Assembly: GCA_021798985.1 (NCBI GenBank) | Contig: JAJZBI010000002.1 | Coordinates: 62,001-126,000, forward strand | DNA length: 64,000 bases | Reading direction: 5' to 3' | From: Actinomycetes bacterium | GTDB lineage: Bacteria; Actinomycetota; Acidimicrobiia; Acidimicrobiales; Bog-793 | Shown: positions 1 through 64,000 of the stretch, piece after piece | Layout: every line of letters begins with the position of its first letter | Position numbering within the stretch: the stretch's first letter is position 1 | Notes under the pieces: generated by a model | What the model saw: only the letters and a program-made list of their open reading frames with translations | Told to the model about the DNA's origin: nothing | The model's database searches: none | Translations under genes and position numbers: made by a program

Positions 1-142
1 GAACGCGACCCAGGCGCTACAGCTCGCCGATCGGGGCTATGTGCTCGAGAACGGCGAGATCGTGATGAGCGGCCCGTCCGAAGAGATCCTCGGGGACCAG
101 CGCATCCGCGCCGCCTATCTCGGCGAGGGCGCCGCCTCCTGA
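1..142 (+). CDS. livF: Branched-chain amino acid ABC transporter ATP-binding protein LivF, C-terminal end (partial)
   Basis: The window opens inside this gene; the last 46 residues are readable up to the TGA at 140-142. They include ALQLADRGYVLENGEIV followed by a stretch ending AAYLGEG, which is the classic end of LivF, the cytoplasmic ATPase of the LIV-I branched-chain amino acid importer. The Walker and signature motifs lie outside the window, so only the family signature of the C-terminus supports the call. The rest of the operon should lie to the left. Confidence 0.85.
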   Translation, partial: NATQALQLADRGYVLENGEIVMSGPSEEILGDQRIRAAYLGEGAAS

Positions 143-202
143 GCCCGCCCACCGGGCCCGGGCGAGCCAAGGCCGCCCCGGTGCCACCCAAGCCGGGCGC
201 GG

Positions 203-1153
203 TCACCAGCGCGCTGGGGGCGGCGCGCCGTGGCGGCGCTCTTCGGTCCGCTCGAGCTCGCGGTTGAACTCCGCGCCGAGCAAGACGGCGATCGCCGTCA
301 GGTAGAGCCACAGCAGCGTCACCGCCGCCCCTGCCAGCGCGCCGTAGCTCGCCTGCTCGTGGCCGAAGCGGTCGAGGTAGAAGGCGAAGGCCGCCGCCGC
401 GCCCACCCAGCAAAGCGCGGCGAGCACGGCACCGGGCGAGAGCCATTCGTAGCGGTTCTCCCCCGTCCCTGACGTGCCGAAGCGGTAGTAGGCAGAGAGC
501 AACACCATCAAGGCGAGCAGGGCGCCGCCGTAGCGGACGATGCCCGACACCACCTCGTATTCGGGCGCGAGGAGGCCAAAGCTAGCCGGCAGCAGGTGGC
601 GGATCGGGGTGCCGAGCACGATGAGGATCGAGGCGCTCCCGCCCAAGATGACCGTGATCCCGAGCAGCGGCAGCGCTCGGAGCCGGCGCGTCAAGAAGTT
701 GCGATCAGTCGGGAGCTCGTAGGCGACGTCGAGGGCGATCTCGAGCGCCGAGATCGCCTCGATCGAGCTCCACAGCGCGACCGCGCTGCCTGCCAGCAGC
801 TCGACGAGCCCCGCACCCCGATGACCCGGGCGGGTCAGCTGGGCATTGACGAGGTTCGCCATCTGGCTCGGCAGCAGCACGCTCGTGTCGTGCACCAGGC
901 GGTGCAGCGCGTGGGGCGAGAGGCCGATCAGCGACAGCAGTCCGACGGCGGCGACGAGGATCGGCAAGAGCGCCAAGAAGCCGTGGAACGCGAGGCCGGC
1001 GGCGACCGCTGTGATGCGGTCGCGGGCGCTCTGGAGCACCACGTGGGAGACGAGGCGCGCCCACTCACGCGGCGATAGGCGCCACAGCGCCGAGCGCGCG
1101 CCGCGAGCCAGGACCGACCGGTCGCGGTCCGCTTCACCCGCTCGGCTCGCCAC
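203..1153 (-). CDS. YihY/virulence factor BrkB family membrane protein
   Basis: 316 aa with a GTG start. About six hydrophobic segments are visible (roughly residues 47-77, 115-135, 157-180, 207-225, 238-262 and 267-292), ending in LLGAEFNRELER, the conserved tail of the YihY/BrkB (former RNase BN) family. An N-terminal basic stretch of about 40 residues is cytoplasmic by the positive-inside rule. Members are inner-membrane proteins of poorly defined function; the old RNase BN label is wrong for this family. It converges on livF, 60 bp away, and is transcribed separately from the epimerase behind it. Confidence 0.85.
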   Translation of the reverse strand: MASRAGEADRDRSVLARGARSALWRLSPREWARLVSHVVLQSARDRITAVAAGLAFHGFLALLPILVAAVGLLSLIGLSPHALHRLVHDTSVLLPSQMANLVNAQLTRPGHRGAGLVELLAGSAVALWSSIEAISALEIALDVAYELPTDRNFLTRRLRALPLLGITVILGGSASILIVLGTPIRHLLPASFGLLAPEYEVVSGIVRYGGALLALMVLLSAYYRFGTSGTGENRYEWLSPGAVLAALCWVGAAAAFAFYLDRFGHEQASYGALAGAAVTLLWLYLTAIAVLLGAEFNRELERTEERRHGAPPPARW

Positions 1154-1267
1154 ACCCCAGGTTGGCGCCGCACCACCGGCCCGTCAACCGGCACCGCCCG
1201 CACTGGCCGGGCGGCAAGTCGACGCGACCGGTGGAGACGGCGAGCTGGCACAGCCCTGCGTGGTGGC

Positions 1268-2251
1268 TCAAGAGCCTTCGGCGATGGCGACGAGCGCGTC
1301 CATCGCGGCGTCCGCCTCGGCGTCGACGCGGCGCCGGCTCGCCTCGGCGTCGTAGAAGTCGATGATCTCGCGCGCGCCCGCTGAGAAGGGGATCGACGCC
1401 GCCCAGCCGGGCACGATGCGCTTGATCTTGGTGTTGTCGAACATCAGCGAGTGCGCCTTGTCGCCGAGCAGGCCCGGCCCCCACTTCGGCACGGCGCGGG
1501 CGATCGCCTCAGATGCCACGTGCACGAGGTGTGCCTCACATCCCGCGGCACGTGCCAGGGTGGCGTAGATCTCGTTCCAGGTGAGCAGCTGATCGCTCGT
1601 GATGTGGAAGCACTCCCCGATCGCCTTCGGGTTGCCGAGCAGGCCGACGAAGGCACGGGCGAAGTCCACGTGGTGGGTGAGCACCCACAGCGAGGTCCCG
1701 TCCCCATGCACGACGACCGGGTCGCCGCGCCGCATCCGGTCGATGTCGGTGTAGCCGGCAAGCGTGGGCAGGCTGACGCGGTCGTAGGTGTGCGAGGGAC
1801 GGACGATGGTCACCGGGACGCCCTCGTCGCGCCAGGCCGCCATCAGCAGCTCCTCGCAGGCGATCTTGTCGCGCGAGTACTGCCAGTAGGGGTTGGCGAG
1901 CGGGGTCGCTTCGACGATCGGCAGCGAGGCGAGCGGCTTGCGGTAGGCCGAGGCCGAGGAGATGAAGATGTACTGGCCGACGCGCCCCGCGAAGCGCTCG
2001 AGGTCGGCGCGGACGTGCTCGGGCGTGAAGGCGACGTAGTCGACGACCACGTCGAAGGTGCGATCTCCGAGCGCCGCGTCGACGGACGCGCCGTCGCGAA
2101 TGTCGGCATGCAGGACTTCGACCGCAGCGGGCAGCGGGCGCTCGCTGCTCCGGCCGCGCACGAGCGCGCTGAGCTCGACGTCGAGCTCGAGCGCCTGACG
2201 TGCGCACGCCGAGGAGATGATCCCGGTCCCCCCGATGAACAACACCTTCAT
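1268..2251 (-). CDS. NAD-dependent epimerase/dehydratase (extended SDR)
   Basis: 327 aa. The frame is open further upstream, but ATG 2251 is preceded by AGGAGG at about 9 nt and places the Rossmann motif GGTGIISS at residues 7-14, as usual. The catalytic pair sits in YSRDK (Tyr125, Lys129), with SSASAY before it. The family interconverts or reduces nucleotide sugars and related hydroxy compounds using bound NAD(P). The substrate cannot be read from the sequence. It is divergent from the MFS gene that starts at 2374. Confidence 0.85.
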   Translation of the reverse strand: MKVLFIGGTGIISSACARQALELDVELSALVRGRSSERPLPAAVEVLHADIRDGASVDAALGDRTFDVVVDYVAFTPEHVRADLERFAGRVGQYIFISSASAYRKPLASLPIVEATPLANPYWQYSRDKIACEELLMAAWRDEGVPVTIVRPSHTYDRVSLPTLAGYTDIDRMRRGDPVVVHGDGTSLWVLTHHVDFARAFVGLLGNPKAIGECFHITSDQLLTWNEIYATLARAAGCEAHLVHVASEAIARAVPKWGPGLLGDKAHSLMFDNTKIKRIVPGWAASIPFSAGAREIIDFYDAEASRRRVDAEADAAMDALVAIAEGS

Positions 2252-2373
2252 GTCGATCGTCCCTCCTGTCGGCCAAGCGTTCGCCCGCACGGCGCGCGCC
2301 TCTTGCCTAGCACGCCCCCTCGCGCGCCTCGCCAACATTTGGCTGGCGAGGGCCCCTCCTACAATGGGGCGCC

Positions 2374-3642
2374 TTGACCGCCACACCGTTCCCCGACACC
2401 GCCAGCCGGGGGCTACGGCGAGCTTTCGACGCCCTCGGCGAGCCCGCGTTCCGGTGGTGGTTCTTCAGCCAGATCCTCTCGGGCTCGGGATCGATGACCC
2501 AAGCGATCGCGATGTCCTGGGTGGTGCTCAAGCTGACCCGCAATGGCGTCGCGCTCGGCGCAGTGACGGCCTGCACCTTCGGGCCCTTGCTCGCCTTTGG
2601 TGCCTTTGGGGGCAGCTTCGTCGACCGACACGACCGGCGCCGCGTGCTGATTGGGACCCAGCTCGCGCTCAGCGCGATCGCCGGGGCGCTCGGCGCGCTC
2701 AGCATCAGCGGCTCGATGAAGCTCTGGATGCTCTATCTCGCCGCACTCGGATCTGGGCTCGTGATGGCGATCGACCAGCCCGCCCGCCAGGTCTTTGTGG
2801 TCGAGCTCGTCGGAGACGAGCGCACGGCCAACGCCGTCAGCCTGAACGAGGTGGTGATCAACGCCTCCCGGATCCTCGGGCCCGCGGCGGGAGGTGCGCT
2901 CCTCGCCACGGCGGGAGCCGGGGGGTGCTTTCTGCTCAATGCGGGCAGCTACCTGCCGACCCTCATCGTCTTGGCCCTACCGCTCACGGCGCACACCGTG
3001 GCGTCCCGGCGCGTCGAGCCGACCGCCCACGGGCATGGGAGCGGCGCGCTCGTCGGCCTCCGCTACGTCTGGCGACGCCCGGCGATCCGCGCCGTCGTTG
3101 TCATGGCCGCCGTCTCGGGCATGCTCTTCAACCTCGGGGTCGCGCTCCCCTTGCTCGCCACGCGGGTCTTCCACCAAGGAGGCGGCGGCTACGGCGTGAT
3201 GATGGGGGCCTTTGGCGTGGGGGCCATCGGCGGCGCCGTCATCGCCGCCTCTGGCCACTCCTGGGCGAGCGGACGCGAGGTGCGCGTGCTGGCGCTGCTC
3301 ACCGGCGCCGCCGTGCTCGCCACCGCGGCCGCCCCGGACCTCGGCCTCGAGCTCGCCGGTCTCGCGGGCTGCGGGGTGGTCTCGATCTGGTTCATCGCCC
3401 GAGCGAATGCGCTCGCCCAGCTGCGCGCGGAAGGCCCGGTGCGCGGGCGGGTGATGGCGGTGTGGACGATGGCGCTGCCTGGGATGAACCCGGTCTTCGC
3501 CCTCCTCGTCGGCGCAGTCGCCCAAGGCCTCGGGGCGCGTCAGGGATTCGCGCTCGCCGGCGTGGGGCTTGCGGCGTGCGCCGTGCTCTTTTGGCAGGCG
3601 CTGGCGGACGCACCTCGTGCCCAGATGGCGGGGGCCAAGTAG
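2374..3642 (+). CDS. MFS transporter, EntS-like (MFS_3) exporter
   Basis: 422 aa with about 12 hydrophobic segments. FVDRHDRRRVLIGTQ between helices 2 and 3 is the MFS loop signature, and RWWFFSQILSGSGSMTQAIA at the N-terminus is typical of the EntS-like branch (siderophore or drug export by proton antiport). TTG 2374 is the start that fits: TACAAT at 2360-2365 ends 8 nt before it, so the mRNA may be leaderless. The substrate is unknown. The VOC gene follows 52 nt after the stop and may be cotranscribed. Confidence 0.85.
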   Translation: MTATPFPDTASRGLRRAFDALGEPAFRWWFFSQILSGSGSMTQAIAMSWVVLKLTRNGVALGAVTACTFGPLLAFGAFGGSFVDRHDRRRVLIGTQLALSAIAGALGALSISGSMKLWMLYLAALGSGLVMAIDQPARQVFVVELVGDERTANAVSLNEVVINASRILGPAAGGALLATAGAGGCFLLNAGSYLPTLIVLALPLTAHTVASRRVEPTAHGHGSGALVGLRYVWRRPAIRAVVVMAAVSGMLFNLGVALPLLATRVFHQGGGGYGVMMGAFGVGAIGGAVIAASGHSWASGREVRVLALLTGAAVLATAAAPDLGLELAGLAGCGVVSIWFIARANALAQLRAEGPVRGRVMAVWTMALPGMNPVFALLVGAVAQGLGARQGFALAGVGLAACAVLFWQALADAPRAQMAGAK

Positions 3643-3694
3643 CCTTCCTTTGCTCACGGCCGGCGCGCCACGCGCTGGGGGGAGGAGCGAGACG

Positions 3695-4207
3695 ATGCCC
3701 GTTCAGCGCCTCAACCACGCGGTCTTGTACGTGCGCGACGTCGAGGCGAGCGTGCACTTCTACCACAAGGCACTCGGCTTCACGACGGTGACGATGATGC
3801 CCGGGCAGGCGGCATTCCTGCGCGCCGCGGGATCGCACAACGACCACGACCTCGGCCTCTTCCAGATCGGATCTGGTGCCCAGCCGAGCGCGGCCGGGCG
3901 TAGCGAGGTCGGGCTGTACCACCTCGCCTGGGAGGTCGACACGCTCGGCGCGCTCTCGCAGATCGCCGAGACGCTCGGGCGCATGGGTGCCCTCGTCGGC
4001 TCGACGGACCATTCGACGACCAAGGCGCTGTACGCCCGAGACCCCGACGGTCTCGAGTTCGAGGTCTGCTGGCTCGTGCCGGCCGATCTGTTGAGCGAGG
4101 AGGTTCTCGCCGGACGGGCGGAGCTGCGTCCGCTCGACCTCGACGCCGAGATCGCTCGCTACGGCAAGGAGCGCCGTGGCGGCATCGGCGTCTCGAGCGC
4201 GAGCTAG
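3695..4207 (+). CDS. VOC family protein (glyoxalase/extradiol dioxygenase fold)
   Basis: 170 aa. ATG 3695 is chosen because GGAGGAG lies just upstream; longer readings add low-complexity residues. MPVQRLNHAVLYVRDVEAS opens the first VOC beta-alpha-beta module, with His8 as the expected first metal ligand. VGLYHLAWEVDTL starts the second module, and DPDGLEFEVCW supplies the terminal glutamate. The family includes ring-cleaving dioxygenases, glyoxalases and fosfomycin-resistance proteins. No specific activity can be assigned. Confidence 0.85.
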   Translation: MPVQRLNHAVLYVRDVEASVHFYHKALGFTTVTMMPGQAAFLRAAGSHNDHDLGLFQIGSGAQPSAAGRSEVGLYHLAWEVDTLGALSQIAETLGRMGALVGSTDHSTTKALYARDPDGLEFEVCWLVPADLLSEEVLAGRAELRPLDLDAEIARYGKERRGGIGVSSAS

Positions 4208-4362
4208 CGGTCCCGCCGTTAGGTCGCTCGACCGGCTGGGCAAGTCGCGCGCCAGAGGGAGGACTGCCCTCTTGTTGTCCGTGCGCCGGGGGCGCGGACT
4301 CATCCGAGCCGCGCCGCCGTCCCCGATGCGGACGAGGCGCGCCCAAGACCTGCGAGGTGCGC

Positions 4363-5505
4363 ATGAAAGCGGTCGTCTACCGAGGTCCCCGCAACATCGT
4401 CATCGAAGAACGCCCCGATCCGACGATCAATGAGCCGCTCGACGCAATTATCCGAATCACGACGACCAACATCTGCGGGTCGGATCTGCACATGTACGAG
4501 GGCAGGACGAGCGTGGAGGAGGGCAAGATCCTCGGACACGAGAACATGGGCGTCGTCGAGGTGGTCGGCCCCGGGGTGCAGCGGATCAAAGCCGGCGACC
4601 GCGTCTCGGTCCCCTTCAATGTGGCGTGCGGAACCTGCCGCAACTGCAACGACGGCTGGACCTCGTTCTGCCTGCGGACGAATCCCACCGAGGAGATGGA
4701 CGGGGCGGCGTACGGTTATGCCAACATGGGTCCCTACGAAGGCGGCCAGGCGGAGTACCTGCGCGTGCCCTTCGCCGACTTCAACCTGCTTCGCCTGCCG
4801 CCCGGCCGGGACCACGAGCTCGATTTCACCATGCTGAGCGACATCTTCCCCACCGGCTATCACGGCTGCGAGCTGGCGGGGGTCGAGCCCGGCGACTCGG
4901 TGGCCATCTTCGGCGCCGGCCCCGTCGGCCTGCTCGCCGCGCACAGCGCGTTGTTGCGTGGCGCGAGCCGCGTCTTCGTCGTCGACAAGGAGAAGGACCG
5001 CCTGGCGCTCGCGCAGAAGATCGGCGCAGAGGCGATCAACCTCTCCGATCAGGACCCCGCCGAGGCCATCATCGAGGCCACCCACGGCATGGGCGCCGAT
5101 CGGGGAGTCGAGGCCGTCGGCTACCAGGCCCACGACCCGACCGGGACCGAGCATCCCGAGATGGTCCTCGATAACCTCGTGAAGGCGGTTCGCTCGACGG
5201 GGGGCATCGGCGTCGTCGGCGTGTACATGCCCCAGGACCCCGGTGCCAATGGTGAGCTCGCCAAGCAAGGCCGAATCGCCTTCGACTACGGGACGCACTT
5301 CACCAAGGGCCAGCACATGGGAACGGGCCAGTGCCCCGTGAAGCGGTACAACCGCCAGCTGCGCGACCTCATCATCTCTGGCCGGGCGACCCCGAGCTTC
5401 CTCGTCTCCCACGAGCTCTCCTTGCGCGAGGCACCCGAGGGCTACGCCCGCTTCGACGAGCGCCAAGACGGCTACACCAAGGTGGTCCTCCACCCGGCGG
5501 CATGA
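4363..5505 (+). CDS. Zinc-dependent alcohol dehydrogenase, glutathione-independent formaldehyde dehydrogenase-like
   Basis: 380 aa MDR-family enzyme. Catalytic zinc ligands are Cys38 (ICGSDLH) and His59-Glu60 (GHE); the structural zinc loop is Cys88, Cys91, Cys94 and Cys102. The Rossmann motif GAGPVG follows in the middle. YANMGPYEGGQAEYLRVP and GYHGCELAGV match the formaldehyde dismutase/dehydrogenase FdhA branch, which oxidises aldehydes or alcohols with tightly bound NAD. ATG 4363 has GAGG 5 nt upstream; an in-frame GTG two codons earlier is an alternative. Confidence 0.88.
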   Translation: MKAVVYRGPRNIVIEERPDPTINEPLDAIIRITTTNICGSDLHMYEGRTSVEEGKILGHENMGVVEVVGPGVQRIKAGDRVSVPFNVACGTCRNCNDGWTSFCLRTNPTEEMDGAAYGYANMGPYEGGQAEYLRVPFADFNLLRLPPGRDHELDFTMLSDIFPTGYHGCELAGVEPGDSVAIFGAGPVGLLAAHSALLRGASRVFVVDKEKDRLALAQKIGAEAINLSDQDPAEAIIEATHGMGADRGVEAVGYQAHDPTGTEHPEMVLDNLVKAVRSTGGIGVVGVYMPQDPGANGELAKQGRIAFDYGTHFTKGQHMGTGQCPVKRYNRQLRDLIISGRATPSFLVSHELSLREAPEGYARFDERQDGYTKVVLHPAA

Positions 5506-5641
5506 GCACCAGCGGACGGGCGCGAGCAGACCGCGCTGCTCGCGCCCGTCGCGCCCGGCCCGTGGGGCCCTCGCCGGAGGGGAACCGGCCCTGACCGCGC
5601 CGCATGCAGGCGGCGCGCTGGGCCCCATGGCCGTGGAGGGG

Positions 5642-5647
5642 TAGCGT
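5642..5647 (+). promoter_or_regulatory. -10 box TAGCGT of the DapA-like gene (leaderless)
   Basis: TAGCGT followed by exactly 6 nt and ATG 5654, with no Shine-Dalgarno sequence. This spacing puts the first transcribed base at or next to the start codon. Confidence 0.5.
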
Positions 5648-5653
5648 GCCGGC

Positions 5654-6421
5654 ATGGCAACGCCCGTGTTCGATGGGGTCGGCGTCGCCCTCTTGAGCTT
5701 GTTCGATGAGGACGGCACGCTCGAGCTGAACGCGACGGCCGAGCACGCGGCGCGCCTCGTCGAGCTCGGCATGAACGCCGTCGTCGTCGCCGGCTCGACC
5801 GGCGAGGCGGCTGCGCTCGAGGCCGAAGAGCGCACGGCGCTGCTGGTGGCCGTGCGGGACGCGCTGCCCCGGCGCGTCCCGGTGATCGCCGGCACCGGTG
5901 CGCCCTCCGCCCGCCAGGCGGCGCGCCTCACCGCCGAGGCCGTCGAGCACGGCGCCGACGCCGTGCTCGCGCTCTCGCCGCCCGGGGTCGCCGACCCGCG
6001 CCCGTATTACCGCACGATCGCCGAGGTCGCCGACGACACCCCGGTCATCGCCTACCACTTCCCCGCTATGGCCTCGCCCGGCATCCCCGTCTCGATGCTC
6101 GCCGAGCTGCCGATCAGCGCCTGCAAGGACACCTCGAGCGATGCCGAACGCCTGCTCGAGACGCTCTCGAGCGTCGATCTGCCCATCTACGTGGGCGCGA
6201 GCGGCATCTTGTCCTTCGCCGGCCCCCTCGGCTGCGCCGGGGCGATCTTGGCCCTGGCCAACGCCGAGCCCGAGGGTTGCATCGCCGCCTTTTCGGGCGA
6301 CGCCAAGGCGCAGTTACGCATCGCGGAGGCCCACCGGCGAGCGCTCGTCGACTTCCCCGCGGGCTTGAAGGCCCTGACGGCGGCGCGCTTTGGCACCCCA
6401 ACGGCGGCCCGGATCGGCTAG
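5654..6421 (+). CDS. Dihydrodipicolinate synthase/N-acetylneuraminate lyase family protein
   Basis: 255 aa TIM-barrel aldolase of the DapA family. GSTGE (47-51), Tyr134 (AYHFP) and the Schiff-base Lys158 (ISACKDTSSD) are all present, so the class I lyase chemistry is intact. It is about 40 residues shorter than typical DapA (290-300), mainly in the C-terminal helices. It could be a true DapA or a lyase for another 2-keto acid; the short length and isolation from lysine genes argue for the latter. The stop overlaps the convergent 53-aa gene by 3 bp. Confidence 0.82.
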   Translation: MATPVFDGVGVALLSLFDEDGTLELNATAEHAARLVELGMNAVVVAGSTGEAAALEAEERTALLVAVRDALPRRVPVIAGTGAPSARQAARLTAEAVEHGADAVLALSPPGVADPRPYYRTIAEVADDTPVIAYHFPAMASPGIPVSMLAELPISACKDTSSDAERLLETLSSVDLPIYVGASGILSFAGPLGCAGAILALANAEPEGCIAAFSGDAKAQLRIAEAHRRALVDFPAGLKALTAARFGTPTAARIG

Positions 6422-6579
6422 CTCCTCCGCAGGCGGTCGATCGTCAGATCCCGGCGGCGCACGAACGCCTCGATCAACAGCCACACGAACAGCACCACGC
6501 CAAGGAGCCACACCTGGTGGACGGCAAAGCCGACGCCGACGCAGGCGAGCACCGCCCCCAGCAGTCCCAACAGGATCAT
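6418..6579 (-). CDS. Small two-helix membrane protein (53 aa)
   Basis: A short gene easily missed: ATG 6579 is preceded by a perfect AAGGAGG with 5-nt spacing. The product is almost entirely two hydrophobic helices (about residues 1-19 and 23-40), then a basic tail RRRDLTIDRLRRS. The protein would sit in the membrane with the tail in the cytoplasm. It ends within the last codons of the convergent lyase gene. Function not recognised. Confidence 0.65.
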   Translation of the reverse strand: MILLGLLGAVLACVGVGFAVHQVWLLGVVLFVWLLIEAFVRRRDLTIDRLRRS

Positions 6580-6680
6580 CGCGGCCTCCTTCGCATGCCT
6601 TGGCTCTGCCCGCGCGCAGCGCCGGCGATGCCGCGCGCGGGCGATCGGTGGGCGGGTCCCGCGGGCCGGGTGAGAATTCC

Positions 6681-6686
6681 TACGAT
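6681..6686 (+). promoter_or_regulatory. -10 box TACGAT of the large membrane protein gene
   Basis: TACGAT ends 6 nt before TTG 6693, the leaderless arrangement seen at other genes here. It supports TTG as the start although the frame is open for 101 codons upstream. Confidence 0.45.
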
Positions 6687-6692
6687 GGCGCC

Positions 6693-8963
6693 TTGTCCAC
6701 CGACCCGCTGATCGCGAGCGAGCCGCCCGCGACCTCGCGCCCTGGGGCCCCGGCGCGCCCGGGGCGCCTCGAGTGCTTCGCGCCGCTCGGCATGGTCGCG
6801 GCCGCGGTCGCGTTCGGTCTGGTCGCGCTGCGTTCCGAGCTCACGCCCGTCGCCTACCTCAATGACAGCTCGGTGCACGCCGAGATGGTGCGCTTTGCCG
6901 CCGCCCAACTGCGCGCCGGTCGGCTCCCACTCGAGTCGTGGTACCCCTACCTCGGCCTTGGCTCGCCCCAGTTCATGCACTACCAGAGCCTCGGTGCCAC
7001 CCTCACCGGCGCGCTCGGCCTCCTGATCGGCCCGGACCACGCCTTTCGCCTCTCGCTCTACCTGCTCGTCTCCACCTGGCCGATCAGCATCTACCTGGCG
7101 GGCCGCCTCTTCGGCATCGACCGCTGGCGGTCCGGCGCGGCGGCGATGTGCTCGCCCTTCGTCGTGAGCATCCTCGGCATCGGCTACAGCGAGGTGAGCT
7201 ACCTCTTCGTCGGCTTCGGGCTCTGGTCGCAGCTGTTCGGGATGTGGACGCTCCCCCTCGCCTGGGGAGCGACGGCCCGGGCGCTGCGCGACCGGCGCTT
7301 CATCCCGCTCGCAGGGATCGCGGTCGCCGCCACGGCCGCCTTCCACTTCATGACCGGCTACCTCGCCTTCGGCGTCGTACCGCTGTTCGCCCTGGTGCTC
7401 CCCGGGCCGCGGTGGCGCCGGCTGGTCTCGGCAGCCGGGGTGCTCGCCGTGGCGTTCTCGGCCTCGGCGTGGGTGATCGTGCCGCTGCTGCACTTTCGCC
7501 CCTGGGCCTCGATCAACGAGTCGCTCGCCGGCGGCCCCGACGTCAACTCCTACGGCGCGGCGACCGCGCTGCGCTGGCTGGCCGACGGCCAGCTGCTCGA
7601 CGCCCGGCACTGGCCCGTCTTGACGGTGCTCTCCGGCATCGGCGCGCTGGGGACCTGCTGGCGCTGGCCCCGCGAGCCCGCCGGCCGCCCCCTGCTCGTC
7701 GGCTTCGCGCTCTCCTTGGTGCTCTTCTTCGGCACCTCGGGCCTCGGCCCGCTCATCCACCTGCTCCCTGGCCACCAGGACCTGTTCATGCGGCGCTTTT
7801 TGATGGGGGTGCAGCTCGCCTGCATCTTCTTCGCCGGCAGGGGCCTCATCGCCGCGGTGCGGGCCCTCGTCGCGCTGGCGCGGCGCGCTCGGCTCGGCGC
7901 GCTCGCCGGCGGCCCCGCGCGTCGTCTGAGCCTCGGCGGCCTCGTCGCGATCGGGATCCTCGCACCAGCCTGGAGCGCCGTCGCCTCCACCGATTTGAGC
8001 AACAGCCGCTATATCGCCGCCCAACGCCTCGCCGACGAGGGCCCGGGCACCGACCTCGCCGAGCTCGTCGCCATCACCCGCCGACTCGGCGGCGGGCGCA
8101 TCTACGCCGGCATGCCGAGCAACTGGGGGCTCGGGTTCAGCATCGGCGCCGTGCCGGTCTTCCGCTACCTCGCAGCGCTCGACGCCGACGAGGTCGGCTT
8201 CACCTTGCGCACCGCATCGCTGATGACCAATCCCGAAGTGCACTTCCAACAGGACAACCCCGGCGACTACTCGGTCTTCGGCGTCCGATTCCTCGTCCTC
8301 CCCGCCGCCATGGCGCCCCCGGTCCCCGCCCGGCTCGTCGCGCGCCGCGGCCCCTTCGCCCTATGGACCCGGGGGCGTGCCCGCTATGTCAGCGTCGTCG
8401 ACACGATCGCTCCGCCGATTGCCGCCAATCGGGCGGACCTCGGCGCCGCCACCGCGGCCTTCTTGGCCTCGGCGGCGCCCGGGCAGGATCGCTACCCCCT
8501 CGTCGCCTTCGACGGCGCGCGTGCTGCCGCCCCCTCCAGCCACGGGACGCTCGCCGGGGCACCGGGCAGGGTGCTCAAGGAGCAGGACGCGCTCGCGGCC
8601 GGCCGCTACGCCGCGACGCTCACGGCGAGGCGGCGCGCGGTGGTGCTGCTGCACTCCTCCTACGACCCGGGCTGGGTCGCCACCGTCGACGGCCGACGTG
8701 TCCCCACCGAGATGGTCGCGCCGGCGCTCGTCGGCGTACCCGTCGGGCCAGGCAGGCACCGGGTCGTCTTCACCTACCACCGCTACGGCGCGCTGCCGGA
8801 CCTGCTGGGGCTCGCCGTGCTGACCTTGGCCGCGAGCGCGCTCGGCCCGCTCGCGTGGTCCTGGCGCAGGCGGCGCGATCAGGAGCGCCCGAGCCGGTCG
8901 GCGTCAGCGATCTCGACCGGCTCGAGCACGTCGGCTGGCTCGAAGCCGAGCACGCGGGAGTAG
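6693..8963 (+). CDS. Large polytopic membrane protein, PTPS-related/YfhO-like
   Basis: 756 aa from TTG 6693; the 101 codons upstream are open but read as low-complexity sequence. Roughly twelve or more hydrophobic helices run from residue 25 to about 430. WYPYLGLGSPQFMHYQSL resembles the first extracytoplasmic loop of membrane glycosyltransferase-like proteins (6-pyruvoyl-tetrahydropterin synthase-related domain). The C-terminal half is soluble and ends with a YfhO-like segment (SSYDPGWVATVDG, then a final helix). A lipid-linked glycosyltransferase or polymer-assembly role is the best guess. The last 28 codons overlap the 3' end of the convergent peptidase by 85 bp, so the tail may be longer than the functional protein. 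Confidence 0.7.
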   Translation: MSTDPLIASEPPATSRPGAPARPGRLECFAPLGMVAAAVAFGLVALRSELTPVAYLNDSSVHAEMVRFAAAQLRAGRLPLESWYPYLGLGSPQFMHYQSLGATLTGALGLLIGPDHAFRLSLYLLVSTWPISIYLAGRLFGIDRWRSGAAAMCSPFVVSILGIGYSEVSYLFVGFGLWSQLFGMWTLPLAWGATARALRDRRFIPLAGIAVAATAAFHFMTGYLAFGVVPLFALVLPGPRWRRLVSAAGVLAVAFSASAWVIVPLLHFRPWASINESLAGGPDVNSYGAATALRWLADGQLLDARHWPVLTVLSGIGALGTCWRWPREPAGRPLLVGFALSLVLFFGTSGLGPLIHLLPGHQDLFMRRFLMGVQLACIFFAGRGLIAAVRALVALARRARLGALAGGPARRLSLGGLVAIGILAPAWSAVASTDLSNSRYIAAQRLADEGPGTDLAELVAITRRLGGGRIYAGMPSNWGLGFSIGAVPVFRYLAALDADEVGFTLRTASLMTNPEVHFQQDNPGDYSVFGVRFLVLPAAMAPPVPARLVARRGPFALWTRGRARYVSVVDTIAPPIAANRADLGAATAAFLASAAPGQDRYPLVAFDGARAAAPSSHGTLAGAPGRVLKEQDALAAGRYAATLTARRRAVVLLHSSYDPGWVATVDGRRVPTEMVAPALVGVPVGPGRHRVVFTYHRYGALPDLLGLAVLTLAASALGPLAWSWRRRRDQERPSRSASAISTGSSTSAGSKPSTRE

Positions 8964-10846
8964 AAGTAGAGCTCCGCCTCGGCGACGCGCTTGATCGTCT
9001 CGGCCCGGCGAAAGCCGTGCTGCTCGCCGGCAAAGGCCACGTACGCGTGGGGAACGTGGTGGTGCGCGAGCGCGGCCACCAACGTCTCGGCCTGGCTCGG
9101 CGGGACCACCTTGTCCTCGAGCCCTTGGAACAGGATCGTCGGCGTACGCATCGCGTCGAGGTGGAGAAGCGGCGAGCGTTCGGCATAGCGCGCCTCGGCC
9201 TCGGGCCACGGGCCGATCAGCGAGTCGAGGTAGTGCGCCTCGAACTTGTGGGTGTCACGGGCCAGCGCCGAGACGTCGCCGATGCCATAGGAGCTGGCGC
9301 CCGCCGCGAAGACCTCGCGGAACACCAGCGCGCACAAGGTCGTGAAACCGCCGGCGCTACCGCCGTGGATCAACAGACGCTCGCCGTCGGCGAGCCCGCG
9401 CTCGACGAGCGCCAGGGCGGCGTTCACGCAATCGTCGACGTCGACAATCCCCCAGTTGCCCTTCATCCGCTCGCGATAGGCGCGCCCGTAACCGGTGCTG
9501 CCGCCGTAGTCGACGTCGACGACCGCCACGCCGCGGCTCGTCCAGAACTGGATCGCGTAATTGAGCGCCCGGCTTGCCGCGCTGGTGGGGCCGCCGTGGC
9601 TGCGCACGAGCAGGGGTGGGCGCTCGCCCGGCGGGGCCTCGAAATCGGCATTGCGGGGCGGGTAATACCAGGCGTGCGCCTCGAGGTCGCCCTCGGTCGG
9701 GAAGGTGATCAGCTCGGGCACCGATAGATAGCCCGAGTCGACCACGCGGGTGCGGCTTTCGCGGACCACCTCGAGCCTCTTTGATCCCGGACGCCAGCAG
9801 ACCACAGCGCTCGGGCGGTCGGGCGCCGAGCAGAGCGCGACGACGCCGCTCGCGTCGCCAAGTGGCTCGAGGTTGGCGAACTGTCCCGGCAGCGAGATCT
9901 CGGCGACAAAGGCTCGCGCCGTATCATCGAGCGCGCCGAGGCCACCGAGCTCGCCGTCGGGAAAGCCGGCGATCACCGTACCGTCGCCGAGGAAGGTGTA
10001 GGCCGAGTTGCCGACGACCCAGTCGGGCTGGCCGAGGTCGCGCGCCATGGGGGCCAGGGGCACCGGGACGCCGTCGCGCTCGGCGTACAGGTTCCAGTAC
10101 CCGGTGCAATCCGAGATGAAGTGCAAGACGCCTGCCGGAGAGTAGGCGGGCTGGATGATCGACTCCCCAGGGGCGCCCGCCACGCGCCGCAGCGCGGAGA
10201 CGTCGAGCCGCTCGTCGAGCTCGGCCTCCCACAGCACGCTTTGATCCCACGGCATGTCGGGGTGGTCCCAGGTGACATAGGCCAGGCGCCGCCCGTCTGG
10301 GCTGAGGCTCAAGCGCCCGTAGAAGTCGTGTCCCGACGCGATCACCCGCTCGGTCGCGCTGCCGTCGAGCGCCAGCACGACGACGTCATTGCGCACGTGC
10401 TCGGCGAGACCGTCCTCGGCGTGGCGCTCCCGGACCGCGATGACGTGGCGCCCGTCGGCGGTCGGCAGCGGGGCCACGAAGCGCACGGCGCGCGCCGTGC
10501 GCGGCGCCGGGGTGATCGGCTCGGGCGGTGTGCCCGGCGACACCCGGTACAAGCGCTGGTCGGAGAAGTTCGAGAAGACGACCGTCTCGCCGATCACGCA
10601 ATAGCTGCGCCCCCCGTACTCGTGCACGGCGCTGCGGGCGTTGAACTCCGGGCCAAAGACGTCCACCGGTGCTGCTCCGGGCGGGCGGCACACAACGACC
10701 TGGCGACCGCCCTCGCTCGCCCGCCCCTCGGTCCAATACAGCGAGTCGCCGCTCGTCAGGGGAAAGCTCAAGCCGACGGCGTCCTCGACAAGGACGTCCA
10801 GAGTGATCGGCGAGGCCCAAGAGCCGTACGGGGCGTGATTGACCAT
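8879..10846 (-). CDS. Prolyl oligopeptidase family (S9) serine peptidase
   Basis: 655 aa, a usual length for S9C-type dipeptidyl/acylaminoacyl peptidases. The first ~370 residues are beta-propeller-like (repeated YVTWDHPDMPWDQS-style blades). The alpha/beta hydrolase half follows, with Ser497 in GGSAGG, Asp578 (GLEDKVVPP) and His610 (GEQHGF) as the catalytic triad. No signal peptide is visible, so it should act in the cytoplasm on short peptides. It is transcribed from a leaderless promoter and converges on the membrane protein gene. Confidence 0.9.
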   Translation of the reverse strand: MVNHAPYGSWASPITLDVLVEDAVGLSFPLTSGDSLYWTEGRASEGGRQVVVCRPPGAAPVDVFGPEFNARSAVHEYGGRSYCVIGETVVFSNFSDQRLYRVSPGTPPEPITPAPRTARAVRFVAPLPTADGRHVIAVRERHAEDGLAEHVRNDVVVLALDGSATERVIASGHDFYGRLSLSPDGRRLAYVTWDHPDMPWDQSVLWEAELDERLDVSALRRVAGAPGESIIQPAYSPAGVLHFISDCTGYWNLYAERDGVPVPLAPMARDLGQPDWVVGNSAYTFLGDGTVIAGFPDGELGGLGALDDTARAFVAEISLPGQFANLEPLGDASGVVALCSAPDRPSAVVCWRPGSKRLEVVRESRTRVVDSGYLSVPELITFPTEGDLEAHAWYYPPRNADFEAPPGERPPLLVRSHGGPTSAASRALNYAIQFWTSRGVAVVDVDYGGSTGYGRAYRERMKGNWGIVDVDDCVNAALALVERGLADGERLLIHGGSAGGFTTLCALVFREVFAAGASSYGIGDVSALARDTHKFEAHYLDSLIGPWPEAEARYAERSPLLHLDAMRTPTILFQGLEDKVVPPSQAETLVAALAHHHVPHAYVAFAGEQHGFRRAETIKRVAEAELYFYSRVLGFEPADVLEPVEIADADRLGRS

Positions 10847-10852
10847 CCCGCC

Positions 10853-10858
10853 AGGCTA
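10853..10858 (-). promoter_or_regulatory. -10 box TAGCCT of the S9 peptidase gene (leaderless)
   Basis: On the minus strand TAGCCT is followed by 6 nt and ATG 10846 with no ribosome binding site. The same TAGCCTGGCGGG string precedes murI. Confidence 0.5.
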
Positions 10859-10871
10859 TTGCCGGCCCGTG

Positions 10872-11363
10872 CTAGAGCCGAAAGCGCATCGTGACCCGAG
10901 TGCCGGGTCGGTCGGCCCACTCGTCGATGGCGAGCTCGTCGGCGAGCTTGGAGATGATCGCCAGGCCGTAGCCATCGTCCTCATCGACCTCCCGGGCCGG
11001 TGCGCGAGCCCCCTCGTCCTCGACGATCACGACGAGCTGGCCGCCCTCGGCGTAGGCCGCCACCCTGAGGGGCCCCGGCAGCTGGCGCGTGTAGGCGTGG
11101 CGGATCGAGCTCGTCATCGCCTCGCTGGCCGCCAGGGCCACGGCGTCCACGAGTCCCGGCCGGGCGCCGAGGGCACCCGCGTAGGCCGAGAGATTGCGAC
11201 GGATCGCCGGGACCACCTCCGGCACGGCCGCGCTCTGGCGCTCGAAGCGCTCGGGGAGCAGGGTCCGGGCGAGTTGGTGGCGGCGGGCGGGCGGGCCGCT
11301 CAGCGCGTCGCCCCCAAGCCGCCCGGGCGCGCCCGGCAGCACCCGCCACGCCGGTATCGCCAT
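10872..11363 (-). CDS. RsbW-like anti-sigma/ATP-binding protein (HATPase_c_2)
   Basis: 163 aa from ATG 11363; the frame is open further upstream but only residues from here on are protein-like. AVALAASEAMTSSIRHAY is the N-box (Glu plus the polar residue that replaces Asn), VIVEDEGAR the G1 box and DEDDGYGLAIISKL the G2 region of the GHKL fold found in RsbW/SpoIIAB-type kinases that sequester sigma factors or anti-anti-sigma proteins. No sigma factor is adjacent, but a STAS-domain protein lies 1 kb away. Confidence 0.75.
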   Translation of the reverse strand: MAIPAWRVLPGAPGRLGGDALSGPPARRHQLARTLLPERFERQSAAVPEVVPAIRRNLSAYAGALGARPGLVDAVALAASEAMTSSIRHAYTRQLPGPLRVAAYAEGGQLVVIVEDEGARAPAREVDEDDGYGLAIISKLADELAIDEWADRPGTRVTMRFRL

Positions 11364-11457
11364 CTGCCCATCACGCCGCACACCTCGCCTGTTGATCTCG
11401 CCGAAGCTACCCGCGCCGGGCGGGCGGCAACCAAGCCGGCGGGATCGGCGAGCTTGG

Positions 11458-11463
11458 TACCCT
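11458..11463 (+). promoter_or_regulatory. -10 box TACCCT of the LLM gene (leaderless)
   Basis: TACCCT followed by 6 nt and ATG 11470; no Shine-Dalgarno sequence between them. Confidence 0.45.
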
Positions 11464-11469
11464 GCCGCG

Positions 11470-12360
11470 ATGCGCTTCAGTGTCTGGCCGACGACTACCC
11501 AGTCCTGGCAGGATCTCCACGCGCTGGCGCAACACGCGGCGGCGACAGGATGGGACGGGCTGTGGGTCGCGGACCACTTCATGGGTGCGAGCGAGCCAGT
11601 CGACGGGCCGATGCTCGAGTGCTGGAGCGTTCTGGCAGGCCTCGCCACGAGTGTGGGTCGCCTGCGCATCGGGCCCCTCGTCAGTTCCAACACCTACCGC
11701 CACCCTGCCGTGCTCGCCAACATGGCGAGCACGATTGACCAGCTGAGTGGCGGGCGCTTCGTGCTGGGCCTCGGTGCGGGCTGGCAGGAGAACGAGCACA
11801 TTGCCTACGGCCTCGCCTATCACGACGTGCCGGGCCGCCTGGCCCGCCTCGAGGAAGCCTGCGCCGTGCTGCGCGCCCTGTTCGATGAACCCCGTGGTGA
11901 GTTCTCGGGGCGTTTTTACGCCCTGAAGGACGCGCCGATGGAGCCGAAGCCCGTCCAGGCCCATCTGCCGCTGTTGATCGGCGGCGGCGGCGAGAAGGTC
12001 ACGCTCAAGATCGTGGCGCGCGTCGCCGACGAGTGGAACACCTGGGGCCTGCCTGAGGTCCTCGCCCAAAAGGGTGCCGTGCTGGCCCGCCACTGCGCGG
12101 CGATCGGGCGCGACCCGGCGACCATCGCGCACAGCGCGCAGGTGCTCGTCGACCTCGACGGGAGCGGCGAGCTGCCCGGTCGCCTCCCCGGGGTGCGCGT
12201 CAGCGCGGTCGAGCTGCAGGACCTGCTCGGCCGCTACGGCGAGGCCGGCGTCAATGAGTTCATCCTCCCGGACTGGAACCTCGGCACGGGAGCGGCGCGC
12301 ACCGATGTGCTGGACCGCTTCATCGACGAGATCGCCGCGCCCTTCCGCGACGGGCGCTGA
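11470..12360 (+). CDS. LLM class F420-dependent oxidoreductase
   Basis: 296 aa luciferase-like monooxygenase-family protein. WDGLWVADHFMG, STIDQLSGGRFVLGLGAGWQENEH and the terminal acidic helix match the actinobacterial F420-dependent group. The conserved DQLSGGRFVLGLGAG segment binds the cofactor phosphate region. These enzymes transfer hydride from F420H2 to varied substrates; the substrate here is unknown. The neighbouring genes on both sides face away or converge, so it is monocistronic. Confidence 0.87.
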   Translation: MRFSVWPTTTQSWQDLHALAQHAAATGWDGLWVADHFMGASEPVDGPMLECWSVLAGLATSVGRLRIGPLVSSNTYRHPAVLANMASTIDQLSGGRFVLGLGAGWQENEHIAYGLAYHDVPGRLARLEEACAVLRALFDEPRGEFSGRFYALKDAPMEPKPVQAHLPLLIGGGGEKVTLKIVARVADEWNTWGLPEVLAQKGAVLARHCAAIGRDPATIAHSAQVLVDLDGSGELPGRLPGVRVSAVELQDLLGRYGEAGVNEFILPDWNLGTGAARTDVLDRFIDEIAAPFRDGR

Positions 12361-12381
12361 GCGCGGCGCGCAGGCGCTCCC

Positions 12382-13266
12382 TTACGCGCATCGGACGCGC
12401 CCGTCGGCGAGGCCGGTGACCCGGAGGATCCGAGCGACGTGCGCCGGCACGTTGGCGAGCACGAGGCGACCCCCGTCGGCCAAGGTGGGGGCCAGCGCGA
12501 AGATCGCCGCCAGCGACCCGACGTCGATGAAGCTGAGCGCGGCGAGGTCGAGCGTCACGACCCGCCTCGCGACCAGGCGCGCCGTCAGCGCGCGCAGCAT
12601 CGTCGCCCGGTTGGCGAGGTCGACTTCGCCGCGAAGGCACAGACCGAAGGGCTCCGAGCTCGCGGCGAAGCTCGCCATGGGCACCTCGACCCGCACCCCG
12701 TCGTGGTGGGCGGCACAGAGCCGCCGCAGCTCGGCGCGACTGAAGTCATGCTCGTCGTGCAAGCAAATGGCGCGCACCCCACAGTGGTCCTGAGCCTCAC
12801 CGGCGAGCTGCTCGAAGGTGAGGAGCAGCTCGAACGAGCCGAGCACGTCGGCCATCGCCGCCATGTCGATGGCGAGGCGCAGCCCGGCAAAGCCGGCCAT
12901 GCGCGCCGCGTCGCTGGCGCCGCCGAGGGCGGTGACGAGACCGAGGACGTCGCGGTGCCGGGCGCCGTACAGGGCGTGCACCGGCGCGACGAAGAGCTGA
13001 CCGGCAGCGAGCGCGGGCGCCGGCGGCACCCCGATCGCGGCCAGGTGCCGAAGGGCGCGCCCGGGCTGGCCCGGCGGGCCCACGAGGGCCACGCGGGCGC
13101 CCTCCGCGAGGCCGCGGCGCGCAAAGCGCGCCATGCGCGCGTCGTTGTCGGCTCCGTGAGCCGAAACGACGCCGAGGTGGCTGCCTGCTCGCAGGGCCCC
13201 ATGGCGAGGTCGCCCGCTCGGGCCTCCCGCCCCGAAGGCCATCGCGGGAGGGTGAGCGAAGGTCAT
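12382..13266 (-). CDS. MEDS-STAS protein: sensory domain fused to anti-sigma-factor antagonist domain
   Basis: 294 aa from ATG 13266, which follows a leaderless -10. Residues ~15-185 resemble the MEDS domain (methanogen/methylotroph DcmR sensory domain): an early His (GSHLGVVSA), GLAEGARVALVG, then a GLRLAIDMAAM segment, ending CLHDEHDF. Residues ~200-290 form a STAS domain; LDLAALSFIDVGSLAAI carries the serine-type phosphorylation site expected of RsbV/SpoIIAA. It probably couples a small-molecule or redox signal to partner switching with a kinase such as the RsbW-like protein 1 kb away. Confidence 0.78.
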   Translation of the reverse strand: MTFAHPPAMAFGAGGPSGRPRHGALRAGSHLGVVSAHGADNDARMARFARRGLAEGARVALVGPPGQPGRALRHLAAIGVPPAPALAAGQLFVAPVHALYGARHRDVLGLVTALGGASDAARMAGFAGLRLAIDMAAMADVLGSFELLLTFEQLAGEAQDHCGVRAICLHDEHDFSRAELRRLCAAHHDGVRVEVPMASFAASSEPFGLCLRGEVDLANRATMLRALTARLVARRVVTLDLAALSFIDVGSLAAIFALAPTLADGGRLVLANVPAHVARILRVTGLADGRVRCA

Positions 13267-13273
13267 CGCGGCG

Positions 13274-13279
13274 ACCCTA
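13274..13279 (-). promoter_or_regulatory. -10 box TAGGGT of the MEDS-STAS gene
   Basis: Minus-strand TAGGGT, 7 nt, then ATG 13266. Together with TACCGT at 13336 it forms a divergent pair of leaderless promoters within 80 bp. Confidence 0.45.
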
Positions 13280-13335
13280 ACGGCACGGGTGGGCAGCGCC
13301 GTGAGGTGGCGTCGCTGCCATGCGCCAACAGGCAT

Positions 13336-13341
13336 TACCGT
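13336..13341 (+). promoter_or_regulatory. -10 box TACCGT of alaS (leaderless)
   Basis: TACCGT followed by 6 nt and ATG 13348; no Shine-Dalgarno sequence. Confidence 0.5.
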
Positions 13342-13347
13342 TGCCCC

Positions 13348-15228
13348 ATGGACACCGCCGACATCCGCCGGTCGTATCTCGACTTCTTCGCCGCGCGGGG
13401 CCACCGCTTGATCTCGCGAGCCAACCTCGTGCCTCGCGAGGACCCCACCACCTTGTTCACCGGCTCGGGGATGCAACCCCTCATCCCCTACCTCCTCGGC
13501 GCCCCGCACCCCGACGGAGTGCGCCTCGTGGACTCCCAGCCTTGCTTTCGGGCCGAGGACATCGACGAGGTCGGCGACGCGCGCCACACGACCATGTTCG
13601 AGATGCTCGGCAACTGGTCGCTCGGGGACTACTTCAAGGCCGATCAGCTGCCCTGGATCTTCGAGTTCCTCACCGAGGTGATCGGTCTCGACCCGGCCCG
13701 GCTGTACGTGACGGCCTTCTCGGGCTCGGCGGCCTGGGACATCCCCCGCGACCAGCACTCGGTGGAGATCTGGCAGCAGCTATTCTCCAAGGCGGGGATC
13801 GTGGCCGAGACGGTCGAACCCGGCTCGTCGACCAAGGCCGCCGAGCAGGGCATCGGGGACGGTCGCATCGTCTTGTACGACGAGTCCCAGTCGTGGTGGA
13901 GCCGCTCGGGGCCGCCCGCGACGATGCCCACCGGCGAGCCCGGGGGACCGGACTCGGAGATCTTCTACCTCTTCCCTCAGGTCGAACACGACCCGGCCTT
14001 CGGCGCCCACTGCCATCCCCACTGCGACTGCGGCCGCTTCATCGAGATCGGCAACTCGGTCTTCATGCAGTACCGCCGCACCGAGACGGGCTTCGAGGAG
14101 CTGCCGCACCCCAACGTCGACTTCGGCGGCGGCCTCGAGCGGATGGCGATGGCCGCCGCGGACGTCGCCGACGTCTTCCACATCGACCTGCTCTCGGCGC
14201 TCAGCGCGACCATCGAGAAGCTGGCGCCCCGCCCGGTCGGCCACGAGACGCGCGCGCTGCGCATCATCGCCGACCACGCCCGCGCGGTGGTCTTCCTCGC
14301 CCTCGACGGCGTCGAGCCCTCGAACAACACCCAGGGCTACGTGATGCGCCGCTTCGCCCGCCGCGCCATGCGCCAGGGCCTGGCGCTCGGCATCGAGTCC
14401 GGGCTGCTCGCCGCGCTCGTCGACGCCGTGGTCGCGGAGTACCGCGCCGACTACCCCGAGCTGGCGAGCGGGGCGGACCAGGTGCGCGAGGTGCTCGAGC
14501 GCGAGGAGTCGTTGTTTCGAAAGACGCTCGCCCGCGGGGTGCGCGAGCTCCCCCGGCTGGCCGGTGCCGAGCTGTCGGGCGAGGCGATCTTCACCCTCTT
14601 TGACACCTTTGGCTTTCCGCCCGAGCTCTCGCTCGAGGAGGCCGAGGCCAGCGGCATCCCGATCGACCCGGCCTGGCAGGCGCGCTACGACCAGCTGATG
14701 GCCGAGCAACGCGAGCGCTCGCGCACTGCGGCTGCCGGCATGTTCAAGGGCGGCCTTGCCGACCACTCGGAGGCCACGACCAAGCTCCACACCGCGACCC
14801 ACCTGCTCTACAAGGCGCTCCGCCTCGTCCTTGGCGACCACGTCGTCCAGCGCGGCTCCAACATCACCGCCGAGCGGTTGCGTTTTGACTTCTCCCATCC
14901 CCAGAAGGTGAGCCCAGAAGAGCTCGCCGAGGTCGAGCGCATCGTCAATGAGAACATCACCAAGGACTGGACGATGCAGGTGCGCGAGATGTCGCCAGAC
15001 GAGGCGTTCGCCCAGGGCGCGCTCGGTGCCTTCGGGGACAAGTACGGCCCCGTCGTCACCGTCTACACCGCCGGCGACCCTGACGGGGAGTGGTACAGCA
15101 AGGAGATCTGCGGTGGCCCGCACGTCGAGCACACCGGCACGCTCGGCCACTTCCGCATCGTGAAGGAGGAATCCTCGAGCGCCGGCGTGCGCCGCATCCG
15201 CGCCGTCGTCGAGGACGCCGCCTCCTGA
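13348..15228 (+). CDS. alaS: Alanyl-tRNA synthetase, short form lacking the C-terminal (C-Ala) domain
   Basis: 626 aa, against about 870-900 for ordinary bacterial AlaRS. The class II core is present (motif 1/2 region TTMFEMLGNWSLGDYFK; motif 3 GGGLERMAM), and so is the editing domain with its zinc ligands: HTATHLL (HxxxH) and CGGPH near the end. The protein stops directly after the editing domain (EESSSAGVRRIRAV), so the oligomerisation/C-Ala domain is missing. QPCFRAEDIDEVGDARHTT replaces the usual GGKHNDLE segment, and a Cys/His cluster CHPHCDCGRFIEIGNSVF is inserted; both recall AlaRS of Patescibacteria. It charges tRNA-Ala. The phosphoesterase gene follows 25 nt downstream. Confidence 0.9.
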   Translation: MDTADIRRSYLDFFAARGHRLISRANLVPREDPTTLFTGSGMQPLIPYLLGAPHPDGVRLVDSQPCFRAEDIDEVGDARHTTMFEMLGNWSLGDYFKADQLPWIFEFLTEVIGLDPARLYVTAFSGSAAWDIPRDQHSVEIWQQLFSKAGIVAETVEPGSSTKAAEQGIGDGRIVLYDESQSWWSRSGPPATMPTGEPGGPDSEIFYLFPQVEHDPAFGAHCHPHCDCGRFIEIGNSVFMQYRRTETGFEELPHPNVDFGGGLERMAMAAADVADVFHIDLLSALSATIEKLAPRPVGHETRALRIIADHARAVVFLALDGVEPSNNTQGYVMRRFARRAMRQGLALGIESGLLAALVDAVVAEYRADYPELASGADQVREVLEREESLFRKTLARGVRELPRLAGAELSGEAIFTLFDTFGFPPELSLEEAEASGIPIDPAWQARYDQLMAEQRERSRTAAAGMFKGGLADHSEATTKLHTATHLLYKALRLVLGDHVVQRGSNITAERLRFDFSHPQKVSPEELAEVERIVNENITKDWTMQVREMSPDEAFAQGALGAFGDKYGPVVTVYTAGDPDGEWYSKEICGGPHVEHTGTLGHFRIVKEESSSAGVRRIRAVVEDAAS

Positions 15229-15253
15229 GGCCCGGCTGAGGGACCGAGCAGCA

Positions 15254-15748
15254 ATGCGCGTCATCGTCCTCGCAGACACCCACCTGCGGGGTGGGATCGA
15301 GCGCCTGCCGGCGCTCGTCCGGGAGGACCTCTCGCGCTGCGACGCGATCGTGCACGCCGGCGACGTCGTCGACGACGCCGTCCTCGCCGCGCTCGCGCGC
15401 CATGCCCCGCTGCACGCCGTGGCCGGGAACAACGACGCCGCTCTTTGTGGACAGCTCCCCGGCGAGCTCGTGATCGAGCTCGCCGGGGTGAGCGTGGCGG
15501 TGGTGCACGACGCCGGGCCGCGCCCCGGGCGCGACGGGCGCCTTCGGCGGCGCTTTCCCGACGCCGAGGTCGTCGTCTACGGCCACAGCCACATCCCTGA
15601 CAATCACCTTGGGACGAGCGGACAGCTTGTCTTCAATCCGGGCTCGCCCACCCAGCGACGCCGCCAGCCCTCGGCCAGTTACGGCGAGCTGGTGCTCGGG
15701 GCCGGACGCCTCGTCGGCCACCGGATCATCACGCTCGCAGCGGCCTGA
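15254..15748 (+). CDS. YfcE/MJ0936-type metallophosphoesterase
   Basis: 164 aa, a complete minimal calcineurin-like phosphodiesterase. All five metal motifs are present in order: ADTH (7-10), GDVVDD, GNND, VVHD and GHSH. NPGSPTQRRR closes the active site as in YfcE. It hydrolyses phosphodiesters with two metal ions in the cytoplasm; the physiological substrate of the family is unsettled. It begins 25 nt after alaS and is probably read on the same transcript. Confidence 0.85.
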   Translation: MRVIVLADTHLRGGIERLPALVREDLSRCDAIVHAGDVVDDAVLAALARHAPLHAVAGNNDAALCGQLPGELVIELAGVSVAVVHDAGPRPGRDGRLRRRFPDAEVVVYGHSHIPDNHLGTSGQLVFNPGSPTQRRRQPSASYGELVLGAGRLVGHRIITLAAA

Positions 15749-15812
15749 CCAAGCGCAGTCGAGCGGAGGCACGCGCCTCGCCTGCCCGAGGAGCTCCGGC
15801 AAAATGGTGGCC

Positions 15813-16310
15813 ATGGCTCATGGTCTTCAGATCCGGCCGATGCTCATGGAGGACTGGTGCGCCGTGGCCGAGATCTTCGCGGCGGGCATTGCCACGCGCA
15901 ACGCAACCTTTGAGACCGCGGTGCCCCAATTTGAGGAGTGGGACCGCAGCCATCGCCCGGACCTGCGCGCCGTCGCCATGCTCGCTGGCCACGTGGTTGG
16001 CTGGATCGCGGCGAGCCCAGTCTCAGACCGGTGCTGCTTCGGCGGCGTCGTCGAGGACAGCATCTACGTCGCTCCCGGGGCGATCGGACGCGGCGTCGGG
16101 AGGGCGCTGCTCGAGCGCTTCGCCGCCGCCGCCGACGCATGCGGGATCTGGACGATCCAGGCGGGGATCTTCCCCGAAAACCGGGCGAGCATGGCGCTGC
16201 ACGCCAGCTGTGGCTTCCGCCTCGTCGGGACCCGCGAGCGGCTCGGCCAGTTGGACGGCACCTGGCGCGACGTGGCCCTCCTCGAGCGGAGGGGGCCCGA
16301 CCCGTCCTGA
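15813..16310 (+). CDS. GNAT N-acetyltransferase, phosphinothricin acetyltransferase-like
   Basis: 165 aa. ATG 15813 lies 7 nt after CAAAAT, a weak leaderless -10, and starts right at the first strand (GLQIRPMLMEDW). FAAGIATRNATFET matches the substrate loop of the phosphinothricin/methionine-sulfone acetyltransferase group. IYVAPGAIGRGVGRALL is motif A, which binds acetyl-CoA; FPENRASMALHASCGFRLVGT is motif B. Likely detoxifies or modifies a small amine; the substrate is not deducible. Confidence 0.85.
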   Translation: MAHGLQIRPMLMEDWCAVAEIFAAGIATRNATFETAVPQFEEWDRSHRPDLRAVAMLAGHVVGWIAASPVSDRCCFGGVVEDSIYVAPGAIGRGVGRALLERFAAAADACGIWTIQAGIFPENRASMALHASCGFRLVGTRERLGQLDGTWRDVALLERRGPDPS

Positions 16311-16346
16311 TCCGGCGGCGGGAATAGGCCGCACCGCCGAGGAGTT

Positions 16347-16372
16347 GGTGAAGTTGAAGTTTCAAGTTCACC
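16347..16372. promoter_or_regulatory. 26-bp near-perfect palindrome, probable MarR operator
   Basis: Left arm GGTGAAGTTGAAG, right arm TTTCAAGTTCACC: 11 of 13 positions are complementary, with core TTGAAGTTTCAA. It ends 16 bp before the start of the dioxygenase-marR operon. MarR-family dimers bind palindromes of this size, often with TTGAA/TTCAA arms, so autorepression by the downstream MarR protein is the natural reading. Confidence 0.6.
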
Positions 16373-16388
16373 TGCGAGGAGCCCGCTC

Positions 16389-17288
16389 ATGCCCCAAGCC
16401 GCCCTCTCCCCCACCGCCGCGGCGGACGCCGCGATCGCCCGCTCGCACCCCTTCGCGCGCCACCTCGACCGCGTCGCCGCGCTCGAGTCCGAGCGGCCGC
16501 ACCGGGCCTGGAGCGAGGGCGACGGCTCGCTGCCCGCCCTGTTCGTCAGCCACGGGGCACCACCGCTGTTCGAGGACGAGGCGTGGATGACCGCGCTCGT
16601 GACCTGGGCTCGAGCGATGCCGCGCCCTCGCGGCATCGTGATCGTCTCGGCGCACTGGGAATCGGCCCCCGCGGCGATCAGCTCGAGCGCGCCCAGCACC
16701 CCCCTCGTCTACGACTTCGGTGGATTCCATCCGATGTACTACGAGATGCGCTACGCGACCCCCGATGCCAGCGCGCTCGCCGCGCAGCTGCGCGCCCTGG
16801 TCTCGCCCGCGGAGCCGCTGTACGAAGACCACCGCGGCCTCGACCACGGCGCCTGGGTTCCGCTCAAGGTCATGTACCCCGAAGCCGACATCCCCGTGCT
16901 CCAGCTCAGCCTGCCGACCGACCGGCCCGACCGCCTCCTCGCCTTGGGGGCGCGCCTCACCGAGCTGCGCCAGCTCGGCGTCCTCGTGATCGGCTCCGGC
17001 TTCATGACCCACGGCTTGCGCTTCATCGACTTCCGCCGGCCCGGCCACGTCCCGTCCTGGTCGGCCGACTTCGATGCCTGGGCGAACGACGCATTGTCCC
17101 GGGGGGACGTCGGGGAGCTGGCGCACTTCCGCGAGCGGGCGCCGGGGCGCTCCTATGCCCACCCGACCGTCGAGCACTTCACCCCGTTGTTCGTCACCCT
17201 CGGCGCTGCCGGTGGCGCGGCGGCGGTGTCGACGACGATCGAGGGCTACATGTTCGGCCTCTCCAAGCGCTCCTTTCAGGCGGCCTGA
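16389..17288 (+). CDS. DODA-type extradiol ring-opening dioxygenase (4,5-DOPA dioxygenase family)
   Basis: 299 aa with GAGGAG upstream of ATG 16389. Metal-binding histidines are visible in SHGAPPLF, SAHWESAP and GLDHGAWVPL, and GSGFMTHGLR holds the distal His; this is the LigB-like/YgiD (DODA) arrangement. The family cleaves catechol rings with Fe(II) or Zn(II). About 45 N-terminal residues precede the domain, somewhat longer than YgiD. It forms a two-gene operon with marR and lies behind the palindrome at 16347. Confidence 0.88.
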   Translation: MPQAALSPTAAADAAIARSHPFARHLDRVAALESERPHRAWSEGDGSLPALFVSHGAPPLFEDEAWMTALVTWARAMPRPRGIVIVSAHWESAPAAISSSAPSTPLVYDFGGFHPMYYEMRYATPDASALAAQLRALVSPAEPLYEDHRGLDHGAWVPLKVMYPEADIPVLQLSLPTDRPDRLLALGARLTELRQLGVLVIGSGFMTHGLRFIDFRRPGHVPSWSADFDAWANDALSRGDVGELAHFRERAPGRSYAHPTVEHFTPLFVTLGAAGGAAAVSTTIEGYMFGLSKRSFQAA

Positions 17289-17771
17289 ATGACCGCCTCG
17301 AGGGCGCGGGCGGGTGAGGCGCGATGGCTCGAGGCGGACGAGATGGCCGCCTGGCTCGCGCTCTTGCGCGTGGTGGTGACGCTCCCCCAAGGCCTCGACC
17401 GCCAGCTGCGCCGCGAGGCGGGGATCACCCACATCTCGTACTCGATCTTGGCCGTGCTCTCTACAAGCCACGATCGGTGCCAGACGATGCGCGCCCTCGC
17501 CGAGGCGACCGGCACCTCGCTGAGCCGCCTCTCGCATGCCGTCGACGCCCTCGCCGAGCGCGGCCTCGTCGCCCGTCGGCCGAGCAGGGACCGCCGCCGC
17601 CAGCTCGCCGAGCTGACCGACGCCGGTGCTGCGCTGCTCACCGAGATCGCCCCGGGACACGTCGCCGAGGTCCGCCGGCTCGTCTTCGACCACCTGGAGC
17701 GCCATGAGGTCGCGATGCTGGGCGCAGCCCTGCGCCGGATCGGCGAGGCCACCAGCGCTGCGCTGCGCTGA
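17289..17771 (+). CDS. MarR family transcriptional regulator
   Basis: 160 aa winged-helix protein. MRALAEATGTSLSRLSHAVD is the recognition-helix region and GLVARRPSRDRRRQLAELTDAG the wing, ending in the dimerisation helices. ATG 17289 follows the dioxygenase stop codon with no gap, implying coupled translation. It most likely represses its own operon through the 26-bp palindrome at 16347 and is released by an aromatic ligand related to the dioxygenase substrate. Confidence 0.88.
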   Translation: MTASRARAGEARWLEADEMAAWLALLRVVVTLPQGLDRQLRREAGITHISYSILAVLSTSHDRCQTMRALAEATGTSLSRLSHAVDALAERGLVARRPSRDRRRQLAELTDAGAALLTEIAPGHVAEVRRLVFDHLERHEVAMLGAALRRIGEATSAALR

Positions 17772-18616
17772 GGTTGGCCTGGGCAGGCGGGTGCCCCACC
17801 GCGGCGACCTTGTTGGCGACGGGGCACGTGGAGACCAGACTCGCGCGGCGAGCGAGAGGGACGAGGTGCGGCCCGCAAAGGACGAGGAAACCTCGGCCAC
17901 GCGGGCGCGCTCTCGGTGATGCTCATCGTGCCCGATACGCCGAGCCCGATCGCCTGGTATCGCCGCGCGCTCGGCGCCCGCGATTATCAGGGCACAACCG
18001 AGCATTGGCGCGCACGGTGTGGTCACCTTCCTCACGCCGAGACACCAGTCGATCAGCCCCGAGCGGCACGACGATCAGCCCAAGCTGAACGTGGCGGCGC
18101 CGATCGCCTGCGAGCCGCTCGGCGTCAGCGCCCGGTGCTGGCCGTCCTCACGACGTTCGCGAGCGCGGTCAATCCGGTCATCGCCAAGATGCGCTCGCTG
18201 GGCTGGTTGGCGGGACGGCGGAACAACCAAGAGATCGACGAGCACCGCCAGCTTTCCTTCTCCCACCGGTCAAAGTCGGACGAGCCGACACAGCTCGCTT
18301 ATGAGGTCCGCGCCGGCCTCGAGCTGGCGAACAACCGACTCGGATCTCGAGACCGGCGCTCGGCGCCGACGACGCCGCGGCATCGACCGCGCGACGCGCC
18401 AGCGCCGCGGCGCGCCCGTTCGGTTTTCCCCTGAGCTGGTGACGATCGCCCCTAGCGGGATCGGCGGCCGGATCGCATGCTCGACGTGGAGGTCGCGCTC
18501 AGATCGGAGCCCGCCATGGTTCGCCACCCGCGCGCCGCCCGGGGCGTCGCTGAACACGAGCACGCCGTCGCCCCGCAAGGTCGGCGGCGAATGCGCCCGC
18601 CGACGCGACGGCAAGG
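17772..18616. other. 845-bp stretch without an intact gene; probable decayed coding sequence
   Basis: No frame reads through with protein-like composition. On the plus strand from 17916, VPDTPSPIAWYRRALGARD looks like the start of a VOC/PhnB-type protein and then loses the frame. On the minus strand near 18130-18260, FRRPANQPSERILAMTGL resembles the last helix of a STAS domain, also without a continuous gene. I read this as remnants of two or more genes; short functional ORFs cannot be excluded. Confidence 0.4.
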
Positions 18617-20785
18617 ATGAAGGCGCCCGCGGCGCTGCCGCCAGGGCGCGGCGTCGTGGGAGCCCTGGTAAACGTCGTCACCGGCCGGCGTGCCAAGTTC
18701 CTCGTCGTGGCCTGCTGGCTGGCGCTGCTCATCCTGGCGGTGCCAGTGGCAGGCAAGCTCGCGGACGTCGAGCACAACGAGGCGCAGTCGTGGCTACCCG
18801 TCAGCGCCGAGTCCACCAAGGTCCTGAAGGCCCAGGCTGCCTTCCGTTCCCCAAACCTGCTCCCCGCCGTGGTCGTCTACCACCGCGCGAGCGGCCTTGA
18901 TCCGGGCGACCGGGCGAAGATCGCGGCCGACACGGCACGCTTCGCGCATCTCGCGCACGTGGTGGGACCCGTGGCACCGGCGCAGTACGCGGCCGACGGC
19001 ACCGTCGCCGCCGTCGTCATCCCCTTCGAACTCGGCACGGAGGGGTGGCAGCGCGCGGGCGCGGCCGTGGCCGGCGTGCGCGCCGTGGCCGGCGACCGCG
19101 CCGGCCTCACGGCCAACGTGACCGGTGCCGCCGGCTATGCGGCCGATGCCTCCCACGTGTTCGCGGGGATCGACGGCACGTTGCTGTACTCGACGCTCGC
19201 CATCGTGGTGTTCATCTTGCTCCTTACCTACCGCAGTCCGCTGTTGTGGCTGTTGCCGGTCCTGTCGGCCGGAGTGGCCCTGATGAGCTCGGAGGCCGTG
19301 ATCTACCTCCTTGCCCGACATGCCGGCCTCACGGTCAATGCGCAGAGCGCCGGCATCTTGACCGTCCTCGTCTTTGGGGCCGGCACGGACTACGCCCTCT
19401 TGCTCGTCGCCCGCTACCGCGAGGAGCTGCGCGTCCGCTCGGACCGCCACGGCGCGATGCGCGCCGCGCTGCACCGCGCCGGCCCAGCAATCGTCGCCAG
19501 CGCCAGCACCGTCATCTTGGGGCTTTTGTGCCTGTTGCTCGCCGAGACCAACTCCACCAAGGGGCTCGGTCCGGTGGCGGCGATCGGGATCGGGGTCGGG
19601 CTGGTCTCGATGCTGAGCCTACTGCCCGCCCTCTTGGTGATCGCCGGGAGGTGGATCTTCTGGCCCGCCGTCCCGCACTTCGCCTCGCCCGAGCCGACGG
19701 CGGCTGGTGCCTGGGCCCGGATCGGCAAGCGCATCGCCCGCCATCCTCGCCGCATCTGGGTCCTCACGGCGCTCGGTCTCGCCCTGTTGGCGCTCGGACT
19801 GCTCGGCTTCAGCGCGAGCGGCCTCACCAACCGCCAGGCCTACCTCGGCCACCCTGCCGCCGTTCAAGGCGAAGCCCTCCTCGCCGCGCATCTCCCGGCG
19901 AGCGGAGGCAGCCCGATGATCGTCATCTCCAAGGCGGCGGCGGCCGGCGAGGTGCGCACCGTCCTCGTGCGCGATCCCGGGCTCGAGGGCGTCTCACGCC
20001 CGCTCGAAAAGGGCAGCGTGGCCTACTTCCAGGCCACGCTCCGCGTCCGGCCGGACTCCACCGCGGCGCGCGCCATCGTCGAGCGGGTGCGCGCCAAGCT
20101 CCACGCCATCCCGAGAGCGGGCGCCCTCGTCGGCGGCGAAAGCGCGATCAACCTCGATGTCCAGCAGGCGGCCGCCCACGACCGCAACCTCGTGATCCCG
20201 GTGGTGCTCGCCGTCGTCTTTGTCGTCCTCGCGATCTTGTTGCGAGCGCTGCTCGCACCGGTGCTGCTGATCGGCACCGTCGTCCTCTCCTTCTTCGTCG
20301 CCCTCGGGGTGAGCGCGCTCGCCTACCGCCACCTGTTCGGCTTCGCGGGCGCCGACACGGGGCTCCCGCTGTATGTCTTTGTCTTCCTCGTCGCCCTCGG
20401 CATCGACTACAACATCTTCCTCATGTCCCGGGTGCGCGAGGAGGCGCTGCGTCAGGGGACCCGGGCCGGCGCGGTCAGCGCGCTCGCGGCTACCGGCGGC
20501 GTGATCACCTCCGCCGGCCTCGTGCTCGCCGGCACCTTCGCCGTCTTGGCGACCCTGCCGCTCACGACCTTCGTCGAGATCGGCTTCGCCGTCGCCTTCG
20601 GCGTCTTGTTGGACACCATCGTCGTCCGCTCGGTGCTCGTCACGGCGCTCAACTTGGACCTCGGCGACACGATGTGGTGGCCGGTCGGCCTGCGGCGCAG
20701 CGCCGTCGAGGCGCTCGGCGGCAGGGCGCGCGGCGAGGGCGGCGAGCCCGGGGAGCCAACGAGCGGACGGGCGCGAGCGAGCTAG
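18617..20785 (+). CDS. MMPL family RND transporter
   Basis: 722 aa with the RND topology: one N-terminal helix (about 26-47), an extracytoplasmic domain, five helices (SLAIVVFILLLTYRSPLLW onward), a second extracytoplasmic domain (from about 400), and five more helices. GAGTDYALLLVARYREEL and GIDYNIFLMSRVREEALRQ are the paired signature loops whose Asp-Tyr residues serve proton relay in MmpL proteins. Members export lipids, siderophores or drugs. No substrate gene is adjacent. Confidence 0.9.
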   Translation: MKAPAALPPGRGVVGALVNVVTGRRAKFLVVACWLALLILAVPVAGKLADVEHNEAQSWLPVSAESTKVLKAQAAFRSPNLLPAVVVYHRASGLDPGDRAKIAADTARFAHLAHVVGPVAPAQYAADGTVAAVVIPFELGTEGWQRAGAAVAGVRAVAGDRAGLTANVTGAAGYAADASHVFAGIDGTLLYSTLAIVVFILLLTYRSPLLWLLPVLSAGVALMSSEAVIYLLARHAGLTVNAQSAGILTVLVFGAGTDYALLLVARYREELRVRSDRHGAMRAALHRAGPAIVASASTVILGLLCLLLAETNSTKGLGPVAAIGIGVGLVSMLSLLPALLVIAGRWIFWPAVPHFASPEPTAAGAWARIGKRIARHPRRIWVLTALGLALLALGLLGFSASGLTNRQAYLGHPAAVQGEALLAAHLPASGGSPMIVISKAAAAGEVRTVLVRDPGLEGVSRPLEKGSVAYFQATLRVRPDSTAARAIVERVRAKLHAIPRAGALVGGESAINLDVQQAAAHDRNLVIPVVLAVVFVVLAILLRALLAPVLLIGTVVLSFFVALGVSALAYRHLFGFAGADTGLPLYVFVFLVALGIDYNIFLMSRVREEALRQGTRAGAVSALAATGGVITSAGLVLAGTFAVLATLPLTTFVEIGFAVAFGVLLDTIVVRSVLVTALNLDLGDTMWWPVGLRRSAVEALGGRARGEGGEPGEPTSGRARAS

Positions 20786-21487
20786 AAGAGCTCGATCATC
20801 TGCCCCTCGCGCGCGGCGCTCGGTCCCTCGCGCGCGGCGCCCGGCGCCTCGCCGCGGGCGCGGGCGTGGGCCGCGCGCTGGCGGTTCGTCACGTAGCCAC
20901 CGTGGAGGTCCTCGAGCGCCCCGCGAGCGAGGTGACCTTCTTGGTCAAGGGCATGGTCGCTCCTCGGAAGTCTGGTGGTGTCAAGTAGCGCCGTTGGCAC
21001 CGATCGGAGCGACGCGGGGCTACCTCGTGCGGGTACGGCGCGGATCACTTCGCGCTGAACCACCGGCGCGGGTGGTTGCGCCAAAAGCAACGTTGGTCAT
21101 CGAAGAACGTGACCTTGGTCCTCTTGCGGTCCGCGCCTTGGCGCTTGTGCCAGCGTCGCCAGATGTGCTAGTCGGTATTATTATCGAGCATGCAATGACC
21201 GTGTGGTTATTGCTTGATTCTCAAGCACTTTCTAGTCTCTCCTGGTCACAATGCTGGGCACGACCGGACCGGGAACAAAGGAGGGCGGCCAGCGGGAATC
21301 GCCGGGGGCGCCGCGACGACACCTCGGTTCTCGAGCCGGGCCCGCGTCGCCTCGGCCTCAAGGGCCGAATGGGGCCACCAAACTCACTTTCGCCCCGGCT
21401 CGCGTTGCCGACGACTCGCTTCCATGGGCCTGGCACCCCGCCCGCGGGCGCGGGAGGAGCGCCAGAGGCTGAGCAAGGGAGATGGCC
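20786..21487. other. 700-bp intergenic region: SDR promoter and unassigned sequence
   Basis: The first 200 bp hold a minus-strand open stretch (ending MIELF at 20783) with reiterated Ala-Arg-Glu-Gly; I see no family in it. From about 21130 to 21250 the sequence is visibly richer in A and T than its surroundings and carries a promoter-like pair (21210-21238) with a palindrome. The remainder up to the SDR gene would be a long untranslated leader. Confidence 0.4.
21210..21238 (+). promoter_or_regulatory. Candidate promoter with embedded palindrome upstream of the SDR gene
   Basis: TTGCTT at 21210-21215, 17 nt, then TAGTCT at 21233-21238. TGCTTGA ttc TCAAGCA (21211-21227) is a perfect 7-bp inverted repeat covering the -35 and spacer, a position suited to a repressor. 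Confidence 0.4.
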
Positions 21488-22246
21488 ATGGGACGAGTTG
21501 AGGGCAAGGTGGCAGTGGTGACCGGAGCAGCGCTCGGGATCGGGCGGGCGACGGCGATGCTGCTGGCCCACGAGGGCGCACGGGTCGCCGTCACCGACGT
21601 CTTGGACGAGGTCGGCCAGGAGCTCGCCGAGGAGATCTCGACCAAACGCGGCGAGGCCCGCTACTTCCACCTCGACACGGGCGACGAGCAATCGGTCGCC
21701 GACGCCCTCGCCGGGGTCGTCGACGCCTATGGGCGCCTCGACGTGCTCGTCAACAATGCCGGCATCTCCGGGGTGAGCAAGCCGACCGACGAGATCACCC
21801 TCGAGGAGTGGAACCGGGTGATCGCGATCAACCTGACCGGCGTCTTCTTGTGCACCAAGCACGCCATCGCCTACCTGCGCCGCAGCGGCGGGGGCAGCAT
21901 CGTCAACCTCTCGTCGATCTACGGGCTGGTGGGCGCGCCGGATGCGCCGCCGTACCACGCCGCCAAGGGCGGGGTCCGCCTGATGAGCAAGACCGACGCC
22001 CTCTTGTACGCCGCCGACCACATCCGGGTGAACTCGGTCCATCCCGGCTTCATCTGGACGCCGATGGTGGAGCACTTCCTCGCCGAGCAGGGCGCGTCGC
22101 GCGCCACGATCGACGAGCTCCACCCGATCGGCCACATGGGCGAGCCCGACGACATCGCCTATGGGATCCTCTATCTCGCCTCGGACGAGTCCAAGTTCGT
22201 CACCGGCAGCGAGCTCGTGATCGACGGCGGCTACACCGCGCACTGA
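21488..22246 (+). CDS. Classical short-chain dehydrogenase/reductase
   Basis: 252 aa. ATG 21488 is preferred over ATG 21482 because AGGGAG then sits 6 nt upstream. TGAALGIG (cofactor loop), NNAG, Ser of NLSSIYG, and YHAAK (catalytic Tyr and Lys) are in the canonical order, and the tail SELVIDGGYTAH is typical. An acidic residue after beta-2 (VTDVLD) predicts NAD preference. It resembles cyclopentanol/3-oxoacyl reductase-type SDRs; the substrate is undefined. Confidence 0.88.
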   Translation: MGRVEGKVAVVTGAALGIGRATAMLLAHEGARVAVTDVLDEVGQELAEEISTKRGEARYFHLDTGDEQSVADALAGVVDAYGRLDVLVNNAGISGVSKPTDEITLEEWNRVIAINLTGVFLCTKHAIAYLRRSGGGSIVNLSSIYGLVGAPDAPPYHAAKGGVRLMSKTDALLYAADHIRVNSVHPGFIWTPMVEHFLAEQGASRATIDELHPIGHMGEPDDIAYGILYLASDESKFVTGSELVIDGGYTAH

Positions 22247-22295
22247 CCCGGCTGCGCCGAGGACCGGACGCATCCCACACGGCGCCGCTGCGCGC

Positions 22296-22320
22296 CTCCT
22301 CGGGGCACTGCCCCGAGGAG
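22296..22320. terminator. Strong intergenic hairpin after the SDR gene
   Basis: CTCCTCGGGGCA-C-TGCCCCGAGGAG is a perfect 12-bp inverted repeat between two convergent genes. There is no T-tract, so it may end transcription only partly or act as a folding barrier from both sides. Confidence 0.45.
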
Positions 22321-22378
22321 CGCAGGCACCTGGCCGCATCACCGGGGCGTCAGGCCCACGGTGCCTGGCCCAATGGCC

Positions 22379-24076
22379 TTATCGGCCGCCTGGGCCCAGC
22401 TCGCAGCTCGCCCATCTGCCCCCGGAGAGCGCGCTGGCGCTCCCCGACCGGTGGGGACCATGAAGCCGCGCGAGCACGCGGTGCAGCACGCGCGTGCCGC
22501 GGCTCCGACAACTTGGTCGGCGATCTGGGGACGGCTCGACCCGTGCGCCGATCGCCGGTAGCGGCGGCCCAAGGCCCCGGCGCGCCCGGCCGATCCCGTC
22601 GGTTCGCGCCGTTGGCGCATCCCCGAGCGCGCCGGCCACGCCCGTTCGCTCGCGCGCGGGCAGCGCCGCCTCGACGGCGGTCCCCTGCCCAGGCGCGGAC
22701 GTGACCCGCAGCGCGCCGCCGACGAGCTGGGCGCGCTCGGCCATGCCGCGCAGCCCGAGGTGTGCGACCTGCCACTCGCCGGCGAGCAGGTCCGGCACGA
22801 AGCCGATCCCGTCGTCGCGCACCTCGAGGCGAAGCGCATCGGCGCCGAAGCTGAGCGTGAGCCGCACCGAAGCTGCCTTGGCATGGCGCTCGACATTGCT
22901 CAGCGCCTCTTGGCCGATGCGGAACACCGTGAGCTCGAGGTCGCCATCCAAACGGCGCGGCCTGCCCTCGACGACGAGCTCGGCGACGAGGCCGGCACGA
23001 CCGCCCACCTCGTCCACCAGGCGCGTGAGGGTGGGGACGAGACCCAGGTGCTCGAGCGCCGGGGGGCGCAGGCCGCGCAAGATCTCGCGCAGCTCGGTCA
23101 CGATCACTTCGGTGAGCTCGCGGGCACCGGCGAGCTCGTCCCTCACGGGTCGCGACACCTCCTCGACCTCCTCCACGAAGTCGAGCGTGCGACACAGGTG
23201 CACGAGGCGCTGCACGGGCCCGTCGTGAAGCTCCTGCGCGACGCGGCGGCGCTCGTCCTCCTGGGCGCTCAGCACATGGCGGGCATAGGTCGCGGCCTCC
23301 TGCTCGCGGCGCATCTCCTCAGTGAGGTTCTCGATCACCACCTGGGTCTGGACCTCGCCGCGCCGGCTGCGCAACCGGCTCGGCACGGCCCGCAGGCGGG
23401 CGCCGCTCTCGGGCGCGCCGAGGAGGGCGACCTTGCCCTCGAGCAGTGGCGCAGCACCCGCGCCGAACAGCTCCTCGAGCGGCCGCGCCAGGACCGCCGC
23501 CCGCGAGGGGCGGGCGGCGCGCGGTGGCTGGGGCTGAGCTCGCACGTCGAGCAGCTGGCGGGCGGCGTCGTTCGCCTCCTGGACGAGCCCGTTGGCGTCG
23601 AGCAGCAGGATCGGCGCCGCATTGGCCTCGAACAGGTCGCGGTAGCGGTCACGCGCGCTCTGCTCGACCGCCATCCGCCAACCGACGAAGACCGCGACCG
23701 CATCGAGGATGAGCATCATGACGAGATCCGTGCCGGCGTCGTGCAGCCGGTGGTCGCCGAGGTCGACGGCGATGTCGCCCGCCGCGATGAGCACGCTCAC
23801 CAGCCCTCCGGTCAGCAGCGAGCCCGCGACGCCGAAGTTCAACGCGGCGTACAGGATCGGCATGAGGAAGCACGCCTCGACGGCGAGGTCGAGTACCGAG
23901 CCCGAGGGGGTCGTCCCGCGGTGACCGGTCAGCAGCTCGTTGCCGACGAAGATCGCCACCACGAGCGCCTCAACGAGGACGATGCGCGGGTTGGCGAGCC
24001 AGCCCAGCCCACGCGCCAGCGCCGCGGCGCGGGCGCGCACACCTGGGCGGACTGCGGCACGCGGCGGCCCCCTCAT
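22379..24076 (-). CDS. NarL-type sensor histidine kinase (HisKA_3)
   Basis: 565 aa. Four hydrophobic segments lie within residues 30-132, then a PAS-like domain (FEANAAPILLLDANGLVQEANDAARQLLD), a HisKA_3 dimerisation helix with phospho-acceptor His284 (DERRRVAQELHDGPVQ), and a HATPase with Asn394, DDGIGF (421-426), GLRGM and GQGT. The catalytic domain ends near residue 475; the last 90 residues are Arg/Gly/Ala-rich and look unlike a domain, perhaps because an original stop was lost. It pairs with the response regulator just upstream. Confidence 0.88.
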   Translation of the reverse strand: MRGPPRAAVRPGVRARAAALARGLGWLANPRIVLVEALVVAIFVGNELLTGHRGTTPSGSVLDLAVEACFLMPILYAALNFGVAGSLLTGGLVSVLIAAGDIAVDLGDHRLHDAGTDLVMMLILDAVAVFVGWRMAVEQSARDRYRDLFEANAAPILLLDANGLVQEANDAARQLLDVRAQPQPPRAARPSRAAVLARPLEELFGAGAAPLLEGKVALLGAPESGARLRAVPSRLRSRRGEVQTQVVIENLTEEMRREQEAATYARHVLSAQEDERRRVAQELHDGPVQRLVHLCRTLDFVEEVEEVSRPVRDELAGARELTEVIVTELREILRGLRPPALEHLGLVPTLTRLVDEVGGRAGLVAELVVEGRPRRLDGDLELTVFRIGQEALSNVERHAKAASVRLTLSFGADALRLEVRDDGIGFVPDLLAGEWQVAHLGLRGMAERAQLVGGALRVTSAPGQGTAVEAALPARERTGVAGALGDAPTARTDGIGRARRGLGPPLPAIGARVEPSPDRRPSCRSRGTRVLHRVLARLHGPHRSGSASALSGGRWASCELGPGGR

Positions 24077-24094
24077 GTCAGCCCCCTCATGTCG
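24067..24094. repeat. 14-bp tandem duplication at the regulator-kinase junction
   Basis: The 14-mer gccccctcatgtca is repeated immediately (24067-24080, 24081-24094; 13 of 14 identical). Each copy carries an ATG on the minus strand. The upstream ATG overlaps the regulator stop as ATGA but reaches a stop after five codons; the downstream one starts the kinase. Confidence 0.7.
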
Positions 24095-24824
24095 GTGCCG
24101 GCCGGTCTGGGCCCGGGGCGGCCACGAGGTCGTGGCGCATCGCGAAGAGCACGACCTCGGTGCGCGAGCCCACCTGGCACTTCTCGAAGATGTGGTGGAG
24201 ATGGCCCTCGACGGTGCGCCGGCTGATGCCGAGGCGGCCCGCGATGCGCTGGTTCGAGAGCCCCTCGGCGAGCAGCTGCACCACTTCGACCTCGCGGGCG
24301 GTCAGCGCGCCGGGGTCCTCGCCCCGACCAGCTGGCGGGCGCGGTGAGATCCCCACGTCGAAGACGAAGCTGCCCGAGTGCACCGCGCGCACCGCATCGA
24401 CGAGCTTGTCGGGTCGGGCGGTCTTCAGGAGGTAGCCGGCGGCCCCGGCCTCGAGCATCGCCTCTACGTACTCCGGGTCGCCGAAGGCCGACAGCGCGAG
24501 GACCCGCGCGGCCGGACAGCGCCGGGCGATCTCGGCGGCGACGTCGACGCCGTTGCGGCCCGGCAAGAAGATGTCGAGGATCACCACGTCGGGCTCGAGC
24601 GCCGCCACGACGTCGGCCGCCAGGTCCCCGCGCTCGGCCTCCCCCACCACGGCGATCTCGCCCCGACGCTCAAGGATGTGGCGCGTCCCCTCGCGCGTCA
24701 TGGAGTGGTCGTCGACGAGGACGACGCGGATCGCGCGGTCCGCCGCGGGCTCGCGGCCCTGGGCCCCGCTCGCGCCGATCCGGCCCGTGGCCCGCGGCGC
24801 TGGCGCGAGCGCGGCGCGCCTCAC
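24087..24824 (-). CDS. NarL/FixJ family response regulator
   Basis: 245 aa from GTG 24824, which follows a G-rich ribosome binding site; about 32 residues precede the receiver domain. Receiver residues are Asp38-Asp39, phospho-acceptor Asp84 (VVILDIFLPGRNG), Ser112 and Lys134. The LuxR-type HTH (LTAREVEVVQLLAEGLSNQ to GHLHHIFEK) occupies about residues 170-230. It is cotranscribed with, and upstream of, its kinase. The target genes are not evident here. Confidence 0.9.
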   Translation of the reverse strand: MRRAALAPAPRATGRIGASGAQGREPAADRAIRVVLVDDHSMTREGTRHILERRGEIAVVGEAERGDLAADVVAALEPDVVILDIFLPGRNGVDVAAEIARRCPAARVLALSAFGDPEYVEAMLEAGAAGYLLKTARPDKLVDAVRAVHSGSFVFDVGISPRPPAGRGEDPGALTAREVEVVQLLAEGLSNQRIAGRLGISRRTVEGHLHHIFEKCQVGSRTEVVLFAMRHDLVAAPGPDRPAPT

Positions 24825-25036
24825 CAGAGCCCCCCGATGCCGCCGCCCGGCACGACCGGCGGGCGCGCAGGTGAATTCACCGGCGTGCAATTTCGAAGCG
24901 ACACCCGGGGTCGACCCGCTTGTCGGCGACCGCTCACGCCACCAAGGTGGACAGGCGCGCGCCAACGGGTCGAGCGTGCGGACGCGAAGCGTGCGTCGAG
25001 CGACCCATTGGGGCGGGCCGAGGAGGAAGCCAAGCG

Positions 25037-25519
25037 ATGCGGACCCGCCCAGCAGATCTGAAGGCCGCGGCGAGCGCCCGCCACGACGGCGTGGCGCGTT
25101 GGTTGCGACGCTCGGGTGCCTCCGGCGTCATGTCCAAGCGCGCGGCCCGCCAGCTCGGGCGCCGGTTCGACACGATCGAGCGCGAGGTCGCCGCCGAGCG
25201 AGCGGCCTCGGCCCTCGAGCGGCTCGCCGAGCTTTCCCGCTCCGGTGCGCGCGTCCTCGCCGTTCGCGGCGCGCCAGCCCGGGCGCGGTCGGGTCGGGTC
25301 GAAGCGACGCTCACCACCGCGGACCGGACACGGCTCGTGCTGCGCGACGTCGCCGTCGATCAGCTCGCGGCCGCCAAGGCGCGCGTCGAACACGCCCCGC
25401 TCGAGATCGTCGGCGGCGCCATGCCGGGCGCGCGCGTCGTCGTCGTCCTCTCGGGTCGGCACGGCACCTGCCAGCTGAGCGGCAGCCGGCTCGAGGTGAT
25501 CGTCGACCCCGGGGACTGA
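25037..25519 (+). CDS. Hypothetical protein (160 aa)
   Basis: ATG 25037 has GAGGAGG about 10 nt upstream. The N-terminal half is Arg/Ala-rich and helical (RQLGRRFDTIEREVAAERAA); the C-terminal half alternates beta-like segments (ARVLAVRGAPA, TRLVLRDVAV, ARVVVVLSGRHG). No signal peptide or membrane segment. Family not recognised. It stands alone between two oppositely oriented operons. Confidence 0.55.
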   Translation: MRTRPADLKAAASARHDGVARWLRRSGASGVMSKRAARQLGRRFDTIEREVAAERAASALERLAELSRSGARVLAVRGAPARARSGRVEATLTTADRTRLVLRDVAVDQLAAAKARVEHAPLEIVGGAMPGARVVVVLSGRHGTCQLSGSRLEVIVDPGD

Positions 25520-25533
25520 GGCCCGCTTGCGCA

Positions 25534-27921
25534 TCAGCGCGCGCCCACCTCGACGCGCGCCGCCAGCGCACGATCGATCACCTTGAGGGCCGCCGACGCG
25601 TCGACGTCGTGGGCATCGGCGCCGATGCGCTCGATGAGCTCAGCGCGGGCCGCGAGGAGGAGGTCGCGCCGCCCCCCGGCGTAGCGGAGCAGGCGGTCGC
25701 CGGCCGCCGCCGCCGCCATCACGGGCGCGAGCGCCCGGGCGTGCGCCGCGAGGTCGTTGCGCGAAGGCGGCGGCAAGAGCACGCCGGCGATCTCATCAGC
25801 GAGGCGCCCGAGCGCGAGCGTCGTATCGCCGGGCGAAAGCGCGGCCTCGGCCACGACCTGCGCGCCATTGCCCTCGAGGGCCGCGCGCAGGAGCGCCGGC
25901 GCCGTCCTCGGCGCGACCGCGTAGGTGCAGAACGTCGCGAACTTGCGGGCCCCGAGGCTCGGCAGCCCCTCCAGCCATCGCCGCGTCGGACGCGCCGGCT
26001 GCACGCCAGCGACTACGAACCCCTCCACCCAGGTGCCCACCACGACGAGGTCGGCGGCCGCGATCTCGGGCAGGCCAACCGCGGCGAGACGCTGCAGGTG
26101 GACGCGAAGCCCTCGGGCACCCAGCTCGCCGGCGAGCGCGCCCGCCGCGCGCTCGGTGCGACCACCGCGGCTCTCGTAGGCGACCAGGACCAAAGGCTCG
26201 CGCCCGGGCGCGGCGTGGGGGTGCCGCGTCGGGCGTTGGTCCAAAATCGACTGCGCGGCGCGACGACCCTGGGCCATCGCCTCGACCACCGTCGCCGGCC
26301 CAACCAGGGCGTCGCCGGCCACCCAGATCCGCTCCCCCGCCCCGAGCCCTGCCGACAGGCGGCCGACCTCACGCCCGAGCGCGAGCCGGCCGACGGGCTG
26401 GCGGCGGGCGAACGGTGGCGTCCCGCCGGCCAGCAGGCCGCTCGCCTGCCACTCGCGCGGCGGGATCCCGCGAGCCTGTCGCCGCAGTGGCGCCGAGGGC
26501 ACCAAGGCCGCGAAGCCCGGATCGAGCCGGTATCCCATCGCCATCACGACGAGATCGACCTCGAGGCTCACCGCGCCGTGCTCGATGACCTTTGGGGCCT
26601 TGGTCCCCCTGGCCTGCCGGGTGCGGCTGAGCACCGCCCGGCAGACCTTGCCCTCGCTGCCCTCCAAGCGCTCGAGCGTCGAGCAGAACCGGATCTCCAC
26701 CCCCTCCTCGGCGGCCTCCGCGAGCTCGTCGGGACGCACGGGAGCAAAGCGAGGGTCCATCCAGTCCACACAGATCGCCCGGTGCCCAAAGCGCCGGGCG
26801 AGCCGGGCGACGTCCATCGCCGTGTTGCCGGCTCCGAGCACGAGCACCGTCGCCGGACGGCCCCCCGCGGTCTCGATGAGCTCGAGCTCGCGGCCTTGGG
26901 CCAGCGCGAGGTGCGCCGTGGTCAAAAAGCGGGTGGCGTCGCAGACGCCGTCGAGCTCCCCACCGGGAACCGGAAGGCGAAGCGGCACGCCCGCCCCGTG
27001 CGCCAGCACCACCGCATCGTGGTGGCGCAGCAGCGTCGCCACCTGGTCCGGGGCGACCTCGCTCTCACAGCGCAGGTCGACCCCCGCGGCGCACAACGCG
27101 TCCCAGGGACGCCGTGCCACCGCGGCGGGCAGCGTGAACTCGGGGATCCCCCAGGAGAGCAGGCCCCCGGGGCGCTCGGACTTCTCATAGACGGTCACCG
27201 CCGCGCCCGAGCGGACGAGCTCGTAGGCGGCGCCGATCCCCGCCGGCCCGCTGCCAACGATGCCGACCGACAGCCCCTCGCCCCGCTCGTCGACGCGCGC
27301 CGGCAGCGGCACCGGCGCGTGGTCGGCGATGAAGCGCTCGAGGGCGCCGATTGCCACCGGCACACCGCCGGCGAGCGACCAGCTGCACGCCCCCTCGCAT
27401 TGCACGGCCTGGTCGCAGACCCGCGAGCACACATCTGGCAGACAGCTCGTGCGCGCCAGCACGCGGTGCGCCCCGTCGAGGTCACCGGCGGCGAGCGCCT
27501 GGATGAAGCCGGGAATGTCGTTGTGGACCGGGCAACCCCGGACACAGGTCGGGTCCGGGCAGTCCAGGCAGCGGCTCGCCTCGAGCCGTGCGGCGGCAAG
27601 GTCCGCGATCCCCGGGCGGGTCGCTTCGCGCGAGCCAACCAGCGGCTCGGGGAGCCGGGGGGCGAGGGCCACTCGCTCGGCGACGACGAGCGGCCCGTCG
27701 ACCGTGATCGCAGCGAAGGGGCAGGTGCGCACGCACTGGCGGCAGCCCACGCAGCGCCCGTCGTCGGCCTGCGCGATCCAGCGCGCCGGGTCCATCGACA
27801 GCGCCCCGGCGGGGCAACGCACCACGCACTCTTGACACCCGGCGCAGCGGTCGCTCAGCACCTCGACGTGAGGCTGCACCTGGCCGGTCGCGTCGGCGAT
27901 GCGGTGGTCGGTGATGGTCAC
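25534..27921 (-). CDS. Ferredoxin - GltD-like NAD(P)H oxidoreductase - flavodoxin fusion protein
   Basis: 795 aa from GTG 27921 with GGAGGG upstream. Residues 20-75: two 4Fe-4S clusters (Cys26/29/32/36 and Cys57/60/63/67). Residues 105-205: the iron-sulfur N-domain of glutamate synthase small subunit (Cys118/121/126/130; Cys160/165/169/175). Residues 218-560: FAD and NAD(P) domains (GSGPAGIG at 223; GAGNTAMDVA later). Residues 576 to about 715: a flavodoxin-like FMN domain (VAYESRGGRTERAA), then a helical tail. It should move electrons between NAD(P)H, FAD, iron-sulfur clusters and FMN in the cytoplasm. It lies 11 nt after the polyferredoxin gene, so the two proteins probably work together. 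Confidence 0.82.
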   Translation of the reverse strand: MTITDHRIADATGQVQPHVEVLSDRCAGCQECVVRCPAGALSMDPARWIAQADDGRCVGCRQCVRTCPFAAITVDGPLVVAERVALAPRLPEPLVGSREATRPGIADLAAARLEASRCLDCPDPTCVRGCPVHNDIPGFIQALAAGDLDGAHRVLARTSCLPDVCSRVCDQAVQCEGACSWSLAGGVPVAIGALERFIADHAPVPLPARVDERGEGLSVGIVGSGPAGIGAAYELVRSGAAVTVYEKSERPGGLLSWGIPEFTLPAAVARRPWDALCAAGVDLRCESEVAPDQVATLLRHHDAVVLAHGAGVPLRLPVPGGELDGVCDATRFLTTAHLALAQGRELELIETAGGRPATVLVLGAGNTAMDVARLARRFGHRAICVDWMDPRFAPVRPDELAEAAEEGVEIRFCSTLERLEGSEGKVCRAVLSRTRQARGTKAPKVIEHGAVSLEVDLVVMAMGYRLDPGFAALVPSAPLRRQARGIPPREWQASGLLAGGTPPFARRQPVGRLALGREVGRLSAGLGAGERIWVAGDALVGPATVVEAMAQGRRAAQSILDQRPTRHPHAAPGREPLVLVAYESRGGRTERAAGALAGELGARGLRVHLQRLAAVGLPEIAAADLVVVGTWVEGFVVAGVQPARPTRRWLEGLPSLGARKFATFCTYAVAPRTAPALLRAALEGNGAQVVAEAALSPGDTTLALGRLADEIAGVLLPPPSRNDLAAHARALAPVMAAAAAGDRLLRYAGGRRDLLLAARAELIERIGADAHDVDASAALKVIDRALAARVEVGAR

Positions 27922-27932
27922 GGGTCCCCCTC

Positions 27933-29495
27933 CTACTGCGCGGCGTGCATGGCGACGTACAAGATGCTGGCCAGCACGCCGAAGCCGGCGGCGAGCCCAA
28001 CCGCGCTGAGTCGCGCCACGAGCGGGCGGGTGGCGACCGGCGCGAGCTCGCGGCCCGAGATGCGCCAGCTGGTCCACATCGCGGCCAGCGTGCCGACGCC
28101 GACCACGGCCAGCTGGACGGCGACGATGCCCGACCCGGTCGCGATGCTCGTGTGGTAAAGCAGCGAGCGAGTCGACCCCGCCCCGAAGAAGTGCCCCACC
28201 GCCGGCACCACGCGCGGGGCGTGCAGCAAGAACTTCGGGAGCTGGCGGGCGAAGTAGTCGGCGCCGACCACGGGGACGATGCCGTACATGAGGGGGAGGA
28301 AGAAGCTGCGAAAGCGGCTGGTGCGCTCGAGGAAGGTCCCCGGCCGTGCGCCGCTCGCGCCACGCCGGCCGAGCGCGAGCTCGATCACTTTGGCGAGTCC
28401 CGCCGTTGCCGCCGCCACGAGGGCGATGATCCCGAGGTAGTCGACCGGGTTCGGGTACTGGGGGAAGTGCGTCATCCGGTTCAGCCACGAGTCCAAGCTG
28501 GCGTAGAGGTTGGTGGCATTGAACTGCTGGAAGACGACGAGGCCCCACAGCAACGAGATCGCCCACGCCACGTCGCTGCGCCGCCTCGTCGGGGCGACGA
28601 GCGAGGTGAGCGGCTTTTGCAGGTACAGCCCGATGTTGTCGCTCGGGCACGCCTTGTAGCACTCGCTGCAAAGCCCGCAGGACAGATTCGAATCGGCACT
28701 CCCGGGCCAGGTGTACCACGGGCAGCCATAACCGGACTCTCCCCCGCGCATGCAGTCCTTGGTGTTGCACGACAGACAGACCTGGCGATCCCGGGTGCGA
28801 AAGCCGGCGACCGAGCCGATACCACCGACCGTGCCGATCACGGCCGACAGCGGGCAGATGTAGCGGCAGAAGGTGCGGCGATCGAAGAGCAAGAAGAAGG
28901 TGAGGGCACTCGTCACGATGCCGAGCACCATCAGGCTCGTCGCCACCGGATTGCCCGGTCCAGCGATGTTGAAGTACTCCTCGATCCAGGTGAGGATCAA
29001 GAACGATCCCACCGAGAGCAAGAAGCCGTAGCGGGCGATCGGCTCGGGGAGGCTACGCCCGAGACCGAGGCGGTGCTGGGCGCGCCGCCACAGGCTGCGG
29101 CGCTGCACCCATTCGGCGAAGCCCCCGAACGGGCACATCACGCACCAGGCCCGGCCGACGACCACCATCATCACGAAGACGAGGCAGAACCACACGTACC
29201 AGGTGATCGCCGTGCCGAAGTTCAGCCCGGGCACCACGGTGCCGAGCAGCCCGACGAAAATCACGAGCCAGAAGATCAACTGGTTCGGAAGGATCAGGAA
29301 GAACTGGAACTTGCGGCTCCGCAGCAGCTTCGCGATGCGCGGGTTACGGGCGACGTCCCATCCACGGGGTGGGTCACTCGGCCCGAAGCGCTGCTCGATA
29401 CCCCGCGACTCGCGCGGTCGCAGGCGAATGGCGACGGCGACCGGATCGGCGCGCGGCGGTAGCGATTGCTCGGACCGCTCCTCGAGCAGTGTCAT
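27933..29495 (-). CDS. NapH/NosR-like membrane 4Fe-4S polyferredoxin
   Basis: 520 aa membrane protein with about eleven helices. Two CxxCP/CxxxCP motifs on loops (Cys118-Cys121; Cys210-Cys214) are typical of NapH/NosR/CcoG proteins. A soluble segment holds two further 4Fe-4S sites (Cys240/243/248/258 and Cys273/276/279/283). The periplasmic FMN domain of NosR is absent. The family passes electrons across the membrane between the quinone pool and soluble redox proteins. It is the first gene of an operon with the ferredoxin-GltD-flavodoxin fusion and is divergent from sqr. Confidence 0.82.
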   Translation of the reverse strand: MTLLEERSEQSLPPRADPVAVAIRLRPRESRGIEQRFGPSDPPRGWDVARNPRIAKLLRSRKFQFFLILPNQLIFWLVIFVGLLGTVVPGLNFGTAITWYVWFCLVFVMMVVVGRAWCVMCPFGGFAEWVQRRSLWRRAQHRLGLGRSLPEPIARYGFLLSVGSFLILTWIEEYFNIAGPGNPVATSLMVLGIVTSALTFFLLFDRRTFCRYICPLSAVIGTVGGIGSVAGFRTRDRQVCLSCNTKDCMRGGESGYGCPWYTWPGSADSNLSCGLCSECYKACPSDNIGLYLQKPLTSLVAPTRRRSDVAWAISLLWGLVVFQQFNATNLYASLDSWLNRMTHFPQYPNPVDYLGIIALVAAATAGLAKVIELALGRRGASGARPGTFLERTSRFRSFFLPLMYGIVPVVGADYFARQLPKFLLHAPRVVPAVGHFFGAGSTRSLLYHTSIATGSGIVAVQLAVVGVGTLAAMWTSWRISGRELAPVATRPLVARLSAVGLAAGFGVLASILYVAMHAAQ

Positions 29496-29549
29496 CCCTC
29501 TCCCCCTCTAGGTAAAGACCCGCCGACGTACGTGTCTGCACGCAGGCTC

Positions 29550-29578
29550 CCTATACGTGGATTTACCTATAACATCAA
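29550..29578 (-). promoter_or_regulatory. Promoter of the polyferredoxin operon
   Basis: Minus strand: TTGATG (29578-29573), 17-nt spacer, TATAGG (29555-29550), start site expected near 29543. TTTACCTA (29562-29569) in the spacer and TAGGTAAA (29509-29516) in the leader are an exact 8-bp inverted repeat, a possible regulator site. Confidence 0.5.
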
Positions 29579-29795
29579 GCGGGACGCTCAAGATAGTGGC
29601 TGGGACGCCCTCGGGACCTCCGCCACCGCCAAAGGGCCGAAAGTCCCTCTCCGGAATTGCTACTCGACGTCGCGACTCGCATCTTTCTCGGCTGTGGCAC
29701 CCGACGGTGCGGCGCTCCGCCACGTCCTGGCCGCACAGCCGTAGCGCTCAACACACGCGGGCGGAAGCGTCCACGCCGATTTCCACGCGCGCTCC

Positions 29796-29838
29796 TTGCA
29801 ACGTCAACTCGGCTCGCTAATGTTGAGTGATTCACTCA
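29796..29838 (+). promoter_or_regulatory. sqr promoter with 15-bp palindromic operator
   Basis: TTGCAA (29796-29801), 16 nt, TAATGT (29818-29823), directly followed by the perfect palindrome TGAGTGATTCACTCA (29824-29838) over the start-site region. A repressor here would block initiation. A related 15-mer lies just after a -10 box upstream of cysO at 53786-53800. Confidence 0.55.
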
Positions 29839-29856
29839 TCTTTAAAGGAGCGGCAC

Positions 29857-31050
29857 ATGCACCACCGCATCGTGATCATCGGTGGCGGGACGGCGGGGCT
29901 GAGCGTGGCCGCCCGCCTGCGGCGCCTCGGGATGGCAGACGTCGCACTCGTGGAACCGGCCGGCACCCACTACTACCAGCCGCTGTTCACCCTCGTCGGC
30001 GCGGGCGTCGTCCCGCTCTCGCGCAGCGTGCGCAACGAGGCGGACCTCGTACCCCCTGGCGTCGCGTGGATCCGCGACGCCGTGGCGGCCGTCGAGCCGG
30101 CCGAACGGCTCGTGCAGACCGAGAGCGGGGCACGCATCCACTACGACGTCCTCGTGTGCTGTCCCGGCGTCGAGCTCGCCTGGGACCTCGTGCCCGGGCT
30201 GGCCGAGGCCATGGCGAGCCCGCATGCCAGCTCCAACTACGCGCCGGGTCTCGCCGACAAGACGCGGCGACTGCTCGAGCGCTTCGAGGGCGGCCAGGCG
30301 CTCTTTTGCGCACCGGCGACGCCGATCAAGTGCCCCGGCGCCCCGCAGAAGGCTGCCTACCTCGCGAGCGACTCCTGGCGCCGCCGCGGGATCCTCTCCA
30401 AGAGCACCGTCCGCTACGTCACCGGCGCCGGCGGGATCTTCGGCGTCGAAGAGTTCGCCCGGGTGCTCGAGGGCGTGATCGAGCGCTACGGCATCGCGAC
30501 GCACTTTTCGACCGAGCTCGTCGAGGTCGATCCCGACAGCCGCAAGGCTACCGTCGAGCACCGGGGGCCACAGGGCAGCGAGCGCCAGGTCCTCGCCTAC
30601 GACCTCTTGCACGTCGCCCCCCCACAGCGCGCACCGCGCTTTGTCCGCGAGGGCCCGCTGTCGGACGGCTCACCTTTGGGCTGGGTCCCCGTCGACCGGC
30701 ACCACCTGCGCCATGTCCGCCACCCCGAAGTCTTCGCCCTCGGCGACGTCTGTGACGCGCCGACCTCCAAGACCGGCGCGGCCATCCGCCGCCAAGCTCC
30801 GGTCGTCGCCGAGAACGTCAGGGCGCTGCTCGTCGGCGAGGAGCCGACTGCGCACTACGACGGCTATGCGGCCTGCCCGATCACGACCGCCTACGGGCGC
30901 CTGCTGCTCGCCGAGTTCGACTACAGCCTGCGCCCGCACCCGACGCTGCCCTTCCTTGACACCACGCGCGAGCGCGCCGATCTGTGGTGGCTGAAGCGTT
31001 CGCTGCTGCCGGCCTTCTACTGGCACGCGATGATCCGCGGCCGGGGCTGA
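29857..31050 (+). CDS. sqr: Sulfide:quinone oxidoreductase
   Basis: 397 aa; ATG 29857 has AAAGGAG 6 nt upstream. FAD-binding GGGTAGLS lies at residues 9-16. HYYQPLFTLVGAGV is the characteristic SQR segment. Redox cysteines are visible at 101/102 (VCCPG), 151 and 159 (ATPIKCPGAPQK), and FALGDVCDAPTSKTGAAIR closes the FAD site. The last ~60 residues are the amphipathic membrane-docking part. The enzyme oxidises sulfide (or persulfides) and delivers electrons to quinone. It is controlled by a palindrome-bearing promoter and faces the iron-sulfur/flavin operon across a 360-bp regulatory region. Confidence 0.9.
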   Translation: MHHRIVIIGGGTAGLSVAARLRRLGMADVALVEPAGTHYYQPLFTLVGAGVVPLSRSVRNEADLVPPGVAWIRDAVAAVEPAERLVQTESGARIHYDVLVCCPGVELAWDLVPGLAEAMASPHASSNYAPGLADKTRRLLERFEGGQALFCAPATPIKCPGAPQKAAYLASDSWRRRGILSKSTVRYVTGAGGIFGVEEFARVLEGVIERYGIATHFSTELVEVDPDSRKATVEHRGPQGSERQVLAYDLLHVAPPQRAPRFVREGPLSDGSPLGWVPVDRHHLRHVRHPEVFALGDVCDAPTSKTGAAIRRQAPVVAENVRALLVGEEPTAHYDGYAACPITTAYGRLLLAEFDYSLRPHPTLPFLDTTRERADLWWLKRSLLPAFYWHAMIRGRG

Positions 31051-31108
31051 GCGGCCCCTCGGCGCCGTCTGACGTCCTGGCGCGGGCGCGCAGGCAGACG
31101 TGGCCCGC

Positions 31109-32344
31109 TCAGGCCTTGGCGCCGGTGAGCTCGAGACGCGCATCGGCCGTCGGGCGGCCGACACCTGGGGGCGGCAGGTCGCGGGAGCGGTGGATCACGA
31201 GCGTGCTCGCCAGCGCCAGCAGCGACACCGCCCCGAGCTCGCTCGCGGTGCCGAGCTGCCCTTTGGCCACCGACAGCGCGGTGGGAAGCAAGAAGCCGAC
31301 ATAGGACAGGGCGTAGTAGACGCCGGTGAGTGCCGCGCGGTCCTCGCCGGTGCTGATGCGCTGCACCTCGACCAGCCCGGCCACGAGCGCGATGCCGTAG
31401 GCGGCGCCGAGCACCACGGCGGCGAGGATGCCCCAGGTTGGCGAGCCGAGCGCGACCGCGAAGGCGGCGAGGGCAATGCCGAGGGTGACGCTCACCATTC
31501 CGACGAGGATGGCGCGCGGGCGCCGAGCATCATCCAGGCGGCGCGCGAGCGGCTGGACGAGCACGCCGGCACCGAGCGTGAGGACGCTGAGCGCGGTCGC
31601 GTAGATGAGCGCGAGGTGGCCGACCTGGCGCGCCAGGGCCTGGGGGACGATGGCGTAGGCGACCCCGGCGGCCCCGAACACCCAGGGGGCCATCGGCAAC
31701 ACGAGCCGGCGAAAGCGCGGATGCCCGAGGGCGGGGACCTGCGGGCGGAGTCCGGTCGCGGCGACGCCCGTCGGGCGCGGCGCTGGGGCGCGCGACACCG
31801 CGAGGAGCACCGCCGCGGCGAACACCAGCTGGACCAGGTACGGCAGCGTCTCAGGAAGCGGGCCCCACTGGGCGAGCACCCCGGCGACGCCGGCGCCGAT
31901 CCCGAACCCAGCGGTGAGCGCGAGCGACGCCCGCCGGGCGCCCGCCGCCCGGCTTCGGCCCGAGGCCTGGGTCAGCTCACCGACCCAGGTCGTGCCGACC
32001 GCCATGCCGAGGCCGACCGCCACTCCCGACAAGAGCCGCCCGATCGCAAGCGACGCCAGGGTTCCCGCGGCGAGCGCCCCGCTGCCAAGGAGCGAGCAGC
32101 CCAGCGCGATCATCACCATGCGGCGGTGCCCATGTCGGCCAGACAGCGGACCGCCGAGGAGCAACGCGGGTGCCAGGCCGAGCACGTAAGCACCGAGCAG
32201 CGCGTCCACGACCGTCGCCGAGTCACCGTTCGCCTGGCGATACAGGGTGAGGAGCGGGGTGAACTGGTTGCCGCCCCATCCGCAGGCGAACATCGCTGCG
32301 GCGACGACGGACCAGCCCCATCGCGCCCGCTTCGCCTCACGCAC
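31109..32344 (-). CDS. MFS transporter
   Basis: 411 aa from GTG 32344, which overlaps the last 8 bp of the upstream gntR gene (translational coupling). About 12 helices; GGPLSGRHGHRRMVMIAL is the loop 2-3 signature and RLDDARRPRAILVG its second-half counterpart. The substrate is unknown. Coupling to a GntR/FCD regulator suggests transport of an organic acid or similar ligand of that regulator. Confidence 0.87.
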   Translation of the reverse strand: MREAKRARWGWSVVAAAMFACGWGGNQFTPLLTLYRQANGDSATVVDALLGAYVLGLAPALLLGGPLSGRHGHRRMVMIALGCSLLGSGALAAGTLASLAIGRLLSGVAVGLGMAVGTTWVGELTQASGRSRAAGARRASLALTAGFGIGAGVAGVLAQWGPLPETLPYLVQLVFAAAVLLAVSRAPAPRPTGVAATGLRPQVPALGHPRFRRLVLPMAPWVFGAAGVAYAIVPQALARQVGHLALIYATALSVLTLGAGVLVQPLARRLDDARRPRAILVGMVSVTLGIALAAFAVALGSPTWGILAAVVLGAAYGIALVAGLVEVQRISTGEDRAALTGVYYALSYVGFLLPTALSVAKGQLGTASELGAVSLLALASTLVIHRSRDLPPPGVGRPTADARLELTGAKA

Positions 32345-32978
32345 CGAGCAGCACCTTGTGGGTGGATTCGAAGTGGCGCCGGAGCGCGGCCGAGAACGTC
32401 GCGGCGTCGCCGTCTTCGGCCAAGTCCAGCAGGCCACGGTGGTCGCGGAGCAGCTCGGCCAGCCGGCCGATGTCGGACTGCACCGCACCAGCGGTCATCT
32501 GACGTTGGCGGTCCCCGAGGGTCCCATATAGGCGCGTGGCGAGGGCATTGCCGGCCGCCCGGACAATTGCCAGGTGGAAGCGCTGATCCGAGACGGAAAA
32601 GCCGACGAGGTCGAGGACCTCGGCATGGCTTTGTTGATCCTCGAGCTCGGCGCGCGCCGCGGCGAGCAGCGCCGCGCGTCCGGCATGGCGCCCCAGTCGG
32701 CGGACGGCCGCCACCTCCAGGCCCTCGCGCACCTCCAAGAGATCGACCATGTCGCCCGGTGTGAGCGGGGTCACGACGGCCCCGCGTCGAGGAAGCAGCG
32801 AGAGGAATCCCTCTGCCTCGAGGCGCACGAAGGCCTCACGTGCCGGGGTCCGGCTGACGTTGAGCCGCCGGGCGACCTCGGCCTCGCTCAACAGGCTGCC
32901 GCCCGCCAGCTCGCCCGAGAGGATCTGTGCCTTGGTGGTGTCATAGACGACTTGGGCAGAAGGCGGCGCCGAAGGCAT
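32337..32978 (-). CDS. GntR family regulator, FadR/FCD subfamily
   Basis: 213 aa. The winged HTH is at residues 8-75 (SEAEVARRLNVSRTPAREAFVRLEAEGFL), followed by an all-helical FCD ligand domain; FHLAIVRAAGNAL and DHRGLLDLAEDGDAATFSAALRRHFE hold the expected His metal ligands. FCD regulators sense carboxylates bound through a metal. ATG 32978 follows a leaderless -10. Two abutting CTTG-N4-CAAG palindromes upstream suggest autoregulation of gntR and the coupled MFS gene. Confidence 0.9.
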   Translation of the reverse strand: MPSAPPSAQVVYDTTKAQILSGELAGGSLLSEAEVARRLNVSRTPAREAFVRLEAEGFLSLLPRRGAVVTPLTPGDMVDLLEVREGLEVAAVRRLGRHAGRAALLAAARAELEDQQSHAEVLDLVGFSVSDQRFHLAIVRAAGNALATRLYGTLGDRQRQMTAGAVQSDIGRLAELLRDHRGLLDLAEDGDAATFSAALRRHFESTHKVLLGA

Positions 32979-32984
32979 GACGAG

Positions 32985-32990
32985 AGTCTA
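32985..32990 (-). promoter_or_regulatory. -10 box TAGACT of gntR (leaderless)
   Basis: Minus-strand TAGACT, 6 nt, then ATG 32978. The tandem palindromes start 18 bp further upstream, over the -35 region. Confidence 0.5.
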
Positions 32991-33007
32991 GCTCTCTTGC
33001 GTGCATC

Positions 33008-33031
33008 CTTGTATGCAAGCTTGGACACAAG
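33008..33031. promoter_or_regulatory. Two abutting 12-bp palindromes, probable GntR/FCD operators
   Basis: CTTGTATGCAAG (33008-33019) and CTTGGACACAAG (33020-33031) touch end to end; CTTGC at 32996 may be a half site. FCD-type GntR proteins typically bind TTGTATACAA-like palindromes. The location upstream of the gntR -10 box favours autorepression. Confidence 0.6.
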
Positions 33032-33081
33032 AGTCACCGCGACGCCCGCCGGCCGGGGGCTCGCGCCGATCCCCCAGACGA

Positions 33082-33459
33082 CTACGGCTCCTCGCGGTGC
33101 ACCGTGTCAGGCGCGAACGCCGGGACGCAGACCGACAGGTAGTCCGCACCAGCAGGGGTCGAGTAGCGGACTCGCTCCCCGGCCGGGGCGTGGACGGCCT
33201 GACCGGCGCCGGCCTCAAAGCTCCCCGACTCGTGCTCCACCTGGACCGCCCCGGAGAGCACCACGGTCCACTCGTCGAACTCGGGACGCTGCCAGGGCTC
33301 CGACCAGCCCGCCGGGCTGGTCATGTGGGCGATGCTCACCGCAGCATCCCCCGTGTTGACCCGTCCGATGTGCTCGAGGATCTGCTTTCCTCCGCTGCCC
33401 GCCGCGATCACCGACGATGCCGCTTCGATCAGTCTTGCCATCGCTGCAGTCTGCCCCAT
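33082..33459 (-). CDS. Cupin domain protein
   Basis: 125 aa from ATG 33459, with GGGAGG about 10 nt upstream; ATG 33441 is an in-frame alternative. A single small beta-barrel: RPEFDEWTVVLSGAVQVEHESG (cupin motif 1, although the usual metal histidines are largely replaced) and GQAVHAPAGERVRYSTP (motif 2, one His). Metal binding is therefore doubtful, and a ligand-binding rather than enzymatic role is possible. Confidence 0.75.
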   Translation of the reverse strand: MGQTAAMARLIEAASSVIAAGSGGKQILEHIGRVNTGDAAVSIAHMTSPAGWSEPWQRPEFDEWTVVLSGAVQVEHESGSFEAGAGQAVHAPAGERVRYSTPAGADYLSVCVPAFAPDTVHREEP

Positions 33460-33720
33460 CGCCGCTCGACCTCCCGGCCCGTGACGGCGAGACACGCCCA
33501 AGGCGCCGATGCCACGACGCGTTGCCAGCTCATCGACCACGGGCCAGGCTTTCGTGCCACGTGGTCGTCGTGCGGCGTCGACCGCGGCGAGGAGCCCAGG
33601 CGCCGACGCCGGCTGGCCCTCCCCTGCAGCGCGGTTGGACTTCGGCACGACCACAAGACGGGTCAGCGCCGCGTGCGACGGCCGGCACGACCGAGCGCTC
33701 GGACGGCCGCAGCCGGCAGA

Positions 33721-34116
33721 TCAGGAAGCCTTGGCCATCCTGGCGGCTCGGCGCGCCACATGCAGCCGCCGCATCGCCGCCACCTTCGCCATGGCACGCA
33801 CGAGCGCCAGCGCGCCGAGCACGATGCGCGTGGCATCAACGGCCGGCACCCAACGCACGTGGCCGTCCCGCAGGACGTAGACGCCGAGCGGCCAGGTCAC
33901 CCCGCCAAAGCCAGCACCTCGACCCGAGCGTTCGGCCGACTGCTTGTCGGCCCGCGGCTCGCTGGACGTGCCGTCCTCGCCTTCGCCGCCCCCGCCGCCG
34001 CCGGCCACCACGGCGACCGGGATCACGACGGTGCCGGCCTGCTCGATGGGCTGACCGAAGCAGCGTCGCACCGAGAGACTCTCGGCCGCACCACTCAACA
34101 CGCGCTCGATCTCCAT
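33721..34116 (-). CDS. GerW/YtfJ family protein
   Basis: 131 aa; ATG 34116 has GGGAGGG upstream. RRCFGQPIEQAGTVVIPVAVV, a Gly-rich segment, and PLGVYVLRDGHVRWVPAVD followed by TRI are the ordered signatures of the GerW (sporulation protein YtfJ) family, widespread also in non-sporulating actinobacteria. Biochemical function is unknown. The C-terminus is basic and helical (RRLHVARRAARMAKAS). Confidence 0.8.
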   Translation of the reverse strand: MEIERVLSGAAESLSVRRCFGQPIEQAGTVVIPVAVVAGGGGGGEGEDGTSSEPRADKQSAERSGRGAGFGGVTWPLGVYVLRDGHVRWVPAVDATRIVLGALALVRAMAKVAAMRRLHVARRAARMAKAS

Positions 34117-34355
34117 GGTCTCGCCCTCCCTGCGGTGAGGTTCCCCAGGAATCGTGCGAGCGCGCGGCCGGCGCCTCCAGGGCCACAAGTCCCAATTGCC
34201 CACGGGATTGCCCACGCGCTCGATGCCGGCCCGCTCGCGCCCGCCGGCTCGCCGCGACGTGTTCGCGCCATCGCCCGCGGGTCGCCGAAGCGCCAGCCCC
34301 ACCGATCGCCCCCGGGGCGGCACCGGCCGCTCCCGGGGGCGCCGGGCAAGACGTG

Positions 34356-35693
34356 CTAGAGGCCGGCGGCGAGCGAGCGGAACAACGCCTTGGCGTTCGG
34401 CGAGCCGAGGCCGGTCGGCACGTCGTAGCCGGGACCGGCGGGGAAGCCGCCACCGCCAAAGTCGTTGTTGCCAACGGTGACGTCATGGAAATCGGCGCGA
34501 TAGGCGCTGGCGCTCCTCGCGATCCCATACAGCAGCGGGTTGAGCGACCCGAGCGGGTGGCCCGCCTGCTCGTCGGCGAGCGCCGTCAGCGCCGCCCAGG
34601 ACGGCGCGCCCTCGCTCGTCCCCCCGAAGAAGTAGAAACCGTCGTTCGCCGCGCCGAGGAAGCCGAGGTAGATCATCGTCGCCGTATAGACCGAGGCGTT
34701 GAATGAGACGTCCGCGGTCGTCCGCATCGCCTCTCCGGTGATCCCCTGCTGGTAGGCGGGCGCGCGGAAAAGGGTGCTCGGCGCGCCACCGGTCGCGCCG
34801 ATCGGCCCGGCGCTGCAGCCGAACGGGCAGTCGACGAGATCGTTCCAGGTCGTCTCGCTCTGATAGCTCCCCGAGTCGCTGAGGAACAGGTTCGTCCCTC
34901 CGACCGCGGTGACATTGGGGTCCGAAGCTGGGAAGAGCGAGGTCGGGCTCGTCGTCCCCTCGGCGGCACCGGTGTCGCCCGCGGAGGCAAAGACGCTCAT
35001 CTGCTCCTGCGCCGCCTGCGCGTCGATCGCCTCGGCCTGGGCCTGCTGGCCGGAGTTGCCGTTAAAGGCCGCCTCCGGGGCGCCATAGCTCATGCTCAAG
35101 ACGTTGCCGAGGTGGTTGGCGACCGCGTACTGCTCGGCATTGTCGAGCACGTCGCCGTTGTTGTTGGCGGCGATGACGAGGTCGATGGTGGCCTGTGGCG
35201 CGAGTCCGTGCGCCTGCTCGACGTCGAGGCTCGTCTCCTCCGCCCAACTGGTCTCGTCGTGGCTCTGCAGCGGGTTGTAGGTCGGGCTGCCGCCCGGATA
35301 GAGGATGTTGAGCTTGGCGGGCGGAAGCCCGAACTCGGCGTCATAGACCGCAAGGTCGTTCCGCAGCGTCGGGCTCCCGTAGGCGTCGACGATTACGATC
35401 GTCTGGCCACTCCCGTCCAGGCGCGTGGGAACGTCGTAGCCGGAACGGAAATCGCTCGGCCCATAGCACGCGAAGCCGAAGTGGGTCACGCACTGGCTCG
35501 GCGTGTAGGGAAAGCCACCAGGCTGAGCGCCCGAGGTGGCAATTGCGAGGCGGGCGATCGGATGAACGTCGTAGGTGATGGTCGACGTCGCCGAGACGCT
35601 GCCCGCCGGCAGCACCGCCAGCGCGGCCGCCGAGAGCGCCGCGACACCGGTCGCAATGAATCGAAAATGCGTTGGCCTGTTCCTGGATCGCAC
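34356..35693 (-). CDS. Secreted sedolisin (S53) family acid peptidase
   Basis: 445 aa from GTG 35693 with GAGGGGG upstream. A Sec signal peptide is visible (basic RSRNR, hydrophobic core to about residue 30, cleavage near SVSA). Catalytic residues fit sedolisin: Glu153 and Asp157 in ETSLDVEQAHG, Asp240 in SAGD, Ser360 in GGTSEGAP. DFHDVTVG and GPGYDVPTGLGSPN provide the calcium site. Sedolisins cleave proteins at low pH outside the cell. The long activation prodomain usual for the family is missing: the catalytic fold starts within about 80 residues. Confidence 0.85.
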   Translation of the reverse strand: MRSRNRPTHFRFIATGVAALSAAALAVLPAGSVSATSTITYDVHPIARLAIATSGAQPGGFPYTPSQCVTHFGFACYGPSDFRSGYDVPTRLDGSGQTIVIVDAYGSPTLRNDLAVYDAEFGLPPAKLNILYPGGSPTYNPLQSHDETSWAEETSLDVEQAHGLAPQATIDLVIAANNNGDVLDNAEQYAVANHLGNVLSMSYGAPEAAFNGNSGQQAQAEAIDAQAAQEQMSVFASAGDTGAAEGTTSPTSLFPASDPNVTAVGGTNLFLSDSGSYQSETTWNDLVDCPFGCSAGPIGATGGAPSTLFRAPAYQQGITGEAMRTTADVSFNASVYTATMIYLGFLGAANDGFYFFGGTSEGAPSWAALTALADEQAGHPLGSLNPLLYGIARSASAYRADFHDVTVGNNDFGGGGFPAGPGYDVPTGLGSPNAKALFRSLAAGL

Positions 35694-36035
35694 GTTGTCC
35701 CCCTCTGGCGGCACGCGGACGTCGCCCTGGCAAGCTACGGCGAGCGCTCCGGGCACGCAAGGATTTCCCGCCAATTGGCGCCACGGCGCGGTCTCGCATC
35801 CTCGGGGAGGCGGCCGCCGCCAGCCTTGCTGGCAACGGCCGTGGGTGCGGGCATCGCCCCGCGCGGGCCGCGCCGGCGGCTGCTCCTCACCATCGGCCGC
35901 GTGGCGTGCCCGAGCCGTGAGGGAGCCGTTCCGCTTCGATAGGAGGCGACTGCCGACAAGGCGGAGCGATCACGGCGACCCGCTCGCATCCATGCTCACA
36001 TGTAACGCGCAGCGCCGCGCGCGGAAATACTTGCT
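35694..36035. other. Divergent regulatory region between the sedolisin and the ECF sigma gene
   Basis: 342 bp with start codons pointing away at both ends. It probably holds both promoters, but I cannot identify convincing -35/-10 pairs or an ECF-type GGAAC/GTC promoter. Confidence 0.35.
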
Positions 36036-36635
36036 GTGACCGAACGCACCGATGCCGAGCTCGCCGCCGGTCTTGAGGCGAATCCCGCCGACCTCGACGA
36101 GTTCTATCGCCGCCACCGAGAGACGGTCGTTCGCTACGCAGTCCGCCGCTGCGCCCAGCCAGCTGACGTCGCGGACCTTGTCGCTGCGACCTTCCTCGCG
36201 GCGATCCGCTCTGCGGCGGGATTCGACGCACGCCGTGGCAACGCAGATGCCTGGCTGATCGGCATCGCTCGCCGGCAGTGGGCAAAGCTCTGCGAGCGCG
36301 AGGCGCGCCAGCAGCACATCGGCGACCTCCGGCTCGGCGATGGGCTCTCGGCTGACGACATCGCGAGGCTCGAAGAGCGCATCGACGCGGCGCGCACGTC
36401 CGAAGACGTCGAGCGGGCCATCGCCTTGCTCCCGGGCCAGCACCGTGAAGTCCTCTGGCTCATTGGTCCGGACGGACTTAGCCCATCCGAAGCTGCTGCC
36501 GCGCTCGGCGTTTCCGTGGGTGGCTTCCGGGTGCGCCTCTTGCGCGCCCGTCGTGCGCTGCGGAGCGCGCTCGATCCCGGCGCCCCCGCGTCCCACCGCC
36601 AGATCTCGACCAACCCGCAGGAGGCACCGACGTGA
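36036..36635 (+). CDS. ECF-type RNA polymerase sigma factor
   Basis: 199 aa from GTG 36036. Region 2 occupies about residues 18-85 (DEFYRRHRETVVRYAVRRC, then AWLIGIARRQW), region 4 about 115-180 (ALLPGQHREVLWLIGPDGLSPSEAAAALGVSVGGFRVRLLRARR, the HTH). No sigma-3 domain, as in group 4 sigmas. The next gene starts inside its stop codon (GTGA), the usual arrangement for an ECF/anti-sigma pair. Confidence 0.88.
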   Translation: MTERTDAELAAGLEANPADLDEFYRRHRETVVRYAVRRCAQPADVADLVAATFLAAIRSAAGFDARRGNADAWLIGIARRQWAKLCEREARQQHIGDLRLGDGLSADDIARLEERIDAARTSEDVERAIALLPGQHREVLWLIGPDGLSPSEAAAALGVSVGGFRVRLLRARRALRSALDPGAPASHRQISTNPQEAPT

Positions 36636-37561
36636 CCAACGACCTCGTCTACGACTTTGAGAAGCAGCTGCTCAGCGATCTGCACGAGGCGCAGCGCCTT
36701 GCCGGCGCCAAGGTTCGCGCCAGGCGCCACGTAGTCCCGCGGCGCTTCATCCCGATCACCGGAGCGGGACTCGCGATCTCAGGGGGCACCATTGCGGCCG
36801 TCGCCATGCTGGGCACCGCTTCGGCGCCGTTCCCCGGTTGGGCGCCGCTCGCGAGCGCGGCGACGAGCACCCAGGTCGCCTCGGCCGATCAGGGCTGTGA
36901 GCCGGCGCTCTCGACCGCTGGCCAGGCGGGCGAGGCGAATTGGCGAGTTGTTGCGAGCGAGGACCAGGGTCCGTACACGCTCCTGGTGTACGCGAGTGGA
37001 CACGACATGGCGACCTGCCTCTTAGAGCCTGGGATGAAGCTGACGCTGGACAGCTTCGGCTCGGGAGCGGTCCCGACGGCCGGCGAGATCGTGATCGGTG
37101 GTGGGTCGGCAAACGGGGATTCCGCTGGCGAGCTGCCCCAAATCGGGCCAACGAGCGTCGACGGCCGACCCGCGACCGTGATTCACGCGAAGGCCGCCCA
37201 GGGGGGCTATACGGTCGTCGAGGGCGCCGTCGACTCCGGGGTCACCGGGCTCTCGCTCGTACGCGCTGACGGCACCGCAGTGGAAACGTCTGTGGCCAAC
37301 GGCTGGTTCGCCGCGTGGTGGCCCGGAAGCGACAACCCGGTTGCGAGTAAGGTCACGACGGCTGCGGGAACGACGAGCATGCCCGTTCCAGCTCCTACGG
37401 TTCCCCGGTCACCCTCGGCACCTGCCGCCGGTCGCTCCGGCGCCCTCGCGGGGAGTTCCGGAGCGTCGCCCGTTGCCCGCGGCACGTCCGGATCGACGGC
37501 TGGAGACTCCGGTCCATCGGCTTCGGCGGGTTCGAACCAGCCGGAGCCACACAACAGATGA
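36632..37561 (+). CDS. Probable membrane anti-sigma factor or associated sensor
   Basis: 309 aa; GTG 36632 overlaps the sigma gene stop by 4 nt. A cytoplasmic N-terminus of about 38 residues (DFEKQLLSDLHEAQRLAGA) precedes one transmembrane helix (about 39-63). The extracytoplasmic part is about 180 residues and ends in an 80-residue Ser/Gly/Ala/Pro-rich disordered tail. No zinc-finger HxxxCxxC motif is present, so classic ZAS anti-sigma identity is not shown; the assignment rests on gene coupling and topology. Confidence 0.6.
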   Translation: MTNDLVYDFEKQLLSDLHEAQRLAGAKVRARRHVVPRRFIPITGAGLAISGGTIAAVAMLGTASAPFPGWAPLASAATSTQVASADQGCEPALSTAGQAGEANWRVVASEDQGPYTLLVYASGHDMATCLLEPGMKLTLDSFGSGAVPTAGEIVIGGGSANGDSAGELPQIGPTSVDGRPATVIHAKAAQGGYTVVEGAVDSGVTGLSLVRADGTAVETSVANGWFAAWWPGSDNPVASKVTTAAGTTSMPVPAPTVPRSPSAPAAGRSGALAGSSGASPVARGTSGSTAGDSGPSASAGSNQPEPHNR

Positions 37562-37739
37562 CGCCTAGCAACAGCAGGTCGATCACCGAGTCGCTGCCCG
37601 ACGACAGAAGTCGCCGTTGACCGCCGAACCCATGCGCGGATTTGCGCCGAGGCGGCAAGGGGTGCCCGCCTCGGCGGCGGCGCACGGGCGATGCCGCCGT
37701 CCTACTCACGAGAACGCCCCCGCTGCCGCCGACTCGCCA

Positions 37740-38087
37740 TCAAAGGGCGAGATGCAACCGCACTGCCTCGTCGAGCGCTGCGACGAGCTCGGGCGAGAGC
37801 ACGCCGATTCTCTGGCCGATCCGCTCGAACGCGATCGAGCGGACCTGCTCGGCCTGAGCCTTCGCGTCGCGCGCGAGCCCGCACGCGTCAGCACGCAAGA
37901 GCACCTGGAACGGGTAGACCCGGTCCGTGCTCGAGGTCACCGGCACCACGGTGATCACCCCGCGCCCGAGGCGCTCGGCGGTGGCGTTGGCACCGTCGTT
38001 GCTGACGATCACCGCGGGCCTTGTCTTGTTCGCCTCGGCGCCGCGCACGGGATCGAAGTCGACGGCGCGTATCTCCCCGCGTCTCAA
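37740..38087 (-). CDS. mazF: MazF-type endoribonuclease toxin, MazF9-like
   Basis: 115 aa from TTG 38087, which overlaps the antitoxin stop (TTGA). RRGEIRAVDFDPVRGAEANK, TRPAVIVSNDGANATAERLG and VYPFQVLL are the strands and loops of the MazF/PemK fold, and RPAVIVSN carries the conserved arginine. It closely recalls mycobacterial MazF9 from start to end. The enzyme cleaves single-stranded RNA at short sequences when the antitoxin is degraded. Confidence 0.88.
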   Translation of the reverse strand: MRRGEIRAVDFDPVRGAEANKTRPAVIVSNDGANATAERLGRGVITVVPVTSSTDRVYPFQVLLRADACGLARDAKAQAEQVRSIAFERIGQRIGVLSPELVAALDEAVRLHLAL

Positions 38088-38305
38088 GGCTGGGGTAGTC
38101 CGTCGCCGACCGTGGCGTCCCACACCTCGGCATCGGACTCGGACCAGCGATCCCAGGCGTCTTCGTAGGAGGCGCCAAGGTCTGATGCTCGGAGCAGTCG
38201 GACGGCCCTGTGGAGCACCGCCGATCGCGAGGCAATGCCTTGAGCTGCCGCGTACTCATCGAGGAACTCGATGTCTTCGTCGGGGAGGCTGATGCTCACT
38301 TTCAT
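38084..38305 (-). CDS. mazE: Ribbon-helix-helix antitoxin, MazE9-like
   Basis: 73 aa. MKVSISLPDEDIEFLDEYA and SRSAVLHRAVRLLR form the RHH DNA-binding module; the acidic tail (YEDAWDRWSESDAEVWDATVGDGL) is the toxin-binding part and matches MazE9-type antitoxins. It precedes and overlaps the toxin gene. Inverted repeats around the promoter are the likely autorepression site. Confidence 0.88.
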   Translation of the reverse strand: MKVSISLPDEDIEFLDEYAAAQGIASRSAVLHRAVRLLRASDLGASYEDAWDRWSESDAEVWDATVGDGLPQP

Positions 38306-38311
38306 ACCCGC

Positions 38312-38341
38312 ATACTACCCTTCCTGCTACCAAGGTAGTAT
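38312..38341. promoter_or_regulatory. mazEF promoter and operator
   Basis: ATACTACC (38312-38319) and GGTAGTAT (38334-38341) form a perfect 8-bp inverted repeat; CTACCTTGGTAG within it is a second palindrome on the minus strand. Minus-strand TAGTAT (38317-38312) ends 6 nt before ATG 38305, so the -10 box itself lies in one arm. Binding of the RHH antitoxin would shut the promoter. Confidence 0.6.
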
Positions 38342-38726
38342 CAACGGGGATCGTTGCTCTTGCTGCGCGCCCGAGCCACTCGTCGCGCCGAGCGGCGCGC
38401 TCGCAACCGGAGGAATGGCGAGGTCGTGAGGGCCGGGGTCGGTCGCATCCACCGGCGCCTCGAGCCGAAAGAAGCTCGAGGCCCTCAGGTGTCGCGATCC
38501 GCGGTGTTCGCCGTCATGTGCGGTGGTCCGGAAGCGTCACGAGCCGCGGCGTCACACGAGGCCCACGGCGGCCACCACGTCACCTGCTCGGAGACGGATC
38601 GAGCCCCCGGCCCGATGTGGGCCGAGGGCTCGACACGTGTCACCACCCGCGGTTTTTGATGTCACCCGCCGCGGAAAAGGCTGTCATTTAGCGCGGCTTC
38701 AGCGGGTCACCAGCCGCGGTTTCACA
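38342..38726. other. Non-coding stretch with four short direct repeats and a hairpin
   Basis: 385 bp between the mazEF promoter and the end of nrdJ. Four variants of GTCACCAGCCGCGG occur at 38536, 38639, 38661 and 38706. A hairpin (CGAGCCC...GGGCTCG and CGGCCC...GGGCCG, 38600-38632) could end nrdJ transcription. No gene seen. Confidence 0.5.
38536..38719 (+). repeat. Four imperfect copies of GTCACCAGCCGCGG
   Basis: Copies at 38536-38549, 38639-38652, 38661-38674 and 38706-38719 differ from the consensus by at most three bases, mainly at positions 6-8. All are in the same orientation. Confidence 0.6.
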
Positions 38727-41570
38727 TCAAGAACAGCCGCTCGTGGCACCGCAGCTCGGGCAGGCGTAGCACGAGCCGGCCCGCTGCATGATGTTCCCGC
38801 ACGAGTAGCAGAACGGCGCGTCACGGCTCTCGAGCACGGGCCTGCTGGCAGGTTGGGACGACGCCACGGCGAGGTCTCCGCCTTCACCGAAGCGCTCCTG
38901 CTCGCGGCGAACCGCCGAGGAGTCGAGCTCGACGTCTTCCATCCCCGGCAAGGTGGGCTGGCTGCGCTCCCCCGTCGACAGCACCCCGAGCTCGATGCGC
39001 TCATCGAGGGGCAGGTAGTCGATCGCCAGGCGGCGGAAGATGTAGTCGACGAGGCTCGAGGCAAGGCGCAGCTCGGGATCGTCGGTGATGCCTGCCGGCT
39101 CGAAGCGCATGTTGGTGTACTTGCGCACGAAGGTCGACAACGGCACACCGTGCTGTAGGCCGAGACTGACCGCGATGGCGAAGGCGTCCATCACGCCCGA
39201 GAGCGTCGAGCCCTGCTTGGAGACCTTCAAGAAGACCTCGCCAGGACGGCCGTCCTCGTACTCGCCGACCATCACGTAGCCCTCGCAGTCCGCGACGCGG
39301 AAGGAGAAGGTCTTGGAGTTGCGGTGCCGGGGCAGGCGGGCCCGGTTGGTCGGCGCCGGCGCCTGGGCGGCCGCCTGGGCCGCCGCCGTGCGCTCGGTCT
39401 GGTGCGCGAGTGCCGTCTCGAGCTCGGCGATGCGAGCCTCGAGAGCGACAGACGGCGCGACCGCTTCGGGAGCCTGCGCGCCGGCCTTCTTGGTGGTCGA
39501 TAGCGGCTGGGCCACCTTGCAGTTGTCGCGGTAGATGGCGACTGCCTTCAGGCCCATCTTCCAGGCGTCGATGTGCAGCTGCTCGACGTCTTCGACCGTC
39601 ACGTCCTCGGGGAGGTTGACCGTCTTGGAGATGGCACCGGAGATGAAGGGCTGGGCCGCCGCCATCATCTTCACGTGGCCGAGGTAGTGGATCGTGTTGT
39701 CACCCATCGAGCAGGCGAAGACGGGCAGGTGCTCGGCCTTGACGTGCGGAGCACCGAGGATCGACTTGTGCTCGTTGATGTAGGCCACGATCTCGTCGAT
39801 CTGTGGGGGCTGGTAGCCCAAGCGACGCAGCGCCCGGGGCACCGTCTGGTTGACGATCGACATCGTGCCGCCGCCGACCAGCTTCTTCGTCTTCACGAGG
39901 CTGAGGTCGGGCTCGATGCCGGTGGTATCGCAGTCCATGAGGAAGCTGATCGTGCCGGTGGGCGCGAGCACTGTCGCCTGGGAGTTGCGGACGCCGTGCA
40001 CCTCGGCGATCTCGACGGCCAAGTCCCAAGACTCGTGTGCGGCCGAAAGCAGCGGCGCGGGCACGAGCGACTGGTCGATCTTGTCCACCTCGCCGCGGTG
40101 CATGCGCAGCACGTTCAGCATCGGCTCGACGTTCTCGTGGTAGCCAGCAAAGGGCCCCATGCGCCCGGCGGTGCGCGCCGAAACGGCGTACGCGTGCCCG
40201 GTCATGAGCGCGGTAACCGCCGAGGTGATGGCGCGGGCCTGCTCGGAGTCGTAGGCGAGGCCGAGCGCCATCAGCATCGCACCGAGGTTGGCGTAGCCAA
40301 GGCCGAGCTGGCGGAAGGCCCGCGTGCGCTCGGCGATTTTCTCGGTCGGGTAGTCGGCGTTGCCGACGAGGATCTCCTGTGCGGTGAAGACGACCTCGAC
40401 GGTGTGCTTGAAGCCCTCGACGTCAAAGGTGCCGTCCTCGGCGAGGAAGGCGAGCAGGTTCAAGCTGGCAAGGTTGCACGCCGAGTTGTCGAGGTGCACG
40501 TACTCGCTGCACGGGTTCGACCCGTTGATGCGGCCCGTGTTCGAGGCGGTGTGCCAGCGGTTGATCGTGGTGTCGAACTGCAGGCCCGGGTCCGCGCACT
40601 CCCAGGCGGCCTCGGCGATCTCGCGGAACAAGGCGCGTGCCTTGACCGTCTCGATGACCTCGCCGGTCGTGCGGGCCGTGAGGTTCCAGTCCGCATCCGC
40701 GAGCACCGCCTCCATGAAGGCGTCGCTGACGCGCACCGAGTTGTTGGCGTTCTGGTACTGGATCGAGTGGCTGTCCGCCCCGTCGAGGTCCATGTCAAAG
40801 CCAGCGGCCGCGAGCGCCCGCGCCTTGCGCTCCTCCTTGGCCTTGCACCAGATGAACTCCGAGACGTCGGGGTGATCGGCATCGAGGATCACCATCTTGG
40901 CGGCGCGCCGCGTCTTGCCGCCGGACTTGATGGTCCCGGCCGAGGCGTCCGCGCCGCGCATGAAGCTGACGGGGCCGGACGCGGTGCCGCCGCCGCGCAG
41001 CAGCTCTTTGGACGAGCGGATCTTGGAGAGGTTGATCCCCGAGCCCGAGCCGCCCTTGAAGATCGTTCCCTCTTCGACGTACCAGTTCAAGATGTCGTTC
41101 ATCGAGTCGTCGACCGACAAGATGAAGCACGCGGAGCCCTGCTGCGGCACGCCGTTCACACCGATGTTGAACCACACCGGGGAGTTGAAGGCCGCCTTCT
41201 GCGTGGCGACGAGGTACTTGAGCTCATCGGAGAAGGCCGCTGCCTCCTCGGCGTCGGCGAAATAGCCGTCCTTCACGCCCCAAGCCGTGATCGTGTCCGC
41301 GACCCGGTCGATCACCTGGCGCAGGGACCGCTCGCGCTCCGGGGTGCCGAGGGTGCCCCGGAAGTACTTCTGGGCGAGGATGTTCGTGGCGTTCATGGAC
41401 CACGTCAGCGGCACCTCGACGCCGAGCTGCTCGAAGGCGACCGCGCCGGTGCGGTAGTCGGAGATGCGAGAGTCCCGGCGCTCCCACTCGATCATGTCGT
41501 AGGGGTGCCGCCCCGACTCGGTGTAATGACGGCGGATCCCAATATCGACCCGCTCGGACGCGAGCGCCAT
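38727..41570 (-). CDS. nrdJ: Vitamin B12-dependent (class II) ribonucleotide reductase
   Basis: 947 aa from ATG 41570, with GAGAGGAG about 8 nt upstream. The reductase core is complete: GGSGSGINLSKIRSS, NPCSEYVHLDNSACNLASLNLL (the NPCxE radical-site loop), and APTGTISFLMDCDTTGIEPD. The tail carries the zinc-ribbon-like cluster CYSCGNIMQRAGSCYACPSC, which regenerates the active-site disulfide in this family. It makes deoxyribonucleotides with adenosylcobalamin as radical source, independently of oxygen. Two NrdR boxes overlap its promoter. No B12 riboswitch is evident in the leader. Confidence 0.95.
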   Translation of the reverse strand: MALASERVDIGIRRHYTESGRHPYDMIEWERRDSRISDYRTGAVAFEQLGVEVPLTWSMNATNILAQKYFRGTLGTPERERSLRQVIDRVADTITAWGVKDGYFADAEEAAAFSDELKYLVATQKAAFNSPVWFNIGVNGVPQQGSACFILSVDDSMNDILNWYVEEGTIFKGGSGSGINLSKIRSSKELLRGGGTASGPVSFMRGADASAGTIKSGGKTRRAAKMVILDADHPDVSEFIWCKAKEERKARALAAAGFDMDLDGADSHSIQYQNANNSVRVSDAFMEAVLADADWNLTARTTGEVIETVKARALFREIAEAAWECADPGLQFDTTINRWHTASNTGRINGSNPCSEYVHLDNSACNLASLNLLAFLAEDGTFDVEGFKHTVEVVFTAQEILVGNADYPTEKIAERTRAFRQLGLGYANLGAMLMALGLAYDSEQARAITSAVTALMTGHAYAVSARTAGRMGPFAGYHENVEPMLNVLRMHRGEVDKIDQSLVPAPLLSAAHESWDLAVEIAEVHGVRNSQATVLAPTGTISFLMDCDTTGIEPDLSLVKTKKLVGGGTMSIVNQTVPRALRRLGYQPPQIDEIVAYINEHKSILGAPHVKAEHLPVFACSMGDNTIHYLGHVKMMAAAQPFISGAISKTVNLPEDVTVEDVEQLHIDAWKMGLKAVAIYRDNCKVAQPLSTTKKAGAQAPEAVAPSVALEARIAELETALAHQTERTAAAQAAAQAPAPTNRARLPRHRNSKTFSFRVADCEGYVMVGEYEDGRPGEVFLKVSKQGSTLSGVMDAFAIAVSLGLQHGVPLSTFVRKYTNMRFEPAGITDDPELRLASSLVDYIFRRLAIDYLPLDERIELGVLSTGERSQPTLPGMEDVELDSSAVRREQERFGEGGDLAVASSQPASRPVLESRDAPFCYSCGNIMQRAGSCYACPSCGATSGCS

Positions 41571-41644
41571 GGTGCGTACTCCTCTCTGAGACGGGCACCC
41601 CCGTCCCGACTCTCCACCCCAATCGACCCGTGCGCCACGCGGAA

Positions 41645-41660
41645 GCACAAGATGTAGTGG
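41645..41660. promoter_or_regulatory. NrdR box 1 upstream of nrdJ
   Basis: GCACAAGATGTAGTGG resembles the 16-bp NrdR consensus (minus strand: CCACTACATCTTGTGC). It lies downstream of the expected start site. Confidence 0.6.
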
Positions 41661-41675
41661 TCAGCGCCGCTGGCA

Positions 41676-41691
41676 CCACAAGATGGGAGGC
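41676..41691. promoter_or_regulatory. NrdR box 2 upstream of nrdJ
   Basis: CCACAAGATGGGAGGC shares CACAAGATG with box 1 and starts 31 bp from it, three helical turns, the phasing typical of paired NrdR boxes. It overlaps the start site. Confidence 0.55.
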
Positions 41692-41692
41692 A

Positions 41693-41722
41693 ATTACAAC
41701 ACCGTAACTACGCGACTGTCAA
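41693..41722 (-). promoter_or_regulatory. nrdJ promoter
   Basis: Minus strand: TTGACA (41722-41717), 18-nt spacer, TGTAAT (41698-41693). Consensus-like housekeeping promoter; start site near 41686, giving a leader of about 115 nt. Confidence 0.65.
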
Positions 41723-41803
41723 CGGCCGATCGCGGCCCGCCAGGCTGGAAGGACGCGCGACGGTGCTGCTCAGCACGTTGCGAAACGGCCCGTCGCGGCG
41801 GTG

Positions 41804-43006
41804 TTACAACTTCGTCAAGGTGCGGCGCAGGTTGCGGATCGCCTGGCCAATGCGCTGCTCGTTCTCGATCAGCGCGAAGCGGACGAAGCCATCGCCGCCG
41901 GGCCCAAAGCCCACCCCGGGCGAGGTCGCCACCTTGGCGTCGCGCACGAGCAGCTTGGAGAACTCGAGCGAGCCGAGCTCGCGATAGGGCTCGGGGATCG
42001 GCGCCCAGAGGAACATCGTCCCCTTGGGCTTGCGCACCGACCAGCCGATGCGCTCGAGCCCGTCGCACAGCGCATCGCGGCGATGCAGGTAGATGTCGTT
42101 GACCACCTTGGGGTAGTCGGGCTCCTCGTTCATCGTCACCGTGGCGGCGATCTGGATCGGCTGGAAGGTGCCGTAGTCGAGGTAGCTCTTCAGCTTCGTG
42201 AGCGCCGCGATCACCTCGGCATTGCCGAGCAGGAAAGCGACCCGCCAGCCGGCCATCGAGAAGGACTTCGTCAAGGTGTACAGCTCGACGGCGACCTCGT
42301 CGGCCCCGGGCACCTCGAGGATCGAGGGCGGGCGATAGCCGTCGAAGGCGGTGTCGGAGTAAGCGAAGTCGTGGATCAGCACGACGTCGTGCTCGCGGGC
42401 GAAGTCGACGAGCCGCGCCATCGTGGCGAGGTCGATGCAGGCGGTGGTCGGGTTGTGCGGGAAGGAGAAGATGACCACCTTGGGCTTCGGCCACGCCGAC
42501 TCCCACGCCTCGACCAGGTTGGCAAAGAACGCCTCGCCGGCGTTCGCCTCCCCCTCGAGCTGGCCAAGGCCCTCGAGGCGGACCATGCGGACGTCGGCCC
42601 CCGCGAAAAGGGGCGCGTAGATGTGGATCGGATACGACGGCGAGGGCACGAGCGCCGTGTCACCCGGGCCGACGAGCACCCACATCAGGTGCGAGAGCCC
42701 CTCTTTGGCCCCGATCGTGGTGACGACCTGGCGCTCAGGGTCGAGCTGGACGCCAAAGCGTCGCAGGTACAGGTCGCAGATCGCCGCCCGCAGCTTGGGG
42801 ATGCCCCGCGAGGAGGAGTAGCGGTGATTGCGGGGGTTGCGCGCCGCCTCGGCGAGTTTGTCGACCGCGACGTCGGGCGAGGCGATGTCCGGGTTGCCAA
42901 AGCCGAGGTCGATGACGTCCTCGCCGGCTCGCCGGGCTGCCAGCTTCAACGCGTCGACCTCGGCGAAGACGTAGGGCGGCAGGCCATTGATCCGGCGGAA
43001 TTCCAT
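41804..43006 (-). CDS. AlaC-like alanine transaminase (class I PLP aminotransferase)
   Basis: 400 aa. MEFRRINGLPPYVFAEVDALK and IDLGFGNPDI at the start, SYPIHIY, SFPHNPTTA and the PLP lysine Lys247 in LTKSFSMAGWRV match the AlaC/AlaT group that interconverts pyruvate and alanine with glutamate. ATG 43006 follows TAACCT by 6 nt. It is not coupled to nrdJ downstream, which has its own promoter. Confidence 0.88.
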   Translation of the reverse strand: MEFRRINGLPPYVFAEVDALKLAARRAGEDVIDLGFGNPDIASPDVAVDKLAEAARNPRNHRYSSSRGIPKLRAAICDLYLRRFGVQLDPERQVVTTIGAKEGLSHLMWVLVGPGDTALVPSPSYPIHIYAPLFAGADVRMVRLEGLGQLEGEANAGEAFFANLVEAWESAWPKPKVVIFSFPHNPTTACIDLATMARLVDFAREHDVVLIHDFAYSDTAFDGYRPPSILEVPGADEVAVELYTLTKSFSMAGWRVAFLLGNAEVIAALTKLKSYLDYGTFQPIQIAATVTMNEEPDYPKVVNDIYLHRRDALCDGLERIGWSVRKPKGTMFLWAPIPEPYRELGSLEFSKLLVRDAKVATSPGVGFGPGGDGFVRFALIENEQRIGQAIRNLRRTLTKL

Positions 43007-43012
43007 CTCCGA

Positions 43013-43018
43013 AGGTTA
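43013..43018 (-). promoter_or_regulatory. -10 box TAACCT of the alanine transaminase gene
   Basis: Minus-strand TAACCT, 6 nt (TCGGAG), ATG 43006. The spacer could also act as a weak ribosome binding site. Confidence 0.4.
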
Positions 43019-43058
43019 CAACGTGCCTGGCGCGTCGGCCCTGGTGCGGCGGGCGAAA

Positions 43059-43757
43059 TCACCGGGCGATGCCGGCCGCCCGCGCCGCGGCGAGCAGCGG
43101 CGCCGCCGAGCCGGGCCAGCCGAAGACCGCCCAGCTGGCACCGGCCGCCGCGAGGCCGGCAAGGTGCCGTTGCGCGGCGTCGGGATCGGCCGGCAGGCTC
43201 CCGCCCCAGGTCGCCTCCGAGAACCGGGCGATCGCCGCCACCTCCTCGGCGGGCGCGGCCCACAGGTTCACCACCGCGCCGGCGTGGCGCGCCATCGAGA
43301 TCGTGCGCGGATCGCGCCCGCCCACCCAGGTGGCCACGCCCTCGCCGACCAGTCGCCGCGCCAGGGCGCCGACAGCAGCGCGCCGCTCGGACGCCGGGGC
43401 GTGCCGCAGGCCATAGGCGCGCTGCTCGGGCACGCTCATCTGGTCCCCGGTGCCGAGCCCCGCGATCAACCGCTCGCCGATCAGGCTGCGCAACGTCATC
43501 AGCTGGGAGAAGAGCACCTCGTCGGCGACGAGGCCGACGCGGGCGACCAAGGTCCCGAGCGCGACGGTGCGCGTCATGGCCGCGAGCAGGCCGAGGAAGG
43601 GGAACGGCGCGATCGCCGGCCGACCGGGCTCGCCGAGTGGCCACAGGTGGTCGTAGCAAAAGCAGCCGTCGATGCCGGCTTCCTCGGCCTCCTGCGCGGC
43701 CCGGCGCGCCGCGGAGGCGTCGTGAGAGAAGGTCGGCAGGACGACGCCGAGGCGCAC
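43059..43757 (-). CDS. LLM class flavin/F420-dependent oxidoreductase, short form
   Basis: 232 aa from GTG 43757, about 60 residues shorter than usual. RLGVVLPTFSHD, GIDGCFCYDHLWPLG and TLRSLIGERLIAGLGTGD are luciferase-family signatures, and WVGGRDPRTISMARHAGAVVNLW the second-half barrel segment. It starts 3 nt after the SRPBCC gene stop, so the two are cotranscribed. The substrate is unknown. Confidence 0.8.
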   Translation of the reverse strand: MRLGVVLPTFSHDASAARRAAQEAEEAGIDGCFCYDHLWPLGEPGRPAIAPFPFLGLLAAMTRTVALGTLVARVGLVADEVLFSQLMTLRSLIGERLIAGLGTGDQMSVPEQRAYGLRHAPASERRAAVGALARRLVGEGVATWVGGRDPRTISMARHAGAVVNLWAAPAEEVAAIARFSEATWGGSLPADPDAAQRHLAGLAAAGASWAVFGWPGSAAPLLAAARAAGIAR

Positions 43758-43760
43758 CGA

Positions 43761-44201
43761 CTAGGCGCCGAGCTCGACGCGCGCCTTCAAGTCCCGCACC
43801 GCGGCGTGGAGGATGTGGCCCTCCGCCCGGCGCTTCACGAAGCCAGGGATCGGGACCCGCAGCTCGACCGCGAGCTCGTAGCGGACCTCGGTGCCGCCGT
43901 CGCTGCGCGGCGTGAAGCGGTAGCTCCCGTCCAGGCGGTTGGTGAGATCCCCCTCCTTTTGGATCCACGCCACGCGCTCGGGCGCGCCCGACCAGTCGTA
44001 GGCCAACACGTAGCTCGTCGAGCGACCAAACGCACCGGCGCGGAAGTGGACGACGGCGGCCCGTCCCTCGGTGTCGCGCTCGAGGACCTGGACCTCTTTC
44101 AGGTCGGCCACCCAGCTCGGGTACGCCTCGACGTCGGCGACGATGGCCAGGCAGCGCTCTGGCGTGCCGGCCACGATCATCGTCTCCGCGGTGTGCTCCA
44201 C
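43761..44201 (-). CDS. SRPBCC (START-like) polyketide cyclase/dehydrase family protein
   Basis: 146 aa from GTG 44201 (GGAGGGCCC before it). TMIVAGTPERCLAIVADVEAYPSWVADLKEV is the conserved N-terminal strand-helix of the coenzyme Q-binding/polyketide cyclase-like START proteins; the long C-terminal helix (KRRAEGHILHAAVRDLKARVEL) covers the hydrophobic pocket. It binds a lipid or aromatic ligand of unknown identity. Confidence 0.85.
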   Translation of the reverse strand: MEHTAETMIVAGTPERCLAIVADVEAYPSWVADLKEVQVLERDTEGRAAVVHFRAGAFGRSTSYVLAYDWSGAPERVAWIQKEGDLTNRLDGSYRFTPRSDGGTEVRYELAVELRVPIPGFVKRRAEGHILHAAVRDLKARVELGA

Positions 44202-44267
44202 GGGCCCTCCTGCCTCCTTTGTCCTCCGCCAGCCTCCCACAGCCAGGCGCCCCGCATGCAGCTTGCC

Positions 44268-45398
44268 TCAGCCGGCGGCGGTGCGAAGCGCATCGGCGAG
44301 GCGTCGGGCGAGCAGGTCGTAGGAGAACTCCTCGACCGCGCGGCGGCGACCCGCTGCGCCAAAGCGCGCCCGCACCTCGGCGTCCGCGAGCAGACGGGCG
44401 AGCGCGGCTTTGACCGCCTCGACGTCGCCCGGGCGGTCGACGACGAGGCCGGTCTCCTCGTGGGCGACGGCCTCCTCGCTCCCCCCCGAGCGACCGGCCA
44501 GCACCGCCACGCCGGCCGCGGCGGCCTCGAGGAAGACGATGCCGAAGCCCTCCTGCTCGAGGCCGAGCCAGCGGTCCCGGCAGCACATCGCCGCCACGTC
44601 GGCCGCCGCCAGCAGCCGGGGCAGCTGTTCGTCGCTGACGCGGCCAAGGAAGCGCACCGGGGCGCGATGGCGCTCGGCGAGGCGCGCCAGGCGCCGGGCG
44701 TCCCGGCCGGTCCCGCCGATCGCGAGGCTGAGGTCGGGCTCGTTCCCCGCCAGCGCGCCGACCGCCTCGATCAGCACGTCGAAGCCCTTGCGCGGAACGA
44801 GCCGGCTGACCCCGACCACGAGGCGGCCGGCGAGGGGCAGCCCGAGGTCGGCACGCGCCGCGGCGCGTGCTGCCGGCTCGAGTGGCGTGAAGCGGTCACC
44901 GTCGACCCCGGGGGGGACGACCACGAGCGGGGGCACTGCCCGCCCGAGGAGGCGGTGCACCTCGGCCGCGGGGTAGCCGCCCGCGGCGACGAGGAGCGCA
45001 GCGCCGCCAAGCACGCGGGCTAGGCGCGACCGGACACCGAACAGGCGCGCCGGGACCGTCACCTCGGCGCCGTGCAGGACCACGCCGTAGGGAAGCGACA
45101 GCTGCGGACCGATAGCGCCGATCGGCAGCGCCGGGTCCAAGAGCACGAGGCTGGCATGCCGTCGGGCCGCCTCGGCCTCGACGGCGCGGCGCACCGAGGC
45201 CAGCGGCAAGAGCATCGGTGTCGCAAGGCGCGCGATCGGATGCGGCGCCGCGGCGTCGAAGGCCGCGGCGTCGCGCTGCGCGATAGTGAGCACGCTGACC
45301 GAGCCGGGGGGCTGGCGCCGCCAGAGCTCGTAGAGATAGGACTGGATCCCCCCCAGCTTGGGCGGATAGTCATTGGTGACCAGCAGGACGTGGCTCAT
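44268..45398 (-). CDS. GT4 family glycosyltransferase, PimB-like
   Basis: 376 aa GT-B enzyme. LVTNDYPPKLGGIQSYLYEL opens the acceptor domain as in actinobacterial PimB/PimC mannosyltransferases. VGVSRLVPRKGFDVLIEA and the GLEQEGFGIVFLEAAAAGVAVLAGRSGGSEEAV nucleotide-sugar site (E-x7-E motif) define the donor domain. It likely transfers mannose from GDP-mannose to a phosphatidylinositol mannoside at the inner membrane face; other acceptors are possible. Confidence 0.87.
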   Translation of the reverse strand: MSHVLLVTNDYPPKLGGIQSYLYELWRRQPPGSVSVLTIAQRDAAAFDAAAPHPIARLATPMLLPLASVRRAVEAEAARRHASLVLLDPALPIGAIGPQLSLPYGVVLHGAEVTVPARLFGVRSRLARVLGGAALLVAAGGYPAAEVHRLLGRAVPPLVVVPPGVDGDRFTPLEPAARAAARADLGLPLAGRLVVGVSRLVPRKGFDVLIEAVGALAGNEPDLSLAIGGTGRDARRLARLAERHRAPVRFLGRVSDEQLPRLLAAADVAAMCCRDRWLGLEQEGFGIVFLEAAAAGVAVLAGRSGGSEEAVAHEETGLVVDRPGDVEAVKAALARLLADAEVRARFGAAGRRRAVEEFSYDLLARRLADALRTAAG

Positions 45399-45413
45399 GC
45401 TGGCCCGCGTGTC

Positions 45414-45620
45414 TCAGCCCACGCGGCGCTCGTGGCGCAGCGCCGGCACCAAGCCGGCCTGCTGGAGCAGGCGCACCGCCCGCGCCTCGTCGGCGCCGAT
45501 GACGATGGCGTCGCTCGGCTCCCGGCTGAGCACGTAGGTGACGACGCAGTCCTCGCAGGCGTCGCTGCGGCGCAGTGCGCACTCCTCACAGCTGATGTGG
45601 ATGCTGCCGGCTGCCACCAT
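45414..45620 (-). CDS. Small conserved protein with two CxxC-type pairs (68 aa)
   Basis: ATG 45620 has GAGGAG about 8 nt upstream. ISCEECALRRSDACEDCVVTYVL contains four cysteines in two pairs, suggesting a zinc or iron-sulfur site; the rest (VIGADEARAVRLLQQAGLVPALRH) is a helix typical of small actinobacterial hypothetical proteins. Function unknown. It ends 15 bp before the glycosyltransferase start and could be cotranscribed with it. Confidence 0.65.
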   Translation of the reverse strand: MVAAGSIHISCEECALRRSDACEDCVVTYVLSREPSDAIVIGADEARAVRLLQQAGLVPALRHERRVG

Positions 45621-45717
45621 CTCGCACGCTCCTCGCCACCTCGCCGGCTCGGCGCCGGCCCACGTGGACGATGATCGCAATCGGGTGTGACAGCGCGTGG
45701 CCCTGTTCGGTCTCCCA

Positions 45718-46305
45718 TCAGCGCGCGGACAGCGCCTCGGCGAGCGCCCGAAAGGCACGGCCGCGGGCGGAGACGGCATGCTTTTCGAGCGGCGACAGCT
45801 CGCCAAAGGTGCGGCCGTCGCCTCCCTCGGGGACGAAGACCGGGTCATAGCCGAAGCCGCCCTCGCCGCGCGGCGCGTGGGTGATCGCCCCCTCGACGCG
45901 GCCCTCGGCGACGACCTCCCGGCCGTCGGGGAAGCGCACCAGCGCCACGGTGTGGAACCGCGCCGTGCGCTGCGTGCTCCCCGACAACTCGGCCAACAGC
46001 TTGGCGACGTTGTCGGCATAGGTCGCGGCCTCGCCCGCGTAGCGCGCCGAGTGCACCCCGGGCGCGCCATCGAGGGCATCGACCTCGAGGCCGCTGTCGT
46101 CGGCGACCGCTGCCATCCCCGTCGCCGCGACGAGCGCCTCGGCCTTCAAGCGGGCGTTGGCGAGAAAGTCCTCGCCAGTCTCGTCGACCTCGCCGACCCA
46201 GTCCGGGCGCGGCACCAGCTCGAGCTCGTCGCCGAGCGCGCCCGCCAGCAGTTCTTGGATCTCCGCCGCCTTGTCAGCGTTCGCCGAGGCGAGCACCAAT
46301 CGCAT
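45718..46305 (-). CDS. rdgB: dITP/XTP pyrophosphatase (non-canonical purine NTPase)
   Basis: 195 aa from ATG 46305; GTG 46311, overlapping the rph stop, is the alternative. RLVLASANADKAAEIQELL, ETGEDFLANARLKAEA, VADDSGLEVDALDGAPGVHSARYAG and GEGGFGYDPVFVPEG are the ordered HAM1/RdgB motifs. It removes dITP, dXTP and XTP from nucleotide pools. The rph-rdgB pairing is conserved in many bacteria. Confidence 0.95.
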   Translation of the reverse strand: MRLVLASANADKAAEIQELLAGALGDELELVPRPDWVGEVDETGEDFLANARLKAEALVAATGMAAVADDSGLEVDALDGAPGVHSARYAGEAATYADNVAKLLAELSGSTQRTARFHTVALVRFPDGREVVAEGRVEGAITHAPRGEGGFGYDPVFVPEGGDGRTFGELSPLEKHAVSARGRAFRALAEALSAR

Positions 46306-46307
46306 GC

Positions 46308-47066
46308 TCACGCCCGGGGCGAGCGCGCGAGCGGCGGCTCGGCGAGCATCTCCTGCTGGGCGGCGAGCAGCTCGTTGATGCCGAGCTCGGCCAGGCCGAG
46401 CAGCTCGTCGAGCTCGCTACGCGAGAACGCGACCTGCTCGGCGGTGCCCTGGATCTCGACGAAGCGCCCGGCCGAGGTCATCACAACGTTCATGTCGACC
46501 TCGGCGCGCGAGTCCTCGGAGTAGTCGAGATCGAGCATGCACACAGCATCGACGACGCCGACCGAGACGGCGGCGCACGCCTCGCGCAGCGGGTGGGCTT
46601 TCAGCGCACCGGCCTGGACGAGCCGCTGCAGCGCGTCGTGTAGGGCGATGTAGGCACCCGAGATGGCCGCCGTGCGCGTCCCGCCGTCGGCCTGCAGCAC
46701 GTCACAGTCGACGACCACCTGGCGCTCACCGAGCGCCACCAGGTCGCACACGGCGCGCAGGCTGCGCCCGATCAGGCGCTGGATCTCCTGGGTCCGCCCC
46801 GACTGTCGGCCGCGCACCGCCTCGCGCGAGACGCGCTCGCTCGAGGATCCCGGCAACAGCGAGTACTCGGCGGTCACCCAGCCCTTGCCCGTCCCCCGCA
46901 AGAACCTCGGGACGTCCTCTTCGATCGAGGCCGTGCACAGCACGCGCGTCCGGCCCATCGAGACGAGCACCGACCCGGCGGCGAACTCGGTGAAGTCCCG
47001 CTCGAGGCGCACCGGCCGCAGCTCGTCGAGCTGGCGGCCGTCGCGACGGCGGAGATCGGCGTCGGG
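46308..47066 (-). CDS. rph: Ribonuclease PH
   Basis: 252 aa; ATG 47066 has AAGGAG upstream. [39 protein letters not shown] and [20 protein letters not shown] are the phosphate- and RNA-binding segments; [21 protein letters not shown] is the catalytic signature. It trims tRNA 3' ends phosphorolytically. It lies 34 nt after the PQ-loop gene and overlaps rdgB. Confidence 0.95.
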
Positions 47067-47100
47067 CATGGGGCTCCTTCCCTGGCAGGCTCGTGGCACC

Positions 47101-47736
47101 CTAACGGGTGGCTGCCTCCCGGGCGAGCGTGCGGGCGCGCGAGGAGGAGACGATCGCGATCGAGATCGCCGCTGCGCTCGGCAGCATCACGATCGTGGGC
47201 ACGTACACCGCGACCTTGTGGATGAACAGCCCGTACGCGCCCCAGGCGATCGAGCCGCACAGGGCGAGCAGCCAGCTCGACAGCGAGACCCCCGAGAGGT
47301 CACGTGCGCGCAGCGCGATCACCAGCTGCGGCAGGTACAAGCTGAGCGAGCCGGCGACCGAGACCGCCGCCTCGATCCCCTCGACGTGGCCGAGCGCGCA
47401 GAGCACGCTCAACAGCGCGACGGCCGCCGAGACGAGCGCGGTCAACACGAGCGTGCGCGCTACCTCCTTGCGCCGCCGCGCCACCAAGACGACGACCGCC
47501 AGGCACAGCAGGCCGTTCGGGACGTTGGTTGCGACCTCGGCGGGCACCTTGGCGAAGAACCCATAGATGGTCCACAGCTCGGCGACGGCGAGCAGCAAGA
47601 CCCAGGTCGAGACCGAGACGCCCTCGGCGCCGTGGCGGGCGACGCGCACGCCCTGGGGGACGGTCCGGGCGATCGTCAGGCCAGGGGCGACCACGGCGAG
47701 CACCGCCGTCACATCGCTTGCCACCGAGCCGGCCAC
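47101..47736 (-). CDS. Tandem PQ-loop (SWEET-like) membrane protein
   Basis: 211 aa from GTG 47736 with AGGAGGG upstream. Two homologous triple-helix units are visible: [21 protein letters not shown] (about 26-46) and [21 protein letters not shown] (about 134-154), each a PQ motif with helices after it. Most bacterial SemiSWEETs have one unit; this protein joins two. A sugar or amino acid carrier role is plausible. Confidence 0.75.
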
Positions 47737-47795
47737 GTCGCCCTCCTGGCACCACGCTATTGCATCGGTTCAGCGCGTGCCGCAACTCCGGCCGA

Positions 47796-48596
47796 TCAGC
47801 ACACGAACGGCTCGGCGACCCCGATCTCGCGACCAAGCAGCCGCCCGCCCATCTCGGCGAAGTGCCCGACGTCGCCCGAGGAGTAAAAGCGGTGCAGCGG
47901 CGGCTCCCCGGGGGGGCGGCCGATGCCGGTCGCTGCGAGCACGGAGCGGACGTCAAAGGCCGTCTCCTCTGCGGAGGAGACGAGGACCACCTCGCGACCC
48001 ATCACATCGGCGATGGTGCGGGCGAGGTAGGGGTAGTGGGTGCAGCCAAGCAGCAAGGTATCGACGTCGCGCTCGCGAAGCGGCGCCAGCAGGCGCTCGG
48101 CGAGCACGTGCACCTGGTCGGTGTCGAGCTCGCCGCGCTCGACGAACTCGACGAAACCCGGACAGGCAGCACAGTGCAGATCGACCGGCGCGCGCATCGC
48201 CTCGGCGAGGTGCTGGTACGAGCCCGACGCGATCGTCCCGACCGTGCCGATGACGCCGACCTGGGCGTTGCGCGTCGCCTGGACGGCGGCACGCAGCCCC
48301 GGCTCGATCACCCCGAGCACCGGCACGCGGAATCGAGCACGCAGCTCCTCGAGCGCCGCCGAGGCCGCGGTATTGCACGCGACGACCACCATCTTCACGT
48401 CGTGGCGCTCGACCAGCGTGGCCGTCAGCTCGATGGCAAAGCGGCGGACCTCGTCAGCCGGACGTGGCCCGTAGGGGTAGCGGCCGGTGTCGCCGAGATA
48501 GACGAGCTGCTCGTGGGGCAGCAGATCGAGCAGGGCCCGGACGACGGTCAGGCCGCCGAACCCGCTGTCGAAGATGCCGATCGGCCGCTCGTCCAC
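47796..48596 (-). CDS. murI: Glutamate racemase
   Basis: 266 aa from GTG 48596. IGIFDSGFGGLTVVRAL, the catalytic cysteines in VVACNTAASA and LLLGCTHYPYL, and YLGDTGRYPYG are diagnostic. It supplies D-glutamate for peptidoglycan in the cytoplasm. A leaderless -10 precedes it, overlapping the end of the small membrane protein gene upstream. Confidence 0.95.
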   Translation of the reverse strand: MDERPIGIFDSGFGGLTVVRALLDLLPHEQLVYLGDTGRYPYGPRPADEVRRFAIELTATLVERHDVKMVVVACNTAASAALEELRARFRVPVLGVIEPGLRAAVQATRNAQVGVIGTVGTIASGSYQHLAEAMRAPVDLHCAACPGFVEFVERGELDTDQVHVLAERLLAPLRERDVDTLLLGCTHYPYLARTIADVMGREVVLVSSAEETAFDVRSVLAATGIGRPPGEPPLHRFYSSGDVGHFAEMGGRLLGREIGVAEPFVC

Positions 48597-48603
48597 TCCC
48601 GCC

Positions 48604-48609
48604 AGGCTA
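48604..48609 (-). promoter_or_regulatory. -10 box TAGCCT of murI (leaderless)
   Basis: Minus-strand TAGCCT, 7 nt, GTG 48596. The box includes the TAG stop codon of the upstream small gene. Confidence 0.5.
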
Positions 48610-48804
48610 CGCGGCGGCGCGCTCCTCGCCGCGGTGCTCGGGCGCCACGGAGGCGACCGGGGTGACCGGCGCTGCTGCCGCCTGCTCGTGCTCGGGGCTC
48701 GTGCGCTCGCGCCGCTCGCTCAGCATCGTCACGACCAGCGGCACCACCGTCACGGCGACCGCCAGCACCATCAAGGGGATCAGGATCATCATCATCATCG
48801 TCAT
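48607..48804 (-). CDS. Small single-helix membrane protein (65 aa)
   Basis: ATG 48804 has AGGTGA 5 nt upstream; GTG 48813 is a possible earlier start. Met-rich N-terminus, one transmembrane helix (about 5-28, ILIPLMVLAVAVTVVPLVV), then a charged and Ala/Pro-rich cytoplasmic tail. Function not recognised. Its stop lies in the murI promoter. Confidence 0.5.
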   Translation of the reverse strand: MTMMMMILIPLMVLAVAVTVVPLVVTMLSERRERTSPEHEQAAAAPVTPVASVAPEHRGEERAAA

Positions 48805-49041
48805 CAGGCTCACCTGAACCTTCTCGCCCGCTCCTCGCGAGCGCCTCGGGGGCGGGGGTCCCGGTCGGCCCTCCCCCTCGAAGCTAAGGGTCGATCGCCG
48901 CACGAGGAGCCCACGCGGACCCCGCTGAGCGCCAGCCATGAATCGCGCCGACACCGCGGCGAAGCGTCGTCTTGTCGACACCGGTCGGCAACAATGCATC
49001 GAGCGGGCTGCCACCGTGGGCGACACGCGCCAGGAGAGGCA

Positions 49042-49749
49042 ATGGGCGAGCAAGTGCCAAAGCAGCGGATCCTGGTGGTCGACGACGAGCCCTCGATCGT
49101 CGACTCGGTGGCCACGGTGCTGCGCTACGAGGGCTTTGAGGTCGAACAGGCCGAGTCGGGGCGCGCCGGCCTCGCCAAGGCGCAAGAGGGCGGCTTCGAC
49201 CTCGTGGTCTTGGACGTGATGCTCCCCGATCTCGACGGCTTCGAGGTGACCCGGCGGCTGCGGGCGGACGGGATCGCCACGCCCGTGCTCTTCCTCACCG
49301 CCAAGGGCGAGCCCGAGGACATGGTCGAAGGCCTCGGTGTCGGCGGGGACGACTACGTCGCCAAGCCCTTCTCGCTCGCCGTCGTTGTCGCCCGGGTCCG
49401 GGCGATCTTGCGGCGCTCCAAGCCCGAGCACGCCGACACGCGGCTTCGCTTCGCCGATCTCGAGATGGACGAGGAGAGCCACGAGGTGTGGCGCGGCGGC
49501 GTCGCCGTGCCGTTGACGGCGACGGAGTTCAACGTGCTCCGACTGTTCTTGCTGAACCCCCGGCGAGTGCTCTCCAAGGACCAGATCATCGACCACGTCT
49601 GGCACTACGACTTCGGCGGCAACCAGAACATCGTCGAGACCTACGTCGGCTACCTCCGGCGCAAGCTCGACGCACTCGGCCCGCCGCTTATCCACACGAT
49701 CCGGCTCGTCGGCTACGTGCTGCGCGAGCCGGACGCGAGCGGCGGCTAG
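49042..49749 (+). CDS. OmpR/PhoB family response regulator
   Basis: 235 aa; ATG 49042 has AGGAGAGG upstream. Receiver residues Asp14, Asp15, phospho-acceptor Asp58, Thr86 and Lys108 are all present. The winged HTH runs from about 130 to 228 (LTATEFNVLRLFLLNPRRVLSK, HVWHYDFGG, TYVGYLRRKLD). Resembles the TcrA/PrrA-type actinobacterial regulators. The kinase starts directly after its stop codon. Confidence 0.93.
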   Translation: MGEQVPKQRILVVDDEPSIVDSVATVLRYEGFEVEQAESGRAGLAKAQEGGFDLVVLDVMLPDLDGFEVTRRLRADGIATPVLFLTAKGEPEDMVEGLGVGGDDYVAKPFSLAVVVARVRAILRRSKPEHADTRLRFADLEMDEESHEVWRGGVAVPLTATEFNVLRLFLLNPRRVLSKDQIIDHVWHYDFGGNQNIVETYVGYLRRKLDALGPPLIHTIRLVGYVLREPDASGG

Positions 49750-51525
49750 ATGAGCCTGCGTACGCGCCTGCTGCTGGCCGTGGGCGCGGTGCTCTTGCTG
49801 GCGCTCGCCGCCACCGACCTCATCGTGAGCGCCGAGCTCCGCGCGTCGCTGTTCCGCCAGGTCGACGCCTCGCTCGCCGCCGCCCAGAGCGCGATCGCCC
49901 AGCCGCTGGCGCACCGATCAGCCGGCGACGGCGAGACCCGCGACCCTGACGGCGGGCGCCCGAACGACCACGACCGCGACGACCGCCTCGCCGCGGGGGC
50001 CCTCCAGGCTGGCGTGCTCCTGCCCGCGACGAGCGCACCGGTCGCGGTGGCCAACCCCCAGCCAAGCGTGCCGAACTTTTGCGACCAGGTCGGCCTGGCG
50101 GTCGCCCCCGGCGCGTTCGTCGAGCTGCGCAGCGCCAGTGGCACCCCGGTCGCCGGCTACGTCTGCCCGGCCCACGTCGACGACGTCTCCTACACCCCCA
50201 AGCTCCCGGCGCGACTGTCCGGGCTGCGCTCGCCGGCGAGCGACGGCTCGCCCCGGATCACCTACTTCACCGCCGACTCGACGAGCGCGAGCGGGCCGGA
50301 GTTCCGCGTCTCAGCCGCCCGCCTGCCCCCCGGCGCGCCGGGCGCCGAGCTGATCGTCGCCAGCCAGCTCGGCAACGTGCAGCACACCCTCGACCAGCTC
50401 ACCTCCATCGAGCTCGTCGTCTCCGGCGCCGCCCTCGTGATCGGCACGCTGCTCGGCTGGCTCCTCGTCCACCTCGACCTGCGGCCGCTGCGCGACATCG
50501 AGCGAACCGCCGGGGCGATCGCCGGCGGCGACCTCGAGTCCCGGGTGCCCGGCGCCAACCAGCGCACCGAGGTCGGCCACGTCGCCTCGGCCCTCAACCT
50601 CATGCTCGGGCGGATCGAGGAGGCCTTCGCCGCCCGCGACGCCACCGAGGCCGAGCTGCGCGAGTCCGAGGAGCGCCTACGGCGCTTCGTCGGCGACGCC
50701 TCCCATGAGCTGCGCACGCCGATCGCCGCCGTGTCCGCCTACGCCGAGCTCTTCCACCAGGGCGCGGCGAACCGCCCCGACGACCTCCAGCGGGCGATGA
50801 CCGGGATCCGCTCGGAGACGGCGCGCATGAGCCACCTCGTCGAAGACCTCTTGCTCCTCGCCCGCCTAGACGAGGGCCGCCCGCTCGAGCGGCAGCTGAT
50901 CGAGCTCGTCGGCCTGTCGGCCGAGGCAATCGAGACGGCCCGCACGGTGGGCCCCGATTGGCCGATCCGCCTCAGTGCCTCCGAGCCGGTCGAGCTGCTC
51001 GGCGACGCGCTGCGGCTCCGCCAGGTCCTCGACAACCTGCTCGCCAACGTCCGGGCGCACACCTCAGCGGGGACCGAGGTCGCCGTGCAGGTGCGCCGCG
51101 AGGGCCCGAACGCCGTGCTGGAGGTCGCCGACAACGGCCCCGGCATGGCGCCGGCAGACGCCGCCAAGGTCTTCGACCGCTTCTATCGCGCCGACAAGTC
51201 CCGTTCGCGCGCCCGCGGCGGCTCTGGGCTGGGCCTGGCGATCGTCGCCTCGATCGTCGCCGCCCACGAGGGCTCGGTGCACGTGACGAGCGAGCTCGGC
51301 GCGGGCACGACCTTCACCGTCGTCCTGCCGCGGGCGCTCGGCGAGCTCGACCACGAGGCCGCAGCGGGACCGGGCGCCAGCGAGGTGACGGACGGCCCAG
51401 CATCAAAGGACCGCGTAGCGCCCGCGGACGCCGCCCGACGCGTGGACGACGGACCCGAGCGCGGCGCCGCGGGGCGCCCCGGCGGCGCGGCGGGCCCGAG
51501 CCGGGGGCGCCCCGGCGCGCAGTGA
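49750..51525 (+). CDS. Two-component sensor histidine kinase (HisKA/HATPase)
   Basis: 591 aa. Helix 1 (about 5-28), an extracytoplasmic sensor domain with two cysteines (Cys111, Cys139) and an unusual Asp/Arg-rich patch near 60-80, helix 2 (about 220-240), HAMP, HisKA with His319 (DASHELRTPIAAV), then HATPase (N box LDNLLANVRAH, ADNGPGM, GGSGLGLAI). The last 70 residues are Gly/Ala/Arg-rich. It phosphorylates the regulator encoded immediately upstream; the following secreted-repeat and membrane proteins may be targets or accessory partners. Confidence 0.92.
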   Translation: MSLRTRLLLAVGAVLLLALAATDLIVSAELRASLFRQVDASLAAAQSAIAQPLAHRSAGDGETRDPDGGRPNDHDRDDRLAAGALQAGVLLPATSAPVAVANPQPSVPNFCDQVGLAVAPGAFVELRSASGTPVAGYVCPAHVDDVSYTPKLPARLSGLRSPASDGSPRITYFTADSTSASGPEFRVSAARLPPGAPGAELIVASQLGNVQHTLDQLTSIELVVSGAALVIGTLLGWLLVHLDLRPLRDIERTAGAIAGGDLESRVPGANQRTEVGHVASALNLMLGRIEEAFAARDATEAELRESEERLRRFVGDASHELRTPIAAVSAYAELFHQGAANRPDDLQRAMTGIRSETARMSHLVEDLLLLARLDEGRPLERQLIELVGLSAEAIETARTVGPDWPIRLSASEPVELLGDALRLRQVLDNLLANVRAHTSAGTEVAVQVRREGPNAVLEVADNGPGMAPADAAKVFDRFYRADKSRSRARGGSGLGLAIVASIVAAHEGSVHVTSELGAGTTFTVVLPRALGELDHEAAAGPGASEVTDGPASKDRVAPADAARRVDDGPERGAAGRPGGAAGPSRGRPGAQ

Positions 51526-51587
51526 TCGGATCGCGGGCGACCGGCGTAGTGCCGACAGACGCCACCGCCCCACGAAAGGATCACGCC

Positions 51588-52097
51588 ATGGCTCGCATCC
51601 TGCGCACCAGCTCTCTCGTCGCCCTGAGCGCCACCGGCTGTCTCGCCGCAGCGGGCGGGGGGGCCGTGGCCGCCGCCCGGCCGCACGCCGTCCCGCCGCT
51701 CGTGCGCGAGGCCAGGGTCCCCCACGTCGGCACCGTGCTCGTCGATCGGGCCGGGCACACGCTCTACCGCTTCAGCGCCGACCGCGCGACCAAGGTCGCC
51801 TGCACCGCCACCTGCGCCCACCTGTGGCCGCCGCTCGTGCTCCCCAAGGCGATGCGCGCCCCGACCGCCGCGGCGGGCCTGCGCGGCCTGTCCACGATCA
51901 AAGACCCCGACGGCCAGCGCCAGGTCACCTATCGCGGCCACCCGCTGTACACGTACTCGGGCGACAAGAAGGCTGGCGAAGCCACCGGCCAGGGCCTGCT
52001 CGGCAAGTGGTTCGCCGTCACCCCGACGGTCGCCGCGCTCGGCACGCACGCCACGACGACCGCGTCGAAGAGCAGTGGCGGGGGCAGCGGCTGGTGA
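51588..52097 (+). CDS. Secreted protein with two repeats of unknown function (PF03640-type)
   Basis: 169 aa with AAAGG upstream of ATG 51588. Signal sequence at residues 5-30 (SSLVALSATGCLAAAGGGAVAA; the cysteine gives a weak lipobox). Two repeats follow: GTVLVDRAGHTLYRFSAD with VACTATCAHLWPPL, and QVTYRGHPLYTYSGDKKAGE with GLLGKWFAV. This family of secreted or lipid-anchored proteins is common in actinobacteria and lacks a known activity. Tail Ser/Gly-rich. It follows the two-component genes by 62 nt. Confidence 0.85.
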   Translation: MARILRTSSLVALSATGCLAAAGGGAVAAARPHAVPPLVREARVPHVGTVLVDRAGHTLYRFSADRATKVACTATCAHLWPPLVLPKAMRAPTAAAGLRGLSTIKDPDGQRQVTYRGHPLYTYSGDKKAGEATGQGLLGKWFAVTPTVAALGTHATTTASKSSGGGSGW

Positions 52098-52107
52098 GTT
52101 GCGGCGC

Positions 52108-52524
52108 GTGGCGGCGCGGCTGGCCCGGCGGCCCGATGATCGCGCCGTCCGCGCCGGCGCGGCCGCCGGCGCCGTCCTGGTCGCCTGGTCCGGCGCGCTC
52201 CACCTGCAGCTGTGGTCGCAGGGCTACAACGCCATCCCGAGGGTCGGGCCGCTGTTCCTCGCCCAGGCGATCACCGCCTTCGCGCTGGCCCTGGCGCTCG
52301 TGGTGTGGTGTCGCCCGATCGTGCTGCTGGCGTCCCTCGCCTTGATGCTCGGCACGATCGCCGGGTTCCTGCTCGCCATCACGGTCGGCGTGTTCGGCTT
52401 CATCGACAGCTTCCAGGCACCCGACGCGGTCTCGGCGCTCGCGATCGAGGCTGCCGCTGCGCTCGTCGTCGCGCTGAGCGGCGCGATCGCACTGGGCCGA
52501 CACGGCCCGACGAGGCGCCTTTAG
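52108..52524 (+). CDS. Four-helix membrane protein
   Basis: 138 aa from GTG 52108, with GGTGAG about 9 nt upstream; TTG 52099 is an alternative. Four hydrophobic helices (GAAAGAVLVAWSGALHLQL, FLAQAITAFALALALVVW, LLASLALMLGTIAGFLLAI, ALAIEAAAALVVALSGAI). No conserved charged motif. Function unknown. It closely follows the secreted-repeat gene, so it probably belongs to that operon. Confidence 0.65.
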   Translation: MAARLARRPDDRAVRAGAAAGAVLVAWSGALHLQLWSQGYNAIPRVGPLFLAQAITAFALALALVVWCRPIVLLASLALMLGTIAGFLLAITVGVFGFIDSFQAPDAVSALAIEAAAALVVALSGAIALGRHGPTRRL

Positions 52525-53468
52525 AAGTAGATCGTCTTCGTCGCCCGCTCGGCGACCTCATCGAGGTCGCCGGTCCATGCCCTACTCGAGAGGTACTTCC
52601 AGCCGCCGTCCGGCGAGATGATCACGATCGTCCCGGACTCGATCTGGCGCGAGCAGCGCACCGCCCCGGCGAGCGCGGCGCCCGTCGAGATGCCGGCGAA
52701 CACGCCGAGGTCGGCGAGGCGGCGCGTCCAGGCGATCGAGTCCCGCGGACCGACGACGGTCTTGCGGTCGAGCAGCTTCTCCCCGCCGAGGTCGAGGAAG
52801 ATCGGGGGAACGTAGCCGTCGTCGAGGTTGCGTAAGCCGTCCACCATCTCCCCCGTCGGTGGTTCGACGGCCCAGACCTCGATGTCGCTGCGCTGGTCTT
52901 TCAGGTAGCGGCCAACGCCGAGCAGCGTCCCGCTCGTGCCCAGCCCGGCGACGAAGTGGGTGATCTCAGGACAGTCGCGATAGATCTCCGGCCCCGTCCC
53001 CTCATAGTGCGCTTTGGGGTTCGCCGGATTGCCGTACTGGTAGAGGAACACCCACTCGGGGTGCTCAGCCGCCAGCTGGCGCGCCAGGCGCACCGCGCCG
53101 TTGGAGCCCTCCGAGCCCGGCGATTCGATGATCTCGGCGCCGAAGACCTCGAGCAGCTGGCGCCGCTCGACCGAGACGTTGGCCGGCAGCACGACCTTGA
53201 GGTGGTAGCCCTTCAGGCGGCAGACGAGCGCCAGGCCGATCCCGGTGTTGCCCGAGGACGGCTCGAGCAGGACAGCACCGGGCTGCAGGAGCCCGCGCGC
53301 CTCGGCCTCTTCAACCAAGCTCAGCGCGACCCGGTCCTTCACCGAGCCGCCGGGGTTCATCCCCTCGAGCTTGACCAGGATCTTGGCGTCCGGGTTGGGG
53401 CTCAGCGCCGAGATGTCGACGAGCGGCGTGTTGCCGATGAGCGAGAGGACGCCGGGATGGACCGCCAT
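52521..53468 (-). CDS. cysM: CysM-type cysteine synthase (CysO-thiocarboxylate dependent)
   Basis: 315 aa fold-type II PLP enzyme. PLP lysine is Lys44 (GGSVKDR), and EPSSGNTGIGLAL, GTSGTLLGVGRYLK and ISTGAAL bind cofactor phosphate. The C-terminal extension (GWKYLSSRAWTGDLDEV) is the active-site lid of mycobacterial CysM, which uses O-phosphoserine and the thiocarboxylated carrier CysO. It lies 10 nt after cysO in a mec-cysO-cysM operon. It overlaps the convergent membrane protein gene by 4 nt. Confidence 0.92.
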   Translation of the reverse strand: MAVHPGVLSLIGNTPLVDISALSPNPDAKILVKLEGMNPGGSVKDRVALSLVEEAEARGLLQPGAVLLEPSSGNTGIGLALVCRLKGYHLKVVLPANVSVERRQLLEVFGAEIIESPGSEGSNGAVRLARQLAAEHPEWVFLYQYGNPANPKAHYEGTGPEIYRDCPEITHFVAGLGTSGTLLGVGRYLKDQRSDIEVWAVEPPTGEMVDGLRNLDDGYVPPIFLDLGGEKLLDRKTVVGPRDSIAWTRRLADLGVFAGISTGAALAGAVRCSRQIESGTIVIISPDGGWKYLSSRAWTGDLDEVAERATKTIYF

Positions 53469-53478
53469 GGTGGCCGGC

Positions 53479-53757
53479 TCACGCCCCGCCCGCGACCGCC
53501 GGCAGGATGCTGACGACCGAGCCGTCGAGCACCTTGGTGTCGAGGCCGTCGAGATAGCGGACGTCGTCGTCGTCGACGTAGACGTTGACGAAGCGGTGCA
53601 GCGTCCCGTCTTCGGTGAGCACCTGGCCGGACAGGCTCGGGTGCGCCCGTTCGAGGCCCTTCAGGACCTCGCCGACGGTGTCCCCCTCGACCACGACCCG
53701 GGAGCTCCCGTTGGCGGCGGCGCGCAGCAAGGTGGGCAAGCGGACTTCGACGGACAC
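53479..53757 (-). CDS. cysO: CysO-like ubiquitin-fold sulfur carrier protein
   Basis: 92 aa from GTG 53757 with GGAGGAG upstream. Beta-grasp (ThiS/MoaD) protein very close in outline to mycobacterial CysO: VRLPTLLRAA, HRFVNVYVDDDDVRYLDGLDT, VSILPAVAGG. The C-terminus is Gly-Gly-Ala, not a free Gly-Gly: one extra residue follows the diglycine needed for thiocarboxylate formation. Carries sulfur to CysM. Confidence 0.9.
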   Translation of the reverse strand: MSVEVRLPTLLRAAANGSSRVVVEGDTVGEVLKGLERAHPSLSGQVLTEDGTLHRFVNVYVDDDDVRYLDGLDTKVLDGSVVSILPAVAGGA

Positions 53758-53785
53758 GGCTCCTCCGAGGGCTGGAGCGAAATGT

Positions 53786-53807
53786 TGACTAACTCACTCA
53801 GATTCTA
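53786..53807 (-). promoter_or_regulatory. Candidate cysO promoter with sqr-like palindrome
   Basis: Minus strand: TAGAAT (53807-53802), one base, then TGAGTGAGTTAGTCA (53800-53786). The left half equals that of the sqr operator and the right half keeps 5 of 7 bases. It overlaps the end of mec. Confidence 0.4.
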
Positions 53808-54225
53808 ACCGAGGCGCCTCGAGGATCGGCTCCTCGCCGATCGTCCCGTCGACGATCCGGTAGGAGCGGACCGAGGCGAGCTCATGGCGCAGCGAGACCA
53901 GCACGTAGTGCCAGGTCGGGTCGGGCGCCTGGGCGACGTCGGTCGGCGAGGGGTAGGGGTCGGTGTGGGTGTGGGAGTGGAAGACCCCGATGACCGCTAG
54001 CCCCGCGTTCTCCGCCTCGCGGTCGGCCCGGAGGTGGGCACGGGGATCGACCGTGTAGAGCTTGGCCGACGCGGCGACGTTGGTCGTCGGGACACAGCGC
54101 GTGACCGCCGAGCCGTCGGGCGGGCCGACGAGCAGGCCGCAGCCTTCTTCGGGATAGCACCCGAGGCAGTGCGCGACCATCTCGTCGATCAGCGCGCTGG
54201 AGATCACGACACCCGGTCCATCCAT
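53794..54225 (-). CDS. mec: Mec-type JAMM metalloprotease
   Basis: 143 aa from ATG 54225; the frame extends upstream without protein character. JAMM residues: Glu27 (PEEGCG), His83 and His85, Ser93 and Asp96 (HSHTHTDPYPSPTD). In mycobacteria Mec releases cysteine from the CysO-cysteine adduct by cutting after Gly-Gly. Here it might also trim the extra C-terminal alanine of CysO. First gene of the operon; divergent from smpB, with start codons 28 bp apart. Confidence 0.9.
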   Translation of the reverse strand: MDGPGVVISSALIDEMVAHCLGCYPEEGCGLLVGPPDGSAVTRCVPTTNVAASAKLYTVDPRAHLRADREAENAGLAVIGVFHSHTHTDPYPSPTDVAQAPDPTWHYVLVSLRHELASVRSYRIVDGTIGEEPILEAPRLESE

Positions 54226-54239
54226 CGGAGTGGGCAGGC

Positions 54240-54245
54240 TACCGT
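54240..54245 (+). promoter_or_regulatory. -10 box TACCGT of smpB
   Basis: TACCGT ends 8 nt before ATG 54254. Minus-strand TAGCCT overlaps it, pointing to mec, so the two promoters are interlocked. Confidence 0.4.
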
Positions 54246-54253
54246 TTCCCCCC

Positions 54254-54763
54254 ATGCCCGCGAAGCAGCGACCCCGTGCGGGCAAGGACGCCAAGCGTCC
54301 CGAGGGCCCCCGCACGGTGGCCCGGAACCGCCGCGCCCGCCACGACTACGACATCCTCGAGACCTTCGAGTGCGGGATCGAGCTGCGCGGCGGCGAGGTG
54401 AAGTCGGTCCGCGCCGGCAAGGTGCAGCTGCATGACGCCTACGCCCGTGTCGACAACGGCGAGCTTTGGCTGCATGGCGCGCACATCGCGCCCTATGAGT
54501 ACTCGAGCGGCTTCGGCTGGGTCGACCCCGAACGACCGCGCAAGTTGCTGTTGCACCGCGCCGAGATCGACGAGCTCGCCGGGCGCGTGGCCCAGCAGTC
54601 GCTCACCTTGGTCCCCCTGTCGGTCTACTTCAAAGAAGGGCGCGCCAAGCTCGAGCTGGCGCTGGCACGCGGCCGGCGCCTGTACGACAAGCGCCACGCC
54701 ATCGCCGAGCGCGACGCGCGTCGGGAGGCCGAGCGCGTGATCAAGGAGTACAGCGGCCGCTGA
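54254..54763 (+). CDS. smpB: SsrA-binding protein
   Basis: 169 aa from ATG 54254. NRRARHDYDILETFECGIELRGGEVKSVRAGKVQLHDAYARV is the conserved OB-fold core, and KRHAIAERDARREAERVIKEY the C-terminal tail that enters the ribosome. The first ~20 residues are basic and variable. It binds tmRNA and delivers it to stalled ribosomes. The tmRNA gene lies 4.3 kb downstream. The stop codon is inside repeat R1. Confidence 0.95.
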   Translation: MPAKQRPRAGKDAKRPEGPRTVARNRRARHDYDILETFECGIELRGGEVKSVRAGKVQLHDAYARVDNGELWLHGAHIAPYEYSSGFGWVDPERPRKLLLHRAEIDELAGRVAQQSLTLVPLSVYFKEGRAKLELALARGRRLYDKRHAIAERDARREAERVIKEYSGR

Positions 54764-54799
54764 GTTCGCCAGCAAGGTGTGAATCTGGGTGGGAACGTC
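54751..54799 (+). repeat. Repeat R1, overlapping the end of smpB
   Basis: Begins CAGCGGCCGCTGAGTTCG and ends TCTGGGTGGGAACGTC. Inverted copies are at 55478-55513 (R2) and 57601-57645 (R4); a diverged direct copy is at 55520-55553 (R3). Confidence 0.8.
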
Positions 54800-54806
54800 T
54801 GCCGTC

Positions 54807-54825
54807 GTATCGCAAAATGTGATAC
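54807..54825. promoter_or_regulatory. Inverted repeat, probable antitoxin operator
   Basis: GTATCGCA aaa TGTGATAC: 7 of 8 positions pair. It overlaps the -10 box TACATT (54823-54828), which ends 7 nt before GTG 54836. Autorepression by the ribbon-helix-helix antitoxin is likely. Confidence 0.55.
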
Positions 54826-54835
54826 ATTGGCTGGC

Positions 54836-55075
54836 GTGGCACGTGCGATCTCCGTTCGACTGGACGACGAGGCTGACAAGGCCCTCAAGACGCTGGAGTC
54901 CACCGGCTTGACCCAGTCGGAGGTGATTCGCGTTGCCCTGGTTGGACAAGTCCGCTCCCGGCGCCGGAGCAAGGAGCTCGCGGCCGAAGTCGCCGCACTG
55001 GAGGCGGACGAGCACGACCGCGAAGAGATGCTGGCGATTGTGGAGTTGATGGAATCCCTCCGTGCTGCGCGGTGA
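54836..55075 (+). CDS. Ribbon-helix-helix antitoxin
   Basis: 79 aa from GTG 54836 (leaderless -10 upstream). ARAISVRLDDEADKALKTL and TGLTQSEVIRVAL are the RHH strand and helices; the acidic C-terminal helix (EEMLAIVELMESLRAA) should bind the toxin. It overlaps the toxin gene by 14 nt. First gene of the module between repeats R1 and R2. Confidence 0.8.
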   Translation: MARAISVRLDDEADKALKTLESTGLTQSEVIRVALVGQVRSRRRSKELAAEVAALEADEHDREEMLAIVELMESLRAAR

Positions 55076-55379
55076 CGTCTACCGCTTTCGCCTCCCGCGC
55101 GGCGTCGGTCACGAACACCACGGCGATCGCTATGGCGTCGTGGTGCAGGCCGATGAGTTCCTTCCGCGATCGGTGGTGATCGTCGCCCCGACCTCGCGCA
55201 GCGCCCGCGCCGCCTCTTTCCGACCAGAAGCCGAGATTGCCGGCGCGACCACCCGGGTGCTCGTCGAACAGATCGGCGCGGTTGACGCGCGCCGCCTGGG
55301 TGAGCTTGCCGGACACCTTTCTCGTGAAGAGATGTGGGGAATCGACGAGGCGCTCGTCGCGGTCCTCGACTTGCGCTGA
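55062..55379 (+). CDS. MazF/PemK-type endoribonuclease toxin
   Basis: 105 aa from GTG 55062. LRGDVYRFRLPRGVGHEHHGDRYGVVVQAD is the MazF opening, with His/Arg in the loop before the catalytic face; VVIVAPTSRSAR is the third strand and loop, and VLVEQIGAVDARRL the terminal part. Diverged from the MazF9-like toxin at 37740, so a separate acquisition. Confidence 0.8.
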   Translation: MLRGDVYRFRLPRGVGHEHHGDRYGVVVQADEFLPRSVVIVAPTSRSARAASFRPEAEIAGATTRVLVEQIGAVDARRLGELAGHLSREEMWGIDEALVAVLDLR

Positions 55380-55477
55380 AGGGGGGCCATCCCGACAAGC
55401 GCGGTTTCCCACCGGCGGGGCCGCTGTCTCCGCAACATCGGGTGCCGCTTCAGTTCGAGTCAGCTGGGTGGTGGATT

Positions 55478-55513
55478 TTCCCACCCAGATCACACCTTGC
55501 TGGCGAACTCAGC
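55478..55513 (-). repeat. Repeat R2, inverted copy of R1
   Basis: The reverse complement matches R1 positions 54759-54795 at 36 of 37 positions with a single missing A. It lies downstream of the toxin gene. Confidence 0.8.
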
Positions 55514-55519
55514 CTGCCA

Positions 55520-55553
55520 TGAGTTCGCCAGCGAGCGCTGACTCTGGTGGGAA
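55520..55553 (+). repeat. Repeat R3, diverged direct copy
   Basis: Starts TGAGTTCGCCAGC as in R1 and ends TGGGAA, with several changes in the middle. It faces R2 across 6 bp. Confidence 0.65.
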
Positions 55554-55626
55554 ATCGCGGAACTTGGCCGGAGCCACGCATTCCTCGGCAGCAGGCTGTG
55601 GAATATGGAACGTCCGTTGCCCCACC

Positions 55627-56904
55627 TCAGCCCAACCGATTCGCACACGCCGCCGCGTTCGCCGCGACCGCATTGACGAGGATGTCGGCGAAGTCTCCGG
55701 AGCTTCCTTCCAGGACGAGGCGCTCTCGTGCGGCAGCGAAGGCCTCCGGCACCGCCTGTGCCAGCTGTCGCGCCCGGGCGAGCGCCCCATCGGCGGGCAG
55801 TCCGAGCACCTTCGCCTCCCTCACCCAGGTGGAGGCTCCGATCGAGCCCACCCGATAGTGGCCGCCCACGGTCATCCCCAGCTTGACCTTGGGCCCGTGG
55901 AAGTCTGGGTACGGCAAGGCTGACGCGAGGTCGTAGAGCGGCGCGAGGCGCACGGCCCTGCCGAGGTGAAGCAGGGAGTAGTTCTTCGCGTGCGCATCGG
56001 GAGCGGCGATCAGCCAGTTGAACACGAGCGCCTCGAAGAACCGCCACAGGGCCCCGCGCCCTTCGACCCCGGAGATCTGCGACCGCAAGAGCGCAGCGAT
56101 TTGCGCCGCCGAGGGGCCTCTGTCGCTCTGGTACTTGTTCGCCGGGCTCACCGCCAGCGCCTGGCAGAGATCCTCCTGGTGCACTCGTTCGACCGTCCCG
56201 TCTGGGCTGGAGAACCGATCGAACCTGGTGACCACCACGGCCCGTTCAGAGCCGAAGGTTGCGATCGTGCTCGGCGCAGCGAGCAGGCCACAGCGCGTTG
56301 CGGCAGCAAGGCAGAGATGCTCGTTGATTTCGTGGTCGGCAAAGCCCGCGATTGCCGGCTTCAGGATCCGGTTCGTCGCTAGCGCGCCGTTGGCGCGGCC
56401 CCAGCGGCCCTCGTGAAAGACGAGCGCGACCTTGGGATGGACTCCGGCGAGCGACCAGCGTCCCCTGCCATTGGGCGGGAGCCATGCTGCCTCGTCCTCA
56501 CGCACTCGCCGGAGCTCGGCAGCGACCTCGTCGTCGCCAAGCCACTCGACCTCTCCCGACGCGTCCGCCAGATCCTCGCCGACGGTGAGGATCTGGATCG
56601 CTCCGGGAAGGTCCCGGCCGACCTGGGCCAGCAGGTCGAGGGGCCGCGTCGCCGAGACGCGGAACTGACGTGCCCAACGCTGCAGCACGAGCTCGTTGTC
56701 CGGAAGAAGGCCCCACAGATAGGGCCTGATGCGGTCGTCGGGGTGCACGGCTGCAGTCATCGGCAGGGCGCACGAGAGCGGGGTTGCTCCTGGATCGCTG
56801 CGGTAGCTGTCGTCGTAGACAAAGCTCAGCCGGTCGCGCTGGCCACGTTCCAGGGACCCGGCCAGCCGGCCCGCAATGTAGACGTCGAGTCGGTCAGTTG
56901 CCAT
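55627..56904 (-). CDS. hipA: HipA-type serine/threonine kinase toxin
   Basis: 425 aa from ATG 56904, overlapping the antitoxin gene by 11 nt. The N-terminal HipA_N domain opens with VYIAGRLAGSLER. The kinase core has SLAGVHPK (151-158, with the ATP lysine), HQEDLCQAL (242-250), catalytic DAHAKN (303-308) and metal-binding DLAS (325-328). HipA phosphorylates glutamyl-tRNA synthetase in E. coli and causes persistence; the target here is not known. The set of catalytic motifs is complete, so it should be active. Confidence 0.9.
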   Translation of the reverse strand: MATDRLDVYIAGRLAGSLERGQRDRLSFVYDDSYRSDPGATPLSCALPMTAAVHPDDRIRPYLWGLLPDNELVLQRWARQFRVSATRPLDLLAQVGRDLPGAIQILTVGEDLADASGEVEWLGDDEVAAELRRVREDEAAWLPPNGRGRWSLAGVHPKVALVFHEGRWGRANGALATNRILKPAIAGFADHEINEHLCLAAATRCGLLAAPSTIATFGSERAVVVTRFDRFSSPDGTVERVHQEDLCQALAVSPANKYQSDRGPSAAQIAALLRSQISGVEGRGALWRFFEALVFNWLIAAPDAHAKNYSLLHLGRAVRLAPLYDLASALPYPDFHGPKVKLGMTVGGHYRVGSIGASTWVREAKVLGLPADGALARARQLAQAVPEAFAAARERLVLEGSSGDFADILVNAVAANAAACANRLG

Positions 56905-57160
56905 CGGCGAACTGCTCGAGATACGCGTCGAGCCGAGCTCCTGCGGCGTCATCTGTGGCCCGTACCTCCAGGGTGACCCCGAGCGTGGCAAGAACAACAA
57001 GCACCATCCCGGTCTGAACGGACGGCTTGCCCGCCTCGAGGTCAACAACCCAACGCACCGAGGTTCCGCACTCAGCAGCGAGGTGGTGCTGCGTCCAGCC
57101 CAAGGCGCGCCGCCGATCCCGAACCAAGGCAGCCAGGTCGGCGGGAGTCTTCAGTTGCAT
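56894..57160 (-). CDS. hipB: HipB-type XRE antitoxin
   Basis: 88 aa; ATG 57160 has GAGGAGG upstream. Helix-turn-helix LAALVRDRRRALGWTQHHLAAECGTSVRWVVDLEAGKPSV covers about residues 9-47. The tail LDAYLEQFADGN overlaps the hipA start. It neutralises HipA and represses the operon. Two ACGATCGT palindromes lie upstream at 57235 and 57262. Confidence 0.88.
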   Translation of the reverse strand: MQLKTPADLAALVRDRRRALGWTQHHLAAECGTSVRWVVDLEAGKPSVQTGMVLVVLATLGVTLEVRATDDAAGARLDAYLEQFADGN

Positions 57161-57498
57161 GCTCACCTCCTCAGAAGTGCTCGATCGGTCAGAAGGGACA
57201 ATAGTGCGCGCTCCTGCCGAACCGACATTCACGCACGATCGTTCCGATTTCGGCTGTCTGCACGATCGTGTCGATTGGACCAACGCCGTTGCGCAGCCGG
57301 CTGTCAGCCCAATGCGACGTGCACCCGCCGTCCCGGTCGCACCAGCCTGGGGCGCTGACCGGAACGGCGCATCGCCCTCCCGCTCGGCGGGTAGCCGTGC
57401 GCCATGTGGCGGCGCCAGCTCGGGCCTTTGACGCCGCGGCGGGCACGACTCATCCGCATCGTCCCTGTCGCTGGCCTGGCGGTGTCCGCGTTCAGGCC

Positions 57499-57540
57499 CT
57501 CACGGCAGCGCTGCAAGATCTCACGGCAGCGCTGCAAGAG
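57499..57540 (+). repeat. 21-bp tandem duplication
   Basis: CTCACGGCAGCGCTGCAAGA occurs at 57499 and again at 57520, with 20 of 21 positions identical. Each unit contains the palindrome GCAGCGCTGC. Confidence 0.7.
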
Positions 57541-57600
57541 AAGTGGCGCTCCTTGCCGACGATGGCACCTGACCCAGCGCAGCCGGAAGGGCAGGTCGAT

Positions 57601-57645
57601 GTTCCCACCCAGATCACACCTCGCTGCCGAACTCAGCGGCCGCTG
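57601..57645 (-). repeat. Repeat R4, inverted copy of R1
   Basis: The reverse complement matches R1 (54751-54796) over 46 positions with two substitutions and one missing A, including CAGCGGCCGCTGAG, which in R1 holds the end of smpB. Confidence 0.8.
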
Positions 57646-57657
57646 ACCTCTGGCCGG

Positions 57658-59055
57658 TTAGAGCACGAGCGCCGGAACGATCGCCAGGCCGAAGGCCATC
57701 ACGGCGACGCAGCAGCAGGTGGCCAGGAGGCGACGGGCGCCGCGCATGCGATGGGCCGCAGGCAGCGCCCGCGCCTCGAGGGCGAGGAGGAAGCCGAGCA
57801 CCACCGGCAGCAAGACCGCATTCATCACCTCGACCCCAACGGCGAGCTGGACGAGGTTGGTGCAGCTGAGCACGACCAGCGCCCCGAACAGATGGGCGGC
57901 GACGTAGGTCGCGTAGAATGCTGCGCTCGCCCGATCGGGGCGGGAGTTCAGGCTGTGCCGCCACCCGAGCGCCTCCGCCAGCCCCCACGACCCCGCCAAG
58001 CTGACGACGACCGCCGCCACCATCGCGGCCCCGATGACCGCGGCCCCGACGACAAAGCGCGAACCGGCGCCGAGCTCGGGGCGAAGGGCGGCCGCCAGCT
58101 GAGTGACGCCGGACAGGTTCGGCCCGCCTCCTCGATGCCACAGGCTCGTCGCGGCGAGCAGGACGACGGTCACCATCACCACCTGGGTCACGACGGTGCC
58201 GAGCGCGGTGTCCAGGCGCTGGGCGCGAAGCGAGCGGACCCTGAGGCCCCGCTGGATCACCGCCCCCTGCTGGTAGAAGATCATCCACGGCATGATGACC
58301 GCGCCCACGTTCGCTGCGAGCAGGTAGAGGTAGGAGCGCTGGCTGAGCGGCGCGACGCGAAGGTCGGCGGCGATGGTGCCGAGATGGGGGTGGGCGAACA
58401 CCAATGCCGGTACGAAGAGCAACTCGCCGAGGCCGAAGGCCAGTGCCACCCGCTCGATGCGCCGGTATCTCCCACTGAAGGCCAGGCTGATGAGCACCGC
58501 GGCCGCGACCGGTACGCTCACACGACGGGGCACGCCAAAGAGCGCGGCCGCGGCGGCAACGCCGACGAACTCGGTGAGCAGCGCGCCCACTGCTGAGGAC
58601 AACAGCGTGATCGAGGAGCACACCGCCCAGCGCGCGCCGAAGTGCTCGCGGATCAGCTCGCCGTGCCCTCGGCCGGTCACGAGGCCGAGGCGCACGGTCA
58701 TCTCCTGGACGAGATACAACACGGGGATGAGCGCGAGCTCGGGCAGGACGAGCGCGTACCCCCAGCGCGACCCAGACTGCGCCGCGGTGAGGAGGGATCC
58801 CGCGTCGGTGTCCGCGAGCATCACGACGAGCCCGGGGCCGAAGGCCGCGAGCATGCCTACCAGCGCGACTCGACGGCGCCGCCAGCTACCGGACTCGGGC
58901 GCGACGAGCGCCACCTGCTCGCTCGGCGCCGCACCCCTGGATCGCACGGCCGCATTCAGCCAGCTCGCCGCGTCCGACGACAAGGACCGGAGGGCCCTGC
59001 GGGCCAGCCGGAGGTCCCGAGCCCCGCTGGCGCCAGGTGCGCCCGGCGCTACCAT
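57658..59055 (-). CDS. Nramp-superfamily divalent metal transporter, non-canonical
   Basis: 465 aa from ATG 59055; the start is uncertain since about 60 hydrophilic residues precede helix 1 and no ribosome binding site is clear. Eleven helices in the LeuT-type order. Helix 1 reads ADTDAGSLLTAAQSGSRWGY where classical MntH has DPGN, and helix 6 MPWMIFYQQG where it has MPH. The metal-binding set is therefore altered, as in Nramp-related outgroups; Mg2+ or another cation is possible. Its upstream part overlaps the ssrA promoter region on the other strand. Confidence 0.8.
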   Translation of the reverse strand: MVAPGAPGASGARDLRLARRALRSLSSDAASWLNAAVRSRGAAPSEQVALVAPESGSWRRRRVALVGMLAAFGPGLVVMLADTDAGSLLTAAQSGSRWGYALVLPELALIPVLYLVQEMTVRLGLVTGRGHGELIREHFGARWAVCSSITLLSSAVGALLTEFVGVAAAAALFGVPRRVSVPVAAAVLISLAFSGRYRRIERVALAFGLGELLFVPALVFAHPHLGTIAADLRVAPLSQRSYLYLLAANVGAVIMPWMIFYQQGAVIQRGLRVRSLRAQRLDTALGTVVTQVVMVTVVLLAATSLWHRGGGPNLSGVTQLAAALRPELGAGSRFVVGAAVIGAAMVAAVVVSLAGSWGLAEALGWRHSLNSRPDRASAAFYATYVAAHLFGALVVLSCTNLVQLAVGVEVMNAVLLPVVLGFLLALEARALPAAHRMRGARRLLATCCCVAVMAFGLAIVPALVL

Positions 59056-59087
59056 GGAAGCGCGGCAAGGTGCCGCGAGGAACACCA

Positions 59088-59437
59088 GGGGGTGATTGGC
59101 TTCGACTTCGGTCGTCAAGGTGGGAGAAGCGAGCCGTGGTCTCCGGAGCCACGCTAAAGAGCCGGAACCAAAAACAAACGCCGAGCCTCAGCTCGCGCTC
59201 GCTGCCTGATTAGGTAGCGATGTCTGCCCGGTCCCAGCCCCGCGGATCGGATCGCAGGCATCATCTTGTGGGGCTTACTCCTGTGGCTTGTCAGCGTCTG
59301 CTGGAGGAAATCTCAGCTGACTGGGGTCCCGTGCCGGTGCCGGTGGCGAGGCGGGACCCGAGATCTCACCGCCGGCTGCGCTCGGAGAAGGCCTACTGCG
59401 AAGCTGAAGGACGCGGGTTCGATTCCCGCCACCTCCA
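59088..59437 (+). ncRNA. ssrA: Transfer-messenger RNA (tmRNA)
   Basis: 350 nt, one piece. The 5' end GGGGGTG pairs with CACCTCC (59430-59436) as the acceptor stem, with discriminator A 59437; TGATTGGCTTCGAC is the conserved 5' segment and GCGGGTTCGATTCCCGC the T arm. The tag reading frame is 59180-59209: A-E-P-Q-L-A-L-A-A then TGA, ending in the proteolysis signal ALAA. The genomic 3' end reads CGA, so CCA must be added after transcription. It rescues stalled ribosomes with SmpB. Confidence 0.93.
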
Positions 59438-59475
59438 CGAAGTGGTAGTTACATAACTACTGCAATCTGTTCACA

Positions 59476-59508
59476 AAAGCCCCTGCTGATGCTCTCGGCA
59501 GGGGCTTT
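59476..59508. terminator. Rho-independent terminator of ssrA
   Basis: AAAGCCCCTGC (59476-59486) pairs perfectly with GCAGGGGCTTT (59498-59508) around an 11-nt loop. The A-run on one side and T-run on the other make it usable from both strands. Confidence 0.85.
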
Positions 59509-59632
59509 GTTGTGAGCGGGAACGTCGTTGAGCGCGACGGCGGAGGCGTCGTGCCGCGCCAGGCCAGACCTTCGGCGGGAACTCGAGATGGACGCGCCCG
59601 GGCCCCGCCGCAGCGACGCGCCAGCCGCCTGC

Positions 59633-61075
59633 TCAGGGCGGCGGTCGGGTCGACGCTTGCCGTTCCGGAGCCGGCTCGGGCGCCGGCGCCACGTCGTCTG
59701 AGTCCGCGAGTCGCCGGCGGGGCGCCAGCCCCGCCGCCTGGCGGCGTTCGTCCTCGAGCCGCCGCGCCTTGAAGGCGGCGGCGGCGCGGCCGTTGCGCAC
59801 GGCGATCAGGCAGGCGAGGGCGAGCGCGTTGGCGACGAGCCCGAACATCGGGCACCAGCCGCGGCCCGAGTCGACACGGGACGGGTCCTTCAGCGAACCG
59901 TGCGCCCGCTCGGCGGCCGAGCGCCGGGCGTAGCTCTCGCGCCATGCGGGGCCCGAATAGGCGTGGCGCTGGCGCGTCTTCTCCGCCACCCGGACCGGGA
60001 CGGTGAGGCTCTTCTGCCGACACCAGAGCGGCGGATGCTCGGGCGGGGTGAGCACCTCGGGCTTGGTGAGCGGCTGCACGAGCGACGCTTCGCGCAGCGG
60101 GCAGCGGCACTTTCCCGCCAGCGCCGGGCAGGCGACGCGGTGATAGCCGTCGGCGTCATCGGCGCTGAGTCGCGTGAGCTCAAAGGCCGCCGCCTAACAA
60201 CAGCGCCGGTCGTGGGCGACGAGCTCGGCCGCCGTGGTTTCGCGCGCCGGCGGGGCGAGCCGCAGCAGGGCCGCCGGCGTGCCCGGGCAGTAGAGGCGGC
60301 CGTTCGAGATCACGGCGCCGGAGAAGGTGCCTTTCGGGCCGCGGTCGTTCGGGTGCAGGTCGACCACGAGCGCCGCGCCGAGACGCCGCAGTGGGCGGGC
60401 GAAGCGTTCGGGCGAGCGGTAGGCGTAGCCGGAGTCGGCGCGCACGTCCCCGAGTGCCAGTCCGGCGGCGGCGCGTCGCTCGAGCACGGCGCTGAACTGC
60501 TCGACTGGGTCGAGGGCACACGAGGCGAGGTTCATCGCGACGATGCACTCGGGGGCTCGCCCGGCGCGGTGCCCTTGCGATGGCCCCAGGCGGCGTCGGG
60601 GTCGGCGGGCGTGCCCGAGCTCCTCGGGCGGGCGAAGCTCGCGTGGTCGCTTCCAGTCGAGGGCGAGATCGAGCCGCTCGCCGACGCGGGCCGCGGGCGA
60701 CGAGGCGGCGACGAGCGCGTCACAGAGCGCGACGAGCAGCCGCGACGCCGAGCCGTCGCCGGCCGGGTTCTCAAGCAGGCGCCGGAGACGCCGCGAAAGG
60801 TGCTCGAGCTGGCGGTAGGTGAGGAGGTGGTCGCCGACGAGCACGCCGAGCCGGCGCTGGTCATTGCAGTCAAGTGCACACAGTGCCTCGTGGGCGCGGC
60901 GCAGATGTGCCGGGCGGTCGTCGGCCTCGGCGAGCAAAAAGCCGAGGACGAAGCTGCGGACCGGGAGCTGGCGCGGCCGGCCGGTCCTGCCGAGCTGTTC
61001 CTCGAGCCCGGTGAGCACCGCCGCCACGTCCTCGTCGTCGAGCAGCCGCTCGAGCTCGGCGAGTAAGACGCGCAC
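59633..61075 (-). pseudogene. DDE-type transposase, degenerate
   Basis: One transposase broken in at least three ways. N-terminal part (from GTG 61075): GLEEQLGRTGRPRQLPVRSF, LTYRQLEHLSRRLRRLL. Near 60600-60650 the frame shifts: TPADPDAAWGHRKGTAPG, expected next, is found in another frame, and about 30 residues after it are missing. It resumes with VRADSGYAYRSPERFA and DLHPNDRGPKGTFSG, stops at an in-frame TAG (60194), and continues in the same frame (DGYHRVACPALAGKCRCPL, KSLTVPVRVAEKTRQRHAY) to 59633. The family is common in actinobacteria. No clear terminal inverted repeats were found. Confidence 0.8.
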
Positions 61076-61185
61076 TACTCGATGTCTTTCAGTCGAGCGA
61101 CCACCGCATCGGCGCTCGGTGCCTCAAGGAAGCGGACGAGGTCGAAGACGCTCTTTGAGTCGGTGATGCCCGCCGCACCGAATCG
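61075..61185 (-). pseudogene. C-terminal remnant of an unidentified protein
   Basis: Minus-strand frame reading AAGITDSKSVFDLVRFLEAP then SADAVVARLKDIE and a TAG stop at 61075-61077, right where the transposase begins. It looks coding but has no start; a stop lies at 61186. Probably the truncated end of a gene disrupted by rearrangement. Confidence 0.4.
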
Positions 61186-61236
61186 TCAGCTCGTGGCTCT
61201 CGTTCGCCGGTACGATCTGAGAATCCAGGTCGACCG

Positions 61237-61452
61237 ATGAACCAGCCTGCCTATCCGATCACTGTGTTCTGGAGCGCCGAGGACGAAGCCTGGTTTGCTG
61301 ACGTACCCGACTTGCCCTACGGCTCGGCCTCCGGTGACACTCCCCACGACGCAGTCGCCGAAGTTGAGGTAGCCATCGCAACTTGGCTAGAGGCGGCCCG
61401 GACGAGTGGTCGTCCCGTCCCCGCTCCGTCAGGCAGGCTTGCCGAGGCCTGA
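61237..61452 (+). CDS. HicB-family antitoxin-like protein, unaccompanied
   Basis: 71 aa. YPITVFWSAEDEAWFADVPDLPYGSASGDTPHDAVAEVEVAIATWL is the partial RNase H fold of HicB antitoxins. The C-terminal DNA-binding domain is absent, as in short HicB forms. No HicA toxin gene is found on either side, so it is an orphan or a remnant. TACGAT at 61211 may be its -10. Confidence 0.78.
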   Translation: MNQPAYPITVFWSAEDEAWFADVPDLPYGSASGDTPHDAVAEVEVAIATWLEAARTSGRPVPAPSGRLAEA

Positions 61453-61555
61453 GGCGAGCGATCTCAGCTGGAGGGCTCGCGATCGATGCTTGCTCGGCGA
61501 CGGCGTCAGCGCTGAGCCGGAACGGGCCACCCAACGCCTGGCGTCGACCTCATAT

Positions 61556-62317
61556 TCAGCGCCGATCAGCGAGGAAGCGATAGCGGTCCCGCACAGCCGC
61601 GACGCGCGCAGGGTCGACGTCAACGATGAGGGTCTCCTCGACGCTCCCGGCTTCGGCGAGGACTTCGCCAAAGGGGTCGACGGCAATTGTGCCCCCGGCA
61701 TAGTCGATGCCGCCGCCACTTCCTACTCGGTTGGTGGCGAGCACGTAGGCCTGGTTCTCGATCGCGCGCGCCACCGCGAGCGCACGGAAGTGGTCCTGGC
61801 GCGAGGCGGGCCAGTTGGTGACGAGCACGTACGCATCGGTCCGCTCGGCCGCCCCCCAGAAGACATCGGCAAAGCGGAGGTCGTAACAGACGAACGGCGT
61901 CAGCGCGACGCCCCCCACCCGCAGGCTGGTCACCTTGTGGCCTGCTTCGTAGTGGCGGTCCTCGCCTCCGTAGGAGAAGGGGTGGATCTTGTCATACGTA
62001 GCGACCGTGCCGTCCGGGGCGACGAACAAGAAGCGGTTGACCGGGCGACTGCTCCCCGGCTCGAGCACCGGGAGCGAGCCGGCGACCGTGGCCCGGGTGC
62101 GAGCCGCGGCATCGGCGAGGAAGCGCGCGCCGGGGCCGCTCCCGGCAGGTTCGGCGACCCGTTCAGTCGCCATCGAGAACCCGGTGGCGAACATCTCGGT
62201 GAGCACGATGAGCTCGACGTCTTTGGCGGCGGCCCCGTCAACGAGCAACGCCAGATGTGCCAGCGTCGCCTCGGCGTCTTCGAAGGTGAGATCATGCTGA
62301 ACGAGGGCGACCTTCAC
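61556..62317 (-). CDS. Nitrilase-family omega-amidase
   Basis: 253 aa. Catalytic triad Glu41 (LTEMFATGF), Lys110 (YDKIHPFSYGGED) and Cys144 (FVCYDLRF). The HPF-YGGED loop and the 250-residue length match the YafV/Nit2 omega-amidase group, which hydrolyses alpha-ketoglutaramate and related omega-amides. It starts 11 nt after the aminotransferase stop; transaminase plus omega-amidase is the recognised pairing for glutamine transamination and methionine salvage. Confidence 0.88.
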   Translation of the reverse strand: MKVALVQHDLTFEDAEATLAHLALLVDGAAAKDVELIVLTEMFATGFSMATERVAEPAGSGPGARFLADAAARTRATVAGSLPVLEPGSSRPVNRFLFVAPDGTVATYDKIHPFSYGGEDRHYEAGHKVTSLRVGGVALTPFVCYDLRFADVFWGAAERTDAYVLVTNWPASRQDHFRALAVARAIENQAYVLATNRVGSGGGIDYAGGTIAVDPFGEVLAEAGSVEETLIVDVDPARVAAVRDRYRFLADRR

Positions 62318-62327
62318 GAGCTCCCCC

Positions 62328-63515
62328 TCACCTGATCAGCCGGCCGAGACGCTCGACCGCTTCCTCGATGCTGGCACGCCGCTTGCAGAAGGCGAAGCGA
62401 ACAAGGCTCCGGCCCGCCTCGGGGTCGCCGTAGAAGACTGAGCAGGGAACGGCGACCACCCCGCAACGCGCGGGCAAGGAGCGACAGAACGTGGCCCCGT
62501 CCTCGTCGGTGACCGGGCGGAGGTCCACGGTGAGGAAATAGGTCCCCTCGGCATCTCGCACCGCGAGGCCGGTGGCCGCCAGGCCTTTGGCGAGGAGGTC
62601 CCGATTCGCCTCGAGCTCGGCGACGAGCGGCGCGACCAGCTCGTGCGTCCGATCCAAGCCAACCGCCACGGCCCGCTGCAATGGGGCCGGCGAGACGTAG
62701 GTGAGGAACTGCTTGGCCGCGCGCACTTCAGCGAGCAGCGGCGCGGGGGCGCACGCCCAGCCGACCTTCCAGCCCGTCACCGAGAACGACTTGCCCGCCG
62801 AGGAGATCACCACAGTGCGCTCCCGCATCCCCTCCAGGGTGGCGAGGGAGACATGGCGACCGCCGTCGAAGACGAGGTGCTCGTAGACCTCGTCGGTGAC
62901 CGCGATCAGGTCGTGGCACCGGCAGACGTCCGCTACCTCGGCGAGCTCGGTCGCGTCGAGGACCTTGCCGGTCGGGTTGTGGGGCGAGTTCAACAGCACG
63001 AGGCGCGTCCGCTCGGTCACCGCTGCCTCGAGCGCCCCAGCTGGAAGGACCCATCGCGTCCCGTCGTAGTGCAGCGGAACAGCGACGCGGCGAGCGCTGG
63101 CCATCGCCACGACGGCCGCGTAGGAGTCGTAGGAGGGCTCGAGCATCACGACCTCGTCGCCCGGCTCACACAAGCCGAGGACCGCCGAGGCAACTGCCTC
63201 GGTCGCTCCGGTCGTGACCAGGATCTCAGCGCCCGGGTCGTAGTCGAGCCCGTACTCCGCGTGCTGGTGACGGGCGACCGCTTCGAGCAGCGCAGGCACG
63301 CCAATCCCCGGCGCGTACTGATTGTCACCCTCTTCGATGGCAGCGACCGCGGCCGACCGGAGCAGTGCTGGTCCGGGGTCCTCGGGGAAACCCTGGCCGA
63401 GGTTGATCGACCCGGTGGCAAGGGCAAGGGCGGACATCTCGGCAAAGATCGTCGTGCCAAAGGGCGCGAGCCGCCCCGGCGGCCGAGGTCCGCGCTCGGT
63501 TCCGACCGCGCTCAT
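62328..63515 (-). CDS. Class I PLP aminotransferase (glutamine transaminase K/MtnE-like)
   Basis: 395 aa from ATG 63515, which follows a leaderless -10; upstream codons are low-complexity. INLGQGFPEDPGP, NSPHNPTGKVL, TDEVYEHLVFDG and PLP lysine Lys242 (SSAGKSFSVTGWKVGW) place it with the YbdL/kynurenine-glutamine transaminase group. It likely transaminates 2-oxo acids such as 4-methylthio-2-oxobutyrate with glutamine, giving ketoglutaramate for the downstream omega-amidase. Confidence 0.88.
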   Translation of the reverse strand: MSAVGTERGPRPPGRLAPFGTTIFAEMSALALATGSINLGQGFPEDPGPALLRSAAVAAIEEGDNQYAPGIGVPALLEAVARHQHAEYGLDYDPGAEILVTTGATEAVASAVLGLCEPGDEVVMLEPSYDSYAAVVAMASARRVAVPLHYDGTRWVLPAGALEAAVTERTRLVLLNSPHNPTGKVLDATELAEVADVCRCHDLIAVTDEVYEHLVFDGGRHVSLATLEGMRERTVVISSAGKSFSVTGWKVGWACAPAPLLAEVRAAKQFLTYVSPAPLQRAVAVGLDRTHELVAPLVAELEANRDLLAKGLAATGLAVRDAEGTYFLTVDLRPVTDEDGATFCRSLPARCGVVAVPCSVFYGDPEAGRSLVRFAFCKRRASIEEAVERLGRLIR

Positions 63516-63521
63516 GGGGCG

Positions 63522-63527
63522 AGCATA
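63522..63527 (-). promoter_or_regulatory. -10 box TATGCT of the aminotransferase operon (leaderless)
   Basis: Minus-strand TATGCT, 6 nt, ATG 63515; no Shine-Dalgarno sequence. Confidence 0.5.
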
Positions 63528-64000
63528 CGTCCTGGCCCGCCCGGCCACCGAGGCGCGTCGCGGTCGCAGGGCCGGCACGACCGTCCCTCGCGCACCGGCG
63601 TCCACGCCCAGCGCCGACGAAGGCGTCGCCTCGGCGCCACCTCTAGTGGCCGTCTGACCTAGGGCACGGACGGCGCGCGGGCACCCGATCCTGGTGCGCT
63701 CGCCCACAGGAGACGACGGGCCGCATGAGCAGATCGCCACCCCGATCGATCCCGCTTCGCTAGCAGAAGCCCGCGAACCGAGCCGGCGGCGCGGGCCCAG
63801 ATCCAGAGCCGACCGACGACGGCGGGTCGCGGCACCCACGGGTCGCGGCCGAACGGCCAGCGGTGTGGTCGGGGACCGCCCGATCGCCCGACAGGGAAAG
63901 CACGACGCCCGAAGGCGCTCCGTGCGGGACCGAGATCACCACGCGTTCGACCACCGGGAGGGCGCCGACCGCCCAGCCGCGCTTGCGCTCCGCTCATGGC
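63528..64000. other. Right edge: no assignable gene
   Basis: About 470 bp. A minus-strand frame from the edge to 63760 contains VVERVVISVPHGAPSGVVLSL and looks partly coding, but it lacks a visible start and I recognise no family. It could be the end of a gene that begins beyond the window. Confidence 0.3.

Follow-up and report, generated by a model that had tools for sequence, protein, structure and literature searches.

Positions 54761–57635 of the window, by which we mean the whole stretch of 64,000 nucleotides analysed here, very probably represent two non-autonomous transposons stacked into one unit, which inserted at the stop codon of smpB and duplicated an 8-bp target. The first element, E1 (54761–55511), carries a MazF toxin-antitoxin (TA) pair and the second, E2 (55520–57635), a HipBA pair; the reading frames of both pairs are uninterrupted. 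This assessment takes in mobilisation in trans, a preference for the target CTCA-N8-TGAG, the stacking of elements, and the movement of E1 plus E2 as a unit. What looked like a peculiar repeat bordering two TA modules can thereby be examined as a mobile system for which an enzyme is proposed, and which may be a means for the integron-free spread of chromosomal TA and other small gene modules among environmental actinobacteria. MITE/MIC-like cassettes are known as a kind; the transposon family of these ends is little-known in bacteria and carries many kinds of cargo, and a literature search found no description of a transposon family with these ends and this transposase.

Locus organization

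The features of the locus are as follows (coordinates in the window, strand, description).

54254–54763, +, smpB, host gene (PF01668), with the insertion at the stop codon
54753–54760, no strand, target duplication GCGGCCGC, left copy, 8 bp; single copy in the empty site of genome G002
54761–54799, +, R1, left end of E1 (39-nt end model); smpB terminates at the first TGA of this repeat
54836–55075, +, putative RHH-type antitoxin, 79 aa, assigned by its position before MazF; start codon chosen by us
55062–55379, +, MazF/PemK toxin, 105 aa (PF02452, E 1e-16)
55474–55511, -, R2, right end of E1 (39-nt end model, 40.8 bits)
55512–55519, no strand, spacer GCCTGCCA between E1 and E2, 8 bp
55520–55556, +, R3, left end of E2 (39-nt end model, 25 bits), the most divergent of R1–R4
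55627–56904, -, HipA-family toxin kinase (PF07804 and PF13657)
56894–57160, -, HipB-like HTH antitoxin, 88 aa (PF13560; TIGR03070 at 70.7 bits, cut-off 71.65)
57598–57635, -, R4, right end of E2 (39-nt end model, 40.3 bits)
57636–57643, no strand, target duplication GCGGCCGC, right copy, 8 bp

The four repeats, with each TA pair between inverted copies, had been recognised in the initial annotation and were confirmed with the 39-nt end model, from which the positions of R1–R4 are taken; a 22-nt core with up to three mismatches matched four times in the window, compared with 0.01 matches expected from 100 shuffles. By this model R1 begins at 54761 and not at 54751, the earlier start having included 10 bases outside the element, and the tips of R2 and R3 lie 8 bp (GCCTGCCA) apart rather than 6 bp. 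The one substitution reported between R1 and R2 is present, together with a one-base gap that had been missed. The smpB codons, previously counted as part of the outer repeats, belong to the duplicated target: the most fitting reading of the shared CAGCGGCCGCTGA is the 8-bp duplication GCGGCCGC (54753–54760 and 57636–57643), which is its own reverse complement and therefore resembles an inverted repeat at this one site.

The interval was said to hold no integrase or transposase gene; in agreement with this, loci covering window positions 53261–59135 gave no tblastn match (E up to 1e-4) to the transposase/exonuclease family described below, and the Pfam names found there are SmpB, PemK/MazF, HipA and HTH only. 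The putative RHH-type antitoxin had no Pfam match, and its NCBIfam match to RelB/DinJ (E 0.0017) was far below the cut-off.

Target duplication and empty site

The E1+E2 pair is flanked by an exact duplication of GCGGCCGC (8/8 identical). The smpB 3' region was compared with that of a relative, as had been suggested; in the same-genus genome G002, whose SmpB is 97% identical to that of the window, the site is unoccupied, contains one copy of GCGGCCGC, and is adjoined by approximately 300 bp of G002's own sequence. The first TGA of R1 leaves the C-terminus of SmpB unchanged. The outer duplication at smpB is palindromic, which, like the additional sequence in G002, counts against our main reading.

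Beyond this locus, 29 facing end pairs were defined without use of the flanks, with the window entered as its outer pair. Their flanking 8-mers were identical at 8/8 positions in 15 pairs and at 7/8 or more in 21 pairs, for which shuffled partners gave 0.4% and 1.1%, respectively; with E1 and E2 counted apart, the values are 14 and 20 of 30 pairs. In none of the 29 pairs did flank identity extend beyond 8 bp, and in none was it limited to 5 bp. The eight pairs with flanks below 7/8, which also count against the main reading, include both elements of the C62 array in the window's own genome and the C9 element; the flank of the C62 array was also considered as an empty site in G002, and was discarded because the G002 contig stops inside an element. 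The 8-mers are the same on both sides of one element and different between insertions, and the consensus of the host flanks across the 29 pairs is CTCA-N8-TGAG.

Distribution of the ends and cargo

The search for the repeat beyond the window, also proposed at the outset, revealed the same ends at other loci in other Actinomycetota, around other cargo or none. Cargo genes comprise Fic, PIN/Phd, Schlafen-AlbA, MarR plus FAD oxidoreductase, TetR plus SnoaL, and others, and cargo-free elements are about 280 bp in size. PADLOC assigned the Fic protein as SoFic-like and otherwise returned weak or partial matches only. Most of the recognised cargo is not toxin-antitoxin, and the other insertions examined are located elsewhere, which speaks against the earlier idea that a cassette system collects TA modules at the 3' end of smpB; since the ends recur at other loci, they do not constitute a recruitment system for smpB or TA genes. 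An smpB-specific system was rejected in the same way, as other copies of the ends sit at different loci, and a terminator or attC-like nature of the repeats was set aside when ends facing each other across target duplications came to light; simple terminators would not be arranged in opposed pairs whose 8-bp flanks agree. The alternative raised in the initial annotation, a MITE-like element mobilising TA modules, is supported by the inverted termini, the 8-bp duplications, the empty site, the elements elsewhere, and an autonomous partner.

A pattern scan of relatives (up to three mismatches) matched 16 of 147 genomes including the window's own, and the reversed control pattern matched five genomes; follow-up covered G002 and G131 (C294, C325/L021), the remaining matches having 2–3 mismatches. 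There was no inverted partner at C325/L021 (G131). Among 18 stretches with exact-pattern ends, partnerless single ends were found in L057 (dropped from the end model), L058, L060, L063 and L065, and a convincing partner end was not found at 11 later loci (L103, L104, L106, L108, L113, L114, L151–L154 and L156). Because the end model derives from ends retrieved with one exact pattern, it is this choice that defines the family. A plasmid scan with a 35-nt end gave six records, all of which covered less than 80% of the query; 18-nt matches in Microvirga plasmids are located inside a 1.1–1.5 kb repeat common to three plasmids of one strain and were judged to be chance. One viral contig (L158) matched the end pattern.

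Autonomous elements and candidate transposase

Autonomous elements of 4.2–4.6 kb with related ends and 8-bp duplications were found in G224 (22/22 termini; GCCCGGGA twice), G199 (22/22 termini; GGTTCTTC twice) and G091 (21/22 termini; GCCGCAGC twice). The candidate transposase gene usually lies beside a gene for a DEDDh exonuclease. The candidate transposase belongs to no Pfam or NCBIfam family: P0001 and the proteins of G224 and G186 matched no Pfam model, transposase families included, at E values up to 1, and the only Pfam match of the G199 protein was RHH_4 at E 0.21. Its predicted model suggests an RNase H-like core with a helical insertion, a feature of IS256, hAT and other transposases, and the predicted fold resembles those of IS256 and hAT transposases (DDE), with Z-scores of 15.9 to ISCth4 and 13.4 to Hermes in a list that is a re-alignment of Foldseek's own candidates; Foldseek with this model returned nothing below E 0.001 (best E 0.35). 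The N-terminal part is zinc-ribbon-like in appearance. A kinship with ISL3 was considered and found no support (no PF01610 or other Pfam match; profile comparison probability 1.6%, E 0.03). No relatives of the transposase were detected in the viral contigs, plasmids or phages searched, and the PHROGs comparison was uninformative for it; for the exonuclease, it gave a match to phrog_192. As none of the scanned libraries contains a family model for the candidate transposase, such elements have probably been missed by annotation.

The candidate transposase may act in trans on DNA between two such ends, with a likely preference for the target CTCA-N8-TGAG. That the ends are genuine and the cassettes are moved by a transposase other than the P0001-family protein is improbable. 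In its favour, 21 of the 25 end-holding genomes searched, many of which are drafts, gave no match to the P0001 family; a search on either side of the gene in G186, G183, G584 and G480 yielded no convincing termini; and at L149 an IS5-type transposase gene is located beside one end, though it was rejected as the mover, as its left end was not found. Against it stand the G224 gene, whose flanking ends agree with the consensus at 18 of its first 19 bases and are enclosed by an exact 8-bp duplication, the transposase or exonuclease fragments in the window's genome (a decayed transposase fragment only, no intact copy), in L066 and within the element of L155, and the predicted DDE-transposase fold.

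Stacking and array formation

Among the '+' ends listed, 9 of 13 have an inverted neighbour exactly 8 bp upstream. The element tip TGAG plus the duplicated N8 would rebuild the target CTCA-N8-TGAG, so that a later copy could insert exactly 8 bp off and form an array; this stacking rule would be a simple way to cassette arrays without a site-specific recombinase. The spacer GCCTGCCA matches the outer duplication GCGGCCGC at 3/8 positions, and because the two differ, E1 and E2 appear to have met at another site, from which they would have moved together via their outermost ends R1 and R4. A stepwise arrival of E1 and E2 at smpB, with a subsequent change of the spacer through mutation, an exchange of cassettes or recombination between copies, is the less likely course, albeit one with an appreciable chance: the identical 8-mer at three successive junctions of L107, i.e. 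successive insertions at one target, indicates that stepwise stacking does occur, and the make-up of the array with the Fic element differs between G000 and G002. Against it, the spacer at smpB agrees with the outer duplication at 3/8 positions while the outer copies remain identical.

The arm-spacer-arm appearance of R2-8 bp-R3, and the existence of arrays of such junctions, would also suit site-specific cassettes, in which inverted arms and an 8-bp spacer form the core site of a tyrosine recombinase (lox-like or pdif-like) for conservative recombination; dif modules, too, often contain TA genes (PMC13141974). We consider this highly improbable, since the 8-mers are equal on both sides of one element and vary between insertions, whereas pdif exchange needs spacers that are identical or nearly so, and pdif spacers are of 6 bp between XerC/XerD arms (PMC13141974). 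Furthermore, the protein encoded by the autonomous elements is DDE-like, and neither of their two genes was assigned to a recombinase in Pfam scans.

Relation to known elements

MICs and bacterial MITEs have inverted ends but lack a transposase gene, may or may not carry passenger genes, and are assumed to depend on a cognate transposase for their movement (PMC3129680, PMC4133298). The window cassettes share this organization, but their ends and enzyme are of another family, copies are stacked at exactly 8 bp, and the cognate enzyme, which matches no family model, is encoded beside an exonuclease. Similarly, Tn3-derived TIMEs and TIME-COMP are described as gene-carrying non-autonomous elements, TIMEs with 38-bp ends and duplications of mostly 5 bp (PMC4133298), and Tn3 transposons with TA genes as cargo (PMC7157771); both traits are seen here, but with 8-bp duplications, unrelated ends, and TA pairs as the sole genes of an element. 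Acinetobacter pdif modules have inversely oriented repeats around small modules, often with TA genes, in arrays (PMC13141974). This arrangement is also present in the window, but in place of the 6-bp-spacer XerC/XerD site there is an 8-bp duplication that is different at each insertion.

The best structural matches, IS256 (ISCth4) and hAT (Hermes), may share the predicted RNase H-like core and helical insertion; unlike these, the candidate transposase has no Pfam transposase match, an N-terminus of zinc-ribbon-like appearance and a neighbouring exonuclease gene. The 8-bp duplications would suit the hAT superfamily, and the modelled likeness to Hermes comes without a sequence-level match. We consider it about equally probable and improbable that the system constitutes a hitherto undescribed transposon superfamily of Actinomycetota (IS256/hAT-like DDE transposase plus DEDDh exonuclease) with an integron-like cassette economy, in which any gene between 40-bp ends would be mobile, the CTCA-N8-TGAG target rebuilt by the element itself, and 8-bp-spaced arrays moved as units. 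Plant Ac/Ds and Pack-type systems consist of an autonomous element and a larger non-autonomous group, some members of which carry unrelated sequence. The system described here likewise comprises autonomous and more numerous non-autonomous elements, but it is bacterial, and between the ends are whole genes or operons.

Organization of the smpB locus

The source genome (G000) is a 3.76-Mb draft of 71 contigs, and the window spans positions 62001-126000 of its contig C33. Downstream of smpB, the window carries four copies of one end sequence; the 22-nt core of these ends is matched four times in the window, with 0.01 matches expected.

Features of the smpB locus (window coordinates)
54763: end of smpB
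54761, plus strand: R1, end sequence copy (outer tip)
55511, minus strand: R2, end sequence copy (outer tip)
55520, plus strand: R3, end sequence copy (outer tip)
57635, minus strand: R4, end sequence copy (outer tip)
59088-59438: tmRNA gene

The R1-R2 interval (element E1) encodes a MazF/PemK toxin preceded by a small, putative antitoxin, and the R3-R4 interval (E2) encodes HipA and an HTH antitoxin; R2 and R3 are separated by exactly 8 bp. The antitoxin before MazF is named mostly by its position, since it has no Pfam match and a weak NCBIfam match to RelB/DinJ. Between smpB and the tmRNA gene there is a minus-strand Nramp gene (region 57658-59438) whose longest frame runs into the start of the tmRNA gene. 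In another genome, G003, a tmRNA-like stretch lies close to smpB with no intervening Nramp.

Outer flanks and empty site

The 8-mer GCGGCCGC stands directly before R1 and directly after R4 (8/8 identical). In G002, a genome of the same genus whose SmpB is 97% identical to that of the window, smpB is followed by a single GCGGCCGC and no toxin-antitoxin genes, and then the Nramp-side flank resumes. Some 300 bp that are absent from the window lie between GCGGCCGC and the Nramp-side flank in G002, so the right side of the empty site is not a base-for-base match. The final SmpB residue is the same in both sequences, the window SmpB end being unchanged because R1 begins with an in-frame TGA.

Target duplications and distribution of the ends

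Because GCGGCCGC is a palindrome, a target duplication and a longer inverted repeat would look the same at the window site; the other loci tell them apart. For 29 facing end pairs, placed by a 39-nt end model with the flanks left out of placement, the flanking 8-mers are identical in 15 and agree in at least 7/8 positions in 21, compared with 0.4% and 1.1% for shuffled partners; in none of the 29 does the identity extend to 9-12 bp of flank. The window is entered here as the outer pair R1-R4; with E1 and E2 counted apart, each with flanks matching at 3/8 positions, the figures are 14/30 identical and 20/30 with at least 7/8. The eight pairs below 7/8 are at L101 (contig C9 of G000), both L102 elements (C62 of G000), L110, L112, L067, L069 and one L118 pairing. 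The host-side flank consensus is CTCA-N8-TGAG, and the variation of the 8-mers from insertion to insertion speaks against a common recombination core.

An exact scan for GAGTTCGSCAGCNNGGTGTGA in contigs of 84,980 species found 18 stretches, each from Actinomycetota according to its record title. The end model, built from 29 ends, matched 14/14 genomes chosen because the genome or a locus in it already held an end, 15/96 genomes from the family to which G150, a Geodermatophilus, belongs and, under stricter filters, 1/396 genomes of a phylum sample, namely the window's own; the elements are thus sporadic. G000 has nine matches on three contigs (C33, C62 and C9). In a Frankiales draft (L058), smpB (275-751) lies about 5 kb from an end at 5747, probably by coincidence.

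Candidate autonomous element

In G202, the 8-mer GCCCGCGG is common to two ends on separate contigs, which we read as one split element; just inside one of them lies the gene of P0001, a candidate transposase of 670 aa. Pfam yields nothing for P0001 at E values up to 1, and no NCBIfam model comes close to its cut-off. Relatives, some of them fragmentary, were detected in 5/112 genomes of the family of G202 (G202 included), 5/396 phylum-sample genomes and 5/147 relatives (G000 included in both). Three complete elements have related ends.

Complete elements with a P0001-family gene
G224, L174 4830-9206, 4377 bp: termini 22/22, GCCCGGGA at left and right; model-placed ends
G199, L175 3096-7678, 4583 bp: termini 22/22, GGTTCTTC; flanks part of the search
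G091, L203 4670-8845, 4176 bp: termini 21/22, GCCGCAGC; flanks part of the search

The G091 element has a second end-like sequence (L203 8652-8687) immediately internal to its right end. No convincing termini were found around the transposase gene in G186, G183, G584 and G480. Of the 12 fetched loci with a relative, 8 have an exonuclease gene next to that of the transposase, identified by Pfam RNase_T (G224, G199, G186), tblastn (G584, G480, G091) or reading of the translations (G183, G202); no such gene turned up in G579 (a 3.4-kb contig), G016, G169 or the G000 copy, a decayed fragment with in-frame stops. A P0001 search of 25 end-holding genomes gave no match in 21. Exonuclease fragments lie inside the L155 element and in L066, a pattern expected if the autonomous element gave rise to some of the cassettes.

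A structure model of the P0001 family (five sequences, pLDDT 72.0, pTM 0.63) orders its strands as in an RNase H-like core, and a helical stretch is predicted before the last conserved helix. Residues D268, D354, H380 and E482 are invariant in 5/5 sequences; their positions, and the ISCth4 description in PMC7780238, suggest the DDE residues and (C/S)xxH motif. Foldseek gave no match below E 0.001 with the predicted model; among its re-aligned candidates, ISCth4 comes first (Z 15.9, rmsd 4.6, 272 residues), followed by Hermes (Z 13.4, rmsd 5.1, 256 residues) and retroviral integrases. A sequence-profile search of solved structures returned nothing relevant, and no significant similarity to two ISL3 proteins emerged from a profile comparison. 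The P0001-family protein would cut at the TGAG tips and join with an 8-bp stagger, the cassettes would be moved in trans, and the exonuclease may take part in some way. E1 and E2 are probably now immobile unless transposase is supplied.

Mobile insertion cassettes and MITEs work in a similar way (PMC3129680, PMC4133298), and toxin-antitoxin genes likewise travel on transposons (PMC7157771); the present elements differ from these in their ends, in the length of the duplication and in that no family model covers the enzyme. Searches of open-licence papers turned up no description of this transposon family.

Stacked elements

At 9 of 13 plus-strand ends, picked for a possible neighbour, an inverted end lies exactly 8 bp upstream (consensus match at least 13/22), namely in the window, L068, L102, L103, L107 (at 3170, 4223 and 7224), L108 and L113; it is absent at L066 (tip lost), L104, L111 and L112. 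Random positions in the same loci reach at least 12/22 at 0.3%. L107 has the same GCCGGTGC at three successive junctions, and L068 has CCCGCGTC on both sides of one element, as expected from a new copy entering the duplicated target of an older one, because an element end recreates CTCA-N8-TGAG. The spacer between R2 and R3 in the window agrees with the outer duplication at only 3/8 positions, which suggests that the E1-E2 pair was assembled at another site and then moved as a single unit.

A second two-element array of G000 (L102 3832-6450, on C62) encodes Fic and Schlafen AlbA_2 proteins. Together with the start of the neighbouring element, the Fic elements of G000 (C62) and G002 (C29) share 87% identity across 1.5 kb, with no match in the flank beyond the Fic side.

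Cargo

Elements without transposase range from 149 bp to 3.0 kb. Cargo named by Pfam comprises MazF, HipA/HTH, Fic (two elements, G000 and G002), Schlafen AlbA_2, DUF6841, NmrA with cupin, FAD-binding oxidoreductase with MarR, TetR with SnoaL, MDMPI (two elements), TPR, and PIN with Phd/YefM (L061, where the right boundary is uncertain). An SMI1/KNR4 match in L055 is below cut-off, and a sensor-kinase/response-regulator pair in L068 was read from the translation. The proteins scanned from L146, L147, L148 and L155 matched no family, and the frame-picking script listed no gene in elements of about 280 bp. Recognised toxin-antitoxin pairs occur in three elements and are one cargo kind among several. 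By blastn, E1 and E2 match other fetched loci in terminal stretches of 29-48 bases only.

Related MDMPI-domain genes lie in elements at different loci of different Geodermatophilaceae genomes (L145 and L070). SnoaL and TetR genes that are closely similar by eye stand beside ends in a Blastococcus and a Streptosporangiaceae draft (L069, 204-1747, and L068, below 923), a likeness that hints at transfer between families.
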